In this document: in pieces, positions 1-64,000 of the stretch
Layout: each line of letters starts with the position of its first letter
Numbering within the stretch: position 1 is the stretch's first letter
Assembly: GCF_900104965.1 (NCBI RefSeq)
Contig: NZ_LT629757.1
Location: forward strand, 3,348,001 to 3,412,000
Source: Nocardioides scoriae
Lineage (GTDB): Bacteria > Actinomycetota > Actinomycetes > Propionibacteriales > Nocardioidaceae
Length of the DNA stretch: 64,000 nt
Direction: 5' to 3'
The notes under the pieces: model-generated
Databases searched by the model: none
The model's input: the letters and a program-made list of their open reading frames with translations, nothing else
Told to the model about the DNA's origin: nothing
Translations under genes and position numbers: made by a program

Positions 1-70
1 AACGCTCCGTTACTGCATCTGAGTGCCCCCGGCGACGGGTGTACGCCGCGGGTAACGGAGCGTTACATGC
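1..70 (+). repeat. 76-bp palindromic repeat, copy 1 (left end cut off)
   Basis: This is the first of three near-identical copies; the others are at 7946-8021 and 9231-9306. The full element begins GCATGTAACGCTCCGTT and ends with the exact inverse, so it can fold into a 17-bp terminal stem. This copy lacks its first six bases because the window begins inside it. The interior carries a second short hairpin (CGGCG/CGCCG) around 31-49. The repeat lies upstream of the membrane protein gene at 213. Confidence 0.85.
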
Positions 71-200
71 GCCGCGCCGCCGCCGTGCCGGCCCCGCGCC
101 GCCGCCGTGCCGCCGTCGCGCCGGCCCCGTGCCGGCCCCGTGCCGGCCCCGCGGCGGCCCCGCCCCTGCCCGCGCCGCCGCGCGCTGCCCGCCTCCTTGG

Positions 201-206
201 CAGGAT
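201..206 (+). promoter_or_regulatory. -10 hexamer CAGGAT, leaderless start
   Basis: CAGGAT ends exactly 6 nt before the ATG at 213 and there is no Shine-Dalgarno. The spacing predicts transcription starting at or next to the start codon. It also argues against extending the reading frame upstream to 39, which would translate part of the repeat. Confidence 0.5.
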
Positions 207-212
207 GACCCC

Positions 213-1469
213 ATGAGCGACACCCCCGCCAAGGACCGACCCCGCCAGCTGACGCTGGCGGTGGGCTTCGTGATCGGCGGCTCGCTGTTCCTGCTGCTGC
301 AGATCTTCGACACCGTGGGGCGGCTCAGCTCGGTCGACACCCGTGACGCGGTGTCGGAGTGGCTGGCCTCGCCGGCCGGGGAGGGCCTGGGCGCCGACGT
401 CTCGACGGTGCTGGGCCTGATGCGGGTCGGCCTGACGGTGGCGGCGGTCTGCGCGGCCGTCGCCCTGGCCGCGGGCGGCTTCGTGCTGCAGCGCCACCGC
501 GGGGCCCGGATCGCGCTGTCGGTGGTGGCGGTCCCGCTGCTGCTGACCGCCCCGCTCACCGGCGGCATCTTCGGTGCCGTGGTGGCCGCCTCGATCGGTC
601 TGATGTGGAGCGGCCCCGCCCGGGACTGGTACGCCGGACGGCCGGTGCGCGAGACCCCCGCCTGGCCCGCCCGCCGCTCCACCGGGCCCGACGACTCCCG
701 GGGGTCGGTCGGCGGCACGCCCCCCAGCGCCCCCGGCGCCTCGCCGGCCCTGCGGCCCGAGGCGGAGGCGCCGCGGATCTCCACCGCCACCACCTCCGAC
801 GCCCCCGGCGCCACCCCGGGCTGGGGTGCTCCCCGCGGCGAGGTCGCGCCGGGCGCCCCCGGCGCTCCCGGTGGCCAGGGTGCTGCTCCGGCGCGCCTCG
901 GGGTGCCCCGCCCGGTCACGGTCGCGTGTCTGCTGACCTGGGTCTTCGCCGGCGGCGCGGCCGTGCTCTACGCCATCTCGGTGGTGGCGCTGCTGGTCGC
1001 GCCCGACTCGGTGACCGAGGCGCTGCGCAGCTCCCCGCAGTGGCAGGAGGCGACCCAGCAGGCCGGCCTGTCCGAGGACCTGCTCGTGCCGGCCCTGGTC
1101 GCCAGCTGCGTGATCGGCGGCGGTTGGGCGCTGGGCGCCTGCCTGCTCGCGTGGTTCACCCGGCGGCGCCACGACTGGGCCCGGATCCTGCTCATCGTCA
1201 GCGCGGGGGTCACCTTCCTGTTCGCGCTGGCGGCCTTCCCGGTCGGGCTGGTCGTGCAGCTCGCGGCCGCGGTGACGATCGGCCTGCTCTTCCACGCCGA
1301 GACCCGCGCCTGGTTCGCCCACCGGCCGACGCTGCCGCCGCCGCCCTCAGGTCCCCCCTCCGGCCCGCCCGCCCCGCCCCACGCCCCGCCGCACGACGGG
1401 CAGCACGGAGAGCACGGCCAGCAAGGCCCCCCGCCGCCGCAGCAGGGCGGTCACCGCGGCCCCTGGTGA
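213..1469 (+). CDS. Multi-pass membrane protein, function unknown
   Basis: This 418-aa protein is not one I recognise as a named family. It has an N-terminal group of about four hydrophobic segments (roughly residues 12-36, 67-92 and a longer stretch 98-130), then a Pro/Ala/Gly-rich cytoplasmic-looking linker of about 100 residues. A second group of about four segments follows (roughly 235-262, 290-315, 328-362), and the tail from about 375 is Pro/His/Gln-rich. The two halves resemble each other in layout, suggesting an internal duplication or two joined small membrane domains. The start at 213 was chosen because a -10-like CAGGAT lies 6 nt upstream. The frame stays open to 39 but that part is low-complexity and overlaps the repeat. 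Confidence 0.7.
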   Translation: MSDTPAKDRPRQLTLAVGFVIGGSLFLLLQIFDTVGRLSSVDTRDAVSEWLASPAGEGLGADVSTVLGLMRVGLTVAAVCAAVALAAGGFVLQRHRGARIALSVVAVPLLLTAPLTGGIFGAVVAASIGLMWSGPARDWYAGRPVRETPAWPARRSTGPDDSRGSVGGTPPSAPGASPALRPEAEAPRISTATTSDAPGATPGWGAPRGEVAPGAPGAPGGQGAAPARLGVPRPVTVACLLTWVFAGGAAVLYAISVVALLVAPDSVTEALRSSPQWQEATQQAGLSEDLLVPALVASCVIGGGWALGACLLAWFTRRRHDWARILLIVSAGVTFLFALAAFPVGLVVQLAAAVTIGLLFHAETRAWFAHRPTLPPPPSGPPSGPPAPPHAPPHDGQHGEHGQQGPPPPQQGGHRGPW

Positions 1470-1509
1470 GCCCCTGTGAGCCCCTGGTGAGCCCGGGTGA
1501 GGCTCGGGC

Positions 1510-2721
1510 TCAGGCGGTCAGCCGCGCGCCCCGCAGCCGGCGCAGGCCCTCGTCGATGACCTCTCGCTCCTTGCAGAACGCCCACCGCACCAGGTGGCGG
1601 CCCTCCTCGGAGCCGTCCTCGTAGAAGACCTGCGAGGGGATCGCCACCACCCGCGCGCGCTCGGCGAGGCCGAGGCAGAACGCCATGGAGTCCTCCCAGC
1701 CGAGGGATGAGACGTCGGTGGTGACGAAGTAGGTGCCCTGCGGCACGTGCACCTCCAGGCCGAGCTCGGCCAGGCCCGCGCAGAGGTGGTCGCGCTTGGC
1801 GAGCAGGTCGTCGCGCAGGGCCTCGTGGAAGGCGTCCTCGTGCTCCAGCGCGTGCGCCACGGCCGGCTGGAAGGGCGCCCCCGAGGAGTAGGACAGCCAG
1901 TTCTTGGCGCCCTCGACCGCGGCGACGAGCTCGGCGGGACCGCTGGCCCAGCCGATCTTCCAGCCGGTGAAGGAGAAGGTCTTGCCCGAGCTCGAGATCG
2001 TCACCGTGCGCTCGAACATGCCGGGCAGGGTGGCCAGCGGCACGTGGCGGTGGTCATCGAAGACGAGGTGCTCGTAGACCTCGTCGGTCACCACGACCAG
2101 GTCGTGGCGCCGGGCGACGTCGGCCACCCCTTCGAGCTCGGCCCGGGAGAGCACGTGGCCGGTCGGGTTGTGCGGCGTGTTGAGCAGCACCAGCTTGGTG
2201 CGCGGCGTCACCGCCGCCTCGAGCTCGGCGACGTCGAGGCGGTAGTCGGGCGCGCGCAGCGTCACCGGGCGCCGCACGCCGCCCGCGAACTGCACCATCG
2301 CGCGGTAGCTGTCGTAGTACGGCTCCAGCACCACGACCTCGTCGCCCGGGTCCACCAGTCCCAGGACCGCCGCGGCGACGGCCTCGGTGGCGCCCGTGGT
2401 GACCACGACCTGGTCGGGGGTCAGCTCCAGCCCGTAGTGGCGCCGCTGGTGCGAGACGACCGCGGCGACCAGCTCGGGGGAGCCGTGGCCGGGCGGGTAC
2501 TGGTTGCGGCCCGCCCGCATCGCGTCGTACGCCGCCTCCACCACGCTGGCCGGTCCGGACAGGTCGGGGAACCCCTGGCCGAGGTTGACCGACCCGGTGC
2601 GCACGGCGAGCGCCGACATCTCCGCGAAGATCGTTGACCCGACCCCCTCGAGCCGGCGGGCGGTGCGCGACGGCCGCGATCCGCGGGAGGGGCGGGACGG
2701 GACGGTCGGCGAGCTGGTCAC
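1510..2721 (-). CDS. PLP-dependent class I/II aminotransferase
   Basis: This 403-aa fold-type I aminotransferase is close in motif to the kynurenine/methionine aminotransferase and actinobacterial DapC-like groups. The PLP-binding lysine is K247 in SSSGKTFSFTGWKIGW. The NTPHNPTG motif and the VVTDEVYEHL segment that holds the cofactor-binding Asp and Tyr are also intact. It should transfer an amino group between an amino acid and a 2-oxo acid in the cytoplasm. Which substrate it uses (N-succinyl-LL-2,6-diaminopimelate for lysine biosynthesis, or methionine/aromatic amino acids) cannot be told from motifs. The GTG start has TAGGTT (2728-2733, minus strand) exactly 6 nt upstream, suggesting a leaderless mRNA. 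It is convergent with the 213 gene and divergent from the sortase gene. Confidence 0.88.
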   Translation of the reverse strand: MTSSPTVPSRPSRGSRPSRTARRLEGVGSTIFAEMSALAVRTGSVNLGQGFPDLSGPASVVEAAYDAMRAGRNQYPPGHGSPELVAAVVSHQRRHYGLELTPDQVVVTTGATEAVAAAVLGLVDPGDEVVVLEPYYDSYRAMVQFAGGVRRPVTLRAPDYRLDVAELEAAVTPRTKLVLLNTPHNPTGHVLSRAELEGVADVARRHDLVVVTDEVYEHLVFDDHRHVPLATLPGMFERTVTISSSGKTFSFTGWKIGWASGPAELVAAVEGAKNWLSYSSGAPFQPAVAHALEHEDAFHEALRDDLLAKRDHLCAGLAELGLEVHVPQGTYFVTTDVSSLGWEDSMAFCLGLAERARVVAIPSQVFYEDGSEEGRHLVRWAFCKEREVIDEGLRRLRGARLTA

Positions 2722-2786
2722 GACCCGAACCTAGCGCCGCGGGCCGCCGCCTGGCGGTTCCGTCGGACGCACGGGTCCCGACCGGT

Positions 2787-2792
2787 CACAAT
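2787..2792 (+). promoter_or_regulatory. -10 hexamer CACAAT, leaderless start
   Basis: CACAAT lies 6 nt before the sortase ATG at 2799 with no ribosome binding site between them. It faces away from the TAGGTT (2728-2733) of the aminotransferase gene, so the 77-bp gap holds two divergent promoters. Confidence 0.45.
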
Positions 2793-2798
2793 GGCCGC

Positions 2799-3536
2799 AT
2801 GCCTCTGCGTCGACGCCGCGCCGACCCCACGGACCCGCCGCCTGCCCCGGGCCGCCGGGTCGGGCGACCGAGCCTGGTGCGTCGCCTCACGACCTGGCTG
2901 GGCGTGGCGATGATGCTCACCGGCGTCGTGCTGCTGGGGTACGTCGGCTGGCAGTTCTGGGGCACCAACTGGACCTCCCAGCGAGCGCAGGAGCAGGTGC
3001 GGACCAGCCTGAAGCAGCAGTGGGAGCAGCCCGGCCAGAACCTGCGGCCGGCGTACGTCCCCCAGGGCAAGGCCTCGGCGCTGATCCGGATCCCGCGCTT
3101 CGGCGACGACTACGTGGTGCCGGTGCTCGAGGGCACCACCGACGAGGTGCTGGCCAAGGGCTACGGCCACTTCGCCGACACGGCCGACCCCGGCGAGGTC
3201 GGCAACTACGCCCTCGCGGCGCACCGCGTCACCCACGGCGAGCCGCTGCGGCGGATGCCCGAGCTGCGGCCGGGGGACCAGGTGGTGGTGGAGACGGTCG
3301 ACGCGACCTACACCTACCGCCTCGACACCGACCCCAACGCGCTGGTGATCCCCTTCACGGGGGTCTGGGTGCTCGACCGGGTGCCGAAGAACCCCCAGGC
3401 CGGCGGCGTGCAGCCGGCGCAGCGGGCCGGCCAGAAGCTGATCACGCTCACCACCTGCTCCGAGCTGTTCCACACCGACGACCGGATGATCGCGTTCGGC
3501 CACCTGGTCCGGACCGAGCCCAAGACCGGCGCCTGA
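2799..3536 (+). CDS. srtE: Class E sortase
   Basis: This 245-aa membrane-anchored transpeptidase should cleave a C-terminal sorting signal and attach the protein to the cell wall. An arginine-rich cytoplasmic N-terminus is followed by one transmembrane helix (about residues 33-54) and the extracellular sortase barrel. The catalytic triad is visible: H142 in AAHRVTHGEP, C220 in TLTTCSELF and R229 nine residues later. The TLTTC...R spacing is typical of class E enzymes. Class E sortases are known to favour LAXTG signals. The one clear sorting signal in this window (LPDTG, protein at 31619) differs, so pairing is uncertain. The start was chosen from the CACAAT-N6-ATG arrangement. Confidence 0.9.
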   Translation: MPLRRRRADPTDPPPAPGRRVGRPSLVRRLTTWLGVAMMLTGVVLLGYVGWQFWGTNWTSQRAQEQVRTSLKQQWEQPGQNLRPAYVPQGKASALIRIPRFGDDYVVPVLEGTTDEVLAKGYGHFADTADPGEVGNYALAAHRVTHGEPLRRMPELRPGDQVVVETVDATYTYRLDTDPNALVIPFTGVWVLDRVPKNPQAGGVQPAQRAGQKLITLTTCSELFHTDDRMIAFGHLVRTEPKTGA

Positions 3537-3569
3537 GGCCGGCTCGCGGGTCGCGCCGGCGGGCCCCGG

Positions 3570-3575
3570 TAGCCT
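3570..3575 (+). promoter_or_regulatory. -10 hexamer TAGCCT for pyrE
   Basis: TAGCCT ends 7 nt before the pyrE ATG and no Shine-Dalgarno is present. It is a probable leaderless promoter driving the four-gene pyrE run. Confidence 0.5.
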
Positions 3576-3582
3576 TCGCCCC

Positions 3583-4134
3583 ATGCCAGCGCCCCACGAC
3601 GACGCCGTGCCCGACCCCGACCTCGCCCGGGACGTCGACGCCATCTGCCGCCTGACCGGCGAGTTCACGCTGCGCTCGGGGCAGGTGGCGAGCGAGTACT
3701 TCGACAAGTACCTCTTCGAGGCCGAGCCCGCCCTGCTGGCCCGTGTGGTCGAGCAGATGCGGCCGCTGCTGCCCGCCGACACCGAGCTGCTCGGCGGCCT
3801 CGAGCTCGGCGGCGTCCCGATCGCCACCGTGCTCTCCGCCCGCACCCTGCTGCCGGCGCTGTTCGTGCGCAAGCAGGCCAAGGAGTACGGCACCTGCAAG
3901 CTGGCCGAGGGACCCGACGTGGCCGGTCGCCGCGTGACCCTGGTCGAGGACGTCATCACCACGGGCGGCGCCGTGCGCGACGCGACGCGTGCGCTGCGGG
4001 AGGCGGGCGCGGTCGTCGAGACGGTCGTGTGCGCGATCGACCGCAGCCCCGAGGGCGAGAACCCCCTGGCCGACGTCGGCCTCGAGGTCCGCCCGGTGCT
4101 GACCAAGGCCCAGCTCGACGCGGTCCACGCGTGA
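3583..4134 (+). CDS. pyrE: Orotate phosphoribosyltransferase
   Basis: This 183-aa enzyme condenses orotate with PRPP to give orotidine 5'-monophosphate, the fifth step of UMP synthesis. The PRPP-binding signature is clear in VTLVEDVITTGGAVRDA near residue 120, and KQAKEYG supplies the catalytic lysine region. The length is normal for the bacterial family. It is the first gene of a tightly packed run: its stop codon overlaps the GTG start of the DedA gene by 4 bp, followed by an rRNA/tRNA methyltransferase and a DUF2236 gene. This is the only pyrimidine gene in the window. Confidence 0.95.
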   Translation: MPAPHDDAVPDPDLARDVDAICRLTGEFTLRSGQVASEYFDKYLFEAEPALLARVVEQMRPLLPADTELLGGLELGGVPIATVLSARTLLPALFVRKQAKEYGTCKLAEGPDVAGRRVTLVEDVITTGGAVRDATRALREAGAVVETVVCAIDRSPEGENPLADVGLEVRPVLTKAQLDAVHA

Positions 4135-4814
4135 GCGCCGCGACCGCGCTGCTCCCGCTGGCGACGTCGGGCTCGGAGGACCTCGGCGGCCTGGCCGGCT
4201 TCGCGGTCGACCTGATGGAGAAGCTCGGCGGGCCCGGCGCGGGCCTCGCCGTCGCGCTGGAGAACCTCTTCCCGCCGATCCCCAGCGAGGTGATCCTGCC
4301 CTTCGCCGGCTTCGCGGCCAGCCGCGGCGACTTCACCCTCGTCGGCGCCATCTTCTGGACGACGCTGGGCTCGCTGGTCGGCGCCTGGGCGATGTACGGC
4401 ATCGGCGCGGGCCTCGGCCGCCGTCGGATGTACGCCGTGTGGGCGCGCGTCCCGCTGGTCAAGACCGAGGACCTGGAGAAGACGGAGGCGTGGTTCGCCC
4501 GCCACGGCGGGAAGGCGGTCTTCCTGGGCCGGATGGTCCCGATCTTCCGCAGCCTGATCTCGGTGCCGGCCGGCCTGGAGCGGATGTCGTTCGGCCTGTT
4601 CACCCTCTACACCGTCGCCGGCAGCCTGATCTGGAACAGCGTCTTCGTGCTCGCGGGCTACGGCCTGGGCGAGCAGTGGGACACCGTCGGCCCCTACGTC
4701 GGCACCTTCCAGAACGTCGTGATCGCGCTGGTGGTCGCCGCGATCGGCTTCTTCGTGGTGACGCGCGTGCGCGGCATCCGGGCCGAGAAGCGCGCGGGCG
4801 GCCCGACGGCGTGA
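4131..4814 (+). CDS. DedA family membrane protein
   Basis: This 227-aa integral membrane protein belongs to the DedA (SNARE-associated) family, whose members are implicated in flipping phosphatidylglycerol/undecaprenyl phosphate and in membrane homeostasis. The family hallmarks are ENLFPPIPSEVILPFAGF near residues 43-62 and the conserved R in GRMVPIFRSLISVPAG. Several hydrophobic helices follow, the last near the C-terminus before a basic tail. The GTG start lies inside the pyrE stop (GTGA overlap), so translation is probably coupled. The substrate cannot be inferred. Confidence 0.9.
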   Translation: MSAATALLPLATSGSEDLGGLAGFAVDLMEKLGGPGAGLAVALENLFPPIPSEVILPFAGFAASRGDFTLVGAIFWTTLGSLVGAWAMYGIGAGLGRRRMYAVWARVPLVKTEDLEKTEAWFARHGGKAVFLGRMVPIFRSLISVPAGLERMSFGLFTLYTVAGSLIWNSVFVLAGYGLGEQWDTVGPYVGTFQNVVIALVVAAIGFFVVTRVRGIRAEKRAGGPTA

Positions 4815-5485
4815 ACGACCCGCGCCAGGAGCAGCGGGCGCCGTACGACCCGATGCCGCACGGCCCCGACGAGGTCGGGCTGGGGCCCTGGCAGGGCGAG
4901 TGGCCGACCGGGCCGCAGTGGGACCCCGAGCTGCTGGCGCAGGGCGACCGGCGCAACGTCGTCGACCGCTACCGCTACTGGACGCTCGAGGCGATCGTGG
5001 CCGACCTCGACGAGCACCGGCACGACTTCCACGTGGCCATCGAGAACTGGCAGCACGACTTCAACATCGGCACCGTCGTGCGCACCGCCAACGCGTTCCT
5101 GGCCGCCGAGGTCCACATCGTCGGCAGGAAGCGGTGGAACCGTCGCGGCGCGATGGTGACCGACCGCTACCAGCACGTGCGCCACCACGAGACGCCAGCC
5201 GACCTGGCCCGCCACCTCGCCGACCAGGACGTCGCCCTCGTGGGGGTCGACAACCTGCCGGGCTCGGCCCACCTCGAGACGTGGGAGCTGCCGCGGCGGG
5301 TGTGCTTCCTGTTCGGCCAGGAGGGACCCGGGCTGTCGGAGGCCGCGCGGAAGGCCTGCGACGGCACCTTCTCGATCGCGCAGTTCGGCTCGACCCGCTC
5401 GATCAACGCCTCGGCCGCCGCCGCGATCGCGATGCACGCCTGGGTGGTCCGGCACGCCGACCTCGACGTGGCCTGGCGGGGCTGA
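4811..5485 (+). CDS. SpoU/TrmH-type RNA 2'-O-methyltransferase
   Basis: This 224-aa SPOUT-class methyltransferase probably methylates a ribose 2'-OH in tRNA or rRNA using S-adenosylmethionine. The three SpoU motifs are visible. Motif 1 is in ENWQHDFNIGTVVRTANAF, motif 2 in VCFLFGQEGPGLS, and motif 3, the knot-forming loop, in IAQFGSTRSINASAAAAIAMH. The target nucleotide is not predictable. The GTG start overlaps the DedA stop by 4 bp. Upstream of the core is a ~50-residue Trp/Pro-rich extension. Confidence 0.88.
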   Translation: MNDPRQEQRAPYDPMPHGPDEVGLGPWQGEWPTGPQWDPELLAQGDRRNVVDRYRYWTLEAIVADLDEHRHDFHVAIENWQHDFNIGTVVRTANAFLAAEVHIVGRKRWNRRGAMVTDRYQHVRHHETPADLARHLADQDVALVGVDNLPGSAHLETWELPRRVCFLFGQEGPGLSEAARKACDGTFSIAQFGSTRSINASAAAAIAMHAWVVRHADLDVAWRG

Positions 5486-5491
5486 GCGACG

Positions 5492-6436
5492 GTGGCGGCT
5501 CGGTGGACCTGGCTGGGGCGGCGCATCGAGGCGCTCGACCCCGAGACCGACAGCGACGAGGTGATGCGGCTGCTGGCCGAGCACCAGCTCAACCTGCCGA
5601 TCATCAACCTCACCCTGCTCGTCACCACCGCCCAGACGGCGCTGCCGCCGTCGGCGTCGGCGACGCTGGTCGGCACCGGCAAGCTGCTGCACCGCGGCGA
5701 GCAGCGCTTCGCCGACGGCAGCGGCTACCTCGTCACGTGGTTCCGCCACGGCGCCCGCAGCCCCGAGACCCGCGCCTCGGTGGAGCGGCTCAACCGCTAC
5801 CACCTCGGCCTGGCCCGCAGCTTCCCCGGCGCCTTCGGCGACAACGACGAGTACCTCTACACGCTGTGCGCCATCGGCAGCTTCGTGCCCCGGATGCGCG
5901 AGACCCTCGGGCTGCCGCCGCAGAGCCCCACCCTCGACGTCGCCTGGCACCACTTCCTGCGCGACCTGGCCGGGCTCTTCCGCGGCGAGCACGGCCCGGT
6001 CACCGGTTTCCCCGAGGACCTCGCCGGCATGCGCCGCTTCGCCGAGGACTTCGAGGCGCGGCCCTGGCCGGCCACCGACGAGGGCCGCGAGCTGGTGGCC
6101 GGCATGGTCCAGCAGTACGCCGACCGGTTCTTCCCGCCGCCGATGCACTGGTTCGCCCGCGCCCAGGCGCTGCTGCTGATGCCTCCACGGGTCCGCGAGG
6201 TGCACCGCACCAGTGAGCCCGGCCGGGTCTCCGGGGCGGTCGTGCGGTGGCTGATGCGCCAGGTCATCGGCGCCCAGGAGAGCTGGTGGCCGACGCGTCG
6301 CCGGCCGCTCTCGGCGTACGTCGACAGCCGGCGGGGCCGGGCCTCCCGGCGCCGCCGCGAGGCCCGGATGCAGCGCGTCTACGACCGCCGGGTCCGCCGC
6401 GGCGAGGTCGTGCCGCCGGTGCGGCTCCACGGCTGA
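5492..6436 (+). CDS. DUF2236 / MpaB-type oxygenase family protein
   Basis: This 314-aa protein resembles the DUF2236 family, which includes mycophenolic-acid MpaB and the latex-clearing protein Lcp, a haem b oxygenase. Consistent features are YLVTWFRHGARSPETRASVERLNRYH, the LYTLCAIGSFVPRM stretch, and the C-terminal QALLLMPPRVREV segment. The substrate is unknown. The last 60 residues are strongly Arg-rich. The GTG start is 6 bp after the preceding stop, so it is the last gene of the pyrE-dedA-SpoU run. The family call rests on pattern memory rather than a profile search. Confidence 0.65.
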   Translation: MAARWTWLGRRIEALDPETDSDEVMRLLAEHQLNLPIINLTLLVTTAQTALPPSASATLVGTGKLLHRGEQRFADGSGYLVTWFRHGARSPETRASVERLNRYHLGLARSFPGAFGDNDEYLYTLCAIGSFVPRMRETLGLPPQSPTLDVAWHHFLRDLAGLFRGEHGPVTGFPEDLAGMRRFAEDFEARPWPATDEGRELVAGMVQQYADRFFPPPMHWFARAQALLLMPPRVREVHRTSEPGRVSGAVVRWLMRQVIGAQESWWPTRRRPLSAYVDSRRGRASRRRREARMQRVYDRRVRRGEVVPPVRLHG

Positions 6437-6455
6437 GACGGCCCGACGCGACCGG

Positions 6456-6773
6456 TCAGGTCAGCACGGCGGCGACCAGCGTCAGCACGCCCATGATCAC
6501 CAGCAGCAGCCCGAGCCACGCGGCGGCCACCGCGAGGTGGTGCCACACGTCTCGGGCCGGGCCGCGGGCGGCGCCGCGGCCGACGAGCAGCACCAGCACC
6601 GACAGCGCCAGGCCGATGAGCGCGGCGAGCAGGTCGGGCGAGCCGAACGACGGCAGCAGCGACTCCAGCGCGCGGTAGACCGCGATCCCGAGGTTCGACA
6701 ACCCGCTGAGCACCAGGGCGACGGCGAGCACGAAGGCGACGAGGGCGCGGGACTCCCGGCTGAGCGGCGGCAT
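6456..6773 (-). CDS. Small membrane protein, unknown
   Basis: This 105-aa protein has three hydrophobic segments (about residues 8-30, 44-63 and 80-104), consistent with a small YqhA/DUF-type integral membrane protein; I do not recognise the family. It is convergent with the DUF2236 gene. The ATG has TAGGGT (6781-6786, minus strand) 7 nt upstream, a probable leaderless start. That promoter faces away from the TAGGGT (6815-6820) of the aldolase gene. Confidence 0.65.
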   Translation of the reverse strand: MPPLSRESRALVAFVLAVALVLSGLSNLGIAVYRALESLLPSFGSPDLLAALIGLALSVLVLLVGRGAARGPARDVWHHLAVAAAWLGLLLVIMGVLTLVAAVLT

Positions 6774-6814
6774 GGCCGCGACCCTACGGCCGGTCGGGGC
6801 ACGGGCCCGTCCAC

Positions 6815-6820
6815 TAGGGT
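6815..6820 (+). promoter_or_regulatory. -10 hexamer TAGGGT of the aldolase gene
   Basis: TAGGGT would start transcription near 6827, giving a ~43-nt leader with a gaggag Shine-Dalgarno near 6856-6862. Unlike many neighbours this gene appears leadered. Confidence 0.45.
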
Positions 6821-6869
6821 GGAAAAACAGTCGTCACCCTGCTTGCCAACGCTGCCGAGGAGCCCGCCG

Positions 6870-7901
<1,032 letters not shown>

Positions 7902-7945
7902 GTGGCGCGGCGGGCAGCGGGCGGCGGCGGCGTACGAGCGGGCGG

Positions 7946-8021
7946 GCATGTAACGCTCCGTTCCTGTGCGTGAGTGCCCCCTGCAACGGGTGTACGTCGC
8001 CCGTAACGGAGCGTTACATGC
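7946..8021 (+). repeat. 76-bp palindromic repeat, copy 2
   Basis: A complete copy with perfect 17-bp terminal inverted repeats (GCATGTAACGCTCCGTT and its inverse). The internal hairpin near 7983-8000 is kept with one mismatch. It is in the same orientation as copy 1 and opposite to copy 3. It lies in the 268-bp gap between fbaA and the DUF559-like gene, followed by a short CCGAG-rich simple-sequence tract. Confidence 0.9.
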
Positions 8022-8157
8022 GCCGAGCCGAGCCGAGCCGGCCGAGCCGGCCGAGCCGGGCCGGGCCGAGCCGCTCGATCGTCGTCCACAAGGCCGCCGT
8101 CGGTGCTGGTCGTCCACAGGCCACGGTCCACGGACCGCACGGAGCCTCGGCGCGGCT

Positions 8158-8163
8158 CAGGGT
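8158..8163 (+). promoter_or_regulatory. -10 hexamer CAGGGT, leaderless start
   Basis: CAGGGT ends exactly 6 nt before the GTG at 8170 and fixes the start of the accessory gene, whose frame is otherwise open back through the repeat. Confidence 0.45.
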
Positions 8164-8169
8164 GGCGTC

Positions 8170-9201
8170 GTGCTGCCTGCTCTCGCCCTGCTCGCCGCTC
8201 GCCAGGGCGGGCTGGTCGCGCGTCGGCAGTGCTACGCGGTCGGCATGACCGACGAGGACCTGCGGGCGATGCTGCGTCCTGGTGGTCCGTGGGCAGTGGT
8301 GCGTCGGGGCGCGTACCTCCCGCGTGAGCGGTGGGAGGCCGTCACCGACCCGTGGGAGCGGGTGCTGCTGCGTGACCGGGCCGCCGACCTCGTCATGGAG
8401 ACCGCGCACGTGATGAGCCACGACTCGGCTGCGCGGGCGCTGGCCGTCCCGATGCTGCGACCCCGGGCGCCGCTGGTGCACGTCACCCGGCCGGGGGTGG
8501 GCGGCTCGCGCACGAAGGCCGGGGTCAAGCACCACCTGACCCGCATCGAGCTCGCGGGGCTCCGCGACGTCGACGGCCTGGTCGTCACCGGACCCGCGAG
8601 GACAGCGCTCGACCTCGCTCGCGAGCACGGCCTCGCCGCCGGCGTGGTCGCCCTCGACCACGTGCTGGCCTCCGGCACCGCGAGGCGCGAGGTCGAGGCC
8701 GAGCTGGCGGTGATGTGGTCGTGGCCGCAGGTCAGGACGGCGCGCGAGGCGCTTGCGCTCGCGGACCCCGGCGCCGAGTCGCCGGCCGAGAGCCTGGCCC
8801 GGCTGTTCGTCGGGTCGCTCGGGGTCGGGCCGGTCGAGACCCAGTTCCCGGTCGAGTGCCGCGGCACCGTCTTCTGGGCCGACCTGCGGGTCGGCTGCCA
8901 CGTGATCGAGGTCGAGGGCGTGGCCAAGCTGGTGCCGGTGGGTGACGGTGGCCTCGCGACGAGGTCCACCCGTGAGCTCCTCCGCGCCCGGGAGGAGCGC
9001 GGGCGGCTCATCCGCGCCGCGGGCCTCGGCCTGTCGTACGTCGGCTGGGACGACCTCTTCGGCCGCGCCCGCGAGCACACCCGCGACTGGCTCACCCGCG
9101 ACATCCGCCTCACCGAGCAGCGCCACGGGTCCGAGCTGCCGACCCACCTGGCCGAGCGGGCGGCGTACCTCCGGCGGCACCACCCCCGCCGCCGGTCGTG
9201 A
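8170..9201 (+). CDS. AbiEi-like N-terminus / DUF559 (Vsr-like) C-terminus protein
   Basis: This 343-aa protein resembles a family common in actinobacterial accessory regions and often annotated as type IV toxin-antitoxin AbiEi-like. The N-terminal ~60 residues look like the AbiEi winged-helix start (GGLVARRQCYAVGMTDEDLR, then WAVVRRGAYLP). The C-terminal part contains a DUF559/Vsr-endonuclease-like core with FWADLRVGCHVIEVEG, where an acidic D...E pair would bind metal, and a terminal YVGWDDLF. Two cautions apply: the usual core continues DGxxxH, but here it reads EGVAKLVP, so nuclease activity is doubtful. No partner AbiEii toxin is adjacent. The gene sits alone between inverted copies of the 76-bp repeat, which suggests acquisition. 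Confidence 0.7.
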   Translation: MLPALALLAARQGGLVARRQCYAVGMTDEDLRAMLRPGGPWAVVRRGAYLPRERWEAVTDPWERVLLRDRAADLVMETAHVMSHDSAARALAVPMLRPRAPLVHVTRPGVGGSRTKAGVKHHLTRIELAGLRDVDGLVVTGPARTALDLAREHGLAAGVVALDHVLASGTARREVEAELAVMWSWPQVRTAREALALADPGAESPAESLARLFVGSLGVGPVETQFPVECRGTVFWADLRVGCHVIEVEGVAKLVPVGDGGLATRSTRELLRAREERGRLIRAAGLGLSYVGWDDLFGRAREHTRDWLTRDIRLTEQRHGSELPTHLAERAAYLRRHHPRRRS

Positions 9202-9230
9202 CAGCGGGGCGCGTCGGCGGCCCGCCCGTC

Positions 9231-9306
9231 GCATGTAACGCTCCGTTACCAGCGGCGTACATCCGTCGCCAGGGGCACTCACGCACAGGAACGGAGCGTT
9301 ACATGC
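9231..9306 (-). repeat. 76-bp palindromic repeat, copy 3 (inverted)
   Basis: A complete copy in the opposite orientation to copies 1 and 2. Read on the minus strand it matches copy 2 almost base for base, including the interior CCTGTGCGTGAGTGCCCC. With copy 2 it brackets the gene at 8170-9201 as ~76-bp inverted terminal repeats. Confidence 0.9.
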
Positions 9307-9376
9307 GGGCCGGTCGCCGGCCCTGCCCTGCCCGCCCCACCCACCCGGCCCGCCACCCCCGTGGGAGCATCGGGAC

Positions 9377-9802
9377 ATGAGTGACTCGATGCTCGGACGT
9401 GACCTGATCGCGGGGCCGCCCCCCACGCAGCTGCCGGTGGACCCGGCGGGGGCGGAGCTGGAGGCCGGTGACGTGCCCGCCGAGGTCGTGCGGCGCCACC
9501 CGGAGTCGCCGCTGGCGTGGGCGACGCTGGCCGAGCTCGCGCTGGGGGACGACGCGGTCGACGACGTGACGGCGTACGCCTACGCGCGGGTGGGGTACCA
9601 CCGCAGCCTCGACTCGCTGCGCCGCAACGGGTGGAAGGGCCACGGGCCGGTGCCGTGGTCGCACGTGCCGAACCGCGGGTTCCTGCGGGCGCTGGCCGCG
9701 CTCACCACCGCGGCGGGACGCATCGGCGAGGACCACGAGCAGCAGCGCTGCGCCGACTTCCTGCGCGACTCGAGCCCGGAGGCAGCCGAGCAGCTGCTCT
9801 GA
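9377..9802 (+). CDS. DUF3151 family protein
   Basis: This 141-aa actinobacterial protein of unknown function is recognised by its conserved centre: YAYARVGYHRSLDSLRRNGWKG followed by GPVPWSHVPNRGFLRAL. No signal peptide or membrane segment is present, so it should be cytoplasmic. A GGGAG lies about 9 nt before the ATG. DUF3151 genes are frequently found close to fructose-bisphosphate aldolase and purA in actinobacteria. Here fbaA lies upstream and purA downstream, so the repeat-flanked gene interrupts what is otherwise a familiar neighbourhood. Confidence 0.88.
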   Translation: MSDSMLGRDLIAGPPPTQLPVDPAGAELEAGDVPAEVVRRHPESPLAWATLAELALGDDAVDDVTAYAYARVGYHRSLDSLRRNGWKGHGPVPWSHVPNRGFLRALAALTTAAGRIGEDHEQQRCADFLRDSSPEAAEQLL

Positions 9803-9842
9803 CGGGCTGGCCCACGGGAGCCGCCCGACGGCAGCCCCGGAG

Positions 9843-10745
9843 CTACGCGCCCGGCACGATCATCGTGTAGGCGCCGTGCTCGACGTGCCAGGAGCGGCGG
9901 CGCTCGGGGCCGCTGATCTCGCCGTCGGCGGAGAGGTAGAAGTCCTCCCCGCTGATGGTGACGGCCTTCGCCCGGTGGCTGAGCACGTCGTCGCGCTCCT
10001 CGTGCTTGCCGCGCACCAGCTCCGCGACGTAGGTGAAGCGCTGCAGCGGCCCGGTGGCCAGCGAGACCATCACGTCGAGGCGGCCGTCCTCGGGGTCGGC
10101 GTCGGGCGTCAGCTCGGTGCCGCCGCCGACGCTGGCGCCGTTGCCGATCGCCACCATCAGGACGGGACGGTCGACGTCGACGAGGATCTCGCCGTCGGCC
10201 TCGATCCGCAGCCGGACGTACGGCGGCTGGAAGGCCGCCAGCACGGCGCCGATCGGGTAGCCCAGGATCCCGATGCCGAAGGGCCCCAGGCGCTTCTTCC
10301 AGCGGGCGCCGCGACGGCTGGCCTGCGCGCTGGCGCCGACGTGCACGTTGTTGACCACCACCTCGCCGGTCTCGTCGACGACGAGGTCCATCGGGTGGGG
10401 GCTGCCCTCGAGCAGGGCGGTGGCGGCCTCGGCGGGGTCGAGCGGGATCCCGAGGGTGCGGGCGAAGTCGTTGCCGGTGCCGAGGGGCAGCAGCCCCAGG
10501 GTGTGCTTGCCGAGCTCGTGGCGCTTGTGGAGCGCCGCCACGACCGCGTGCAGGCTGCCGTCGCCACCAGCGACCACCAGGGTGCGGCAGCCGGCCCGCT
10601 GCAGGACCCCGTCGAGCTCCCCGGGGTTGCTCGTGCGGGCCACCTCCACGTCGGCGCGCTCCCGCAGCACCTTCAGGGCGGCGTCGAGGTCGTCGCGCTC
10701 GCCACCGCCCGCCTCGGCGTTGGCGATGACGAGAAAGGGGTCCAC
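9843..10745 (-). CDS. Diacylglycerol/sphingosine kinase-like lipid kinase (first)
   Basis: This 300-aa protein of the DAGK catalytic-domain (YegS/DgkB) family should phosphorylate diacylglycerol or a related lipid using ATP. The nucleotide-binding GGDGSLHAVVAAL and LGLLPLGTGNDFARTLGIP are intact, and the C-terminal half has the beta-sandwich pattern with NGASVGGGTELTPDADPEDGRLD. The start was moved inward from a longer open frame to the GTG at 10745. There family homology begins (PFLVIANAEAGGG) and TACCCT lies 6 nt upstream on the minus strand. It is divergent from purA. A second, less similar paralogue is at 58796-59788. Confidence 0.88.
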   Translation of the reverse strand: MDPFLVIANAEAGGGERDDLDAALKVLRERADVEVARTSNPGELDGVLQRAGCRTLVVAGGDGSLHAVVAALHKRHELGKHTLGLLPLGTGNDFARTLGIPLDPAEAATALLEGSPHPMDLVVDETGEVVVNNVHVGASAQASRRGARWKKRLGPFGIGILGYPIGAVLAAFQPPYVRLRIEADGEILVDVDRPVLMVAIGNGASVGGGTELTPDADPEDGRLDVMVSLATGPLQRFTYVAELVRGKHEERDDVLSHRAKAVTISGEDFYLSADGEISGPERRRSWHVEHGAYTMIVPGA

Positions 10746-10806
10746 CGGGTCAGGGTAGTGGTCCCACCCCGGACGCGGACGAATCCGGCGCAGGCCGTCC
10801 CGGTGG

Positions 10807-12811
<2,005 letters not shown>

Positions 12812-12831
12812 GCCGACCTCCGAACAACTAG

Positions 12832-12858
12832 TACGATGGTCGAACCATGATGGTTCGA
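12832..12858 (+). promoter_or_regulatory. MarR promoter and overlapping palindromic operator
   Basis: TACGAT (12832-12837) is a -10-like hexamer 9 nt before the ATG at 12847. TCGAACCATGATGGTTCGA (12840-12858) is a perfect 9-1-9 palindrome that overlaps both tandem ATG codons of the MarR gene. A second overlapping palindrome, ATGGTCGAACCAT (12836-12848), covers the space behind the -10. Occupancy would block both RNA polymerase and the first codons. Confidence 0.6.
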
Positions 12859-13308
12859 TCGTCTGACCGAGGTCAAGACCCCGAGCTCCACCTCGGGGTG
12901 CTGTGCCTGATCGCGCACCGGGCGGCGGAGACCCGGGTGATGGAGCGGCTGCACGCGGCGGGGTACGACGACCTGACCGTCACCCAGGCCCGCGTCTTCG
13001 CCCGCCTCGGGCCCGAGGGCACCCGCGTGGGCGACCTCGCCGAGCAGGCCCAGGTGACCAAGCAGACCGCCACGGCGCTCGTCGACCAGCTCGAGCGCCG
13101 GGCCTACGTCGAGCGCGTGGCCGACCCGGCCGACCAGCGGGCCCGGCTGGTCCGCTTCGCCCCGCGGGGGACCGAGGCGTGCGCGGTCGCGCGTCGCGCC
13201 GAGGAGGAGGTGCGCGAGGAGTGGGAGGCCCACCTCGGTCCGCGGGCCGCCGCGCAGCTGCGCTCGGCGCTGGAGAAGCTGCGCGAGATCACCGACCCGT
13301 GGGCCTGA
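12847..13308 (+). CDS. MarR family transcriptional regulator
   Basis: This 153-aa winged-helix regulator has the expected layout. The N-terminal dimerisation helix is followed by the helix-turn-helix (about residues 58-82: [24 protein letters not shown]). The wing comes next ([22 protein letters not shown], about 83-105, with the conserved D.R motif), then the C-terminal dimerisation helices. It is divergent from the mycothiol isomerase-type gene and probably controls itself and that gene through the palindrome at 12840-12858. The ligand is unknown. The start is either of two adjacent ATG codons. No Shine-Dalgarno is present, consistent with a leaderless mRNA. Confidence 0.9.
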
Positions 13309-13320
13309 GCGCGGCGCCGA

Positions 13321-13326
13321 TAGGAT
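13321..13326 (+). promoter_or_regulatory. -10 hexamer TAGGAT for purD-purB
   Basis: TAGGAT lies 8 nt before the purD GTG with no Shine-Dalgarno. Probable leaderless promoter for the purD-purB pair. Confidence 0.5.
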
Positions 13327-13334
13327 CACCGCCC

Positions 13335-14582
13335 GTGAAGACCCTCGTCATCGGCACCGGCGGCCGCGAGCACGCCCTCGCGCTCGCCCTGTCCCGCGAC
13401 CCGGGCGTCAGCGAGGTCCACGCGGCCCCGGGCAACCCGGGCATCGCCGCCGTCGCCACCCTCCACGACGTCGACCCGCTGGACGGCCGCGCGGTCGGCG
13501 ACCTCGCCGTCGCGCTCGGCATCGACCTGGTCGTGGTCGGGCCCGAGGCGCCGCTGGTCGCGGGGGTGGCCGACGCGGTGCGCGCCCGCGGGATCAGCTG
13601 CTTCGGGCCCTCGCAGGAGGCGGCCCGCCTGGAGGGCTCCAAGGCCTTCGCCAAGGACGTCATGGCCTCGGCCGGGGTGCCGACGGCCATGGCCCGGGTG
13701 TGCACCACGCCCGAGCAGGCCGAGGAGGCGCTCGACGCGTTCGGCCCGCCGTACGTCGTCAAGGAGGACGGCCTCGCCGCCGGCAAGGGCGTGGTCGTCA
13801 CCGAGGACCGCGAGGTCGCGCTGGCGCACGCGCTGGCCTGCGAGCAGGTGCTGGTCGAGGAGTTCCTCGACGGCCCCGAGGTCTCGCTGTTCGCGCTGAC
13901 CGACGGCTACACCGTCTACCCGCTGCAGCCCGCCCAGGACTTCAAGCGCATCGGCGACGGCGACGCCGGCCCCAACACCGGCGGCATGGGCGCCTACACG
14001 CCGCTGCCGTGGGCGCCGCCCGGCCTGGTCGCCGAGGTGCTCGACTCGGTGCTGCAGCCGACCGTCGACGAGCTGGCCCGCCGCGACACCCCCTTCGCCG
14101 GCCTGCTGTACGCCGGCCTCGCGCTCACCTCGCGCGGCACCCGGGTGGTGGAGTTCAACGCCCGCTTCGGCGACCCGGAGACGCAGCCGCTGCTCGCGCT
14201 GCTCGACTCCCCGCTGGGCGTGCTGCTCAAGGCCAGCGCCGACGCCGCCCTCCACGAGGTCGACCCGCCGCGGTGGCGCAGCGGCGCGGCGGTCGCCGTC
14301 GTCATGGCCAGCCGCGGCTACCCCGAGGGCTCGAGCTCCGGCGACGTCATCACCGGCACCGAGCAGGCGCAGGCCCACGCCGACGTCGTCCACGCCGGCA
14401 CGGCCCTGCGCGACGGCGACCTGGTGACCGCAGGGGGGCGCGTCCTGGCCGTCACCGCGGTCGGCGACGACGTCGCCGACGCCCGCGACCGCGCCTACCG
14501 CGGCGTCGCCGAGATCAGCTTCACGGGCGCCCAGTGGCGCACCGACATCGCCGCGAAGGCGGCCCAGGAGGAGTCCGCATGA
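13335..14582 (+). CDS. purD: Phosphoribosylamine-glycine ligase (GAR synthetase)
   Basis: This 415-aa ATP-grasp enzyme joins phosphoribosylamine and glycine, the second step of de novo purine synthesis. It begins with the N-terminal [12 protein letters not shown] motif, then [17 protein letters not shown]. The ATP-grasp centre follows ([16 protein letters not shown], then [23 protein letters not shown]), and the metal-binding [12 protein letters not shown] closes the core. The GTG start was chosen over a longer open frame because the family begins here and TAGGAT sits 8 nt upstream. The stop overlaps the purB ATG (ATGA). Confidence 0.96.
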
Positions 14583-15997
14583 GCGTCCCCAACGTCCTCG
14601 CCACCCGGTACGCCGCGGCCGACCTCGCCGCGATCTGGTCGCCCGAGCACAAGATCGTGCTCGAGCGGCAGCTGTGGATCGCCGTGCTCCGCGCCCAGCG
14701 CGACCTGGGCGTCGACGTCCCCGACGGCGTCGTCGAGGACTACGAGGCCGTCGTCGACCAGGTCGACCTGGCCAGCATCGCGGCCCGCGAGCGGGTCACC
14801 CGCCACGACGTCAAGGCGCGCATCGAGGAGTTCTGCGCGCTGGCCGGCCACGAGCACGTCCACAAGGGCATGACCTCGCGCGACCTGACCGAGAACGTCG
14901 AGCAGCTCCAGGTGCTCTCGAGCCTGCGGCTGGTGCGCCAGCGGGTGGTCGCCACGCTCGCCCGGCTGGCCCGCCTGGCCACCGAGCACGAGAGCCTCGT
15001 GATGGCGGGCCGCTCCCACAACGTCGCCGCCCAGGCCACCACCCTGGGCAAGCGCTTCGCCACCGTCGCCGACGAGGTGCTGGTCGGCCTCGAGCGCCTC
15101 GACGACCTGGTGGGCCGCTACCCGCTGCGCGGCATCAAGGGTCCGATGGGCACCTCCCAGGACATGCTCGACCTGCTCGACGGCTCGACCGCCGGCCTCG
15201 CCGACCTCGAGCAGCGCGTCGCCGACCACCTCGGGTTCGCCCGCGTGCTGACCAGCGTCGGCCAGGTCTACCCGCGCTCCCTCGACTTCGACGTGGTCTC
15301 CGCGCTCGTGCAGCTGAGCGCCGGCCCCTCCAACCTCGCCACCACGATCCGGCTGATGGCCGGCATCGAGCTGGTGACCGAGGGCTTCAAGGAGGGCCAG
15401 GTCGGCTCGTCGGCGATGCCCCACAAGATGAACACCCGCTCCTGCGAGCGGGTCAACGGCCTCGCCGTGGTGCTCCGCGGGCACCTCTCGATGGTCGGCG
15501 AGCTGGCGGGCGACCAGTGGAACGAGGGCGACGTCTCGTGCTCCGTCGTGCGCCGGGTGGCCCTGCCCGACGCGTTCTTCGCCCTCGACGGTCTGTTCCA
15601 GACCTTCCTCACCGTGCTCGACGAGTTCGGCGTGTTCCCGGCCGTCGTGCAGCGCGAGCTCGATCGCTACCTGCCGTTCCTCACCACCACCAAGGTGCTG
15701 ATGGCGGCGGTGCGCAACGGCGTGGGCCGCGAGCAGGCCCACGAGGTCGTCAAGGAGCACGCGGTCGGGGTGGCGCTGGAGATGCGCCAGGGGCTGGCCG
15801 AGAACGACCTGTTCGCCCGGCTCGCCGGCGACGAGCGGCTGGGGCTCACGCGCGCCCAGATCGACACCCTCGTGGCCGAGCCCATCGAGTTCACCGGGGC
15901 CGCGCGCGACCAGGTCCAGGCGGTCGTGCGGCGGGTCGCCGAGGTCGTCGACGCCGACCCGGAGGGCGCGGCATACGCCCCCGGCGCCATCCTCTGA
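14579..15997 (+). CDS. purB: Adenylosuccinate lyase
   Basis: This 472-aa lyase of the fumarase/aspartase superfamily releases fumarate from SAICAR and from adenylosuccinate, so it serves both the IMP pathway and the AMP branch. The superfamily signature is intact as GSSAMPHKMNTRSCERV near residue 280. HKGMTSRDLTEN and the RSHNVAAQATTLGKRFA segment line the active site. Translation is coupled to purD by an ATGA overlap. Confidence 0.96.
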   Translation: MSVPNVLATRYAAADLAAIWSPEHKIVLERQLWIAVLRAQRDLGVDVPDGVVEDYEAVVDQVDLASIAARERVTRHDVKARIEEFCALAGHEHVHKGMTSRDLTENVEQLQVLSSLRLVRQRVVATLARLARLATEHESLVMAGRSHNVAAQATTLGKRFATVADEVLVGLERLDDLVGRYPLRGIKGPMGTSQDMLDLLDGSTAGLADLEQRVADHLGFARVLTSVGQVYPRSLDFDVVSALVQLSAGPSNLATTIRLMAGIELVTEGFKEGQVGSSAMPHKMNTRSCERVNGLAVVLRGHLSMVGELAGDQWNEGDVSCSVVRRVALPDAFFALDGLFQTFLTVLDEFGVFPAVVQRELDRYLPFLTTTKVLMAAVRNGVGREQAHEVVKEHAVGVALEMRQGLAENDLFARLAGDERLGLTRAQIDTLVAEPIEFTGAARDQVQAVVRRVAEVVDADPEGAAYAPGAIL

Positions 15998-16158
15998 CCC
16001 TCGCGCGCAGCGGCGCGGCGGCCGCGGACACGCAGGTCACGAAGCGGTCACGGACCGGTCGGCGACCCTGGCGGTCGTCGGCGGGGGCCGCATAGGTTCG
16101 ACGGGTTCTGACCCGCCTCCGTGAGATCCACGGGGCGAGGCTCGTCTCGAGGAGCAAC

Positions 16159-17715
16159 ATGAACCTGTCCCGCACCCGGCGCGGCCTGCTGACGGCGACC
16201 GCCGCCGTCACCACCGCCGCGCTCGTCGCCACCAGCGGCGGCGTCGCCGAGGCCAAGCCGGCCAAGAAGCCGACCGTCAGCCAGGCGTCGAAGCAGTTCC
16301 GCAAGGCCGTCACCGTGAAGGGCATCGAGCAGCACCTGGACGCCTTCCAGGGCATCGCCGACGACCACGACGGCACCCGCGCCAGCGGCACCCCCGGCTA
16401 CGCCGCCTCGCGCGACTACGTCGTGAAGAAGCTGCGTGCCGCGGGCTACAAGCCCCAGGTCCAGTCCTTCGACTTCCCGTTCTTCTCCGAGGACGGCGCC
16501 GCCCAGCTCGCGCGGGTCTCGCCCAGCGCCAAGACGTACGCCGAGCCCGCCGACTTCGCCACGATGACCTACTCCGGGAGCGGCGACGTCACGGCCGCGG
16601 TCCAGGTCGTCGACACCACCTTCGAGCGCACCGAGACCTCGACGAGCGGCTGCGAGGACTCCGACTTCGCCGGCTTCACCGCGGGCAGCATCGCCCTCAT
16701 CCAGCGTGGCACCTGCAGCTTCTACGACAAGGCGCTCAACGCCAGCGAGGCCGGCGCCAGCGCGGTGCTCGTGCTCAACCGCGGCACCACCGACGAGACC
16801 GGCCCCGTCGCCGGCACGCTCGGCGAGCCGGGCATCACCATCCCGGTGCTCGGCATCAGCTACGACGCCGGCGTCGAGCTCGGCGCCCAGGGCACCACCG
16901 CCCGCGTCGTCACCGAGACCACCAGCGAGGTCCGCAAGACCTACAACGTCGTGGCCGAGACCGCCAAGGGCGACCCGGGCCGGGTCGTCATGGCCGGCGC
17001 CCACCTCGACAGCGTCCCCGAGGGCCCCGGCATCAACGACAACGGCTCCGGCTCGGCCACGATCCTCGAGGTCGCCGAGCAGCTGGCCAAGCAGAAGACC
17101 CTCAAGAAGAAGGTCCGCTTCGCCTGGTGGGGCGCCGAGGAGCTCGGCCTGCTCGGCTCCTACGACTACGTCGACGGCCTCAAGGCCGACAACCCCGGTG
17201 CGCTGGAGGACATCGAGGCCTACCTCAACTTCGACATGGTCGGCTCGCCCAACTTCGTGCGCTTCGTCTACGACGGCGACAACTCGCTCGGCACCGGCGT
17301 CGACGGTCCGGAGGGCTCGGCCCAGATCGAGGACCTGTTCGTGAACTACTTCAGGTCCCAGAAGCTCGCCACCGAGCCGACCGCCTTCGACGGCCGCAGC
17401 GACTACGGCCCGTTCATCGAGAACGGCATCGCCGCCGGTGGGCTGTTCACCGGCGCCGAGGAGGTCAAGACCGCGCGCCAGGCCCGGATCTACGGCGGCA
17501 CCGCCGGCGAGGCGTACGACGCCTGCTACCACCAGGCCTGCGACGACCGCGACAACATCAACCGCCAGGCGCTCGACCAGATGTCCGACGCCGTCGCCCA
17601 CTCGGTCTACACGCTGGCCAGGAGCGGCAAGTCGCTCACCAGCCAGGGGCAGTTCAAGTCCCGGTCCGCCCGGGCCGCGGGCGCCCGCGTGCAGGGTCAC
17701 GGCGCCCTGCGCTAA
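16159..17715 (+). CDS. Secreted M28 family aminopeptidase with PA domain
   Basis: This 518-aa secreted zinc peptidase resembles Streptomyces-type aminopeptidases. An N-terminal signal with an RR pair (SRTRRGLLT...) ends near AEA at about residue 31; Tat export is possible. A protease-associated domain occupies roughly residues 120-240, ahead of the M28 catalytic domain. Zinc ligands and catalytic residues are complete: H282, D294, E327/E328, D359 and H458. It should remove N-terminal residues from peptides outside the cell. A TAGGTT at 16093-16098 could be the -10, and gagga near 16149 is the ribosome binding site. Confidence 0.9.
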   Translation: MNLSRTRRGLLTATAAVTTAALVATSGGVAEAKPAKKPTVSQASKQFRKAVTVKGIEQHLDAFQGIADDHDGTRASGTPGYAASRDYVVKKLRAAGYKPQVQSFDFPFFSEDGAAQLARVSPSAKTYAEPADFATMTYSGSGDVTAAVQVVDTTFERTETSTSGCEDSDFAGFTAGSIALIQRGTCSFYDKALNASEAGASAVLVLNRGTTDETGPVAGTLGEPGITIPVLGISYDAGVELGAQGTTARVVTETTSEVRKTYNVVAETAKGDPGRVVMAGAHLDSVPEGPGINDNGSGSATILEVAEQLAKQKTLKKKVRFAWWGAEELGLLGSYDYVDGLKADNPGALEDIEAYLNFDMVGSPNFVRFVYDGDNSLGTGVDGPEGSAQIEDLFVNYFRSQKLATEPTAFDGRSDYGPFIENGIAAGGLFTGAEEVKTARQARIYGGTAGEAYDACYHQACDDRDNINRQALDQMSDAVAHSVYTLARSGKSLTSQGQFKSRSARAAGARVQGHGALR

Positions 17716-17725
17716 GGCCCGGCCG

Positions 17726-17788
17726 GGCCCCCCACGGGGGGCCGACCAGGACGCGTGAGGCGGGGCCGCTCCCTCCCGGAGCGGCTCC
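17726..17788 (+). terminator. Tandem hairpins after the M28 peptidase
   Basis: Two GC hairpins follow the stop codon. The first has an 8-bp stem with a 2-nt turn at 17726-17743; the second has a stem of about 11 bp including one wobble at 17762-17788. Neither has a long T tract, but an AT-rich stretch with six consecutive T follows at 17818-17823. Confidence 0.5.
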
Positions 17789-17867
17789 GCCAGCACCGTC
17801 GCCGCGTGTCGTGAAAGTTTTTTCTCACCTGAATGTCCGTTTTGCCCCCGCGACCCTCCGTCATCCC

Positions 17868-17873
17868 TAGGAT
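17868..17873 (+). promoter_or_regulatory. -10 hexamer TAGGAT of the small peptide gene
   Basis: TAGGAT lies exactly 6 nt before an ATG at 17880, in frame with the better-supported start at 17925. The preceding 17812-17850 is markedly AT-richer than its surroundings. Confidence 0.45.
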
Positions 17874-17924
17874 GAGTGCATGACTCGGGCCGCCGGGGCC
17901 CAGCACTACGGAGGGGACACCACC

Positions 17925-18068
17925 ATGAACATGAAGAGCCGCGGGATCCGTGGAGCGCTTCTCGCCGTCACCGTCGCGATCGCCGTGTCGGCCGTGCCGG
18001 CCGCCGGTGGCGCAGCGGACGCCGCTCCCAAGGCCCCCAACAAGGCGATCCTCAAGGCGATCCTCTGA
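17925..18068 (+). CDS. Very small secreted peptide (47 aa)
   Basis: This 47-aa product starts at an ATG with a strong gaggggac Shine-Dalgarno 8 nt upstream. It consists of a short basic n-region (MNMKSRGIRG), a hydrophobic core and a likely signal-peptidase site near GGAADA-A. Only about 14 residues would remain, ending KAPNKAILKAIL, basic and able to form a short amphipathic helix. The frame can also start at 17880, where TAGGAT-N6-ATG would give a 62-aa form with a longer N-terminus. A strong terminator follows within 30 bp, making this a compact one-gene unit. I do not recognise the family. A signalling or membrane-active peptide is only an inference. Confidence 0.6.
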   Translation: MNMKSRGIRGALLAVTVAIAVSAVPAAGGAADAAPKAPNKAILKAIL

Positions 18069-18097
18069 CCCGAGTCACGAACGCCCGAGACCGACTT

Positions 18098-18127
18098 AGG
18101 GACGCACCGGACACCCGGTGCGTCCCT
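18098..18127 (+). terminator. Terminator after the small peptide gene
   Basis: A perfect 13-bp stem (AGGGACGCACCGG and its inverse) with a 4-nt loop ACAC, followed by a short T-containing run. It separates the peptide gene from purC. Confidence 0.75.
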
Positions 18128-18169
18128 TCGTCGCGTCCGGGGTCGGGACGGCCGGATCCGGCCTCCCCG

Positions 18170-18175
18170 TAGGCT
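18170..18175 (+). promoter_or_regulatory. -10 hexamer TAGGCT for purC
   Basis: TAGGCT ends 6 nt before the purC GTG, with no Shine-Dalgarno; probable leaderless promoter. Confidence 0.5.
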
Positions 18176-18181
18176 GCGCGC

Positions 18182-19075
18182 GTGCACAACATCCCGCCCG
18201 CCCCCGTGATCGCGGGTGCCGCGCACCTCCACTCCGGCAAGGTCCGCGACCTCTACCGCCTCGACGACGGTCGGCTGCTGATGGTGGCCAGCGACCGGAT
18301 CTCGGCCTACGACTACGTGCTCGACACCCCCATCCCCGACAAGGGCGAGATCCTCACCCGGATGTCGCTGTGGTGGTTCGACCAGCTGGCCGACCTGGTG
18401 CCGCACCACGTCGTCTCCACCGAGGTCCCCGAGCCCGTGCGCGGCCGGGCCGTCGTGTGCGAGGAGCTCGCGATGTACCCCGTCGAGTGCGTGGCCCGCG
18501 GCTACCTGACCGGCTCGGGCCTGCTCGACTACCAAGCGACGGGCGAGGTGTGCGGCGTACGCCTGCCCGGCGGCCTGACCGAGGCGAGCCGGCTCCCCGA
18601 ACCGATCTTCACGCCCGCGACCAAGGCGGCGCTCGGCGACCACGACGAGAACGTCTCCTTCGAGGCGGTCGCCGGCGACATCGGCGCCGGGCCCGCCGCC
18701 GAGCTGCGCGACCTGACCCTGGCCGTCTACGCCCGGGCCGAGCAGGTCGCCCGCGAGCGCGGCATCCTGCTGGCCGACACCAAGCTCGAGTTCGGCACGC
18801 GCCGCGACGCGTCGCGCGGCGAGGTCGGCACCATCGTGCTGGGCGACGAGGTGCTCACCCCCGACTCCAGCCGCTACTGGCCCGCCGACGACTGGGAGCC
18901 CGGCCGCGTGCAGAGCTCCTTCGACAAGCAGGTCGTGCGCAACTGGCTCACCGGCGAGAGCGGCTGGGACCGCAGCACCGGCCAGCCCCCGCCGCCGCTG
19001 CCCGACGAGGTGGTCGAGCGCACCCGCTCGCGCTACGTCGAGGCCTACGAGCGCCTGACGGGGGAGCGGTTCTGA
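18182..19075 (+). CDS. purC: SAICAR synthetase
   Basis: This 297-aa ATP-dependent ligase joins CAIR and aspartate to give SAICAR in purine synthesis. Family motifs: [28 protein letters not shown] at the N-terminus, [20 protein letters not shown] and the substrate-binding [12 protein letters not shown]. The length is that of the longer actinobacterial/yeast-like PurC type. The start is a GTG immediately downstream of TAGGCT. Its stop overlaps the start of the SRPBCC gene (TGATG). Confidence 0.96.
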
Positions 19076-19506
19076 TGCGACGCTCCACCACGCTGCTCTA
19101 CGACGTCCCCGCCGAGGTGGCCTTCGACTACCTCAGCGACCCGACCCACCGGCCGGAGTGGCAGTCCTCGCTGCGCCGCGTCGAGGTGCTCGACCCCGGC
19201 CCGGCCCACGACGGCCAGCGGTGGCTCGACCACACGGCCGTCGGGCTGGTCGCGGCGATGCGCACCACGGCGTACGCCCCCGCCACGGAGTGGTCCGAGA
19301 CCGGCACCTGGCGCGGCATCGCCGCCGACCTGACGCTGCGCTTCGAGCCGCACGGCTCCGGCTGCCGTGTCCACGCGGAGTTCTCCGTCCACGGCCGCGG
19401 GGCCTGGTCGGCGATCGGCGTCGCCGCCACCACGGTCGGCCTGCCCGCCGTGCGGGCCGACCTCGCCACGGCCGGTCGGATCCTCTCCGAGAGGCACCAC
19501 CCGTGA
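19075..19506 (+). CDS. SRPBCC (polyketide cyclase/START-like) protein
   Basis: This 143-aa small helix-grip protein of the SRPBCC superfamily is usually a ligand-binding or lipid-handling domain. The N-terminus is typical (STTLLYDVPAEVAFDYLSDPTHRPEWQSSLRRVEVL), and a DLTLRFEPHGSGCRVHAEF strand pair sits in the middle. No catalytic residues can be assigned. It is translationally linked to purC by a TGATG overlap and to the small membrane protein downstream, so the three may be co-transcribed even if unrelated in function. Confidence 0.75.
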   Translation: MRRSTTLLYDVPAEVAFDYLSDPTHRPEWQSSLRRVEVLDPGPAHDGQRWLDHTAVGLVAAMRTTAYAPATEWSETGTWRGIAADLTLRFEPHGSGCRVHAEFSVHGRGAWSAIGVAATTVGLPAVRADLATAGRILSERHHP

Positions 19507-19694
19507 GGCGCGTCGTGCTGATGACGCTGTCCGGCCTGATGGTCCTGGTCGGGCTGCTGTGGACGCTCCAGGGCCTGGGCTACGTGCAGGGCAGCTTCAT
19601 GTCGGGCGTGCGGCTGTGGTCGCTGATCGGCCCGGTCGTCGCGGGCTTCGGGGTGGCGCTGGGCCTGGTCGCCCTGCGCGGCCCCCGGCAGTAG
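19503..19694 (+). CDS. Small two-helix membrane protein
   Basis: This 63-aa protein has two hydrophobic helices (about residues 4-23 and 33-56) separated by a short loop. It resembles small actinobacterial membrane proteins of unknown function. The GTG start overlaps the SRPBCC stop by 4 bp. The stop codon lies in a short tandem repeat of the unit GGCAGTA (three units, 19686-19706). Confidence 0.6.
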   Translation: MRRVVLMTLSGLMVLVGLLWTLQGLGYVQGSFMSGVRLWSLIGPVVAGFGVALGLVALRGPRQ

Positions 19695-19753
19695 GCAGTA
19701 GGCAGTAGGCACCGGACCAGGCCCGGCCCGACCCCACCGGACCGGCCCGGGGC

Positions 19754-22700
19754 TCAGAGCTCCGGGTCGCGCCAGGCCACCTGCACCACGTCGACCCCGC
19801 GGTCGCGGGTGACGAGCTGGCCACGGCCGGCCACGGACTTGCGCGGCTTGGTGGTGCCGACGAGCTGGCCCTCCTGCGGGTCGCCCGAGAGCAGCAGGCC
19901 CGGCATGGCGAGCTCGCGCAGCGACTGGATGACGGGCTCGTACATCGCCCGGGCCGCGCCACCGGAGCGCCGCGCTACCACCAGGTGCAGGCCGACGTCG
20001 CGGGCCTGGCCGAGCAGCGGCACGAGCGGGGCCAGCGGCGAGCTGGAGCCGGTGACGACGAGGTCGTAGTCGTCGACCACGACGAACACCTCCGCGCCGG
20101 TCCACCAGGAGCGGTCGCGCAGCTGCTGCGGCGTGACGTCGCCGCCCGGGAGCCGGGTCTGCAGGTACGCCGCGAGCTCCTTGATCACCGGGTCCGCCTG
20201 CGAGGCGTTGGTGAGGTACTCGACCTGGTAGTCCTCGGGCACCTCGCCGAGCAGCGAGCGCCGGTAGTCGACGGTGAACACCTGGGCCTGGGCCGTCGTG
20301 CGCGTGCGCATGACCTCCCGCAGGTAGGTGCGCAGCAGCGCGCTCTTGCCCGAGCGGGAGTCGCCGAAGACCAGCAGGTGGGGCTCGCGGTCGACGTCGA
20401 GGCCGACCGGCGCGAGGTCGCGCTCGTCGATCGCGAGGTAGACCAGCCCGTCGGTCAGCCCGTGGCGACGCTCGGCCTGGGCCAGCACGTCGGTGAGGTC
20501 CACGCGCTCGGGCAGCAGCCGGAGCTTGGGGCCCTGCGGGCCGGTCCACGCCTTGCGGCTGCGCTCGACGAAGTCCTCGACGCCCTGGCCGACCGTGCGC
20601 GGGTCGGAGCTGTCGTCGACCCGGGGCAGCGCCGCGAGGAAGTGCAGCTTGCTGCCCCACCGCTGCACGATGCCGCGACCGGGACGACCCGACGGCACCA
20701 GCTGGGCGACCTTGCGGTCGATCTCGGAGTCGAGCGGGTCGCCGAGCCGCAGCTCGAAGCGGTTGCCGAACAGGTCGCGGATCGCTGCGCGGTAGTCGGC
20801 CCACCGGCTGGCGGCGGTGATCACGTGCAGGCCGAAGGTGAGGCCGCGCTGGGCCAGCACCTGGATCTGCATCTCGAGGTCGTCGAAGTCCGAGCGCAGC
20901 GTGCCCCAGCCGTCGACGACGAGGAAGACGTCGCCGTAGCCGTCGTCGGCGGTGCCGGCCGCGCGGCGCTGGCGGTAGGTCTCGATGGAGTCGATGCCCT
21001 GGCTGCGGAAGTACTTCTCGCGCCGGTCGACGATGCCGGTGACCTCGGCGAAGGTGCGGCGCACGACGTCGGGCTCCGAGCGCGTGGCCACGCCGGCGAC
21101 GTGGGGCGAGGCGACCATGGGCGCGAAGGTGCCGCCGCCGAAGTCGAGGACGTAGAACTGCGACTCCTGGGGGGTCGTGGTCAGCGCGACGCTGGCCACG
21201 ATGGTGCGCAGCAGCGTGCTCTTGCCCGACCGGGGTCCGCCGACGACGGCGACGTGGCCACCAGCGCCCGACAGGTCGGCCTCGAGGACGTCGCGGCGCT
21301 GCTCGCGCGGCCGGTCGACGATGCCGAGGGGGACGACCAGGCCGCCGCGCGAGCGCCACCCGGGGGAGTGCAGGCCGTGCTCGGGGGTCTCGGCCAGGTC
21401 GCCCATCAGCTGGTCGAGGCTGTCGGGCAGCTCCAGCGGGGGCAGCCAGACCTGGTGGGCCTCGGGGCCCTGGCCGACCATCAGGTCGACGGCGATGTCG
21501 AGGACCGAGCGCGAGTCGGCGGGAGCCGCGGCGACGGGCGCGACCTCCTGGTGCTCGTCGGAGTCGACCCGCGGGGGCAGCACGTGGGCGGTGGTGAAGG
21601 GCAGGATCGTGGTGGTCGTGCTGCCGGCGGCGCGCCCGCGACGGCTGCGGCGGGGCGGTGGTCCGGAGACGTACGACGCCTTGAAGCGCAGCAGCGTGGA
21701 CTGGTCGGGCTTGAGGTAGCCCAGGCCCGGCACGGGCGGCAGCTCGTAGGCGTCCGGCACGCCGAGGACGGCCCGCGACTCGGCGCCCGAGAAGGTCCGC
21801 AGGCCGACGCGGTAGGACAGGTGGCTCTCGAGGCCGCGCAGGCGGCCCTCCTCCAGGCGCTGCGAGGCGAGCAGCAGGTGCAGGCCGAGCGAGCGGCCGA
21901 GGCGGCCGATGGCGACGAAGAGCTCGATGAAGTCGGGCTTGGCCGAGAGCATCTCGGAGAACTCGTCGACGCAGATGAACAGGCTGGGCAGCGGCTCGAG
22001 GTCGGCGCCCTCGGCGCGGGCCTTCTCGTAGTCGCGGACCGAGGCGTAGTTGCCGGCCGCGCGGAGCAGCTCCTGGCGCCGGACCATCTCGCCCGACAGC
22101 GCGTCCTGCATGCGGTCGACCAGGGTGAGCTCGCCCTCGAGGTTGGTGATCACCGCGGACACGTGGGGCGCGTCCGCGAGACCGGCGAAGGTCGCGCCGC
22201 CCTTGAAGTCGACGAGCACCATGTTGAGCGTCTCGCTGGAGTGGGTGGCGAGCAGGCCGAGCACCAGGGTGCGCAGGAACTCCGACTTGCCCGAGCCGGT
22301 GGCGCCGATGACCAGGCCGTGCGGGCCCATGCCCTGCTGGGCGGACTCCTTGATGTCGAGGTGGATCGGCGAGCCGGCCTCGCCGGTGCCGATGGGCACC
22401 CGGAGCCGGTCGCGGGCGGGGCGCTTGCTCCAGGCCTTGGTGAGGTCGAGGTCGTGCACGTCGCCCAGGCCGAGCAGGTCGAGCAGCTCGGGGGTGGCGG
22501 CGCTGGGGTCCTCCCGCACCGGGCCGTCCTGCATCTCCAGGGGCGCCAGGCGGCGGGCGAACGCCTCGGCGGTGGCCAGGGCCATCTGGTCGCCGGCGGC
22601 CTTCGTCGGCGCCTCGCGCAGCCGCAGCGCCGTCAGCGGCACGCGACCGTCGGGCAGGGCCGCGGGCTCGAGGTGCAGGCGCAGCCGGCTGGGGTCCTCC

Positions 22701-23743
22701 AGGTCGCCCCACGAGGCGGGCAGGTCGAGGACGGTGATCCCCTCCAGGCCCTCCTCGGGCAGCAGGCTGTTGCCGGGGGGCAGCGCGCCGCCGTCCACCA
22801 CGAGCAGCAGGTGCGGACGCGCCTCCTGGCCCTCGCCGGTGAAGCGGGGCCGGTCGCGCAGCTCGGGCGGGAGCATCGAGAAGACGTCCTCGAGGGAGTC
22901 GCTCACCATCCGGCTGCGGCCGAGTGCGTCGTTCTGCTCGGGGCTGTGGGCGTGGGGCAGCCACTTGACCCAGTCCCAGGCGGCGAGGTTGTCCTGCGAG
23001 GCCAGCACGGCCACGAGCAGGTCCTGCGGCGCGTGGGCGGCGGTCGCCGAGGTCACCAGGGCCCGGGCCAGGGCCCGCGACTGCTCGGCCTCGCCCGTCA
23101 GCTCGACCCGGCTGAAGGCGCCGAGCCGCAGCGCGGCGGGCAGGTCGGGCTGCACCCGGTGGACCGCGATCAGCCGGTGCAGGGCGGAGGCCGAGACGGG
23201 GTCGAGCTGGTCGATCGGGGCCGACTCCGGGGCCACCAGCTCCAGCGCCAGCGCCTGCGAGGTCACGCCGAAGCGGACCTGGAGGAACTCCTCGTCGTCC
23301 TTGCCGCGCTCCCACAGCCGCGACCGCTCCTCGGCCAGGGCCGGCAGGGCGGTGGGCTCGGGGAAGCGCCAGGCGAGGCTGCGCCGCTGCTGGTCGGCCG
23401 CCTCGCGGACCTGGGCGCGGACGCCGGCGAGGTAGCGCAGGTACTCCCGGCGTCCTCCCGCGACCTTGGAGCTGCGCTGCTTGCGCTGCCGGTCGACCTG
23501 GACGAAGACGAAGCCCAGCGTGGCGACGAGGAACATCGCCGCCGCGATGTAGCGGGTCGGCCCGCCCTGGCCGGCGGCCACGAACACGATCGCGCCGACG
23601 CTGCCGAGCATCGGCAGCGCCATCATGAGCGCGCCGCTCGCGCCCTCGTGGGGCTCGAGCTCCGGCGGGGGCTCGAGGTGCAGCTGCCCCTGGGGCATCT
23701 GGGGCACGTCGAGCGTGCGGTCGGAGCCCAAGGTGGCGGTCAC
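19754..23743 (-). CDS. eccC: Type VII secretion ATPase EccC (fused EccCa-EccCb)
   Basis: This 1329-aa FtsK/SpoIIIE-type motor of a type VII (ESX) system drives WXG100 substrates across the inner membrane. Two transmembrane helices (about residues 37-82) precede a cytoplasmic stalk region and three ATPase modules. The Walker A motifs are GATGSGKS near 478, GGPRSGKS near 834 and GDSRSGKS near 1125, with matching Walker B strands (LFICVDEFSEM, VFLVVDGWG, VFVVVDDYD). All three P-loops keep the lysine. The length matches single-chain EccC proteins. The GTG at 23743 was chosen because GGAGGG lies just upstream. It is transcribed away from the rest of the locus, with a TATCAT -10-like hexamer at 23821-23826 (minus strand). 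Confidence 0.95.
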   Translation of the reverse strand: MTATLGSDRTLDVPQMPQGQLHLEPPPELEPHEGASGALMMALPMLGSVGAIVFVAAGQGGPTRYIAAAMFLVATLGFVFVQVDRQRKQRSSKVAGGRREYLRYLAGVRAQVREAADQQRRSLAWRFPEPTALPALAEERSRLWERGKDDEEFLQVRFGVTSQALALELVAPESAPIDQLDPVSASALHRLIAVHRVQPDLPAALRLGAFSRVELTGEAEQSRALARALVTSATAAHAPQDLLVAVLASQDNLAAWDWVKWLPHAHSPEQNDALGRSRMVSDSLEDVFSMLPPELRDRPRFTGEGQEARPHLLLVVDGGALPPGNSLLPEEGLEGITVLDLPASWGDLEDPSRLRLHLEPAALPDGRVPLTALRLREAPTKAAGDQMALATAEAFARRLAPLEMQDGPVREDPSAATPELLDLLGLGDVHDLDLTKAWSKRPARDRLRVPIGTGEAGSPIHLDIKESAQQGMGPHGLVIGATGSGKSEFLRTLVLGLLATHSSETLNMVLVDFKGGATFAGLADAPHVSAVITNLEGELTLVDRMQDALSGEMVRRQELLRAAGNYASVRDYEKARAEGADLEPLPSLFICVDEFSEMLSAKPDFIELFVAIGRLGRSLGLHLLLASQRLEEGRLRGLESHLSYRVGLRTFSGAESRAVLGVPDAYELPPVPGLGYLKPDQSTLLRFKASYVSGPPPRRSRRGRAAGSTTTTILPFTTAHVLPPRVDSDEHQEVAPVAAAPADSRSVLDIAVDLMVGQGPEAHQVWLPPLELPDSLDQLMGDLAETPEHGLHSPGWRSRGGLVVPLGIVDRPREQRRDVLEADLSGAGGHVAVVGGPRSGKSTLLRTIVASVALTTTPQESQFYVLDFGGGTFAPMVASPHVAGVATRSEPDVVRRTFAEVTGIVDRREKYFRSQGIDSIETYRQRRAAGTADDGYGDVFLVVDGWGTLRSDFDDLEMQIQVLAQRGLTFGLHVITAASRWADYRAAIRDLFGNRFELRLGDPLDSEIDRKVAQLVPSGRPGRGIVQRWGSKLHFLAALPRVDDSSDPRTVGQGVEDFVERSRKAWTGPQGPKLRLLPERVDLTDVLAQAERRHGLTDGLVYLAIDERDLAPVGLDVDREPHLLVFGDSRSGKSALLRTYLREVMRTRTTAQAQVFTVDYRRSLLGEVPEDYQVEYLTNASQADPVIKELAAYLQTRLPGGDVTPQQLRDRSWWTGAEVFVVVDDYDLVVTGSSSPLAPLVPLLGQARDVGLHLVVARRSGGAARAMYEPVIQSLRELAMPGLLLSGDPQEGQLVGTTKPRKSVAGRGQLVTRDRGVDVVQVAWRDPEL

Positions 23744-23782
23744 AGCTGCCCTCCGCGTCGAGAAGTGGTGCGAGCGGGGGTG

Positions 23783-23796
23783 ACGTCGTTCGACGT
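23783..23796. promoter_or_regulatory. Palindrome in the eccC-eccD divergent promoter region
   Basis: ACGTCGTTCGACGT is a perfect 6-2-6 palindrome in the 206-bp gap between eccC and the first eccD. It lies between the TATCAT -10-like hexamer for eccC (23821-23826, minus strand) and the eccC start, in the eccC leader. It is a candidate regulator site for the whole locus. Confidence 0.35.
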
Positions 23797-23949
23797 ACGT
23801 GACGGCCCCCGTGCGGCATGATGATAGGGGCCCTCTCCGGCGTGACGGGCCAGAACGACCATGGTGGGAACCCCTCTGGCGGACACGCGCCACCGCGCCG
23901 GGACGGGGATCCCAGGACCACCAGAGGACTCGGCCACGGGGGGGGCGCG

Positions 23950-25431
23950 ATGACGACGACGCAGCAGGCAGGGCCGGGGACCGACGAGCCCTCGCCGGCC
24001 TCCGTGCGGCCCACCCACGGCGCCGAGACCGCGCTCCGCCTGACGGTGCTGGGCGCCTCGGGCCGGGTCGACCTCGCCGTCCCGATGGGCCTCGACGTCG
24101 CCAGCCTCGCCCGGGAGTACGCCGACCTCGTCGGCCTGTCCGCCGCCCCCGCGCTCGCCCGCGCCGGTGGTCGGGCGCTGCCGCCGGACGCCACGCTGGA
24201 GCAGGTGCTCGAGCAGGGCGACCTCGTGGTCGTCGCCGCGACCGGACGCACCGCCGACCCGTCGGAGCCGGCTGCCGCGGCCGCCCGCGGCCCGCGCCGG
24301 GTCACGGGCCGGGTCACGGGCCGGGCCGCCGCCGCCCTGCTGGTCCTCGCGGGCGTTGCCGGCTTCGCCGCCGCCGCCGTGGGGGCCGGGCTGTCCTTCG
24401 CCGACGACGCGCCCGTGTGGGTGCGCCCCGTCGCGGCGGCCGTGCTGCTGCTCGGCGCGCTGCTCGTCGCGGCGCCCCGACCCGACGGCGAGGAGCCCGA
24501 CGCCGCCCCGACCGCCGGGGACGACTGGTCCTTCCTGGCCGGCCCCGGTCTGGCCGGTGCCGCCGGCTTCACGCTCGCGGCGTCCCCCGACGCCGGCGGC
24601 CTGCTGCTCGCCCTCGCGGTCGGCGGCCTGGCGGCCCTGGTCGTCGCGGCCCTCGCCCGCACCGGCCTGGAGGGTGCCGACGAGCACCTCGCCCGGATGT
24701 GGCTGGTCACCGGGGGCCTCGTGTGCGTCCTCGCCGTGGCGTGGCTGCTGCTCGGCGCCAGCCCGCTCGCGCTCGCCGCGGTGGGGTTCGCCGCCGCGGT
24801 GGTCGCCACCCGGGTGCTGCCCGCCTTCGCCGTCGACGTGGACGACGACGTGCTGCTCGACCTCGACCGGCTGGCCGTCACCGCGTGGTCGGCGCGCGAG
24901 CAGCCGCGCGGCGGTCGCCGCCGGCACCAGGTGCGGCCCCGCCTCGTGCACGAGGTCGCCCGTCGCAGCCAGCGCACCGTCGGCACCGGCGTGGTCGTGA
25001 GCGCCGTGACGGCCTCGGTCACCGGTCTGTTCGTCGTCCTGGGCCTCGGGGGCGATCCCACGACCTGGGCCCGCTGGGGCGGGTTCGCGCTGGTCGTCCT
25101 GGGCGCCTCGTCCCTGGCGCTGGTCTCGCGCAGCTTCCGCTCGCCCGTGCTGCGGACGCTGCTCGGGGTGACCGCGCTGTGGCTGGTCGCGCTCACCGGG
25201 ACCGCGGTCGCCGGCCGGCTCGGGCACGACGCGCTGTGGTACTCCTTCGCGGCCGCGGTCCTGGTCGCCCCGCTGGTCGTGGTCTCCGCCGTGCGGCTCG
25301 GAGGCGGCTGGCGCTCGGTCTGGTGGGCCCGCGTCGGCGAGGTCCTGGAGACCACGACGGGCGTGCTCGTGGTGGCCCTGGTGCCGCTCGCGTGCGGGCT
25401 GTTCGACCTGGTCCGCACCAGCGTCGGCTGA
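23950..25431 (+). CDS. eccD: Type VII secretion membrane channel EccD, paralogue 1
   Basis: This 493-aa protein has an N-terminal ubiquitin-like YukD domain (about residues 30-100: LRLTVLGASGRVDLAVPMGLDVASL... ending GDLVVVAATG). Eleven predicted transmembrane helices follow, in two groups of six and five. A basic cytoplasmic loop separates them (about residues 295-345, with RGGRRRHQVRPRLVHE). This is the canonical EccD layout, the subunit that lines the ESX membrane complex. A second full-length EccD is encoded at 30133, so the locus carries two. It is the first gene of the + strand part of the locus and is followed by a terminator-like hairpin, so it may be expressed separately from the substrates. 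Confidence 0.82.
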   Translation: MTTTQQAGPGTDEPSPASVRPTHGAETALRLTVLGASGRVDLAVPMGLDVASLAREYADLVGLSAAPALARAGGRALPPDATLEQVLEQGDLVVVAATGRTADPSEPAAAAARGPRRVTGRVTGRAAAALLVLAGVAGFAAAAVGAGLSFADDAPVWVRPVAAAVLLLGALLVAAPRPDGEEPDAAPTAGDDWSFLAGPGLAGAAGFTLAASPDAGGLLLALAVGGLAALVVAALARTGLEGADEHLARMWLVTGGLVCVLAVAWLLLGASPLALAAVGFAAAVVATRVLPAFAVDVDDDVLLDLDRLAVTAWSAREQPRGGRRRHQVRPRLVHEVARRSQRTVGTGVVVSAVTASVTGLFVVLGLGGDPTTWARWGGFALVVLGASSLALVSRSFRSPVLRTLLGVTALWLVALTGTAVAGRLGHDALWYSFAAAVLVAPLVVVSAVRLGGGWRSVWWARVGEVLETTTGVLVVALVPLACGLFDLVRTSVG

Positions 25432-25434
25432 CCC

Positions 25435-25461
25435 CGCCCGGCCGCGCTCGACGGCCGGGCG
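25435..25461 (+). terminator. Terminator-like hairpin after eccD paralogue 1
   Basis: A perfect 10-bp stem (CGCCCGGCCG with its inverse) and a 7-nt loop immediately after the stop codon. There is no T tract. Confidence 0.5.
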
Positions 25462-25515
25462 TATCCGGACAAGTCGGATGTCCGCCAACGGTGAGACTGA
25501 TTGCCTGAATCCGGT

Positions 25516-25542
25516 TTGACCACCACCGCTGGGGGATATCTT
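25516..25542 (+). promoter_or_regulatory. Candidate promoter of the WXG100 operon
   Basis: TTGACC (25516-25521) and TATCTT (25537-25542) are separated by 15 bp in the 213-bp region before the first WXG100 gene. An inverted repeat CGGACA/TGTCCG lies about 50 bp upstream (25465-25483). The short spacer makes this tentative. Confidence 0.3.
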
Positions 25543-25644
25543 CGCTGTGATCCGTCCCACCGTGCTCCATCGGGGGGTGCGCAGCATTCGGGGCCGGGAA
25601 GGGCTCGGAAACCCGGAGGGACGAACGAAAGGGGGCTGGCTGAC

Positions 25645-25956
25645 ATGGCCGGCGAGGTAACCAAGCAGGATCAGTCGCTCAACCGCGGGGCCCAGATGGT
25701 GGCCTCGGCCAAGGGCGACCTCGACCAGCAGCTCACCGCCCTGCGCGGCAAGCTGTCGGGGATCGGCGCCCAGTGGCGTGGATCAGGGTCGTCCGCCTTC
25801 CAGCAGACGATGCAGCGCTGGGACGAGAGCGCCCGCAAGATCACCTCGGCGCTCGACGAGTTCGAGGCCAACCTGAAGTCGTCGGAGCAGACGTACAACG
25901 CCAGCGACGAGCAGCAGTCGTCCACCTTCAGCAACCTGTCCGGCCGTCTCGGCTGA
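25645..25956 (+). CDS. WXG100 family type VII substrate (first)
   Basis: This 103-aa EsxA/EsxB-type protein should be two helices joined by the hairpin turn W44-R-G46. Downstream of the second helix lies YNASD (Y84...D88), the YxxxD/E export signal recognised by ESX systems. No signal peptide is present. The ATG was placed after an aaagggggc stretch. It is followed after 27 bp by a second WXG100 gene, so the two probably form a secreted heterodimer, as Esx pairs do. Confidence 0.9.
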   Translation: MAGEVTKQDQSLNRGAQMVASAKGDLDQQLTALRGKLSGIGAQWRGSGSSAFQQTMQRWDESARKITSALDEFEANLKSSEQTYNASDEQQSSTFSNLSGRLG

Positions 25957-25983
25957 CCCAGACACGATCACAGGAGCAGAGAC

Positions 25984-26277
25984 ATGAACGCAGGAGAGCT
26001 CAAGGTCAACTTCGGCGGCCTCGACACGGCCGCCGCCGACATCATGGGGTCCGCCAACCAGATCGAGGGTCGTCTCGACACCCTCGAGTCCGAGCTGGCG
26101 CCGCTGCGCGCCGACTGGACCGGCGCGGCGTCCGAGTCCTACCAGGCCGCCAAGGCCAAGTGGGACTCCGGCATGGCCGACATGAAGCAGCTGCTGGCCG
26201 ACATCGGCAACGCGGTCACGCAGTCCAACAGCGACTACCAGTCCACCGAGAGCGCCAACGCCTCTCGCTGGGGCTGA
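25984..26277 (+). CDS. WXG100 family type VII substrate (second)
   Basis: This 97-aa partner of the preceding protein has the turn motif W45-T-G47, and YQSTE (Y85...E89) fits the YxxxD/E export signal. A caggagcagag Shine-Dalgarno lies just upstream of the ATG. Both members of the pair carry the tail motif; in many Esx heterodimers only one does. Confidence 0.9.
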   Translation: MNAGELKVNFGGLDTAAADIMGSANQIEGRLDTLESELAPLRADWTGAASESYQAAKAKWDSGMADMKQLLADIGNAVTQSNSDYQSTESANASRWG

Positions 26278-26404
26278 GCCGCAGCAGCAGCACCACCTGG
26301 GTGGGTCGGGCGCACGTCGCCCGGCCCACCCGGTGAGTTCCAGACACGCAGACCAGGGGGCCGGGCGCGATGAGCCAGCAGCACGTGACGTCAGGAGCAG
26401 GGGC

Positions 26405-26974
26405 ATGAGCGGCGAGATCAACGTCCTCATCGAGGAGATCGAGGCCATCGCGCAGCAGACGCGGGGCTACATCCGCACCGATGCCGAGCAGGGTGCCACC
26501 ACCTTCGCCAACGCGACGCTCGGCGCCGACGCCTTCGCCGGCATCCCGCCGGGCCTGGAGTTCCACGCCCAGCAGCAGGCCGCCCACCAGGTGTTCGTCG
26601 AGACCATCAACGGCGTCGTTGCCGACCTCGAGCAGTTCGGCGAGACGCTGGCCGCCAACGCCGCCAGCCACCGCGCCGTCGACGAGTCCAACGCCGACAC
26701 GCTGACCGCGATGGAGGCCCGCCAGGCCGACGAGCAGGCCGCCGCCGCCGCGATGGCCCAGGTCAACGAGCAGTACCCCGCCTCCGGCGACGACAGCTAC
26801 CAGGCCGAGCAGGCCTACGACGAGGAGCGCCAGGACAACGAGGCGCTCGACGTCGAGGTCGAGCAGGACGCCGGTGGTGCGACCACCGACTCGGGCGCCG
26901 GCGCTCCCGAGACCCCGTCCGCACCCGCCGCACCGACCGGGGACGACACGCCCGACGGCGCGTACAGCGGATGA
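26405..26974 (+). CDS. Candidate ESX-associated protein with acidic tail
   Basis: This 189-aa protein is not assigned to a family. The N-terminal ~130 residues are helical and rich in Ala, Gln and Glu, in the size and style of WXG100/ESX-associated proteins but without an obvious WXG turn. The C-terminal ~60 residues are acidic and low-complexity (DEERQDNEALDVEVEQDAGG...), ending in a Pro/Ala-rich stretch. There is no signal peptide or membrane segment. It has a strong caggagcagggg ribosome binding site, and its stop overlaps the start of the first mycosin (ATGA), so it is embedded in the secretion operon. Confidence 0.65.
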   Translation: MSGEINVLIEEIEAIAQQTRGYIRTDAEQGATTFANATLGADAFAGIPPGLEFHAQQQAAHQVFVETINGVVADLEQFGETLAANAASHRAVDESNADTLTAMEARQADEQAAAAAMAQVNEQYPASGDDSYQAEQAYDEERQDNEALDVEVEQDAGGATTDSGAGAPETPSAPAAPTGDDTPDGAYSG

Positions 26975-28314
26975 GGCGCTCCCGCGCCGCGCACGCCGCC
27001 GCCGCGACCGTGGGCGCGCTGCTGCTTGTCGGGTCGGGGGCGGCTGCCGCCAGCACGCCCGGCGTCGCCGCGACGCCCCGCGCCGAGGCGCGCACCTCCA
27101 TGCCCGGCGTGTGGTGGTACGACGCGATGTCCCTCGACGACGTGCACGACGTGGCTACGGGCAAGGGCGTCAAGGTCGCCGTGATCGACGGCTACCTCGA
27201 CCCCGAGGTGCCCGACCTGCGCGGTGCGCAGATCAGCAAGGGCACCGGGTGCCGCGGGGCCGCCACTCCCTACCTGAGCGGCGACGTCGCCGACCACGGC
27301 ACCGCGATGACGACCGCCATCGTGGGCCAGGGCACGGGCAACGCCGCCGGGGGCACCGGCGTCGTCGGCGTCGCCCCCGACGCCCAGCTGCGCTTCTTCT
27401 CCTTCGACACCGACCCCGACCAGTCGCTGGTCGAGTGCGACGCCGTCCTCATCGCCAAGCAGGTCGACAAGGCCGTCGCGTGGGGCGCCGACGTCATCAG
27501 CATGTCCATCGGCACCGGCGGCGGGCTCGAGGACTCGATCAGGAGGGCCTGGGACGCCGGCGCCGTCGTGGTCGCGGCCAGCGGAGCCGTGGGCGAGGGC
27601 GAGAAGCGGGGGGAGGTCTCCTTCGAGAACCCCGCGGCGATGCCGGGCGTGGTCGCCGTGGCCGCCGCCGACTCGAGCGCCCGCGTGTGGAGCCAGAACC
27701 CCGAGTCCGCCGACTTCGCCGACCAGTACCTCACCGTCGCCGCTCCGGGCGTGGAGACCCAGATCGGCGGCTTCCCCGAGGGCCGGGGATGGACGTCGGG
27801 CGCGACCCGCACCGGCACCTCGGGAGCGACCGCGATCACGGCCGGCGCCTTCGCGGTGCTCAAGTCGCGCTGGCCCGAGGCCACGGGCAACCAGCTGATC
27901 CAGGCCGTCATCCACCACACCGGGCGCAACGACACCGGCGGGCTCGTCTTCGACAAGCGCTCCGGCTACGGCATCCTCAGCCTCAAGGGCACCCTCGAGG
28001 TCGACCCGACGGGCTACCCCGACGAGAACCCGCTGCTCAAGACGCCGAGCGAGGCCGCCGAGGCCTACCCCGCCAGCAGCTACGAGGCCCCGGGCGACCA
28101 GTCGGGCGACCAGTCGGGCGACCAGGCGGGCGAGGACTCCGGCGACGGGACCGCCGCGGACGCCGGTGCGGCCGCCGACCAGGAGCCCGTCTCGACCGCC
28201 GACGACGGATCGTCGGTCCCCGTGTGGGCCGTGGGCCTCGGCGTCGTCGTGCTCGCGGCACTCGGCGGCGGCGCCCTGCTGCTGCGACGCCGCTCAGCGG
28301 GAGGCAGCGCATGA
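26971..28314 (+). CDS. mycP: Mycosin-type subtilisin protease (first)
   Basis: This 447-aa membrane-anchored S8 serine protease is of the mycosin type associated with ESX systems. Signal peptide (about residues 1-28), catalytic domain, then an Asp/Gly/Ser-rich linker and a C-terminal transmembrane helix (about 413-437) followed by RRRS. The triad is complete: D73 in VAVIDGYLD, H109 in DHGTAMT and S284 in GTSGATA. The subtilisin consensus around D73 and S284 (usually DTG and GTSMAAP) is altered. Mycosins stabilise the membrane complex and process substrates. Two exist in this locus; the other is at 34063. Confidence 0.9.
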   Translation: MRRSRAAHAAAATVGALLLVGSGAAAASTPGVAATPRAEARTSMPGVWWYDAMSLDDVHDVATGKGVKVAVIDGYLDPEVPDLRGAQISKGTGCRGAATPYLSGDVADHGTAMTTAIVGQGTGNAAGGTGVVGVAPDAQLRFFSFDTDPDQSLVECDAVLIAKQVDKAVAWGADVISMSIGTGGGLEDSIRRAWDAGAVVVAASGAVGEGEKRGEVSFENPAAMPGVVAVAAADSSARVWSQNPESADFADQYLTVAAPGVETQIGGFPEGRGWTSGATRTGTSGATAITAGAFAVLKSRWPEATGNQLIQAVIHHTGRNDTGGLVFDKRSGYGILSLKGTLEVDPTGYPDENPLLKTPSEAAEAYPASSYEAPGDQSGDQSGDQAGEDSGDGTAADAGAAADQEPVSTADDGSSVPVWAVGLGVVVLAALGGGALLLRRRSAGGSA

Positions 28315-28380
28315 CGACCACCGGCCCGACCGGCCCGACCGGCACGACGTACGACCGCACAGCACCGAGGGGGAGCTGAC

Positions 28381-29967
28381 ATGGGACCCAACGAAGCCGC
28401 GCTGAAGAAGGCGCTCGAGGCCGAGCCCGGCGCGATGCGCCGGCAGGCCACGGCCTGGGAGCAGGCCGCGACCGACCTCCGCACGGTGTCGGAGCGGCTG
28501 CGCGCCAAGCAGGCCCAGCTCAAGGACGCCTGGCCCTCCGGAGAGGACGGCGAGGCCGCCACGGCCGCCTTCGAGGCGCTCGCCGCCCACGTCGACAGCC
28601 AGGCGGCGCGGCTCGATGAGGGCGCGCAGTCCTACCGGACCGCCGCCGAGGCGGTCAGCGACGCCCGCACCCACTACAACGCCCTGCCCGAGCCCCCGGC
28701 CGGCAGCGCCGCGCTCGGCGACGGGGCCACGCCCCGCCAGGTCGAGCACGCCGACGCCGCCCGCGACGCCGGCCAGGCCGAGCGCGAGCGCCAGGCGGGG
28801 GAGTACCTCCAGCAGATGAACCGCGGTTTCGACCAGGCGCAGGGGCAGATGAAGGAGGCGGCGCCCTTCGACTCCGGCGTCACCGGCGGTGAGACGGGGC
28901 CGAGGAGCCAGGGGTACTCCGGCAACGGTGGCGGCTCCTACTCGAGCCCCTCCTCGAGCAGCAACGGCGGCTACTCGACCAGCACGTCGGGCACCTTCGC
29001 CGGCTCCGTCGGGGCGGTGGCCATCGGCGGGCGCGGGCCGGTCCTCGGCGGCACGATCCGCCACCCGGGCGGCACCTCCGGCGGCACCTCGGGCAGCACC
29101 GACGGCACCGGCGACACCGGCGCGACCGCCGACGGCGTGCTGAGCGGGTCGGTGCCCGAGGGAGGTGCCGGCAGCAGCGGGGCGTCCGGTGGCGCCAGCG
29201 GCTCGGTCCTCGGCGGCAGCGGGGCCCTCGGCGGCGGCACCGGGACGGCCATGGGCGCCGGCGGCGCGGCTGCCATCCTCGGCGGGGGCAAGGGACTGCT
29301 CGGCAAGGTCGGCAGCGCCGGTGCGGGCGCGGCCCGGGCCGGCACGGCCGGTGGGGCCGCCGCAGCCAAGGCCTCCACGGCCCCGGCGTCGGGCCGGGCG
29401 GCCGGGAGCGCCGCGGCGGGACGCGCCGGCGCGATCGGCGGTCGGGCCGGCAGCCCCGCCCAGGGCGTGCTCGGGGGCCGCAGCTCCGGGGCGGCGGGAC
29501 AGTCCGGTGCCGCCCAGAGCGGCACGGCAGCGCGCGGCACGACCGCCCGCGGTGCCACGACGGGCGGCCAGTCCGGCCAGGCGGCCCGCTCCGGCGGGGC
29601 GACGGGTCGCTCCGCCACCGGCGGCGGTCGTCCCGGCGGGTCCGGGATGCAGGCCGGGGGCCGCAGCACGTCGACGGGCTCCTCCGGCGGTGCCGCGAAG
29701 GCCGCGCCGGGTAGCAGCGCGTCGGGGCGGCCCGGGGCGTCCGGGGCGTCCGGCAGCTCGGCCCGGGGCTCGTCCGGGAGCGCGGCCGGCCAGAAGGCGG
29801 CCGCCGGTGGCGGGCGCGGCGCCACGCCGGGCTCCACCGGGCAGTCCGGTCAGGGCGCGCGCGGCGCCCAGCGGGGTCGTGACGAGAAGCCCGACCAGCG
29901 CCAGGCGATGGTGATGGCCGAGGACTGGCTCGACGACGACGACGTCGCGCCCGACGTGCTCCAGTAG
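28381..29967 (+). CDS. Large WXG-like protein with Gly/Ala/Ser-rich tail
   Basis: This 528-aa protein has an N-terminal ~110-residue helical region that resembles a WXG100 domain with the turn W51-P-S-G, consistent with a type VII target. From about residue 155 to 500 it is extreme low complexity, rich in Gly, Ala, Ser and Thr, with many GGTSGG-, GGRSSG- and AARG-like units. A positively charged stretch (RGRDEKPDQRQ) comes next, and the protein ends in an acidic EDWLDDDDVAPDVLQ. That order of WXG-like head, disordered body and acidic W-containing tail is seen in actinobacterial ESX substrates annotated as PPE-like. It sits between the first mycosin and the second eccD. A structural or surface role is an inference. 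Confidence 0.7.
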   Translation: MGPNEAALKKALEAEPGAMRRQATAWEQAATDLRTVSERLRAKQAQLKDAWPSGEDGEAATAAFEALAAHVDSQAARLDEGAQSYRTAAEAVSDARTHYNALPEPPAGSAALGDGATPRQVEHADAARDAGQAERERQAGEYLQQMNRGFDQAQGQMKEAAPFDSGVTGGETGPRSQGYSGNGGGSYSSPSSSSNGGYSTSTSGTFAGSVGAVAIGGRGPVLGGTIRHPGGTSGGTSGSTDGTGDTGATADGVLSGSVPEGGAGSSGASGGASGSVLGGSGALGGGTGTAMGAGGAAAILGGGKGLLGKVGSAGAGAARAGTAGGAAAAKASTAPASGRAAGSAAAGRAGAIGGRAGSPAQGVLGGRSSGAAGQSGAAQSGTAARGTTARGATTGGQSGQAARSGGATGRSATGGGRPGGSGMQAGGRSTSTGSSGGAAKAAPGSSASGRPGASGASGSSARGSSGSAAGQKAAAGGGRGATPGSTGQSGQGARGAQRGRDEKPDQRQAMVMAEDWLDDDDVAPDVLQ

Positions 29968-29981
29968 GCCCACCGAGGGGG

Positions 29982-30002
29982 CCCGCCGCCGACGACGGCG
30001 GG
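29982..30002 (+). terminator. Hairpin after the Gly-rich WXG-like gene
   Basis: A 7-bp CCCGCCG/CGGCGGG stem with a 7-nt loop located 14 bp after the stop codon and followed by TCT. Confidence 0.4.
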
Positions 30003-30132
30003 TCTCCGTCACGGGTTGCGGGAGTTTCCGCCTTCCGGGCGAGCGAGCACGTTTGTACCGATATCGTCGACACGTCCTGCACCAGCCGCCGGCTCGCCGT
30101 CCCGCTGGTCCACACCGATCCGGGGGAGCTCC

Positions 30133-31500
30133 ATGACGCAGGTCGCTGCGCCCGAAGCAGGCAGCGAGGCCGGTGGCCTGCTGCGCGTCACCGTCGTCGT
30201 CGGCGACCGTCGCCACGACCTCGCCCTCCCGGGCCAGCTCCCGGTGGCCGAGCTCGTGCCCGAGCTCGCCCGCACCCTCAACCTCCTCGACGCCGAGACG
30301 GTGTACGCCGGCTACACGCTGGTCGCCTCCGACGGGCGACGCCTCGACGGCGACCTCGGGCTGGTGGCCCAGGGCGTCGACCCCGGGTCCGTGCTGACCC
30401 TGGCCGCCGGTGTCGACCAGCCCTCGCCCCGGGTCTACGACGACGTCGTCGAGGCCATGGCCGACGCGGTCGAGTCCGACCTGGCGGCGTGGGACCCGGC
30501 GACCGGACGCCGCACGGCGCTGGCAGCCGCCGGGCTGGTCCTGGCGCTGGGCGCGCTCGCGCTCGGGCTGCAGCGTCCCGACGTCGTCGCCGGTGCGGCC
30601 GCCGGGGTCTCGGCCCTGGTCCTCGTGGTCGCCGGGGTGGTGCTCTCGCGCACCCGCGCCGAGCACGAGACGGCCGTGACGCTCTCGTGGGCCGGTGTCG
30701 TGTTCGCGGCGGTCGCCGGCGTCACCGCCGCCCCCGCTGGTGCCGTCCTCGGGCTCCCCGCGGCGATCGGCGCGGGTGGTGCCCTCGCCGTCGGGCTCGT
30801 GGCCGTCTTCGGCCTCGCCGAGCACCGCGCGGCGCTGGTGCCCGCCGCGGCCGTCGGCGCGGGCCTCGGGGTCGCCAACGGCATCGTCGCCGCCACCTCG
30901 CTCGACCCGCAGGCGGTGCACACCGTGCTGCTCGTCGTGGTCGTGCTCGCCGGCAGCGCGCTGCCGTGGGTGGCGCTCTCGGCCACCACGACCCGGGTCC
31001 CCCAGGCGCAGGACCACGCCCAGCTCACCGCCGAGGCCGCACCCGTGGACGCCGGGGCGGTGCGCCGCGACGCGCGCATCGGCCACGAGGTCCTGCTCGC
31101 GGTCACCGCGACGGTCGGCCTGCTGCTCGTCCTGGTCGCTCCCATGGCGGTCTCCCTCGGCCTCACCGGCGCCCTGGTCGCCGTGTGCGCGTGCCTGGTG
31201 CTGCTGCTCCGCACCCGCCAGTACCGCGTCGGTCCCGAGGTCGTGACCGGCCTCGGCTGCGCGGTCGCCAGCTTCGCCTCGCTGTGCGTCGGCATCGTGC
31301 TGCTCCAGCGCGAGTGGCTCCCGGTGCTGGCCGTGGTGCTCGCCGTGACGGCCGTCGTGCTGCTGGTCACCACGCTGGTGCCCCGCCCCGCCTCCGTGCG
31401 CTGGGGCCGGCTCGGCGACGTCGCCGAGCTGACCGCGCTCGTGGCCATGGTGCCGCTCGCGGTCGTCGCCGTGGGCGTCGTCGCGGCGGTCACCTCGTGA
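30133..31500 (+). CDS. eccD: Type VII secretion membrane channel EccD, paralogue 2
   Basis: This 455-aa protein has an N-terminal YukD ubiquitin-like domain that is closer to textbook EccD than that of paralogue 1 (LRVTVVVGDRRHDLALPGQLPV... DPGSVLTLAAGVDQP, about residues 15-97). Eleven predicted transmembrane helices follow, split by a charged cytoplasmic loop at about 285-320 (AQDHAQLTAEAAPVDAGAVRRDARIGHE). Both EccD proteins look complete, so neither seems a remnant. In mycobacterial complexes two EccD subunits pair in each protomer; here they could form a heterodimer. A gggggag ribosome binding site precedes the ATG. Confidence 0.88.
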   Translation: MTQVAAPEAGSEAGGLLRVTVVVGDRRHDLALPGQLPVAELVPELARTLNLLDAETVYAGYTLVASDGRRLDGDLGLVAQGVDPGSVLTLAAGVDQPSPRVYDDVVEAMADAVESDLAAWDPATGRRTALAAAGLVLALGALALGLQRPDVVAGAAAGVSALVLVVAGVVLSRTRAEHETAVTLSWAGVVFAAVAGVTAAPAGAVLGLPAAIGAGGALAVGLVAVFGLAEHRAALVPAAAVGAGLGVANGIVAATSLDPQAVHTVLLVVVVLAGSALPWVALSATTTRVPQAQDHAQLTAEAAPVDAGAVRRDARIGHEVLLAVTATVGLLLVLVAPMAVSLGLTGALVAVCACLVLLLRTRQYRVGPEVVTGLGCAVASFASLCVGIVLLQREWLPVLAVVLAVTAVVLLVTTLVPRPASVRWGRLGDVAELTALVAMVPLAVVAVGVVAAVTS

Positions 31501-31561
31501 CCCGCCCGGGCCGCCGTCCCACATCGAGGGCGGCTCGCTCGACGGGCCCGCGACCCGTCCC

Positions 31562-31567
31562 TACGCT
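31562..31567 (+). promoter_or_regulatory. -10 hexamer TACGCT of the LPDTG gene
   Basis: TACGCT predicts a start near 31574 and a ~45-nt leader containing gggggag. A CACGTTTT stretch follows the hexamer; a similar CACGTTTG lies upstream of the second eccD (30048-30055). Confidence 0.35.
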
Positions 31568-31618
31568 CTGTCACGTTTTGGATCCGCACGCACCACATGA
31601 TCTGGGGGAGATCTCGAG

Positions 31619-32632
31619 ATGAAGCCACTGACCAGGGGACGGCCGCAGGCGGCCGTCCGGCCGCCCCGCGCGGCCGCCCACCGCGTCCGCCAGGGCGTCG
31701 CCGTCACGCTGATGGTCCTCGGCCTGGTGGCCGGGGCCTTCGCGGTCCCGGCGCTCGCGGCCGAGGGCGACGCCGTCGACCAGGTGTCGACGCTCGCCGA
31801 CCCGGTCGCCGACCCGCCCGCCGACACCCCGGGCGACCCGGGTGACCCGGGCGGTGGCGGCGGTGGCGGCGGTGGTGGCCTCGACGACCCCTGCACCATC
31901 CTCGACCTCGGCGTCGACAAGGAGCCGGGCATCGACGGCTGCCAGCCGCTGCCCTGCGACAACCCCAACGCGACCAACTGCCCCGACGTGGTCGAGCCCT
32001 GCACCGACGGGGTCGACTACAACGGCGCGGACCAGGACGGCTGCGGCGAGGCCCCCGACAACGGGGGCGGCACGGACCCGACGCCTCCCACGGTCGTGCC
32101 CTGCACGAGCGGCGTCGACTACAACGGCCCGACCCAGGACGGCTGCGGCCAGGCCCCCGACAACGGCGGTGGCACCGGCGGCGGTGGCACGGGCGGTGGC
32201 ACCGGCGGCGGTGGCACGGGCGGCGGCGGCACCGGCGGCGGCACGGGCGGCGGCGGCACGGGCGGTGGCACCGGTGGCGGTTCGACCGGTGGCGGCACGG
32301 GTGGCGGCTCGACGGGTGGCGGCTCGACCGGGGGCGGCACGACCGGCTCCCCGAGCTCCGGCGGCGGCCTCGGCACCGTGTCGGCGACCCCCGAGGGCAC
32401 CGTCCCCGGCGGCGAGGCGGCAGCCCCGGTCTCGGCCTGCGCCGACACCGTGATCTGCCAGTCGGCCCCGGCCGCGGCGACCACCACGTCCTCGACGGAC
32501 GGGCTGCCCGACACGGGCGCCCCGGCCGACGCCCAGGGCCTGCTGGTCCTCGGTCTCGGCCTGCTGGCCGCTGGCGCGTACGTGTCCCGGCCCCGGCGTC
32601 GCGGCGGTCGTCACCGCCTCGTGAGCGCCTGA
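31619..32632 (+). CDS. LPDTG wall-anchored protein with Cys-containing repeats and Gly linker
   Basis: This 337-aa exported protein has a signal peptide with a long basic n-region and cleavage near ALA-AE (about residue 43). A short poly-Gly stretch comes next, then a Cys-bearing region. This includes a duplicated unit reading SGVDYNGPTQDGCGQAPDN in its second copy (about 130-186). A (GGGT)n-type linker of some 60 residues (182-242) leads to a second pair of Cys and a classic sorting signal: LPDTG at 296-300, a hydrophobic helix and an Arg-rich tail. The Asp/Asn-rich duplicate could bind calcium, which I infer from composition only. The gene lies inside the type VII locus and is followed by a strong hairpin. 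The only sortase gene here is class E at 2799. Confidence 0.82.
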   Translation: MKPLTRGRPQAAVRPPRAAAHRVRQGVAVTLMVLGLVAGAFAVPALAAEGDAVDQVSTLADPVADPPADTPGDPGDPGGGGGGGGGGLDDPCTILDLGVDKEPGIDGCQPLPCDNPNATNCPDVVEPCTDGVDYNGADQDGCGEAPDNGGGTDPTPPTVVPCTSGVDYNGPTQDGCGQAPDNGGGTGGGGTGGGTGGGGTGGGGTGGGTGGGGTGGGTGGGSTGGGTGGGSTGGGSTGGGTTGSPSSGGGLGTVSATPEGTVPGGEAAAPVSACADTVICQSAPAAATTTSSTDGLPDTGAPADAQGLLVLGLGLLAAGAYVSRPRRRGGRHRLVSA

Positions 32633-32644
32633 CCCAGCACCACC

Positions 32645-32678
32645 CGGTGGTGCCGGGACCCAGGTCCCGGCACCACCG
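32645..32678 (+). terminator. Strong hairpin between the LPDTG gene and eccB
   Basis: A 16-bp perfect inverted repeat (32645-32660 with 32663-32678) around a 2-nt centre, 12 bp after the stop codon. It could terminate transcription or stabilise the 3' end of the upstream mRNA. Confidence 0.6.
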
Positions 32679-32725
32679 AGCAGCACCGGCAGCACGACCA
32701 GCACCGAGGGGAGGGCGGGAGCTCC

Positions 32726-34066
32726 GTGTCCAGCAAGCGTGACCTCGTGGAGGCACACGGCTACAACCGACGACGCCTCGTCACCGCCTTCGTCAGCGGT
32801 GCCCCGGGCGGTCGCGAGGTCGAGCCCGTGCGCTACGGCCGCACCATCATCGGCGGCATCGTCCTGGCCCTGATGATCGTGGCCGGCGCCGCGGTGAGCG
32901 GCTTCCTCCAGAAGCCGCCGCCCAAGGACTGGGACCAGGCGGGCCTGGTCATCGGCAAGGACAGCGGCTCGCGCTTCTACGCCTTCCAGGGCACGCTCTA
33001 CCCGATCATCAACATCACCTCGGCGCGGCTGCTCCTCGAGGAGGGGACCAAGCCGGTCTCCATCGCCGACGACGTCATCGCGGGCAAGAAGCCGGGCCCG
33101 ACCATCGGGATCGCCGGCGCGCCCGAGGTGCTGCCCAGCAAGGGCAGCCTCGTCGAGCAGGGCTGGACCGCCTGCACCAACAGCGCCGGCGACATCAAGG
33201 CCACCCTCGCCTCCGAGCCCGTCTCCACGCCGGCCACCGACGCCGCCCTGCTCGTGCAGGCCGACGGCAAGCGCTACCTGGTCGCGGGCGACCACCGCTA
33301 CCCGGTCGCGGGCGACCGGGCCGGGCAGAACGTGCTCCGCGCCCTCGGCCTCGACGGGGTCGAGCCGGTCGAGGTCTCGGGCCTGTGGCTGGACCTCGTC
33401 CCCGAGGGCGAGCGGCTGAGCACCGACGTGCTGCCGGGCATCGGCAAGCCGGTCCGCACGGGGATCCCCGGGCTCGACGAGGCCGGCACGCCGGTGGACG
33501 TCGACGGTCGCCACTTCGTGCTGAGCGCCGACGGGCGGCTGCTCGACACCTCGGAGTTCGCCGACCTGGTCTACCGCTCCGAGCGCCAGCCGGTCGAGAA
33601 GACGCTGACCGAGATCCAGCAGCTCGACACCGCCCAGGGCGCGCTCGGCTACCCGCGCGACTGGCCCGCGGACGCCGTCACGGCGTACGAGCAGCCCACC
33701 TCTCCGTGCGTGCGGATGGACACCGCCGACGGCGAGGCGCCCGTCGTCCAGCTGGCGACCGTCGCCGACGACTCCGCCCAGCCCACGAGCAGCGGCCTGA
33801 CCCGCGAGGTCGCCCTGCGCGGTGGCGCGGTCGTGCGGGCCACCACCGGCGGCATCCTCGACGTCGGCCCGGTCTTCCTCGTCGACGGCACCGGCACGAA
33901 GTACGCCGTGGGCAGCAAGTCCGACGGCACCGGCCTGGGCCTGCTCGGCTACTCCGACTACACGCCGCGGCCCGTGCCCGCCGCGTGGATGGACCTGTTC
34001 TCGCCCGGCCCGCAGCTGAGCGACAGCGCTGCGTCGAAGCAGCCGGTCGCCGCGGACGAGTCGTGA
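32726..34066 (+). CDS. eccB: Type VII secretion protein EccB
   Basis: This 446-aa core membrane component has a short cytoplasmic N-terminus with the family pattern (SSKRDLVEAHGYNRRRLVTAFVSGAPGGREVEP). One transmembrane helix follows at about residues 41-63, then a large extracytoplasmic domain of repeated beta modules (YPIINITSARLLL, YLVAGDHRYPV, YAVGSKSDGTGLGLLGY). It has two conserved-looking Cys in the periplasmic part (ACTNS and PCVRM). It is slightly shorter than mycobacterial EccB. The GTG start is preceded by gagggcggga. The stop overlaps the GTG of the second mycosin. Confidence 0.93.
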   Translation: MSSKRDLVEAHGYNRRRLVTAFVSGAPGGREVEPVRYGRTIIGGIVLALMIVAGAAVSGFLQKPPPKDWDQAGLVIGKDSGSRFYAFQGTLYPIINITSARLLLEEGTKPVSIADDVIAGKKPGPTIGIAGAPEVLPSKGSLVEQGWTACTNSAGDIKATLASEPVSTPATDAALLVQADGKRYLVAGDHRYPVAGDRAGQNVLRALGLDGVEPVEVSGLWLDLVPEGERLSTDVLPGIGKPVRTGIPGLDEAGTPVDVDGRHFVLSADGRLLDTSEFADLVYRSERQPVEKTLTEIQQLDTAQGALGYPRDWPADAVTAYEQPTSPCVRMDTADGEAPVVQLATVADDSAQPTSSGLTREVALRGGAVVRATTGGILDVGPVFLVDGTGTKYAVGSKSDGTGLGLLGYSDYTPRPVPAAWMDLFSPGPQLSDSAASKQPVAADES

Positions 34067-35292
34067 CCCGCCCCGGCTCCCGGCGCGCCGCGGCCGCCGT
34101 GGCCGCGCTCCTGGTCGCCGCCCCGGCGGCGGTCCTCGCCACCGCCACCCCTGCCGCTGCCGCGCAGTGCCAGGTCGGCACCACGCAGTACTACCCCGAC
34201 GTCTCGCCCACCCTGGTCCAGCTCGGGGTGCCCCAGGCGTGGACCCTGGCCAAGGGCCGCGGCGTCACGGTCGCGGTCGTCGACTCCGGCGTGAACACCG
34301 ACAACGCCCACTTCCCCGACGGGGTGGTCCTCGACGGCACGTCGTTCGTGCCCGGCGACACCACCGCCGGCCGCACCGACGTCACCGGCCACGGCACGGC
34401 CGTCGCGGGCATCATCGCCGCCCGCGGCCTGCAGGGCTCGGGGATGATCGGCGTCGCGCCCGAGGCCAGGATCCTGCCGGTCCGCGTCTTCAGCCGCACC
34501 GCCGAGGAGGCCCAGCCCGGCGACCTCGTGCTGAGCGGCAGCAGCATCGCGCAGGGCATCCGCTGGGCGGTGGAGAACGGCGCCGACGTCATCAACGTCT
34601 CGCTCAGCGCGCCCACGACCAACACCGCGGTGCCCGAGATCGAGTCGGCGCTGGCGCTGGCCCAGCGCCGCGACGTGGTGGTCGTGGCCTCGTCGGGCGA
34701 CACCACCGGCCAGGACACGACCGAGAAGCGCTACCCGGCCGCCGGCCGCGGCGTGATCGGCGTCGCGGCGACCAACGCCGAGGGCGTCGTCGACGACTAC
34801 TCCGTGCACGGGGAGTCGGTCGACGTCTCCGCCCCCGGGGCGGCGGTGCTGGTCACCTTCCACGGCAACGGCGACTGCCTCACCGGCGAGACGCCGCTGA
34901 CGAGCTGGGCCGCGCCGTACGTCGCCGGGCTGGCCGCCCAGCTCCGCGAGCGCTATCCGAAGGAGTCGGCCGAGCAGATCGCCTACCGGATCACCTCGAC
35001 GGCCGAGCGGCCCGTGGCGGGGCAGCGCGACGACGACCAGGGCTGGGGGCTGATCCGGCCCTTCGAGGCGCTCAGCACCACCCTGGACGAGCGTCGTGCC
35101 GGGCCGGCCGCGCCCGACGCCGACCAGGCGCAGGCCGTGGCCAGCCGCCCGACCGGCGCCCGTCCGATGCGGGCCACGACGGACCCGCTGGACCCGGCGC
35201 GCCGCGAGGTGCTGTGGTGGCTCATCGGCGGCGGCGGTCTCGCGGCCCTCGCGCTGGTGCTCCGGCCGCTGGTCGCCCGCGCACGCCGATAG
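34063..35292 (+). CDS. mycP: Mycosin-type subtilisin protease (second)
   Basis: This 409-aa S8 protease has a signal peptide (about residues 1-36, ending AAAAQ), a catalytic domain and a C-terminal helix (about 386-403) with basic tail. The triad is D74 in VVDSGVN, H110 in GHGTAVAG and S281 in LTSWAAPYVAG. It is closer to canonical mycosins than the first copy and has the two Cys of the N-terminal extension/loop (QCQVG and GDCLTG). The GTGA overlap with eccB means translational coupling, the usual eccB-mycP kind of linkage. This copy is therefore the likelier structural partner of the membrane complex. Confidence 0.92.
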   Translation: MTRPGSRRAAAAVAALLVAAPAAVLATATPAAAAQCQVGTTQYYPDVSPTLVQLGVPQAWTLAKGRGVTVAVVDSGVNTDNAHFPDGVVLDGTSFVPGDTTAGRTDVTGHGTAVAGIIAARGLQGSGMIGVAPEARILPVRVFSRTAEEAQPGDLVLSGSSIAQGIRWAVENGADVINVSLSAPTTNTAVPEIESALALAQRRDVVVVASSGDTTGQDTTEKRYPAAGRGVIGVAATNAEGVVDDYSVHGESVDVSAPGAAVLVTFHGNGDCLTGETPLTSWAAPYVAGLAAQLRERYPKESAEQIAYRITSTAERPVAGQRDDDQGWGLIRPFEALSTTLDERRAGPAAPDADQAQAVASRPTGARPMRATTDPLDPARREVLWWLIGGGGLAALALVLRPLVARARR

Positions 35293-35295
35293 ACT
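35290..35295 (+). promoter_or_regulatory. -10 hexamer TAGACT for purSQ
   Basis: TAGACT overlaps the stop codon of the second mycosin and predicts a ~37-nt leader with aaagga before the purS GTG. Confidence 0.4.
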
Positions 35296-35338
35296 CCTGC
35301 GCGTCCGTCCCGCACCACCCACCGCAAAGGACCGCCCC

Positions 35339-35584
35339 GTGGCCCGAGTCGTCGTCGACGTCATGCCCAAGCCCGAGATCCTCGACCCCCAGGGCAAGGC
35401 CGTGCAGGGAGCCCTGCCGCGCCTCGGCTTCTCCGGCGTGGTCGACGTCCGCCAGGGCAAGCGCTTCGAGCTCGAGGTGGAGGGCGAGGCCACCGAGGAG
35501 GTCCTCGCCGAGGTCCACCAGATGGCCGAGCTGCTGCTGTCGAACCCGGTGATCGAGGACTACGCCGTGCGGGTCGTCTCGTGA
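35339..35584 (+). CDS. purS: FGAM synthase subunit PurS
   Basis: This 81-aa small subunit bridges PurQ and PurL in the three-part formylglycinamidine synthase. The sequence is typical ([22 protein letters not shown] and [13 protein letters not shown]...NPVIEDYAV). It starts at a GTG with aaagga upstream and overlaps the purQ start by 4 bp. Confidence 0.95.
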
Positions 35585-36252
35585 GGGTCGGGGTCGTCAC
35601 CTTCCCGGGCTCGCTCGACGACGTCGACGCCCGTCGCGCCCTGCGGATCGCGGGCGCCGAGCCGGTCACGCTGTGGCACGGCGACCACGACCTGCGCGGC
35701 GTCGACGCCGTGGTGCTGCCGGGCGGGTTCTCCTACGGCGACTACCTGCGCGCCGGGGCCATCGCCCGGTTCGCGCCGGTCATGACCGAGCTCGTGGACG
35801 CGGCCCGGGGCGGCATGCCGGTGCTCGGCATCTGCAACGGCTTCCAGATCCTGTGCGAGTCCCACCTGCTGCCGGGTGCGCTGATCCGCAACGACCACCG
35901 CAAGTTCGGCTGCCTCGACCAGCGCATCGTGGTCGAGAACGCCCGCACCGCCTGGACCAGCGACTACGAGGACGGCCAGGAGGTGACGATCGTGCTCAAG
36001 AACGGCGAGGGCTCCTTCGTCGCCGACGAGCGCACCCTGGACCAGCTCGAGGATGAGGGCCGCGTCGTCGCGCGCTACGTCGGGGAGAACCCCAACGGCT
36101 CGCAGCGCTCGATCGCCGGCGTCACCAACGAGGCGGGCAACGTCGTGGGCCTGATGCCGCACCCCGAGCACGCCGTCGAGGCGCTGTGCGGACCCGGCAC
36201 CGACGGCCTGCCGTTCTTCACCAGTGTGCTGACCGCCGCGCTGGTGCGCTGA
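35581..36252 (+). CDS. purQ: FGAM synthase glutaminase subunit PurQ
   Basis: This 223-aa class I glutamine amidotransferase supplies ammonia to PurL for conversion of FGAR to FGAM. The nucleophile is C85 in GICNGFQIL, and the His-Glu pair is in [11 protein letters not shown] near the C-terminus. [18 protein letters not shown] is the conserved N-terminal half. It is coupled to purS by GTGA overlap. Its partner purL is 2.5 kb downstream, separated by two minus-strand genes and one small gene, whereas purSQL are usually contiguous. Confidence 0.96.
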
Positions 36253-36255
36253 GGA

Positions 36256-37692
36256 CTAGAACCGGCCCTTCTCGAGCGCGCCCCAGGTGAGGCGGCCCAC
36301 GACCTCGGTCGCCTTCAGGCTGACGCCGCGCTGATAGTCGCCGACCGCGTCGGCCGTGGCGCTGTTCCAGCGACCGGTGACGCTCAGCTGCGCGTCGGTG
36401 GCGGCGTTCAGGGCACGCTGCACCCGGGTCACGTCGGACCCGCTGGTGCCGGCCCGCAGGGTGGTGCGGCCGTTGCCGGTGACGACCAGGCTGATCCAGT
36501 CGTTGCGGGTGGCGTAGGTGCGGACCGGGTGGCCGGCGCGCTTCTGGAACGCGGCGAGGGCCTTCTCGGTGGCCGGGTTCCACGACCCCGTCACGGCGTA
36601 CGGGTAGAGGCGCTGCTGCTTGAGCAGGCACTGCAGCGGCACCAGGCCCGCGGTGCGGATCGACCCGGTGCGGCGGTAGGTCGGCTGGTTGATGGTCGAG
36701 GGCGAGCACCGCGGGTCGCTCAGGTTGCTGCCGGTGTACGCCGGGTTGCCGGTCGCGGGGGCGGGAGCCGGGGTCGGGGCCGGTGCGGGAACCGGTGTCG
36801 GGGTGGGCGTGGGCGTGGGGACCGCGGGCAGGACGGGCGTGCGCAGCGAGAGGTAGTTGCGGTCGATGTTGATCCGCACGCCGCCCCAGGTCTCGTCGTG
36901 CCCGCCCTGGAACTGCTTGGCGCGGCCGCCCGACTGCCACCCGTCGCTGCGGACGTACGTCGAGGAGGTGTTCGCCCTGCCGTCCCAGTCGGCGATCCAG
37001 ATCTGGTCGGGCATGGAGATCGGGTTGCCCACCTTCACCCGCTGGTCGTCGATCAGCTTGATGCCCGACGCGGCGCTGGAGTAGAAGCCGGACGCGTAGC
37101 GCAGCCGGTGCAGCTCGTCTGTCCAGGCGTCGAGGAACCACAGCGCCGAGGAGGTGCAGGCCTGCGACCGGGAGGTGTCGAAGGCCTCGAGGTCGTAGAA
37201 GATCGTGCTGCCCCGGACGATGCCCAGCGCGGTCGCGCGGGCCACGGCGCTGCGGGCCTCGGCGGCCCCCTGGGCGCGCGCGGCGGCGTACCCGTTGGTG
37301 GTGGTGGCGTCGATGGTCGGGTCGATGGTGCGGCCGTAGCGCGGGTAGCGGCTCGAGCACGACGCCTGCGGGCCGAGGGTGATCGGCATCAGGTGCCAGC
37401 CGTCGGCGAGCTGGTCGCTGACCCACGTGGCGGTGAGGTTCGCCTGGCGCTGGCAGGCCCGCGAGGCCCCGGAGATGTAGATGCCCGCCGCGCGGAAGGG
37501 CGAGCGGTCCATCCAGGTGCGCATCGCCGACCCGGAGGGCGCCTCGCACTGGTCGAAGCCGAGGCCGGTGAAGGTGCCGGGCGTCACCGGGTTGGTCGCG
37601 GCGTACGACGTCGCGGGGACGCCGCCGAGGAGCCCGGCGGTCAGCAGCCCGGCGGCCAGGGGGGCGAGCAGCCTCCGGGCAGAGAAGCGCAT
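36256..37692 (-). CDS. Secreted DUF1906 glycoside-hydrolase-like protein with peptidoglycan-binding repeats
   Basis: This 478-aa exported protein has a signal peptide (about residues 1-31, ending SYA-A). A DUF1906-type TIM-barrel domain resembling glycoside hydrolases follows (GLGFDQCEAPSGSAMRTW near 44, then GIYISG, STIFYDLEAFD, IWIADWDG and HDETWGGVRINIDRNY). A Pro/Thr linker with PTPTPTP leads to two C-terminal peptidoglycan-binding-like modules (about 340-400 and 410-470). It probably acts on or binds the cell wall; the exact bond cleaved is unknown. It is convergent with purQ, with only 3 bp between stop codons. Its upstream gap is AT-rich for this genome. Confidence 0.82.
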   Translation of the reverse strand: MRFSARRLLAPLAAGLLTAGLLGGVPATSYAATNPVTPGTFTGLGFDQCEAPSGSAMRTWMDRSPFRAAGIYISGASRACQRQANLTATWVSDQLADGWHLMPITLGPQASCSSRYPRYGRTIDPTIDATTTNGYAAARAQGAAEARSAVARATALGIVRGSTIFYDLEAFDTSRSQACTSSALWFLDAWTDELHRLRYASGFYSSAASGIKLIDDQRVKVGNPISMPDQIWIADWDGRANTSSTYVRSDGWQSGGRAKQFQGGHDETWGGVRINIDRNYLSLRTPVLPAVPTPTPTPTPVPAPAPTPAPAPATGNPAYTGSNLSDPRCSPSTINQPTYRRTGSIRTAGLVPLQCLLKQQRLYPYAVTGSWNPATEKALAAFQKRAGHPVRTYATRNDWISLVVTGNGRTTLRAGTSGSDVTRVQRALNAATDAQLSVTGRWNSATADAVGDYQRGVSLKATEVVGRLTWGALEKGRF

Positions 37693-37762
37693 GTGAATAC
37701 TCCGAAATCGTGGGATTTGGCCGTCACCCTAACCCCACTCTTCACAGCCGCCACATGAGTCT

Positions 37763-37784
37763 TTGTAATGACAATCTTGTAATT
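37763..37784. promoter_or_regulatory. AT-rich gap with TTGTAAT direct repeats
   Basis: Two TTGTAAT heptamers (37763-37769 and 37778-37784) lie 15 bp apart in a ~100-bp AT-rich gap between the stop of the papain-like gene and the start of the DUF1906 gene. The first forms TTGTAATGACAA, an imperfect palindrome. Candidate regulator site for the DUF1906 gene. Confidence 0.35.
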
Positions 37785-37792
37785 CGAGGGCC

Positions 37793-38413
37793 TCAGACGG
37801 GCGGGGACACCGCGATCTCCTCGCCCAGCCGCGCGCCGTCGAGCAGCTCCAGCCCGTCGCCCGACCAGAAGTTGCCCGGGTCGTAGTAGTTCGTCGGCCG
37901 GTCGGGGTCGAGCAGCCCCATGGCGGTGTAGGTGCGGGCCACCACCTCCGCGCAGTACGTCGTCTCGACCCCGGCGTCGTGGTGGAACCGGCCCCGCGCC
38001 CACCGCGCCGCCAGCGCCGCCGTGGCCGGGAACGGCGTGCCGTCGAGCTGCGCGATCGTCGCCAGCACGGCGTCCTCCTGCTGCCGCGTGACCGGGGCGT
38101 CGAGCTGGCGCAGCCACGCCCGCTGCTCGTAGCGCCCGCACCACCGCGCCACCGCCTCCCGCAGGTCGTGCAGCTGCACGCCCCGGTGGTGGCTGTTCGT
38201 CCAGACGTCGCGCAGCCCCTTGCCGAGCTCGGCGTGCCACATCAGCGGCGGCATGTCGTCGAGCACCACCGCCATGCCCACGTGGTTGACCGGTGCGTTG
38301 GTCAGCACCCGGATCGCCTGGTCCGCCGGCGACCGTCCCCGGAAGAGCCACAGGTCGCCGGTGCGGGTGAGGTCGACCGCGTCGTCCAGACTGAGGGCGT
38401 TCTGGCCGGTCAT
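37793..38413 (-). CDS. Permuted papain-like (YiiX/C92-type) protein
   Basis: This 206-aa protein has the order His-then-Cys of circularly permuted NlpC/P60-type folds. GDLWLFRG and VNHVGMAVVLDD supply the candidate His, and TTYCAEVVARTYTAMGLL the candidate Cys. Such proteins act as amidases, peptidases or acyltransferases, often on lipids or cell-wall peptides. There is no signal peptide. It is divergent from a small membrane protein whose GTG lies only 16 bp away. The ribosome binding site AGAGGA on this strand overlaps that of the neighbour. Confidence 0.7.
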   Translation of the reverse strand: MTGQNALSLDDAVDLTRTGDLWLFRGRSPADQAIRVLTNAPVNHVGMAVVLDDMPPLMWHAELGKGLRDVWTNSHHRGVQLHDLREAVARWCGRYEQRAWLRQLDAPVTRQQEDAVLATIAQLDGTPFPATAALAARWARGRFHHDAGVETTYCAEVVARTYTAMGLLDPDRPTNYYDPGNFWSGDGLELLDGARLGEEIAVSPPV

Positions 38414-38416
38414 CGC

Positions 38417-38428
38417 AGGAGGTCCTCT
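38417..38428. promoter_or_regulatory. Shared, near-palindromic ribosome binding site of two divergent genes
   Basis: AGGAGGTCCTCT reads as an AGGAGG Shine-Dalgarno for the + strand GTG at 38430 and, on the other strand, as AGAGGACCTCCT upstream of the ATG at 38413. With the start codons so close, each mRNA leader must come from inside the other gene. Confidence 0.55.
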
Positions 38429-38429
38429 C

Positions 38430-38615
38430 GTGAAGCTGTCGTGGTGGAAGGTGCTCGGCGTGGCCGGCGTCGGTGGGGTGGCCGCGACGGGCGCCATCAT
38501 CGCGCGCGACCAGCGCCAGCGGGCCCAGATGTCCCCGGAGCAGGTCCGCGACCGCCTCCACGAGCGCCTCGCCGAGGCCCAGCCCCCGCCCGACCAGCCC
38601 CCACCCGCCGCCTGA
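38430..38615 (+). CDS. Small membrane-anchored protein
   Basis: This 61-aa product has one hydrophobic helix (about residues 6-24, WWKVLGVAGVGGVAATGAII). A charged helical segment (RDQRQRAQMSPEQVRDRLHERLAEA) and a Pro-rich end follow. It starts at a GTG with a perfect AGGAGG. Many actinobacteria carry a protein of this type near the purine genes, but I cannot give it a function. It lies between the divergent papain-like gene and purL. Confidence 0.65.
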   Translation: MKLSWWKVLGVAGVGGVAATGAIIARDQRQRAQMSPEQVRDRLHERLAEAQPPPDQPPPAA

Positions 38616-38737
38616 CCGCCCCGGCCGCTCCCGCTCGGTCCCCGAGGAGCGACGGAGTCGTGTCTCGAAGGGCCGGAGGTCCTGGTCGGGGAGTCCTGCT
38701 GTCGCCGGGCGTGGGCGGGAGGGGGTCCGGGCGCCGG

Positions 38738-38743
38738 TAGATT
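38738..38743 (+). promoter_or_regulatory. -10 hexamer TAGATT for purL
   Basis: TAGATT ends 6 nt before the purL GTG, with no Shine-Dalgarno; probable leaderless promoter. Confidence 0.5.
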
Positions 38744-38749
38744 GACCCC

Positions 38750-41056
38750 GTGCCCGAGACGACCGAGCCCCAGTCCAGCCAGCCCTCCAGCAGCCCGACC
38801 GTGACCGGCCTCGACACCGTGGCGGTGGCGTCCGGGGACCCGCAGCGGGAGCAGCCGTGGGCCGAGCTCGGGCTCAAGCCCGACGAGTACGCCCGCATCC
38901 GCGAGATCCTGGGCCGCCGGCCGACGAGCTCGGAGCTGGCGATGTACAGCGTGATGTGGAGCGAGCACTGCTCCTACAAGTCCTCCAAGGTGCACCTCCA
39001 GCAATTCTCCGAGATCCCGCAGGAGACCCGCGCCGGCGCGATGCTCGCCGGCATCGGCGAGAACGCCGGCGTCATCGACATCGGCCAGGGCTACGCCGTG
39101 ACCTTCAAGGTCGAGAGCCACAACCACCCGTCCTACGTCGAGCCCTACCAGGGTGCGGCCACCGGCGTCGGCGGCATCGTGCGCGACATCCTCGCCATGG
39201 GCGCCCGGCCGGTCGCCGTGATGGACCCGCTGCGCTTCGGCCCGCTGCACGAGCCCGACACCCACCGGGTGCTGCCGGGGATCGTCGCGGGCGTGGGTGG
39301 CTACGGCAACTGCCTGGGCCTGCCCAACATCGGCGGCGAGGCCGTCTTCGACGCCACCTACCTGGGCAACCCGCTGGTCAACGCGCTGTGCGTCGGCGTG
39401 CTGCGCCACGAGGACCTCCACCTCGCCAAGGCGAGCGGCGCCGGCAACCAGGTGGTGCTGTACGGCGCCCGCACCGGCGGCGACGGCATCGGCGGCGTCA
39501 GCGTCCTGGCCAGCGAGACCTTCGAGAGCACCGGCCCGGCCAAGCGGCCCAGCGTCCAGGTGGGCGACCCGTTCCAGGAGAAGCTGCTCATCGAGTGCAC
39601 CCTCGAGCTCTTCCACGCCGGCGTGGTCGCCGGCATCCAGGACCTCGGCGGCGCCGGGCTGTCCTGCGCGTGGAGCGAGCTCGCCAGCGCCGGCGACGGC
39701 GGCATGCACGTCGAGCTCGACCGGGTCCCGCTGCGCGACTCCTCGCTGGCCCCGGAGGAGATCCTCATGAGCGAGAGCCAGGAGCGGATGATGGCGGTCG
39801 TCGAGCCCGCCGACGTCGAGCGCTTCCTGGAGATCTGCGCCCGGTGGGACGTCGAGGCCACGGTCGTCGGCGAGGTCACCGACGGCACCCGGCTGCAGAT
39901 CGACTGGCACGGCGAGCGGGTCGTCGACGTGCCGCCGCGCTCGGTGGCCCACGACGGACCGACGTACCACCGCCCGTTCGCCCGGCCCGACTCCCAGGAC
40001 GCCCTCCAGGCCGACACCGCGGAGGCGCTGCCCCGCCCCGGCACGCCCGACGAGCTGCGCGAGACGCTGCTGCGCCTGGTGGCCAGCCCCAACCTGTGCG
40101 ACAAGTCGTGGATCACCGACCAGTACGACCGCTACGTCCAGGGCAACACCGTCCTGGCGCAGCCCAGCGACAGCGGCATGGTCCGGGTCGACGACGAGAC
40201 CAACCTCGGGGTCGCGATCTCGACCGACGCCAACGGCCGCTACACCCGCCTCGACCCGTACGCCGGTGCCCAGCTGGCGCTCGCCGAGAGCTACCGCAAC
40301 GTCTCGACGGGCGGTGCCGTGCCGGTCGCGATCTCCGACTGCCTCAACTTCGGGTCGCCCGAGGACCCGGCCGTGATGTGGCAGTTCGCCGAGGCCTGCC
40401 GCGGTCTGAAGGACGCCTGCCTCGAGCTGGGCGTCCCCGTGACCGGCGGCAACGTCAGCCTCTACAACCAGACCGGCGAGACCGCGATCCTGCCCACTCC
40501 CGTGGTGGCGGTGCTCGGGGTCATCGAGGACGTCACCCGGCGCACACCCACGGGCTTCCAGCGGGCCGGCGAGCGAGTGCTCCTGCTGGGCGAGACCCGC
40601 GAGGAGCTGTCGGGCTCGGAGTGGGCCTCGGTCGTCCACGACCACCTCGGCGGCCTGCCGCCGCGCGTCGACCTGGCCGCGGAGCGGTCGCTGAGCGAGC
40701 TGCTGGTCGCGTCCGTCGGCCTGCTCACCTCGGCCCACGACGTCTCCGACGGCGGGCTGGCCCAGACGCTCGTCGAGTCGGGCCTGCGCCACCACGTCGG
40801 TGCGACCGTCGCGCTCGACGGGGTCCACGCCGACCCGTTCGTGGCGCTGTTCAGCGAGTCGACCGCGCGGGTGGTCGTCACCGTCGCCGCGGGCGACGAG
40901 GACCGGCTGGTGCAGCTGGCCGCCGACCACGGCGTCCCGGTGACCACGCTCGGGGAGACCGGGGGCGCGTCGCTGGCGCTGGCCGACGGGCTCGACGTGC
41001 CCCTCGACGAGCTGCACCGCGCGTGGGTGGCCACCCTCCCGCTGGCCCTGGCCTGA
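38750..41056 (+). CDS. purL: FGAM synthase large subunit PurL
   Basis: This 768-aa ATP-dependent catalytic subunit of the PurSQL type converts FGAR and ammonia to FGAM. Motifs: [44 protein letters not shown], the internally repeated AIRS-like halves with GGDGIGGVS and [12 protein letters not shown], and GGNVSLYN. About 25 residues of Ser/Thr/Gln-rich sequence precede the conserved start ([14 protein letters not shown]), which is longer than usual. The GTG follows TAGATT by 6 nt. Confidence 0.96.
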
Positions 41057-41103
41057 CAGGCTGGGGCGCGACCCGTCGTTCCCCGACCGTCTGGAGCAGT
41101 CCT

Positions 41104-41685
41104 GTGAAGCGCCCCGCACCCCGTCCCGCCCTCCGCACCGCAGCCCTCCTGCCCGCCGCCGCACTGGCCCTGACCCTCACCGCCTGCGGTGGCGGCGACG
41201 GCTCGGCCTCCGGCGACGCGTCCAGCTCGGCCAGCGAGTCGACCAGCGCCTCGGCGTCGGCGTCGCCCAGCGGGTCCGCGTCCCCGTCGGCCTCCGCCTC
41301 GCCCTCGGCCGAGGCCTCCGGGTCGGCGGCCGGCCTGCGCTACCGCACCCTCATCACGACCCTGTTCGACCAGCAGGGCACGGTGCAGAACGCCACGTCG
41401 GCCAAGGACTTCAACCGCCAGGCGAAGTTCCCCGCCGGCGTCTCGGTCGGGATCTTCGACGCGAAGACCAAGTCCATCTGCATCCAGGACAGCAAGCAGG
41501 ACATCGCCCTCACCTTCACCGGCGCCGGTGAGGCGTCGGGCGTGGTGCTGCTCGACGGTGCCTGCAAGGGCGGCGAGGTCGTCTCCAGCCTGGTGCCCCA
41601 GGGCGCCAGCGACATCGCGGTGAAGGGCGACAAGTCCCTCGGCACGCCCGTGGCGGACTACCTGAAGGAGACGTTCGGCTCCTAG
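41104..41685 (+). CDS. Ser/Ala-rich lipoprotein
   Basis: This 193-aa putative lipoprotein has a signal peptide ending in the lipobox LTAC (Cys near residue 28), then a long Ser/Ala/Pro linker (SASASPSGSASPSAS-like). A globular domain of about 115 residues with two Cys (SICIQDSK and GACKGGEV) follows. I do not recognise the domain. Its sequence GIFDAKTKSICIQDSKQDIALTFTGAGEASGVVLLDGACKG, given here only by its features, has the alternating pattern of a small beta-rich binding domain. ggag lies before the GTG start. Confidence 0.7.
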   Translation: MKRPAPRPALRTAALLPAAALALTLTACGGGDGSASGDASSSASESTSASASASPSGSASPSASASPSAEASGSAAGLRYRTLITTLFDQQGTVQNATSAKDFNRQAKFPAGVSVGIFDAKTKSICIQDSKQDIALTFTGAGEASGVVLLDGACKGGEVVSSLVPQGASDIAVKGDKSLGTPVADYLKETFGS

Positions 41686-41806
41686 GTCACCCGGCACGCG
41701 AGAGGTCCGGGACGCCCCGAAAACCGCGCCGTGTTGTCCCTTTTGTGAGATTCTGTGGCCAGCCGGAACGCCCGGCCACGAGCTCACGAGGTCACGGAGG
41801 CGCGCG

Positions 41807-43972
41807 ATGTCGTCAGCGAGGCCGACCGTCCCCCGTGGGGGTCCGGACCACGACCCGGGGACCGTGCGCCGGTGCCCGCGAGCCGCCCAGCTGACCCGCC
41901 GGGTGGCCGTGCTGGCCGCGGGCCTGACCGTGCTGGCCCTGGCGCTGGTGCCGGCCGGCCCCGCCGGGCTCCGGGCGGTCGACCACCTGGGCAACCTCGC
42001 CAGCCTGGTCGCCGTGGTGGCCTGCCTGGCGGCGGCCCGGGGGACCTCGGGCCGCACGGCGCTGACCTGGTCCTGCTTCGCGGCCACCGCCTTGACCTGG
42101 CTGCTCGCCGACCTGCTCTGGAGCGTGGACCAGCAGTGGGTCGCCGGCGCCGGGCTGGGCGACGCCGCCCGGGTGCTCTACCTCCTCGGCGCGCTGCCCT
42201 GCGTGGTCGGCGTCCTGGTCGTCCCGGTGGGTCGCTGGGAGCGCGGTGCCCGCGTCCGGCTGGCGCTCGACGCGCTCGTCCTGGCCACCGCCGGCGTCCT
42301 GGTGGCCGATGCCCTGGTGCTGCGCGACCTGCTGCCGTCCTCGCCCGGGGGCGGCGACGTCGTCGCGGTCCTCTACCCGGTGACCGACCTCGTGGTGGTC
42401 AGCCTCGCCCTCACCCTGGGCCGTCGTCGCCACGGCCCGCCGCGGGCGGACCTGCTGCTGCTCGCCGCCGCCTTCCTGGTCTGGACGGTGACCGACCTGG
42501 CCTTCGCCCGGGTCACCGTCGCGCGGGCCGACTACTTCGTCACCCCGGTGGGCGTGGGGTACGTCGTCGCGCCGCTGCTGCTGGCCCTCGCCGCCCTCTG
42601 CGCGCTGCGCGACCGGGACACCGACGCGACCGGTGGCGCCATGGCGCGGCACGCCGCGTCCCGGGTGCTGGCCCCGCTGCCGGAGATCGTCGTCCTGGTC
42701 GCCGGCCTGGTCGCCCTGGTCCGCCAGCCCGAGACCTGGCACGAGTGGACCCTGGTCGGCCTCGGCGCCGGCCTCGCGGTCGTGCGCCAGGTGCTGCTCG
42801 CCGTCGACGGCCACGAGCTGCGCTCCACGCTCGAGGAGCGGGTCGCCGCGCGGACCGGTGAGCTCCAGGAGCTCGCCGACCGTCACCAGCAGATCCTCGG
42901 CTCCGTGGTGGAGGGCATCTTCGGCGTCGACGGCGCCGGGCGCATCACCTTCGTCAACGCGGCCGCGGAGCGACTCCTCGGCTGGCGCTCGACCGTGCTG
43001 CTCGGCCGCCCGGCCTGCGAGCGCGTCTGCGCCGAGGACCACGACGACTGCCTGCTCGACGCCGTGCTGGGGCAGGGTCGCGCGCTGCCCCGGACCGAGA
43101 CCGTCTACCGCCGCGCCGACGGCGCGCTGCTGCCCGTCGAGATCACCGCCACCCCGCTGGTGGGCGACGGCGGCCAGGGCGCGGTCGTCTGCTTCCGCGA
43201 CGTGGCCGAGCGGGCCCTGGTCGAGGAGATGAAGCGTCACTTCATCAGCGCCGTGAGCCACGAGCTCCGCACGCCGCTGTCGGCGATCCGCGGATCGCTG
43301 GAGATGCTGGCCGACGGCGACGCCGGTGCGCTCCCGCCCCCGGCCCTGGAGCTGGTCAGCATGGGCGAGCGCGGCGCGCAGCGGCTGGGTCGCCTGGTCG
43401 ACGACATCATCGACGTGGAGCGGCTCTCGACGGGCGAGTTCGACGTGGTCGCCCGGCCCGAGCCGCTGGAGCCGCTGCTGCGCAGCACCGTCGCCACGAT
43501 GCGTCCCCTGGCCGAGCAGCACGGTGTGCGCATCGAGGTCGGCGAGGTCGCGGGCGACGCCCTGTGCGACGCCGACCGGGTGGTGCAGGCGCTGGTCAAC
43601 CTGGTCGGCAACGCGGTGAAGTTCACCCCGCCCGGCGCCGCCGTGCACGTCAGCGCCGAGACCCGCGGCGCCGAGGTGATGGTGACCGTGCGCGACGAGG
43701 GACGCGGCATCCCGGAGGAGGACCTCGACCGGGTTTTCGACCGCTTCCACCAGGTGCACGTGCCGGAGAGCCGCGACCTCGGCGGCACCGGCCTCGGCCT
43801 GACCATCACCAAGTCGATCGTGCAGCGCCACGGGGGCAAGATCTGGCTCACCAGCGTGCTCGGGGCCGGGTCGACCTTCCGCTTCACGCTGCCGGCGGCG
43901 GCGCCGCCGGCCTCGGACCGCGACGCGGCCCGGCGGCTGGCTCAGGCCGGGTCGGTGTCCGCGCCGGCCTGA
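41807..43972 (+). CDS. Membrane PAS sensor histidine kinase (first of two)
   Basis: This 721-aa kinase has an N-terminal membrane region of about eight helices (residues ~30-300) and a short coiled segment. A PAS domain (about 355-460) is followed by an HisKA dimerisation helix with H485 in FISAVSHELRTPLSAIRG and an HATPase_c domain (NLVGNAVKFTPPG, DEGRGIPEEDL, GGTGLGLTITKSIVQRHGG). The PAS domain holds C404-x3-C408-x6-C415, shared with the paralogue at 46776. No response regulator is adjacent. acggagg precedes the ATG. The last 31 bp overlap the convergent SDR gene. Confidence 0.92.
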   Translation: MSSARPTVPRGGPDHDPGTVRRCPRAAQLTRRVAVLAAGLTVLALALVPAGPAGLRAVDHLGNLASLVAVVACLAAARGTSGRTALTWSCFAATALTWLLADLLWSVDQQWVAGAGLGDAARVLYLLGALPCVVGVLVVPVGRWERGARVRLALDALVLATAGVLVADALVLRDLLPSSPGGGDVVAVLYPVTDLVVVSLALTLGRRRHGPPRADLLLLAAAFLVWTVTDLAFARVTVARADYFVTPVGVGYVVAPLLLALAALCALRDRDTDATGGAMARHAASRVLAPLPEIVVLVAGLVALVRQPETWHEWTLVGLGAGLAVVRQVLLAVDGHELRSTLEERVAARTGELQELADRHQQILGSVVEGIFGVDGAGRITFVNAAAERLLGWRSTVLLGRPACERVCAEDHDDCLLDAVLGQGRALPRTETVYRRADGALLPVEITATPLVGDGGQGAVVCFRDVAERALVEEMKRHFISAVSHELRTPLSAIRGSLEMLADGDAGALPPPALELVSMGERGAQRLGRLVDDIIDVERLSTGEFDVVARPEPLEPLLRSTVATMRPLAEQHGVRIEVGEVAGDALCDADRVVQALVNLVGNAVKFTPPGAAVHVSAETRGAEVMVTVRDEGRGIPEEDLDRVFDRFHQVHVPESRDLGGTGLGLTITKSIVQRHGGKIWLTSVLGAGSTFRFTLPAAAPPASDRDAARRLAQAGSVSAPA

Positions 43973-44898
43973 ACGTCGTCCCGCGCGCGGGTGCCCTGCT
44001 GGCCCACGTCGTCGAGGGAGCGGGCGAACGCCTCCCGCAGGCCCATCGGCCGGTGGCCCGGCCGGGCCAGGTCGCGCCAGACGTCGTCGTCGTGGCAGAC
44101 CATGTCGTAGCTGAGGCTGTCGACCAGCGAGACCACCGTCGGACGGTCCATCCGGGTCACCAGCGCCACGATGCGGCCGGCGAGGCCCTTGGGCGCCCAC
44201 GGCAGCACCACCTGGGGCCGCCGGAGGTCCATCAGCCCGGCGACGACGTGCAGCAGCTCGGGGTAGGTGACGACGTCGCTGCCCCCGAGGTCGTAGTGGC
44301 GGTTGCGCGGCTCGCCCTCCAGGGCCCCGCCGACCAGCCGCACCACGTCCTCGACGGCGACGGGCTGCAGGCTGCTGCGCATCCAGGCCGGGATCGGGGC
44401 GATCGGGACCCGTCGGGTGAGCCGGCGCACGATCTCGAACGAGGTCGAGCCCGACCCCACCACCATGGCGGCGCGCAGCACCGTCGCCGGCACCGGGCCG
44501 TCGAGGAAGACCTGCTCCACCTCCAGGCGCGAGCGCAGGTGGTCGGAGAGCTCGTCCTCGTCGGGCACCAGGCCCGAGAGGTAGACGAGGCGGGAGACGC
44601 CGGCGTCCGCGCAGGCCCGCGCGGTGGTCTCCGCGGCCTCGCGGTCCTTGCTGACGAAGTCCTCGGACTCCATCGAGTGCACGAGGTAGACCACGGCGTC
44701 CACGCCCTCGACCGCGCTCCGGACGAGCTCGGGGTCGGTGATGTCGAAGTGCCGGGTGGTGACGTCGTCAGCCCAGGGATAGGGGTCGGCCGCGCCGTCG
44801 CGGCGCACGGCGGCCACCACGTCGTGTCCGCGAGCCACCAGCTCGGGGACGAGTCGGGATCCGATGTAGCCGGTCGCTCCGGTCACGAGAACTCTCAC
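43942..44898 (-). CDS. NAD(P)-binding SDR/epimerase-like protein
   Basis: This 318-aa atypical short-chain dehydrogenase of the NAD(P)H-binding/YbjT type has a Rossmann start VLVTGATGYIGSRLVPEL and a central VYLVHSMESEDF and SRLVYLSGLV in place of the classical YxxxK tetrad. It could be a nucleoside-sugar or quinone-linked oxidoreductase, or a non-catalytic NmrA-type sensor. The C-terminus contains a conserved D-rich end. The GTG start has TAGGGT (44905-44910, minus strand) 6 nt upstream. It lies between, and in opposite orientation to, the first kinase and the sterol-carrier-like gene. Confidence 0.8.
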   Translation of the reverse strand: MRVLVTGATGYIGSRLVPELVARGHDVVAAVRRDGAADPYPWADDVTTRHFDITDPELVRSAVEGVDAVVYLVHSMESEDFVSKDREAAETTARACADAGVSRLVYLSGLVPDEDELSDHLRSRLEVEQVFLDGPVPATVLRAAMVVGSGSTSFEIVRRLTRRVPIAPIPAWMRSSLQPVAVEDVVRLVGGALEGEPRNRHYDLGGSDVVTYPELLHVVAGLMDLRRPQVVLPWAPKGLAGRIVALVTRMDRPTVVSLVDSLSYDMVCHDDDVWRDLARPGHRPMGLREAFARSLDDVGQQGTRARDDVQAGADTDPA

Positions 44899-44953
44899 CT
44901 GCCGACCCTAGGCGGGACCACCTGGCCGGGCGCGACCCGCGGGTGCCGCGGGC

Positions 44954-44959
44954 TAGCGT
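44954..44959 (+). promoter_or_regulatory. -10 hexamer TAGCGT, leaderless start
   Basis: TAGCGT ends 6 nt before the GTG at 44966. It is back to back with TAGGGT of the SDR gene (44905-44910). Confidence 0.45.
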
Positions 44960-44965
44960 GGCGCG

Positions 44966-45334
44966 GTGCCCGCCCGACTCCAGCCAGCCGACCCCGCCGC
45001 CGTCGCGGCCGCCCTCGCCCACGACGACCGCTCGCGCGCGGAGCTGAAGCTGCTGGTCAAGCACTTCCTGGCGGTGCTCTCGGAGCGGGCGCCGGGCGCC
45101 TCGGTCGAGGTCCGCGTCCCGCCGTACGCCGCGGCGCAGGTGATCCCGGGCGTGCGCCACACCCGCGGCACCCCGCCGGCCGTCGTCGAGCTCGACGCCA
45201 CGACCTGGATCGACCTGGCCACCGGTCGGCTGGCGTGGTCGCAGGCCATGGCCGAGGGCCGGGTCCGGGCGTCGGGGGAGCGGGCGGACCTCTCGCCCCA
45301 CCTCCCGCTCGGGGACGCACCGACGACCTCCTAG
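44966..45334 (+). CDS. Sterol-carrier (SCP2)-like family protein
   Basis: This 122-aa protein resembles the actinobacterial sterol carrier family protein that commonly lies near purF. The recognisable part is VEVRVPPYAAAQVIPGVRHTRGTPPAVVELDATTWIDLATGRLAW, followed by a Gly/Ser-poor short end. It lacks a signal peptide. A hydrophobic ligand pocket is expected from the family, but the ligand is unknown. The start was taken from TAGCGT-N6-GTG. The M20 gene follows 9 bp later with its own -10-like element inside this gene's end. Confidence 0.8.
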   Translation: MPARLQPADPAAVAAALAHDDRSRAELKLLVKHFLAVLSERAPGASVEVRVPPYAAAQVIPGVRHTRGTPPAVVELDATTWIDLATGRLAWSQAMAEGRVRASGERADLSPHLPLGDAPTTS

Positions 45335-45337
45335 GCT
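45332..45337 (+). promoter_or_regulatory. -10 hexamer TAGGCT for the M20 dipeptidase
   Basis: TAGGCT straddles the stop codon of the preceding gene and ends 6 nt before the ATG at 45344. Confidence 0.45.
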
Positions 45338-45343
45338 CGGCGC

Positions 45344-46693
45344 ATGGACGTCGACGAGCTGAGGACCCGCGTCACCGCCGAGCTGCCCCGCGTGCGCCAG
45401 GACCTCGAGGACCTGGTCCGGATCGAGTCGGTCAGCGCCGACCCGGCCCGCGCGGCGGAGGTGCGGCGCAGCGCCGAGGCGGTGGCCGAGCTGTTCCGCG
45501 CCGAGGCCTTCGAGGACGTCGCGGTGGTGAGCGCCCGCGAGGACGGCGGCGCACCCGCCGTGCTGGCGCGCAAGCCGGCGCCGGAGGGTCGCCCGACGGT
45601 GCTGCTCTACGCCCACCACGACGTGCAGCCCGAGAACGACCACGCCGAGTGGGACTCCCCGCCCTTCGAGCCCACCGAGCGCGACGGCCGCCTGCACGCC
45701 CGTGGCGCAGCCGACGACAAGGCCGGCATCGCCGCCCACCTCGCCGCCGTCCGGGCGCTGGGCGACGACCTCGGGGTCGGCGTGACGATGTTCGTCGAGG
45801 GCGAGGAGGAGGTCGGCAGCGACACCCTCCCGGCCCTGCTCGAGCAGCACGCCGAGTTCCTGCGCGCCGACGTCATCGTGATCGCCGACAGCAGCAACTG
45901 GGACATCGGCGTGCCCGCGCTGACGACCAGCCTGCGCGGCCTGGTCCGCGTCGACGTCACCGTGCGCACCCTGACCCACGCCGTCCACTCCGGCATGTGG
46001 GGCGGCCTGGTGCCCGACGCGCTGATGACCCTGGCGCGGCTGGTCGCGACGCTGCACGACGACGCCGGCGACGTGACGGTCGCGGGCCTGCACGCGGGTC
46101 CGGCCGCCGACGTCGACTACCCGGAGGACCGCCTGCGTGCGGAGTCGGGCATCGCGCCCGGCGTCGACCTCATCGGCACCGGCACCGCCGTGGAGCGGCT
46201 GTGGACCAAGCCCGCCCTGACGGTCACCGGGCTCGACGCCCCGCAGGTCGACGGCGCGAGCAACACCCTCACGGCCGTGGCCCGGGCCAAGCTCTCGCTG
46301 CGGATCGCCCCCGGCGACACCACCGCCAACGCCCTGGCCTGCCTGCGGCGCCACCTCGAGGAGCACGTCGCGTGGGGCGCGGAGCTGAGCGTCGACGTCG
46401 TCGACACCGGCGAGGCCACCAGCATCGACGCCACCGGACCGGCGTACGACGCCGCCCGCCGCGCCTTCACCGAGGCCTGGGACGGCACCGAGCCGATCGA
46501 CATGGGCGTCGGCGGGTCGATCCCGTTCATCGCGGAGTTCCTGCGCACCTTCCCCGACGCCAGCGTGCTCGTCACCGGCGTCGAGGACCCCGACACCCGG
46601 GCCCACGGCGCCAACGAGGGCCTGCACCTCGCCGAGTTCGAGCGGGTCTGCCTGGCCGAGACGCTGCTGCTCGACCTGCTCGCCGACGGCTGA
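45344..46693 (+). CDS. M20 family dipeptidase
   Basis: This 449-aa cytoplasmic metallopeptidase has metal ligands in YAHHDVQP, ARGAADDKAG and FVEGEEEVGSDTLPALLEQH (catalytic Glu-Glu). The C-terminal HGANEGLHLAEF carries the last His. The interrupting dimerisation domain is present (about residues 195-320, with THAVHSGMWGG). It probably hydrolyses dipeptides (CNDP-like) or N-acyl amino acids. The start follows TAGGCT by 6 nt. Confidence 0.9.
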   Translation: MDVDELRTRVTAELPRVRQDLEDLVRIESVSADPARAAEVRRSAEAVAELFRAEAFEDVAVVSAREDGGAPAVLARKPAPEGRPTVLLYAHHDVQPENDHAEWDSPPFEPTERDGRLHARGAADDKAGIAAHLAAVRALGDDLGVGVTMFVEGEEEVGSDTLPALLEQHAEFLRADVIVIADSSNWDIGVPALTTSLRGLVRVDVTVRTLTHAVHSGMWGGLVPDALMTLARLVATLHDDAGDVTVAGLHAGPAADVDYPEDRLRAESGIAPGVDLIGTGTAVERLWTKPALTVTGLDAPQVDGASNTLTAVARAKLSLRIAPGDTTANALACLRRHLEEHVAWGAELSVDVVDTGEATSIDATGPAYDAARRAFTEAWDGTEPIDMGVGGSIPFIAEFLRTFPDASVLVTGVEDPDTRAHGANEGLHLAEFERVCLAETLLLDLLADG

Positions 46694-46712
46694 CCCGGGC
46701 CGGTCCGCGGAC

Positions 46713-46718
46713 TAGGGT
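46713..46718 (+). promoter_or_regulatory. -10 hexamer TAGGGT of the second kinase gene
   Basis: TAGGGT predicts transcription near 46725. This leaves a ~50-nt leader to the GTG at 46776 with its GGGGGAGG, or about 9 nt to an earlier GTG at 46734. Confidence 0.35.
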
Positions 46719-46775
46719 GACCGCGCGGCGCCCGTGACGTCCGGAGGCACGGGTCCGCAGGGGGAGGTGGCCGCG

Positions 46776-48869
46776 GTGCGAGCGGGTGGACCCAGCGCGC
46801 AGCAGCTCCTGCTGCTGGCCCCGGACCGGGCCGGACGTCGCACGGCGCTCGTGGTCGCGACGGGGTTCGTGCTCGTCGGCGCCCTGGCCCTGCTCGCCCC
46901 CGACACCCTCGCGGTCGCCGTGGTGGCCCAGCTGGTCGGGGTCGCGCTCTGCGTCCCGGCGGCCGTGCTCTGCGCCCGGGCCGGCCGGGTGACCCGGGCG
47001 CGCTGGTCGGCCGGCTGGTGGATGCTCGCCGGGGCGGCGGGCCTGTGGGGCGCCGGCAACCTGGTCACCGTGGTGTCCGTGGGACTGCCCGGGCGCGGGA
47101 TCAACGCGTTCATCTACCCGCTGCAGGGCGCCGCGATGCTGCTGGTCCTGGCCACGCTGCTGGTGCTCCCGCGGCCGCGCTTCAGCCGGGGGGAGGCGGC
47201 CCGGGCCTGGCTCGACGTCGTCGTCCTGGTCGCCGGCCTGGGGCTGCTGGGCTCGGTGTCGCTGGTCGGGCAGGCCGTCGAGGGCTCCACGGGACTGGTC
47301 CGCGTCTTCGCGCTCGCCTACCCGGCGGCCACGCTGGCCATGGTCGGGCTGGCCTACGAGCTCAGCCGGCGCCACGTCTACCCGCCCCGCCCCGAGCTGG
47401 CCCTGCTCTCGGCCTCCTTCGCCGCCTGGCTGGTCGGCGCGGCGGCGTACACCCTGACCCCGGACGCCCTCGTGGCACCGGCCTGGATCTCGTGGGCGGT
47501 CGGGGTCGGGACGACGTTGCTGGCGCTGTCGGCGCACCGCGTCGTCGGCCGCCGGCCCGAGAGCGTGCAGCTCGGCTCGCGGGTCTCCCGCGTGGTGCTG
47601 GCCGCCCCCGAGGTGGTGGTCGTGGTCGCGGCCGTCACGGCCGTGCTCACCGGGCTCGAGCACTGGCCGCAGCGGGTGCTCGCCGCCGTCACCGCGCTGG
47701 CCGTGGTGGTGCGCCACCTCGTGGTGAGCGCCGACGCCCGCCGCTTCCACTGGCGGCTGCAGCACGAGGTGGCCGACCGCACCGCCGACCTGCGCGACTG
47801 GACCGAGCGCTACGCCACCATCCTCGACACCGTCGGCGACGGCATCGTCAGCACCGACGCACAGGGCCGCATCACCTTCGCCAACGCCTCGGCCCGCAGC
47901 CTGCTCGGCCGGACGTCCTCGGAGCTGGTCGGTCGCGAGGCCTGCGACGCGCTGTGCACCGTGCACGGGGCGGCCTGCCCCTTCGACGAGGCGCTCCGCG
48001 GGGTCGAGGTCGTCGGCGTCGACGCCGAGCTCCGCCGCGGCGACGGGGCCGTGGTGCCCGTCGAGCTGCACGCCTCGCCGCACGCCTTCGACGTCGCCTC
48101 GGGGTCCGACGAGCCCGGCGTGGTCATCGCCTTCCGCGACGTCTCGGCGCGGCTGGCCGTCGAGCAGGTCAAGCGCCAGTTCGTCTCCTCGGTCAGCCAC
48201 GAGCTGCGGACCCCGCTGACCTCGGTGAGGGGGGTGCTCGAGATGTTCGTCGACGGCGACGCGGGCGCGCTGAGCCCCGAGGGCCACACGCTGGTCGCCA
48301 ACGCCAGCCGCGGCGTGGAGCGGCTGAGCCGGCTGGTCGACGACATCATCGACGCCGAGAAGCTCGCCACGGGCGAGTTCCGGATGCAGCGCTCCCGGAT
48401 CTCGCTGGGCGAGGTGCTGCGCCAGACCGTCACCGCGCTGGAGCCGCTCGCGACGGGCGCGCAGGCGCGCATCGAGCTCGGCCCGGTCGCCGACGTCGAG
48501 GTCTGGGGCGACGCGGACCGGATCGAGCAGGCGCTGGTCAACCTGGTGGGCAACGCCGTGAAGTTCTCGCCCCCCGACGGCGTGGTGGGCGTCGAGGTCG
48601 AGACCACACCCGACGTGGTGCTGGTGAGCGTGCGCGACCAGGGGCCGGGCCTGCCCGCCGACCAGCTCGAGCACGTCTTCGAGCGCTTCCACCAGGCGAC
48701 CGGCGGCGACGCCACGGACCGGGGCGGGACCGGGCTCGGCCTCACCATCACCCGCGCGATCGTGCAGCAGCACGGCGGCCGGGTCTGGGTGGAGAGCACC
48801 GAGGGCGAGGGGGCCAGGTTCACCTTCTCCCTCCCGGTCGCGGCCGGTGCCCGCGGCCCGGGCCGATAG
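46776..48869 (+). CDS. Membrane PAS sensor histidine kinase (second of two)
   Basis: This 697-aa paralogue of the kinase at 41807 has about eight N-terminal membrane helices, a PAS domain with C390-x3-C394-x6-C401, and H475 in FVSSVSHELRTPLTSVRG. The HATPase motifs are complete (NLVGNAVKFSPPDG, DQGPGLPADQL, GGTGLGLTITRAIVQQHGG). The start was set to a GTG with GGGGGAGG 9 nt upstream; a GTG at 46734 in frame would add 14 residues. No response regulator is next to it, so it is an orphan like its paralogue. Both genes flank the SDR, SCP-like and dipeptidase genes. Confidence 0.9.
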   Translation: MRAGGPSAQQLLLLAPDRAGRRTALVVATGFVLVGALALLAPDTLAVAVVAQLVGVALCVPAAVLCARAGRVTRARWSAGWWMLAGAAGLWGAGNLVTVVSVGLPGRGINAFIYPLQGAAMLLVLATLLVLPRPRFSRGEAARAWLDVVVLVAGLGLLGSVSLVGQAVEGSTGLVRVFALAYPAATLAMVGLAYELSRRHVYPPRPELALLSASFAAWLVGAAAYTLTPDALVAPAWISWAVGVGTTLLALSAHRVVGRRPESVQLGSRVSRVVLAAPEVVVVVAAVTAVLTGLEHWPQRVLAAVTALAVVVRHLVVSADARRFHWRLQHEVADRTADLRDWTERYATILDTVGDGIVSTDAQGRITFANASARSLLGRTSSELVGREACDALCTVHGAACPFDEALRGVEVVGVDAELRRGDGAVVPVELHASPHAFDVASGSDEPGVVIAFRDVSARLAVEQVKRQFVSSVSHELRTPLTSVRGVLEMFVDGDAGALSPEGHTLVANASRGVERLSRLVDDIIDAEKLATGEFRMQRSRISLGEVLRQTVTALEPLATGAQARIELGPVADVEVWGDADRIEQALVNLVGNAVKFSPPDGVVGVEVETTPDVVLVSVRDQGPGLPADQLEHVFERFHQATGGDATDRGGTGLGLTITRAIVQQHGGRVWVESTEGEGARFTFSLPVAAGARGPGR

Positions 48870-48872
48870 CCT
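48867..48872 (+). promoter_or_regulatory. -10 hexamer TAGCCT, leaderless start
   Basis: TAGCCT overlaps the stop codon of the second kinase and ends 6 nt before the GTG at 48879. Confidence 0.45.
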
Positions 48873-48878
48873 GACGAG

Positions 48879-49670
48879 GTGCCGCTGACCACCGATGCCG
48901 TCCTCGAGCTCGTGCAGCAGGTGGCCGCCGAGGTGGTCACCCCCCGGTTCCGCTCCCTCTCGGAGTCCGACATCGACGAGAAGCGACCCGGCGACCTCGT
49001 CACCGTGGCCGACCGCGAGGCCGAGGAGCTGCTCACGCGGGCGCTCCTGGAGGCCTACCCCGACGCCGTCGTCCTGGGCGAGGAGGCGTACGCCGGCGAC
49101 CCGGACCTCATCGAGCGCTTCCGGTCCGCCGACCACGGGTTCACGGTCGACCCCGTGGACGGCACCAAGAACTTCGTGCACGGCTCGCCCGACCACGCGG
49201 TGATGCTCTCCGAGGTGGTCGACGGCGAGACGGTCCGCGGCTGGATCTGGCAGCCCGAGCACCGGCAGGCCTGGGTGGCCGAGCGCGGCGCCGGCGTGCG
49301 CCGCAACGGCGAGCCGGTCCACCGCGCCCCCGCCGGCGACCAGCCGCAGGGAGCCACCTCGATCTGGTCGCGCCGCGGTCGCGACCCGCTCGGCCTGCCG
49401 CCGTTGCGCGGTTCGTGGGTGTGCTGCGGGGTCGACTACCCCCGGCTGCTCGAGGGCGAGGCCGACTACCTGCTCTACGGCCACACCAACCCGTGGGACC
49501 ACCTGCCCGGCACCCTCATGGTCACCGAGGCCGGCGGCGCCGTCGCCCACCGCGACGGCACGCCGTACACCGCGCGCTCCCGGGGCTCGGGCCTGGTCGT
49601 CGCCGCCGACCCCGCCACGCTGGAGCGGGCCATCGCGGCGTGCGAGCCCCTCTGGCCCCGCCCGCGCTGA
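48879..49670 (+). CDS. Inositol monophosphatase family protein
   Basis: This 263-aa Mg2+-dependent phosphatase of the IMPase/FIG superfamily has metal-binding motifs GEEAYAGD, TVDPVDGTKNFVHG and the C-terminal PWDHLPGTLMVTEAGG, all in place. The LITxxD-type N-terminal Asp is in LVTVADREAEELL. The natural substrate could be inositol phosphate, histidinol phosphate (HisN) or 3'-phosphoadenosine-type nucleotides. The motifs do not decide this; actinobacterial HisN proteins look similar. It lies immediately before purF. Confidence 0.85.
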   Translation: MPLTTDAVLELVQQVAAEVVTPRFRSLSESDIDEKRPGDLVTVADREAEELLTRALLEAYPDAVVLGEEAYAGDPDLIERFRSADHGFTVDPVDGTKNFVHGSPDHAVMLSEVVDGETVRGWIWQPEHRQAWVAERGAGVRRNGEPVHRAPAGDQPQGATSIWSRRGRDPLGLPPLRGSWVCCGVDYPRLLEGEADYLLYGHTNPWDHLPGTLMVTEAGGAVAHRDGTPYTARSRGSGLVVAADPATLERAIAACEPLWPRPR

Positions 49671-49703
49671 CGCGCGGGGTGCGAGCACCCCCGGCCGAGC
49701 CCG

Positions 49704-49709
49704 TACACT
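49704..49709 (+). promoter_or_regulatory. -10 hexamer TACACT for purF-purM
   Basis: TACACT ends 7 nt before the purF GTG with no Shine-Dalgarno; probable leaderless promoter of the purFM pair. Confidence 0.5.
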
Positions 49710-49716
49710 CGGCCAC

Positions 49717-51279
49717 GTGGCCAGCAATCCCAGCCGTCCTGGTGACGGCCGCCTGACTCACGACCTCGACCCCCAGGACCGCGGACCGCAGGACGCGTGC
49801 GGCGTCTTCGGCGTGTGGGCCCCGGGGGAGGACGTCGCCAAGCTGACCTATTTCGGTCTCTACGCGCTGCAGCACCGCGGCCAGGAGTCGGCCGGCATCG
49901 CGGTGAGCAACAGCCGCCAGATCCTGGTCTACAAGGACATGGGCCTGGTCTCCCAGGTCTTCGACGAGTCCACGCTCGAGGCCCTCAAGGGGCATCTCGC
50001 GGTCGGCCACTCGCGCTACTCCACGACCGGCGCCAGCACCTGGCACAACGCACAGCCGACCTTCCGCCCCACCGAGGACGGCTCCATCGCGCTGGCCCAC
50101 AACGGCAACCTGACCAACACCCGCGAGCTCCAGCAGCTGGTCTCCGAGCTGCCCGGCGACCGCGGCGAGCTCGAGATCGGCTCGCGCCGCCTCGAGACCA
50201 GCACCAACGACACCTCGCTGGTGACCGCGCTGCTGGCCCACCACCCCGACACCAGCCTCGAGGAGCGGGCCGCCGAGCTGCTCCCCAAGCTCAAGGGCGC
50301 CTACTCCTTCGTGTGGATGGACGAGGGCACCCTGTACGCCGCCCGCGACCCCCAGGGCATCCGCCCGCTGGTCCTCGGTCGCCTCGAGCGCGGCTGGGTC
50401 GTGGCCAGCGAGACCGCGGCGCTCGACATCGTCGGGGCGTCGTACATCCGCGAGATCGAGCCGGGCGAGATGGTCGCCGTCGACGAGCAGGGCCTGCGCA
50501 CCCGTCGCTTCGCCGAGGCCGCCCCCAAGGGCTGCCTGTTCGAGTTCGTCTACCTCGCCCGCCCCGACACCCTCATCTCCGGCCAGCGCATCCACAGCGT
50601 GCGCGTCGAGATCGGCCGCCGGCTGGCCCGCGACTTCCCGACCGACGCCGACCTGGTGATCCCCGTGCCGGAGTCCGGCACCCCCGCGGCCATCGGGTAC
50701 GCCGAGGAGAGCGGCATCCCCTACGGCACCGGCCTGGTGAAGAACTCCTACGTCGGTCGCACCTTCATCCAGCCCAGCCAGACCATCCGCCAGCTCGGCA
50801 TCCGCCTCAAGCTCAACCCGCTGCGCGACGTCATCGAGGGCAAGCGCCTGGTCGTGGTCGACGACTCGATCGTGCGCGGCAACACCCAGCGCGCCCTGGT
50901 CCGGATGCTCCGCGAGGCCGGTGCCCGCGAGGTCCACGTGCGGATCGCCAGCCCGCCGGTGAAGTGGCCGTGCTTCTACGGCATCGACTTCGCCACCCGC
51001 GCCGAGCTGATCGCCAACGGCCTGTCCAGCGACGAGATCTGCTCCTCGATCGGCGCCGACTCGCTGGGCTACATCGCCCTCGACCAGCTCATCGAGGCCA
51101 CCACCGTGCCGGCCGACGACCTGTGCCGCGCCTGCTTCGACGGGGTCTACCCGGTCAAGCTGCCCGAGCCCGAGCACCTCGGCAAGCACCTGCTGGAGAT
51201 GGCCCCGTTGCTCGACGCCGACGGGCTCACCGCCTCGCTGGCCGGCGGCGGCGCCCACGACGCCCTGGAGCGCCCATGA
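49717..51279 (+). CDS. purF: Amidophosphoribosyltransferase
   Basis: This 520-aa enzyme makes phosphoribosylamine from PRPP and glutamine, the first committed step of purine synthesis. A 27-residue propeptide precedes the N-terminal nucleophile (C28 in QDACGVFGVW), implying autocleavage. The glutaminase half shows ALQHRGQESAGIAV and RYSTTGAS; the PRPP site is VVVDDSIVRGNTQRAL near residue 390. The Cys residues that ligate an iron-sulfur cluster in the Bacillus-type enzyme are plausible in PVKWPCFYG and DDLCRACFDGVYP. It overlaps purM by 4 bp. Confidence 0.97.
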   Translation: MASNPSRPGDGRLTHDLDPQDRGPQDACGVFGVWAPGEDVAKLTYFGLYALQHRGQESAGIAVSNSRQILVYKDMGLVSQVFDESTLEALKGHLAVGHSRYSTTGASTWHNAQPTFRPTEDGSIALAHNGNLTNTRELQQLVSELPGDRGELEIGSRRLETSTNDTSLVTALLAHHPDTSLEERAAELLPKLKGAYSFVWMDEGTLYAARDPQGIRPLVLGRLERGWVVASETAALDIVGASYIREIEPGEMVAVDEQGLRTRRFAEAAPKGCLFEFVYLARPDTLISGQRIHSVRVEIGRRLARDFPTDADLVIPVPESGTPAAIGYAEESGIPYGTGLVKNSYVGRTFIQPSQTIRQLGIRLKLNPLRDVIEGKRLVVVDDSIVRGNTQRALVRMLREAGAREVHVRIASPPVKWPCFYGIDFATRAELIANGLSSDEICSSIGADSLGYIALDQLIEATTVPADDLCRACFDGVYPVKLPEPEHLGKHLLEMAPLLDADGLTASLAGGGAHDALERP

Positions 51280-52358
51280 GCACCCCCGTGACCCCGACCC
51301 AGGTCGGCACGACGTACGAGTCCGCCGGCGTGTCCATCGAGGCCGGTGACCGCGCCGTCGAGCTGATGAAGGTCTGGATCGAGCAGGCCCGCCGCCCCGA
51401 GATGATCGGTGGCATCGGCGGCTTCGCCGGGCTCTTCGACGCCAGCGCCCTCAAGGCCTTCGAGCGGCCGCTGCTGGCCAGCTCGGCCGACGGCGTCGGC
51501 ACCAAGGTCGCCATCGCCCAGGCGCTCGACAAGCACGACACCATCGGGTTCGACCTCGTCGGCATGCTCGTCGACGACCTCGTCGTCTGCGGCGCCGAGC
51601 CGCTGTTCCTCACCGACTACATCGCCACCGGCCGGGTGGTGCCCGAGCGCATCGCCGCCATCGTCAAGGGCATCGCCGAGGCCTGCGTGGCCGCGGGCTG
51701 CGCCCTCATCGGCGGCGAGACGGCGGAGCACCCCGGGCTGCTCGGCCCCGACGAGTACGACGTCGCCGGCTCCACGACCGGCGTGGTCGAGGCCGGCCAG
51801 CTGCTCGGGCCCGGCCGGGTCCGGCCCGGTGACGCGGTCATCGCGATGGCCTCCAGCGGGCTGCACTCCAACGGCTACTCCCTGGTGCGCCACGTCCTGC
51901 TCGAGCAGGGCGGTCGCCGCCTCGAGGAGCACGTCGACGACCTCGGCCGCACCCTCGGCGAGGAGCTGCTCGAGCCGACCCGGATCTACGCCAAGGCCTG
52001 CCTCGACCTGGCCCGCGAGACCGAGACCCACGCGATGTCCCACATCACCGGCGGTGGGCTGGCCGCCAACCTCGAGCGGGTGATGCCGGTCGAGCTCGGC
52101 GCCACGCTGGACCGCACCACCTGGTCGCTGCCGCCGGTCTTCGACCTGGTCGCCCGCACCGGCGGGGTGGCCCGCGAGGACCTCGAGCGCACCCTCAACT
52201 GCGGCGTGGGGATGGTCTCCCTGACCGCCCCGGAGGACGCCGACCGGGCGATCTCGCTGCTCGCCGGCCACCAGGTCGACGCGTGGGTCGTCGGCACCGT
52301 CGACGAGGTGTCGGCCGGCTCGGGCGGCCGGGTGACGCTGCGCGGCGACCACCGCTGA
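51276..52358 (+). CDS. purM: AIR synthetase
   Basis: This 360-aa ATP-dependent enzyme closes the imidazole ring of FGAM to give AIR. AIRS-family motifs: LLASSADGVGTKVAIAQ, GFDLVGMLVDDLVVCGAEPLFLTDYIATG, LIGGETAEHPGL, and MSHITGGGLAANLERV. ATGA coupling with purF. DUF3073 follows after 162 bp with its own promoter-like element. Confidence 0.97.
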   Translation: MSTPVTPTQVGTTYESAGVSIEAGDRAVELMKVWIEQARRPEMIGGIGGFAGLFDASALKAFERPLLASSADGVGTKVAIAQALDKHDTIGFDLVGMLVDDLVVCGAEPLFLTDYIATGRVVPERIAAIVKGIAEACVAAGCALIGGETAEHPGLLGPDEYDVAGSTTGVVEAGQLLGPGRVRPGDAVIAMASSGLHSNGYSLVRHVLLEQGGRRLEEHVDDLGRTLGEELLEPTRIYAKACLDLARETETHAMSHITGGGLAANLERVMPVELGATLDRTTWSLPPVFDLVARTGGVAREDLERTLNCGVGMVSLTAPEDADRAISLLAGHQVDAWVVGTVDEVSAGSGGRVTLRGDHR

Positions 52359-52446
52359 GGGGTCCCTGACCTGGCCCTTCGCGACGCCTCGCCGCCCCCT
52401 CCCGGCGAGTTTGCGGGCCGACGTGCGGGAATGACCGGCGGGCGGC

Positions 52447-52452
52447 TAGGGT
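52447..52452 (+). promoter_or_regulatory. -10 hexamer TAGGGT of the DUF3073 gene
   Basis: TAGGGT would give a leader of about 62 nt to the ATG at 52521, with GCGAGGGGG as ribosome binding site. Confidence 0.4.
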
Positions 52453-52520
52453 TGTGCCACGAACAGTTGACTCCGACCGGCAGCCGATGAGCGCCGGCCA
52501 AACGTGCGAGGGGGCCACCC

Positions 52521-52721
52521 ATGGGGCGCGGCCGTGCAAAGGCGAAGCAGACCAAGGTTGCTCGCGATCTGAAGTACCGCACTCACGAGACGGACTTCGC
52601 ATCGCTGGCTCAGGAGCTCCACGGTGGTGAGTCGGCCCCGGTCGACCGCACCGAGCGAGTCGAGGAGCCCGACGAGTACGACAAGTGGGCCGACTACAGC
52701 GGCCCCTCCCAGCGCGACTGA
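52521..52721 (+). CDS. DUF3073 family protein
   Basis: This 66-aa actinobacterial protein has the conserved head MGRGRAKAKQTKVARDLKY and an acidic tail (EEPDEYDKWADYSGPS). The function is unknown. Small basic-then-acidic proteins of this family are usually found just after purM, as here. A terminator follows. Confidence 0.93.
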   Translation: MGRGRAKAKQTKVARDLKYRTHETDFASLAQELHGGESAPVDRTERVEEPDEYDKWADYSGPSQRD

Positions 52722-52723
52722 CC

Positions 52724-52773
52724 CACCTCGGCGGGGGTCCCTGACCACCCCGGTGGTCAGCCTCCCCGAGGTG
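52724..52773 (+). terminator. Two-tier hairpin after DUF3073
   Basis: An outer 8-bp stem (CACCTCGG 52724-52731 with CCGAGGTG 52766-52773) encloses an inner 9-bp stem (CTGACCACC with GGTGGTCAG, 52741-52760). No T tract follows. Confidence 0.6.
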
Positions 52774-53113
52774 CCGACGCGCGCTCGTCAGCGGATGACG
52801 GCGGGTCGTCGCACGTCGTCCTGCGACCGGTCCGGATGCTGTCGGCTGCCCCGGGCGGGGGGTCGGACGCGTGGTGGCCGGCTGTGTGGGTTACGCCTGC
52901 AGCACGTAGGCTTTGGGGGGATTTGGCCCAGCGTGGGCTGATTGCACGGATTCACTGCTCAGGCAAGGGTGGGCCTGTGCTGGTCTAGACGCTGATGGCC
53001 GTTTTTCCACCGCTTCTGAGAATCCGGACATTTCAGGTTTCGGGTCATCGGCCTCGGTGGCAGACTCCCATCCAGAGCAAGGAGCTCTGAGACCGCAAGA
53101 AAAGGGGAGCGCC
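52774..53113 (+). promoter_or_regulatory. bldC upstream region (long gap)
   Basis: This is the longest gene-free stretch of the window. No open frame in it looks coding. The right half is AT-richer than average, with TTTGGGGGG, GTTTTTCC and ATTTCAGGTTTCGG tracts. A possible promoter is TTGCAC (52942-52947) with AAGGGT (52965-52970), 17 bp apart, giving a leader of about 140 nt. TAGGCT (near 52908) is an alternative -10. The bldC ribosome binding site aaaggggag is at 53101-53109. Confidence 0.4.
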
Positions 53114-53332
53114 GTGGTAACGCGACCGACTGAGACCGAATCCCTCCTCACGCCCGCTGAGGTGGCCGCCATGTTCCGCGTGGACCCGAAGACGGTCACG
53201 CGCTGGGCCAAGGCCGGCCGGCTGTCCGCCATCCGCACGCTGGGCGGCCACCGCCGCTACCGCGAGTCCGAGGTGCGCGAGCTCCTCGGTGGCGGCGGCG
53301 CACTGCCCACCCAGCGCAGCGCCCGGGACTGA
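53114..53332 (+). CDS. bldC: BldC family MerR-like DNA-binding protein
   Basis: This 72-aa small helix-turn-helix protein resembles Streptomyces BldC, a developmental regulator that binds direct repeats as an asymmetric head-to-tail oligomer. Sequence: SLLTPAEVAAMFRVDPKTVTRWAKAGRLSAIRTLGGHRRYRESEVRELL, i.e. winged HTH over about residues 9-58. The GTG start follows aaaggggag; an upstream in-frame extension has no homology and no Shine-Dalgarno. It follows the purM-DUF3073 region and is followed by two hairpins before the kinase gene. Confidence 0.93.
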   Translation: MVTRPTETESLLTPAEVAAMFRVDPKTVTRWAKAGRLSAIRTLGGHRRYRESEVRELLGGGGALPTQRSARD

Positions 53333-53337
53333 TCCAC

Positions 53338-53357
53338 CGCGCGCCCATGGGCGCGCG
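53338..53357. terminator. 20-bp perfect palindrome after bldC
   Basis: CGCGCGCCCATGGGCGCGCG is a perfect palindrome 5 bp beyond the bldC stop. It may act with the next hairpin as a terminator or be a protein site. Confidence 0.35.
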
Positions 53358-53410
53358 CCAGCACCACCCCGACCGCCCCGCGCCATGCCCAGTGGCACGG
53401 GAGGTCGGCT

Positions 53411-53457
53411 GACGCACCTGGACCCTCTGCCTGCTCAGCGGAGGGTCTTCGTGCGTC
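53411..53457. terminator. Bidirectional terminator between bldC and the Ser/Thr kinase gene
   Basis: Outer stem GACGCAC/GTGCGTC (53411-53417 and 53451-53457) encloses an inner ACCCTC/GAGGGT stem around a 13-nt loop. It lies between two convergent genes. Confidence 0.6.
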
Positions 53458-53477
53458 CCCGCGGGTCGACCGCGGGC

Positions 53478-54428
53478 TCAGCGCACCAGCGTCGTCACGG
53501 CGTACGACGCGACGAAGGTGAGCACCAGCGCCACCAGGGCGAGCACGAGCACCACCCGCCGACGCGTGGCGCCCCCGGCGTCCACCTGGGCGTCCACCTG
53601 GCGCCGTGCGGGGACGTCCGACCCCGGTGGGGCCAGCAGTGCCGCGGTGAAGCTGGTCACGTCGGGCCACCGGTCGTCGGGGTCGACCGCGAGCGCCCGC
53701 AGCACGGGCGCGTCCAGGTGGGCCGGCACGTCCGCGACCGTCGACGGCGCGGGCGGCAGCTGCGGGTCGACGAGCCCGGCCAGGCCGTCCTCGCGCACCA
53801 GCCGGCCGGTCAGCAGCACGTAGGTCACCGCGCCCAGCGCGTGCACGTCGGCCCGCTCGTCCAGGCGGCCCCCACGGGCCTGCTCCGGCGCGATGTAGGC
53901 CGGTGTGCCCACGACCTGGGTCAGCCCCGACGCGTGCGCGGTCGCCTTGGCCACCCCGAGGTCGGCCACCAGCAGCTCCGTGCCGCCGTCGGGACGCGAG
54001 CGCAGCAGCAGGTTCTGCGGCTTCACGTCGCGGTGCAGGATCCCCTGGCCGTGCAGCACCGCGAGCCCCAACCCCGCCTGTCGGACCAGGTCGAGGCAGT
54101 GCGCGACGTCGGGCCGCTCGGGGCGGGCGAGCAGGTCCGCGACGGTGCCGCGGTCGGCGTACGTCATCACGAAGTACGGCGTGCCGGACTCCGTCTCGCC
54201 GCTGTCGTGGACCCGGACCACGTGGTCGGCGTCGGCCCGGCGCAGGATCCGCGCCTCCTCCAGGAACCGCTCGCGGACGTCGAGCCGCTGGGCCCAGTTG
54301 TCGGCCAGCGCCTTGACCGCGACGTCGGAGTCGAGCTCCTCGTCGTGGTAGCGCCACACGGTGGCGAAGCCGCCCGCCCCGAGGCGCTCGACCTGGCGCA
54401 GCCGACCGAGCCGCTGCGGGAGTGACAT
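53478..54428 (-). CDS. Membrane Ser/Thr protein kinase (PknA/B-like)
   Basis: This 316-aa Hanks-type kinase has a C-terminal transmembrane helix (about residues 291-312) and almost no extracellular part. Motifs: glycine loop LGAGGFATVWR, VAVKALADN with the catalytic Lys, HRDVKPQN, and TPAYIAPEQARGG. The metal-binding DFG is changed to DLG (VADLGVAKA), still with the Asp. GTPYFVMTYA marks the hinge. The ATG has CACACT 6 nt upstream on the minus strand, predicting a leaderless mRNA. It is divergent from an ECF-type sigma factor gene 69 bp away, a possible signalling pair. Confidence 0.9.
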   Translation of the reverse strand: MSLPQRLGRLRQVERLGAGGFATVWRYHDEELDSDVAVKALADNWAQRLDVRERFLEEARILRRADADHVVRVHDSGETESGTPYFVMTYADRGTVADLLARPERPDVAHCLDLVRQAGLGLAVLHGQGILHRDVKPQNLLLRSRPDGGTELLVADLGVAKATAHASGLTQVVGTPAYIAPEQARGGRLDERADVHALGAVTYVLLTGRLVREDGLAGLVDPQLPPAPSTVADVPAHLDAPVLRALAVDPDDRWPDVTSFTAALLAPPGSDVPARRQVDAQVDAGGATRRRVVLVLALVALVLTFVASYAVTTLVR

Positions 54429-54497
54429 GTCGGTAGTGTGCACGAACCCGTCCCCACCACCCGGAGCACCACCCGGGGGAGCACCCGGAGGTCCACG

Positions 54498-55061
54498 GTG
54501 AGCACCACGCCCGACCGCGAGGAGCTGGAGGAGCTCGCCCGCCGTGCCGCGGGCGGTGACGCCGTGGCCCTGGAGGACCTGCTCGTCGCGGTCCAGCCGG
54601 GCGTGCGCCGCCTGGTCGGCCGGATGCTGGTGCACCCCCAGGACGCCGAGGAGGCGACCCAGGACGCGCTGCTCGCCGTGGCCCGCCACATCACCGGGTT
54701 CGAGGGCCGCAGCCGCTTCAGCACCTGGCTGCACACGGTCGCCGGCAACAGCGCCCGCTCGACGTACCGCACCCTGAAGCGGCGCAGCGCCGAGCACGCC
54801 GTCGACCAGCTGCCCGAGCGGCCCGACCCGCGCACCACCAGCGTGATCGCCGGCAGCCGGCTCGACCTCCTCGAGGCCCTCGAGACCCTCGGGCGCACCC
54901 GCCCCGAGCTCGTCGAGCCGGTGGTGCTGCGCGACGTGCACGAGCTCGACTACGCCGAGATCGCCCGGGTCCTCGACCTGCCGCTCGGGACCGTCAAGTC
55001 GCGCATCCACCACGCCCGCACGGCGCTGCGGCCTCTGCTGGCCGCCGCCGAGCCGACCTAG
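54498..55061 (+). CDS. ECF-type RNA polymerase sigma factor
   Basis: This 187-aa protein has region 2 (VRRLVGRMLVHPQDAEEATQDALLAVARHITGFEGRSRFSTWLHTVAGN, near residues 35-85) and region 4 (LDYAEIARVLDLPLGTVKSRIHHARTALRPLL, near 145-180). A GTG with GGAGG upstream at 54498 was chosen over an in-frame GTG at 54438. There is no anti-sigma factor gene next to it. The divergent kinase could play a regulatory role. Its own target promoter is not identifiable from the sequence. Confidence 0.9.
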   Translation: MSTTPDREELEELARRAAGGDAVALEDLLVAVQPGVRRLVGRMLVHPQDAEEATQDALLAVARHITGFEGRSRFSTWLHTVAGNSARSTYRTLKRRSAEHAVDQLPERPDPRTTSVIAGSRLDLLEALETLGRTRPELVEPVVLRDVHELDYAEIARVLDLPLGTVKSRIHHARTALRPLLAAAEPT

Positions 55062-55099
55062 CGCCGGCCGATTCCCGGCCGATCCCCGGGCCCCACCCC

Positions 55100-55849
55100 T
55101 CAGAGGTCGGCGAGCAGGTCCTGCATGCGGCCGATCTCGACGGTCTGGCTGGCGCTGACGTCGTCGCGCAGCTCGCCGACGCGGGCGTCGGTGCCGCCGA
55201 GCGCGGTCTCCTGGGCCATCGCGACCGCGCCCTCGTGGTGGCCGATCATCGAGGTGAGGAAGAGCCGGTCGAAGCGTGCGCCCCGGGCCTCGGCGAGCGC
55301 GTCGAGCTGCGGGCGGGTCAGCATGCCCTGCATCTCCAGGTGGCCGTGCGAGCCGTGGTCGGCCGCCGACGCGTCGGCAGCGCTCGGCACCGGGAGGCCG
55401 CGCTCGGCCAGCCAGGCGGCCATCATCGAGATCTCGGGGCCCTGGGAGGCCTCGATGCGCCCGGCCAGACGACGCACGCGCGGGTCCTGGGCGCGGCGGG
55501 CGGCGAGCTCGGTCATCTCCAGCGCCTGGCCGTGGTGCGGGACCATCATCTGCATGAACATCTCGTCGTCGTGGCTCCACTCGCGCTCGACGACGTCCTC
55601 GCCCTCCGGCAGCAAGGTGGCGTCCTCGCCGGGCTCCCCGCCCTGCACCACGCGGGGGCCCTCCTCGCCCCCCGAGGTCCGGGGCGAGGGCGACGCGGAG
55701 GCCGGAGCGCTCGCCGCCCTGCCCGCAGTCCCCGCCTCGTCGTCGGTGCCGGCGCACCCCGTGAGCAGCACGGCGCCGGCCAGCAGCCACGCGCCGCGCG
55801 TGCGTGCGGTCGGCACCCGTCGGCCGGTGGTGGTCCCCGAGACAGCCAC
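55100..55849 (-). CDS. DUF305 lipoprotein
   Basis: This 249-aa putative lipoprotein has lipobox LTGC (Cys near residue 32), a Ser/Pro/Glu linker, then a four-helix DUF305 domain. It carries two His-rich motifs, HDDEMFMQMMVPHHGQALEM and LTSMIGHHEGAVAM, which resemble metal-binding pairs of the ferritin-like type. The role is unknown; copper or iron handling has been suggested for relatives. It is divergent from the LVIVD protein gene, with which DUF305 genes are often paired. aggga lies before the GTG. Confidence 0.88.
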   Translation of the reverse strand: MAVSGTTTGRRVPTARTRGAWLLAGAVLLTGCAGTDDEAGTAGRAASAPASASPSPRTSGGEEGPRVVQGGEPGEDATLLPEGEDVVEREWSHDDEMFMQMMVPHHGQALEMTELAARRAQDPRVRRLAGRIEASQGPEISMMAAWLAERGLPVPSAADASAADHGSHGHLEMQGMLTRPQLDALAEARGARFDRLFLTSMIGHHEGAVAMAQETALGGTDARVGELRDDVSASQTVEIGRMQDLLADL

Positions 55850-55913
55850 GGTCGGTCCCTTCGCGTCGGTAACGAAACCGGAACGATCCCAGCGGTAGGG
55901 GTGCGTCCCGCCC

Positions 55914-55980
55914 TTTACACCTCAGTTCACCACACGGTACGACGGGGGTGACACCGGCGGAGAACCCGCCGGGTCGTCAC
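55914..55980 (+). promoter_or_regulatory. Promoter and leader hairpin of the LVIVD gene
   Basis: TTTACA (55914-55919) and TACGAC (55938-55943) with an 18-bp spacer form a candidate promoter. In the leader, GTGAC...GTCAC (55948-55980) encloses a 7-bp CCGGCGG/CCGCCGG stem just before the coding start. Confidence 0.4.
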
Positions 55981-55994
55981 GAAAGGTCTCGGGA

Positions 55995-57554
55995 ATGCAC
56001 CTCCAACGACGGCGTGCGCACACGCCGCTGCGCCGCGCGGCGCTCGTCACCGCCTCGCTCGCCAGCCTCGGTCTCCTGGCCACCGCCGGGCCGGTCGTGG
56101 CCTCGCAGGGCGAGGCGAGCGAGTCCACCTCCGACCCCCGCTGCGACACGGCGGCCGAGAAGAAGAAGCTCGCGAGGGCCGGCGACAACTTCGCGCTCGC
56201 CTGCCTGCCGGGCGAGGACTTCCGCCAGGGCCGGCCGTCGGCCGCCGCCCTCGAGGCCGGCCAGCGGGCGTCCAGCAAGAACATGAAGCTGCTGGCCAAC
56301 GTGCCCAAGCAGGGCGCCTTCGCGGAGTCGGGCGCCTACAACAGCGACCTGGCGTTCAAGGGCAGGTACGCCTTCGCCGGCAACTACTACGGCTTCACGG
56401 TCTACGACATCAGCAAGCCGCGCAAGCCCAAGGCGGTCACGCAGTACGTCTGCCCCGGCGGCCAGGGCGACGTCTCGGTCTCGGGCGACATCCTGGTCTT
56501 CAGCGTCGACTCGAGCCGCAGCAGCAGCTCGTGCAGCGACAGCACCCCGACGCCGGCGAGCGAGAAGACCGCGTGGGAGGGCCTGCGCATCTTCGACATC
56601 AGCAACCCGCGCAACCCGCAGTACGTCAAGGCCATCGAGACCGACTGCGGCTCGCACACCAACTCGCTGGCCCCCAGCAAGGACGGCAAGGACGTCTACG
56701 TCTACGTCTCGTCGTACTCCCCGAGCGCGGACTTCCCCGACTGCCAGCCGGCGCACGACAAGATCAGCGTCGTCAAGATCCCGGCCTCGGCCCCGCGCGA
56801 CGCGGCCGTGGTCAACGAGCCGGTGCTGTTCCCCGACGGCGGCTACGCCGGCGGCGTCCGCGGCGACGGGGTGCGCAACAGCGCCACGACCGGCTGCCAC
56901 GACATCACGACGTACCCCCGCAAGGACGTCGCGGCCGGCGCCTGCATGGGCGACGGCGTGCTGATCGACATCAGCGACCGCGAGAACCCCGTGGTGACCG
57001 AGCGGGTCCAGGACACCGAGAACTTCGCGTTCTGGCACTCCGCGACCTTCAACGACCGCGGCACCAAGGTCGTGTTCACCGACGAGCTCGGGGGCGGCGG
57101 CGCAGCCACGTGCAACCCGCGGGTGGGCAGCACCAAGGGAGCCAACGGCATCTACGACATCGTCGCCGGCAAGCTGCAGTTCAAGAGCTACTACAAGATG
57201 CCGCGCACCCAGTCCGACACCGAGAACTGCGTGGCCCACAACGGCTCGCTGATCCCCGTCAAGGGCAAGGACGTGATGGTCCAGGCGTGGTACCAGGGCG
57301 GCATCTCGGTCTACGACTTCACCACCTCCTCCAAGCCCAAGGAGATCGGCTGGTTCGACCGTGGTCCGCTGTCGAGCCGCGAGCTGCAGCTGGGCGGCTC
57401 GTGGTCGGCGTACTACTACAACGGGTTCATCTACTCCAACGACATCCAGAAGGGCCTCGACGTGCTCGAGCTGCGTGACAAGCGCACCGACTCGGCCCGC
57501 AAGGTGCGGATGAGCGTGCTGAACCCGCAGGCGCAGACGACCTACCGTCGCTGA
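55995..57554 (+). CDS. Secreted LVIVD-repeat protein (beta-propeller-like)
   Basis: This 519-aa exported protein has a signal peptide (about residues 1-36, ending VVAS). A head with one Cys pair comes next, then repeated strands of the LVIVD type (YGFTVYDISKPRKPKAV, LRIFDISNPRNPQYVKAIE, VLIDISDRENPVVTERV, ISVYDFTTSSKPKEIGW, LDVLELRD), suggesting a propeller. At least eight Cys are spread over the loops, which fits a protein exposed outside the cell. Its function is not known. It is divergent from the DUF305 lipoprotein. Confidence 0.85.
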   Translation: MHLQRRRAHTPLRRAALVTASLASLGLLATAGPVVASQGEASESTSDPRCDTAAEKKKLARAGDNFALACLPGEDFRQGRPSAAALEAGQRASSKNMKLLANVPKQGAFAESGAYNSDLAFKGRYAFAGNYYGFTVYDISKPRKPKAVTQYVCPGGQGDVSVSGDILVFSVDSSRSSSSCSDSTPTPASEKTAWEGLRIFDISNPRNPQYVKAIETDCGSHTNSLAPSKDGKDVYVYVSSYSPSADFPDCQPAHDKISVVKIPASAPRDAAVVNEPVLFPDGGYAGGVRGDGVRNSATTGCHDITTYPRKDVAAGACMGDGVLIDISDRENPVVTERVQDTENFAFWHSATFNDRGTKVVFTDELGGGGAATCNPRVGSTKGANGIYDIVAGKLQFKSYYKMPRTQSDTENCVAHNGSLIPVKGKDVMVQAWYQGGISVYDFTTSSKPKEIGWFDRGPLSSRELQLGGSWSAYYYNGFIYSNDIQKGLDVLELRDKRTDSARKVRMSVLNPQAQTTYRR

Positions 57555-57559
57555 GCCCC

Positions 57560-57605
57560 GGTCGGGCAGCTGAGCACCCCCCGCGGATCGCTCAGCTGCC
57601 CGACC
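57560..57605. terminator. 16-bp-stem bidirectional terminator
   Basis: Perfect inverted repeat 57560-57575 with 57590-57605 around a 14-nt loop, between two convergent genes. It overlaps the last codons of the minus-strand gene. Confidence 0.75.
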
Positions 57606-58689
57606 CCACCACCACCCGGGAGGTGGAGGTGACCACGTCCTCGCACTCACCCGCGAGGTCGCAGCGCTTGACCCACCAGCGGCTCGACTCGGGATCGGCG
57701 GTCGCCGTGCCGGTGAGGTAGAGGTGGTCCGCGTCGGCCCAGTCGATGCGGACGGTGAACTGCGGCAGCAGGAACGACGCGACCATCCGGCGCCGCGACT
57801 CGGTCTCGAAGACCGCCACCTCGCCGGGCCCGTAGCCGTCGCTGTCGCTCGGGATCGCCAGCACCCGGCTGCTGTCGGGGCTGAAGGCGCCGCGCTGCTG
57901 GGCGGTGCGCCAGTCGCAGGTGCGCCACCACGAGGTCTCGTCGTCGCTCTCCGCGACCTCGCGCTGGCGCGGGGTCGGCAGCACCTGCAGGCAGCTGTTG
58001 CCGCCCTCGGCCGAGGCGGACCCGTCGGGGCCGACCGACCCCACCAGCCACTGCCCGTCGGGGCTGGCTACCAGGTCCGCCATGCCCACGCCCACGAGCC
58101 GGCTGCGGCTCTCGCCCGGCGTCCAGAGGCTGGTCGCGGGCTGGCCGTCGACGTCCTCCTGCACCAGCACGTCGGGGCCGACGAACTGCGGCGTGGGCGG
58201 CAGCGAGGTGTCCGGCTGGGCCAGGCCCGCCGTGACGTCGCCGTTGGACACGTCCCAGACCGAGAGGTGGTCGGCCTGCACGTCGTACCCCACGACGCGC
58301 TCGGCGGCGGTGTCGAGGTCCCAGCGCGGCATCTGACCCAGTCGGTAGGAGGTGCCGCTGCGCAGCACGACCCACAGCGACCCGGCGCCGCGCGCCGGTG
58401 GGTCGGCCCGCATCGAGACCACCCACCCGTTGGCGGTGCGTGCCAGCTGGTCGGGCACGCCGGGGCGGTCGAAGGGGACCGTCGTGCCTCCGTCGTGGAT
58501 GACGCCGTCGGTGAGGTAGAGCAGCGACCCGGGGGCCGCGGACCGGGTGCTGTCCGGGGTGGACCCGGCGCTGCGTGCTGCGGCCGGGGCGGAGGCCGGG
58601 GCGTCACCGCGCACGGTCGCGGCCAGGGAGCCGCCGACGGTGCCCACGACTGCGGCCGCCGCGACGGCGACGACGGTGGTGCGGTTCAT
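57592..58689 (-). CDS. Secreted or anchored beta-propeller-like protein, unknown
   Basis: This 365-aa protein has a hydrophobic N-terminus (residues 1-25: signal peptide or membrane anchor). The rest is a repetitive beta-rich body of WD40/TolB-like strands (WVVSMRADPP, LSVWDVSNGDV, MADLVASPDGQWLVGSV, GAFSPDSSRVLAIPSDSDGYGPGEVAVFE). Two Cys near the C-terminus (KRCDLAGECED) could form a disulfide. It has no family name that I recognise. A cAGGAGGG ribosome binding site precedes the ATG. Confidence 0.7.
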   Translation of the reverse strand: MNRTTVVAVAAAAVVGTVGGSLAATVRGDAPASAPAAARSAGSTPDSTRSAAPGSLLYLTDGVIHDGGTTVPFDRPGVPDQLARTANGWVVSMRADPPARGAGSLWVVLRSGTSYRLGQMPRWDLDTAAERVVGYDVQADHLSVWDVSNGDVTAGLAQPDTSLPPTPQFVGPDVLVQEDVDGQPATSLWTPGESRSRLVGVGMADLVASPDGQWLVGSVGPDGSASAEGGNSCLQVLPTPRQREVAESDDETSWWRTCDWRTAQQRGAFSPDSSRVLAIPSDSDGYGPGEVAVFETESRRRMVASFLLPQFTVRIDWADADHLYLTGTATADPESSRWWVKRCDLAGECEDVVTSTSRVVVGSGS

Positions 58690-58795
58690 GGGCCCTCCTG
58701 GCGCTCGGTGCCTGCACCAGGTGAGAGTCCGCGCGGGGCCATCCGGTTCCGGCGATCTCACCGTAGTGCGGGGACGCCCGTCGCCGGGGCCCGCG

Positions 58796-59788
58796 TCAGG
58801 CGGCGGGCGCGTCCCCGGCGACCAGCCCCGGACCGTCGTACGCCGCCGCGGTCGCCGCCCGCGGCACGACGACCCGCAGCGCGTTGCGCTCGACGCGGAA
58901 GTCGACGGGGGTGGCCAGCGCCAGCTCGCCGTCGAGGTTGAACGGCCGGGGCGCGTCGGTGTGCACGCGCACGCGGCGGGTGAGCAGGTGGTCGACCTGG
59001 TCGTGCTCGACGAAGCTGCCGTCCTTGAGGAACCGCGCGATCGAGACGTGGTCGCGCAGCCGGCCGCGGCGGATGGCGTAGACGTCGAGCCGGTGGTCGT
59101 CGAGCGAGGCGGTGGGCGACACCGCGTTGCCGCCGCCGTAGTGGCGCCCGTTGCCCACCGCCAGCTGCAGCAGGTCCTCGAGCTCGAGCGTCTCGTGGTC
59201 GCCGTCGGGGAACTCCAGGCGTGCCGAGAACGGCTCGTGGTGGCGGTACGCCGAGAGCGTGGCCACCGGGTAGGCCAGCGGGCCGAGGCGGCGCTTGAGC
59301 ACCGGGCGCAGCCGCTCGGTGACGCCGATCGACAGGCCGGTCGAGGCGACGTTGAGGAAGGACCGGCAGACCGACGCCGTGCCGGGGCCGTAGGCGCGCG
59401 CCCGGCCGAGGTCGACGTCGACGACCTTGCCGACCGCCAGCGTGCGGGTGGCCTCGGCCAGGTCGGTGGGGATGGTCAGGGTGCGGGCGAAGTCGTTGGC
59501 GGTCCCGAGCGGGAGCACCCCCAGGACGGTCCCGGTGCCGGCGACCATCCCGGCCGCGGCCGAGAGGCTGCCGTCGCCGCCCCCGACGACCAGCAGGTCC
59601 GGGGCCTCGGCCAGCGCCCCGTCGAGGGCGGCCAGCAGGCCACCGCCCGCGGGTGCGGCGTGCACCCGGGCGTGGCCCAGCCCGGCGGCGTCGAGCAGGC
59701 GGCGCACGTCGGCGACGGCCTGGACCCCGCGTCGCGACCCGGCGTTGAGGACCACGGAGACGGACTGGGTGGGGGGTGCGACGGCCAT
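58796..59788 (-). CDS. Diacylglycerol kinase-like lipid kinase (second)
   Basis: This 330-aa paralogue of the kinase at 9843 has VVLNAGSRRG at the start, VVGGGDGSLSAAAGM and LGVLPLGTANDFARTLTIP for ATP, and a C-terminal beta-rich half with NGRHYGGGNAVSPTASLDDHRLDVY. The GTGND of the first kinase is GTAND here. The ATG has TACGCT (59795-59800, minus strand) 6 nt upstream. It lies next to a patatin-like phospholipase, so both may act on membrane lipids. Confidence 0.88.
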   Translation of the reverse strand: MAVAPPTQSVSVVLNAGSRRGVQAVADVRRLLDAAGLGHARVHAAPAGGGLLAALDGALAEAPDLLVVGGGDGSLSAAAGMVAGTGTVLGVLPLGTANDFARTLTIPTDLAEATRTLAVGKVVDVDLGRARAYGPGTASVCRSFLNVASTGLSIGVTERLRPVLKRRLGPLAYPVATLSAYRHHEPFSARLEFPDGDHETLELEDLLQLAVGNGRHYGGGNAVSPTASLDDHRLDVYAIRRGRLRDHVSIARFLKDGSFVEHDQVDHLLTRRVRVHTDAPRPFNLDGELALATPVDFRVERNALRVVVPRAATAAAYDGPGLVAGDAPAA

Positions 59789-59873
59789 GCTCCGAGCGTA
59801 GGTCGCAGCCGTGAAGGCGCCCCGTGAAGTGCCTGTGCCGAGCCTGAGAAGGGGGGAGGCGGGCCGCGGACGC

Positions 59874-60926
59874 TCAGGCCACCCGGGAGCGGCGGTCCCA
59901 CAGCCGCAGCACCCGGCGATGGTGCAGCGTGCCGGAGGGCACCTCGGCCGGGGCGACGTCGTCCCGGGCTGCCTGCTCCCGGCTCGCCTGCTCCTGGGCC
60001 GCCGCGTCCTGGGCGGCCAGCTCGGCGGCCAGCGCGCTCGAGAGCTCCATCTCGCGCAGGTCCTCGAGCACCTGCTCGGCGGCCGCGCGGCCGTCGTCCA
60101 TGTGCTGGCGGGTGTGGGTGAAGTCGGTCATCCGGATGCCGAGGTCGGGGGTGGTCATCCGGTGGACGGTGACGCCGGGGCCGAGGTCCGGAGCGGGGGC
60201 CGAGCGCATCGCGACGCCCAGCGAGGCCACGAGCACGTCGATGGGGGTGCGGCCGCGCGGGAGCCGGGGCGGCAGGCTGGCGTCGAGGACGAAGACGCGC
60301 GTCGGGGCGAGGTCGGCCGCGCCCCGGATCGGAACGTTGTCGGCGACGCCGCCGTCGACGTGGAGGCCGGGGTGGCCGCAGCCGGCGGGCAGGTCGACCG
60401 GGGCGAAGACGGCGGGCACGGCCGCCGAGGCGAGCAGCAGCCGGGCCAGGTCGCCGTGGCGGTGGTAGACGGCGGAGTCGCCGGCCAGCGGGGTCGTCAC
60501 CACGCGCACCGGGGTGGGCAGGTCCTCGAGGCGGTCGACGGGCTTCCAGTCGTCGATCAGCCGGGCCAGGGCGGCCGACGAGAACAGGTAGGGCCGCTGC
60601 CGCACCAGGTGGCCGACCCGGGTCAGGGTGCCGCCCGGGAAGATGTCGCGGGTCGTCATCTGCAGCCACTTGCCGCGCAGCTCGCGCACCCGGGCCCGGT
60701 CGGGGCGCACGCCCATGAAGGCCGCGTTGAGGGCGCCGACCGAGGTCCCCACCAGCGCGTGGGGCACGATGCCGGCGTCGAGCAGGACCTCGAGCATGCC
60801 CACCTGGACGGCCCCGCGGGCGGCCCCCCCGGAGAGCACGAAGACGTTGCGGTGCTCGCCGACCCGGGTGGCGGGGAGGGCCGGCGCGTGCGGCTCGCTG
60901 CCGTGGTCGTGACCGGTGCCGTTCAT
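59874..60926 (-). CDS. Patatin-like phospholipase
   Basis: This 350-aa cytoplasmic-type patatin lipase/phospholipase has an oxyanion hole in SGGAARGAVQVGML, nucleophile S62 in GTSVGALNAAF, and the dyad Asp D191 in VDGGVADNVP. About 30 residues of His/Pro/Ala sequence precede the core. The C-terminal 70 residues are charged and helical (many Ala, Gln and Glu). The start is an ATG with gaggagg just upstream. The next gap contains a perfect -35 on this strand (TTGACA at 61040-61045). Confidence 0.85.
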   Translation of the reverse strand: MNGTGHDHGSEPHAPALPATRVGEHRNVFVLSGGAARGAVQVGMLEVLLDAGIVPHALVGTSVGALNAAFMGVRPDRARVRELRGKWLQMTTRDIFPGGTLTRVGHLVRQRPYLFSSAALARLIDDWKPVDRLEDLPTPVRVVTTPLAGDSAVYHRHGDLARLLLASAAVPAVFAPVDLPAGCGHPGLHVDGGVADNVPIRGAADLAPTRVFVLDASLPPRLPRGRTPIDVLVASLGVAMRSAPAPDLGPGVTVHRMTTPDLGIRMTDFTHTRQHMDDGRAAAEQVLEDLREMELSSALAAELAAQDAAAQEQASREQAARDDVAPAEVPSGTLHHRRVLRLWDRRSRVA

Positions 60927-61016
60927 GTCGCCTCCTCGGGGGATCGGTGCGTGGTGCGGGGGGACCTGCCTCGGACGGGGGTGGGGTGTGCTCCTCATGA
61001 TGGCGAGCGACGAGTC

Positions 61017-61045
61017 CGCTTTGCAGCAAAACGGGCAAATGTCAA
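61017..61045 (-). promoter_or_regulatory. Candidate patatin gene promoter
   Basis: On the minus strand TTGACA (61040-61045) is a consensus -35, but the -10 position 17 bp away reads AAAGCG, which is poor. The 61012-61060 stretch is AT-richer than most of the window. Confidence 0.3.
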
Positions 61046-61186
61046 GGTTTGGGAAGTGCGTGTCGTCCTGATGGGGTTCGTACCCCAAGGGCCCGACCTC
61101 ACGCCCGGTGCCGGCCCCTGTGTAGCGAAGTCGTGTTTCGGCGACGTGTCCGGACCACGACCGGTGGACGGCCGGCGACCGCCGGG

Positions 61187-62026
61187 TCAGTGCTGCTCGG
61201 CCGGGCACCACCACGTGGTGCGGCTCCCGACCGTGGCCCGGGTCATCTCCGCACCGCACCGGGGGCAGTGCCGGCCGCGTCCCCGGTGGGGGACGACCTC
61301 GCCGGTGTGCACCCCGCCCTGGCGGATGGCCGAGCGGATGCCCTGGCGCAGCGCCCGCCGCAGCGCGTCGAGCTCGTCGGTGCCCAGCTCGCCGACGGGG
61401 CGCAGCGGCGAGAGCCGCGCCTGCCAGAGGACCTCGTCGGCGAGCAGGTTGCCGACGCCGGCGAGCGTCGCCTGGTCGAGCAGCCGGGCCTTGAGCGGGG
61501 CGGTGCCCCGTCCGACCCGGGCGCGGAACTCCTCGCGGCCGATCTCGCCGGCGTCGGGCCCCAGGGCGTCGAGGTCGGGGTCGAGCCGCACCCGGCCGAG
61601 CCGGCGCTTGTCGAGGAGCCGCAGCCGGCCGCCGTCGTCGAAGGTGAGCGTGAAGCGGTACCACTCCTCCTTGCGAGGACGCGTCGCCCCGGAGGGCCCC
61701 GGGGCGTCACCGCCCTCGCGCGAGCCGTCCTCGTCGGGCTCCTCCACCAGGATCCGGCCGCTCATGCCCAGGTGCAGCCCGAGCAGGGGGCCGGGACCGC
61801 CGCGCGAGGCGACGGCCGACGCGGGCGCGGAGGTCTCGCACCACATCAGCTTGCCGCGGCGGTGGGCTGCGGTGAGGTGGCGGTCGAGCAGGGCCGCGCG
61901 GATCTCGCCGGGACGGTGCGGGCGGCACTCGTAGGTGTCGTGGTCGTCCACCTCGACGATGCGTCGGCCCAGCCCGGAGGCCTCGATGACCTGGCGGGCG
62001 GACTCGACCTCGGGAAGCTCCGGCAC
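61187..62026 (-). CDS. Fpg/Nei family DNA glycosylase
   Basis: This 279-aa base-excision repair enzyme removes oxidised bases and cuts the abasic site. N-terminal PELPEVE supplies the catalytic Pro2/Glu3, and GKLMWC with LGLHLGMSGRILVEE gives the family core. A helix-two-turns-helix segment (LLDQATLAGVGNLLADEVLWQARLSP) follows. The C-terminal zinc finger starts as CPRCG but ends WWCPAEQH, so the expected fourth Cys is missing. The glutamate or final His would have to replace it. The GTG has CACACT 6 nt upstream. Confidence 0.88.
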   Translation of the reverse strand: MPELPEVESARQVIEASGLGRRIVEVDDHDTYECRPHRPGEIRAALLDRHLTAAHRRGKLMWCETSAPASAVASRGGPGPLLGLHLGMSGRILVEEPDEDGSREGGDAPGPSGATRPRKEEWYRFTLTFDDGGRLRLLDKRRLGRVRLDPDLDALGPDAGEIGREEFRARVGRGTAPLKARLLDQATLAGVGNLLADEVLWQARLSPLRPVGELGTDELDALRRALRQGIRSAIRQGGVHTGEVVPHRGRGRHCPRCGAEMTRATVGSRTTWWCPAEQH

Positions 62027-62076
62027 CGCGCCAGTGTGGCCGAGGGGTCCTCACGCGGGTCGGGCATCCTGGGGGC

Positions 62077-62346
62077 ATGCGAGCCGTCGAGGTGCTGGTG
62101 ACCGGCAAGGTCCAGGGCGTCGCGTTCCGCGCGTACGCCGCCCGCGAGGCCGACCGGCTCGGGGTCGCCGGCTGGGTGCGCAACCGCAGCGACGGCACCG
62201 TGCACGCCTTGGTGGAGGGCGAGGAGGAGGCGGTGGAGTCGATGCTCGCCTGGCTGCGACGCGGGTCGCCCAGCGCGCGGGTCCACCACCTCGCGGTCGT
62301 CGACACCGACCCCGACGACCTGGTCGGGTTCGTGGTCGAGCCGTGA
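62077..62346 (+). CDS. acyP: Acylphosphatase
   Basis: This 89-aa enzyme hydrolyses acyl phosphates. The signature is V-x-G-x-VQGVAFRAY with the catalytic Arg at about 19, and GWVRNRSDGTVHALVEG with the Asn at about 37. The length is normal. The ATG has CATCCT 6 nt upstream. The genes for the Fpg/Nei glycosylase and this one are divergent, 50 bp apart. Confidence 0.92.
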   Translation: MRAVEVLVTGKVQGVAFRAYAAREADRLGVAGWVRNRSDGTVHALVEGEEEAVESMLAWLRRGSPSARVHHLAVVDTDPDDLVGFVVEP

Positions 62347-62387
62347 GGTCGGTCGCGAGCCCGCCCACCGCGTGGTTGGGTCGGGGC

Positions 62388-63089
62388 GTGACGGATCCCC
62401 TCGTGCACCAGAGGCGCCTGTGCGAGCAGGCCCGCGACGCCCACCTGCACTGGCTGATCGAGGCGCTCGGGGTCGACCTGGTGCTCGACGTCGGGGCCAA
62501 CCGCGGGCAGTTCGGGACCGGCCTGCGCACCAGCGGGTACGCCGGGCGCATCGTGTCCTTCGAGCCCGCCCCGGCGCCCCGGGCCGAGCTGGAGCAGGTG
62601 TCCGCGGCCGACCCCGCCTGGCAGGTCCACGGGTGGGCCCTGGGCGAGGCCGACGGGTCGGCCGTGCTGCACGCGGTCGACGAGGAGTCCGAGCTGGGCT
62701 CGCTGCGGGAGAGCTCGGAGTTCGGGCGGGCCTGGAAGGACGCGATGACGCGGACGCGCGAGGAGACCGTCGACGTGCGCCGTCTCGACGGGGCGTGGGA
62801 GACCGTCGGCGGCGACGCGACCCGGGTGCTGCTCAAGCTGGACACGCAGGGCTTCGACCTCGCGGCGTTCCGCGGCGCCGGTCGCCTGGTGGCGGCCGGT
62901 GGCCCGGTCGTGGCGCTGCTCTCGGAGGTGGCCTGCCTGCCGATCTACGACGGCGTGCCGCCGATGGACGAGCACCTCGCGGAGTACGCCGCCGCGGGCT
63001 GGGCGCTGGCCGGGCTCTACCCCGTCTCCTTCGACCGGCCCACGCTGCGCGTCATCGAGCACGACGCGCTCCTCGTCCGCACGCCCTGA
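62388..63089 (+). CDS. FkbM family methyltransferase
   Basis: This 233-aa SAM-dependent methyltransferase has a SAM-binding loop LVLDVGANRGQFGTGL, then IVSFEPAPAP and LLKLDTQGFDLAAFRGA. Relatives often modify glycans or hydroxyl groups. The substrate is unknown. The GTG has TTGGGT 6 nt upstream. The C-terminal part from about residue 185 is shorter than in many FkbM proteins. Confidence 0.88.
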   Translation: MTDPLVHQRRLCEQARDAHLHWLIEALGVDLVLDVGANRGQFGTGLRTSGYAGRIVSFEPAPAPRAELEQVSAADPAWQVHGWALGEADGSAVLHAVDEESELGSLRESSEFGRAWKDAMTRTREETVDVRRLDGAWETVGGDATRVLLKLDTQGFDLAAFRGAGRLVAAGGPVVALLSEVACLPIYDGVPPMDEHLAEYAAAGWALAGLYPVSFDRPTLRVIEHDALLVRTP

Positions 63090-63132
63090 GCGCCCCTCCC
63101 GGTCGGCCGCGTCGCCGGACGGACCGGAGCCC

Positions 63133-63540
63133 TCACCCGCCGAGCACCTCGGCGGGGAAGCCGCTGTCGAGGCAGAGCACGTTCTGCTCGCTGTCCTTGA
63201 ACCAGGCCGCCTGACCGAGGCCCTCGCTCGAGGCGACGTCGCCGTCCCAGGTGACGCCGGGCATGTCGTCGTAGTGCTCGAACACCACGCCGCGGTCGCG
63301 GAGCTCGCGGGCCGTCCCCGCCACGTCGGCGACGTGGAGCTGCGCGACGGTCGGGCCCGAGGTGCCGGCGTGCTCGGTCTGGTAGACGGTGAACACCGAG
63401 CCGCCGCCCGTGCGGTAGAGGAGCACCACGCCCTCGATCTCCTGGACGGGGGTGAGGCCGAGCTTGTCGGCCCAGAAGCCGCGGGCCCGGGCGAGGTCGG
63501 CGGCGGGGATGTTGGCGGTGACGGTGGCGTGCTCGAGCAT
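63133..63540 (-). CDS. VOC family (glyoxalase-like) protein
   Basis: This 135-aa protein has paired beta-alpha-beta-beta-beta modules: HATVTANIPAADLARARGFWADKLGLTP and LHVADVAGTARELRDRGVVFEHYDD. There is a typical terminal AAWFKDSEQNVLCLD. Substrate unknown (glyoxalase, dioxygenase or bleomycin-resistance-like). ggagga lies before the ATG. A longer upstream frame has no homology. Confidence 0.88.
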   Translation of the reverse strand: MLEHATVTANIPAADLARARGFWADKLGLTPVQEIEGVVLLYRTGGGSVFTVYQTEHAGTSGPTVAQLHVADVAGTARELRDRGVVFEHYDDMPGVTWDGDVASSEGLGQAAWFKDSEQNVLCLDSGFPAEVLGG

Positions 63541-63710
63541 GGCGGGTCCTCCGGTGGGGAGGCGCCGTCCGGCACCCGGAGCCGTGACGCCGCCTCGGCG
63601 GTCATGGCCCACCCGACTCTTCTCCTGCCGGCGCGTGGGCTCAACCCCCGCGACGGCAGCGACGGACGTGGTCTATCCCGCGTGGCGGCCCCCGGACCGA
63701 CCGGGAACGG

Positions 63711-63749
63711 CAGAGCCGCAAGCCGGCACGAGGCTGGCTTGCGGCTCTG
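63711..63749 (-). terminator. Terminator of tRNA-Phe
   Basis: A perfect 14-bp stem (63711-63724 with 63736-63749) and an 11-nt loop start 3 bp beyond the tRNA 3' end on the minus strand. The distance and orientation fit transcription termination of the tRNA. Confidence 0.75.
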
Positions 63750-63752
63750 TGG

Positions 63753-63829
63753 TGGTGGGCAGGGGCGGGGTCGAACCGCCGACCTTCCACTTTTCAGGCG
63801 GACGCTCGTACCAACTGAGCTACCTGCCC
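63753..63829 (-). tRNA. tRNA-Phe (anticodon GAA)
   Basis: Read on the minus strand the cloverleaf is complete. The acceptor stem GGGCAGG/CCTGCCC, D-arm with GTTGGTA, anticodon stem TCCGC/GTGGA around loop CTGAAAA (anticodon GAA), and the TTCGAAC T-loop are all present. The discriminator A and a genomically encoded CCA are present at 63753-63756. Confidence 0.97.
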
Positions 63830-63859
63830 TCACCAGGCTCCCGGGGGAACCGAGGCGAA

Positions 63860-63889
63860 ACTGTACCGGACGCCTCGGGCGCACTGAAA
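63860..63889 (-). promoter_or_regulatory. tRNA-Phe promoter
   Basis: On the minus strand TTTCAG (63884-63889) and TACAGT (63860-63865) are separated by 18 bp. The predicted start near 63853 leaves a ~24-nt 5' leader before the mature tRNA. Confidence 0.55.
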
Positions 63890-63982
63890 CCGGCCGTGCA
63901 ACGCGCTGCAACCCTGGGGCTGCGGGCGGGGCGCTCCTACGGTGGCGCGACACCCACCCGTCGCCGTCCCTCGGAGGACCCC

Positions 63983-64000
63983 ATGACCGTCGCCCACGTC
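63983..64000 (+). CDS. Start of an unidentified gene (cut by window)
   Basis: Only the first six codons are visible (MTVAHV). cggagga lies 7-8 nt before the ATG and TACGGT near 63938 is a possible -10. The function cannot be judged. Confidence 0.5.

Follow-up and report, generated by a model that had tools for sequence, protein, structure and literature searches.

The gene at positions 8170-9201 of the analysed DNA and the short hairpins on either side of it probably constitute a set arranged like the REPIN-RAYT systems and built on an unrelated enzyme, in which an AbiEi-Vsr protein recognises its own hairpin and cutting spreads and homogenises the copies. The gene would be labelled an orphan antitoxin, yet it encodes a predicted DNA-cutting enzyme, and it is most likely the cognate enzyme acting on the hairpins and not passenger cargo.

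The bracketed gene and its protein

The window, the whole stretch of 64,000 nucleotides that was analysed (G000:C1:3348001-3412000), comes from a complete actinobacterial genome of 4.06 Mb. The features of the locus are as follows.

1..70 (genome 3347995-3348070), + strand: solitary copy of the same hairpin, clipped at the window edge
7946..8021, + strand: 76-bp hairpin element, upstream copy, with 17-bp perfect arms GCATGTAACGCTCCGTT/AACGGAGCGTTACATGC and a variable core
8170..9201, + strand, GTG start: gene for a 343-aa protein with a predicted AbiEi fold and a predicted Vsr-like endonuclease domain
8170..8766, + strand: AbiEi-antitoxin-like region, residues 1-199
8779..9120, + strand: Vsr / I-Bth0305I-like endonuclease domain, residues 204-317, with invariant E207, D238, E247, G250, K253 and R277
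9231..9306, - strand: 76-bp hairpin element, downstream copy, inverted relative to the upstream copy

The first-pass annotation had described one gene between two inverted copies of a 76-bp repeat, with no toxin partner. Both copies, their orientations and the sole gene between them were confirmed, and no toxin gene, including the DUF1814 nucleotidyltransferase toxin, lies between the repeats; the neighbours are fbaA before the gene and DUF3151 after it. The upstream hairpin ends 148 bp before the start codon and the downstream hairpin starts 29 bp past the stop, with inverted arms around the gene that span 88 nt at 88% identity. Conserved blocks are present within the otherwise variable core, between the 17-bp arms. 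As single-stranded DNA, both bracketing copies fold far better than shuffled sequences (z of -8.5 and -7.6), none of 200 shuffles being as good. Comparison with the attC consensus ruled out an integron attC site by the orientation and core sequence of the hairpin, and an RNA family search of the hairpin at an E limit of 10 returned a single chance miRNA match, far under its gathering score. In the window genome, short tandem tracts rich in GC, such as GCCGAGCCGAGCC, are often next to the hairpins, as seen at window positions 8022-8072 and in the flanks of L011, L014 and L015; a further region of GC-rich tandem repeats, with 12- and 15-base units, is found at 32116-32374.

Structure prediction for the window protein (pLDDT 94) indicates an AbiEi antitoxin fold joined to an endonuclease domain of the Vsr/I-Bth0305I type, and this endonuclease domain is predicted to have a PD-(D/E)XK-like fold of Vsr type. 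The nuclease core had been called doubtful in the first-pass annotation; the invariance of the six listed residues across 39 aligned homologues, together with the Vsr/homing-endonuclease-like predicted fold, argues otherwise. Catalytic activity of this domain is putative; its invariant residues include acidic ones and a lysine. All 39 aligned members match PADLOC AbiEi profiles, and Pfam at E 0.01 assigns AbiEi_4 to 35 of them and AbiEi_1 to the other 4, and nothing else. At the same E value NCBIfam gave no match for the protein family, and a profile search of PDB sequences returned one design protein only, at E 0.5. The protein is under purifying selection, with dN/dS of 0.10-0.28 in 14 chosen pairs and 0.43 in the window pair.

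Gene-specific hairpins within and beyond the family

Nine full copies of the window-type hairpin, of 76-77 bp and including both bracketing copies, are present genome-wide, and a covariance model adds a tenth, weaker copy at genome position 3766810. The genome contains 15 matches to the 18-base arm at no more than 2 mismatches, and none to the same pattern read backwards. All ten copies sit at 2.60-3.77 Mb of the 4.06-Mb chromosome.

In the family sample of 294 genomes, a covariance model built on 16 copies located elements in 40, with recurring pairs about 1.2 kb apart. Homologues of the protein (38-64% identity) adjoin or sit between those elements, and the arm sequences differ between genomes and are common to the copies within each genome. 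A search with an eight-protein profile detects homologues (E up to 1e-50) in 140 of the 294 genomes, mostly 1-2 in each. Bracketing was tested at 70 homologue loci, comprising 30 given as loci and the 40 next in rank (rows G209:C13, G230 and G253 were skipped and lower ranks excluded), by aligning together 400 bp from each side; 1500 pairs of blocks drawn at random from the window served as the null. Repeats that match across the gene score above the 99% point of the null (33) at 61 of the 70 loci and above its maximum (38) at 54, and 5 of the 9 loci under the 99% point have direct pairs scoring >33. The inverted orientation beats the direct in just 24 of the 54 loci, and a family-wide preference for either is not supported; because the copies are near-palindromic, repeat direction is often ambiguous. 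In a stricter search for hairpins, 39 of 74 loci have arms on each side that exceed the shuffle maximum; the 4 window-genome paralogues in this set, whose repeats are differently built, are not among the 39. A TGTAAC arm lies at most 330 bp from the gene in 62 of the 70 loci.

The hairpins and the gene are also associated at the level of whole genomes. The bare pattern TGTAACGCN{44,74}GCGTTACA occurs in 82 of the 294 genomes, in up to 31 copies, and its reverse once each in 2 genomes. A homologue is present in 69 of the 82 genomes with elements versus 71 of the 212 without (odds ratio 10.5, p = 1.6e-15, uncorrected for kinship). The 13 element-bearing genomes that have no homologue at E 1e-50 perhaps hold relics, and G013 retains two elements and a match to part of the gene. 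Conversely, 71 of the 140 homologue-bearing genomes have no TGTAACGC pattern, some of them having other hairpin types. The arm type follows the gene tree, on which the arm hexamer changes 27 times over 62 rows versus 47 times with shuffled labels (minimum of 42 in 200 shuffles).

Hairpin structure was assessed in 141 distinct elements from fetched loci, to which a few genomes contribute many. Arm positions 9-11 vary yet pair in 91-96% of these elements (chance 27%), and element length is nearly fixed, at 70 or 72 nt in 134 of the 141, though 60-76 was allowed. The genomic context of 42 copies was examined with rough ORF calls: 39 lie outside ORFs and 35 are no more than 60 bp from an ORF start or end, with 10 in convergent, 16 in tandem and 4 in divergent settings, 3 inside ORF calls and 9 unclassified. 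A bias toward convergent gene ends is not supported among these 42. One solitary hairpin in G084 (L262, at 1501) lies about 55 bp past a tRNA-Ser gene (1357-1444).

Bracketing extends to distant relatives. A homologue at E up to 1e-30 is present in 11 genomes, the window genome included, of a phylum-wide sample of 246. The distant set consists of 23 distinct loci in other genera (two in the same family), some of them contributed by 6 genomes sampled from the order, and was compared with a null of mismatched loci. Matching repeats exceed the 99% point (28) at 18 of the 23 and the maximum (42) at 13; at 5 the bracket is not above the 99% point. Some of the distant repeats are clean palindromes very unlike that of the window, for example ATTGTCGCCCGAAACGTACGG...CCGTACGTTTCGGGCGACAAT (L292), and at an uncultured Isoptericola locus (33% identity) one side carries a near-perfect hairpin and the other a copy that matches it. 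Other distant matches are GC-rich, less clear repeats rather than clean hairpins.

The window genome contains seven paralogues at E up to 1e-5, of which five are bracketed, each by a different repeat sequence, and two have no bracket above the 99% point. Away from their own genes, in the 1.25 Mb examined, the five paralogue repeats recur at 1, 4, 10, 3 and 8 sites at E 1e-3 and at 1, 4, 11, 1 and 7 sites at E 1e-8; seven of the ten sites of one repeat are identical over 30-35 bp, and reversed queries gave no match. The paralogue repeat of L158 is of tandem type and may be something else. Of 200 random 77-mers used as a control, 5 have a second site, and the one with the most matches overlaps an L156-type repeat. 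Repeats of this type are also found near 0.01 and 2.0 Mb of the window genome, and a random 77-mer at G000:C1 ~2819763, with 13 further sites at E<=1e-8, probably represents another repeat family.

Stability of the gene and dispersal of the hairpins

The fbaA-DUF3151 interval was compared in 20 other genus-group genomes, from 22 others with a DUF3151 match; the group includes Nocardioides aequoreus NRRL B-24464 (G001) and Marmoricola sp. Leaf446 (G009). The gene is in the same orientation in 3, inverted in 1 and partially matched in 1, and has no match in 15, so the gene and its repeats are not present in all close relatives. With 15 of 20 intervals having no gene match and 4 having the gene, gain or loss at this site therefore occurs. 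In G001, G002 and G009 (L232, L233 and L239) the nuclease gene and DUF3151 are separated by an extra ~3 kb, which is missing in the window (9307-9376); in G001 this extra DNA, judged by eye, resembles a two-component system.

The cassette of hairpin, gene and hairpin seldom moves, and what disperses is the hairpin alone. Among the 45 homologue pairs of highest similarity (~70-99% identity), 41 have flanking DNA in common on at least one side, and the four pairs that have no common flanks all involve L120. On a tree of 74 proteins, location at fbaA changes 5 times versus a shuffled mean of 17.8, and 20 of the 74 loci adjoin fbaA or DUF3151, in both orientations. The possible mobile cassette of the first-pass annotation thus survives in part: the bracketing is real and non-random and the site has seen gain or loss, but the cassette itself rarely moves and the dispersed unit is the single hairpin.

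The hairpins show presence and absence at syntenic sites, and their mobilisation by the enzyme is putative. Solitary hairpins are found at the same point in some sister species and are missing in others. For one copy in G245, the joined flanks match four element-free relatives at 78-91%, a divergence that obscures the junctions, and at another site one relative has a half hairpin versus a whole one in G220. Five sites compared with relatives yielded neither a target duplication nor a clean target consensus, at a divergence too high for the junctions to be read.

Hairpin copies within one genome evolve in concert at the few positions compared. Of five element pairs in two species, flank alignment places 3 at the same position and the other 2 about one gene over. 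At three positions, core similarity is 0.58 for the same position across species and also 0.58 for other cross-species pairs, against 0.75 within a genome (p 0.003 versus same-position). The corresponding values in a second species quartet are 0.770 for the same genome, 0.743 for the same site and 0.696 for other pairs, a weaker difference (same genome versus same site p = 0.45; same site versus other p = 0.09). Elements of G268 (L147-L152) contain, between the same arms, cores that are reverse complements of each other, and exchanged halves; such halves and the likeness of cores within a genome are the expected trace of copying between hairpins. In G279, 6 of 13 copies (L134, L135, L137, L139, L145 and more loosely L143) have common flanks on both sides (...gccga, the 76-bp hairpin, gcgtggaggcggacc...), and therefore a unit larger than the hairpin was multiplied there; another copy, L138, has only the left flank in common, breaking at the hairpin edge.

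Mechanism, alternatives and known systems

We infer that the protein binds its hairpin and cuts DNA, and that the cuts drive the copying. A single-copy gene would encode both the AbiEi-fold DNA-binding region and the Vsr/homing-type endonuclease domain; the AbiEi part would bind the inverted arms of the protein's own 70-76-bp hairpin, two of which bracket the gene while further copies lie mostly at intergenic sites. The Vsr part may then nick or cut the hairpin, a cruciform or a target, and in the ensuing repair one hairpin would be copied over another or placed at a new site. The outcome would be copies that are alike within a genome and spreading, with the gene mostly in place. Several of the above results weigh against this reading: elements in 13 genomes with no homologue at E 1e-50 and homologues in 71 with no TGTAACGC pattern, the want of a preference for inverted repeats, the 39 of 74 loci in the stricter hairpin search, the weaker second quartet, the five sites with no target duplication, and the paralogues and distant loci with no bracket. 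The earlier description of the gene as a passenger in a non-autonomous element probably inverts the relation; the hairpins are most likely the substrate of the encoded enzyme.

The main rival, which we consider unlikely, is that the protein is an AbiEi-type autorepressor whose operators are the arms at its own and other genes, with the nuclease domain incidental or unused on the hairpins. AbiEi and Rv2827c are reported to autoregulate through pairs of 23-bp inverted repeats in their own promoters, within 131 bp upstream in the case of Rv2827c (PMC7319586), and both the predicted AbiEi fold and the end of the upstream element 148 bp before the start codon are consistent with such a role. An operator does not readily account for a second hairpin just past the gene, however, nor for copies that lie outside ORFs near gene boundaries of either kind and, as solitary hairpins, are shared by only some relatives. 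The invariant nuclease residues, and the homogenisation within genomes of the core, which lies inside the arms, also speak against it.

That the whole hairpin-gene-hairpin unit is an autonomous transposon, with the solitary hairpins as its non-autonomous derivatives, is doubtful: most genomes with the gene have only one or two matches at E 1e-50, the closest homologues keep their flanks in all pairs but four, which involve L120, and location changes on the tree are few. Searches with the window protein gave nothing among 50,697 phage records and, among 72,556 plasmid records, 2 distant matches. It is highly improbable that the hairpins represent ordinary bidirectional terminators, or other structural repeats that recombination has dispersed, and that two of them enclose the gene by chance. 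Their very stable folding and intergenic positions, often near a gene boundary, would suit terminators, but the hairpin sequence is specific to the bracketed gene for five or six genes of one genome, the arm type tracks the gene tree, and matched bracketing recurs in distant families.

The preferred reading, of an enzyme acting on its own hairpins, has wider consequences if true. It would suggest a function for genes labelled orphan AbiE antitoxins, the concerted evolution of the hairpins gives a testable prediction on mechanism, and several independent enzyme-hairpin pairs per genome would offer a ready resource for studying sequence-specific nucleases. The chances seem evenly balanced that actinobacterial AbiEi-Vsr fusions form a large unrecognised class with a private hairpin for each gene and homing-like cut-and-repair, in which about six sets per chromosome are possible and to which many orphan AbiE antitoxin or defence genes belong. 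Among the matches listed in a search of 5.39 million open-access papers, which include no preprints and few subscription journals, none appeared to tie hairpins to AbiEi or DUF559 genes.

The predicted AbiEi fold is shared with the antitoxin of the AbiE type IV toxin-antitoxin systems and with Rv2827c, from which the window protein differs in its extra nuclease domain and dispersed hairpins. I-Bth0305I represents a class of EDxHD homing endonucleases; unlike Vsr and I-Bth0305I, the predicted endonuclease domain here is fused to an AbiEi fold and its associated DNA is a short hairpin. Classical MITEs are short, non-coding elements with terminal inverted repeats and several copies, as are these hairpins, which are tied to a nuclease that is not a known transposase; no target duplication was seen at the five sites compared, whose divergence is too high for junction reading.

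To our knowledge, REPIN-RAYT provides the established example of an enzyme kept by its host and linked to hairpin repeats of its own. REPINs are doublets of REP sequences forming hairpins, and RAYTs are REP-associated tyrosine transposases; in the published description, the gene is single-copy with its own hairpins alongside, dispersed intergenic copies consist of two inverted halves, some genomes hold several distinct sets, descent of the gene is largely vertical at the species level and co-evolution of hairpin and enzyme is proposed (PMC3116915), and in all these respects the present arrangement is alike. It differs in its enzyme, which is predicted to combine an AbiEi fold with a Vsr-type endonuclease where RAYTs are Y1 (HUH) tyrosine transposases, and in its actinobacterial hosts. 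The main-type hairpins are also 70-76 bp and of nearly fixed length, with exact-pattern copies up to 31, whereas REPIN copy numbers are higher. The set is not a member of REPIN-RAYT, though it works like one, because the enzyme is unrelated; if the preferred reading is true, it would be a second, unrelated enzyme family with the REPIN-RAYT arrangement, which would mean that this arrangement evolves repeatedly.
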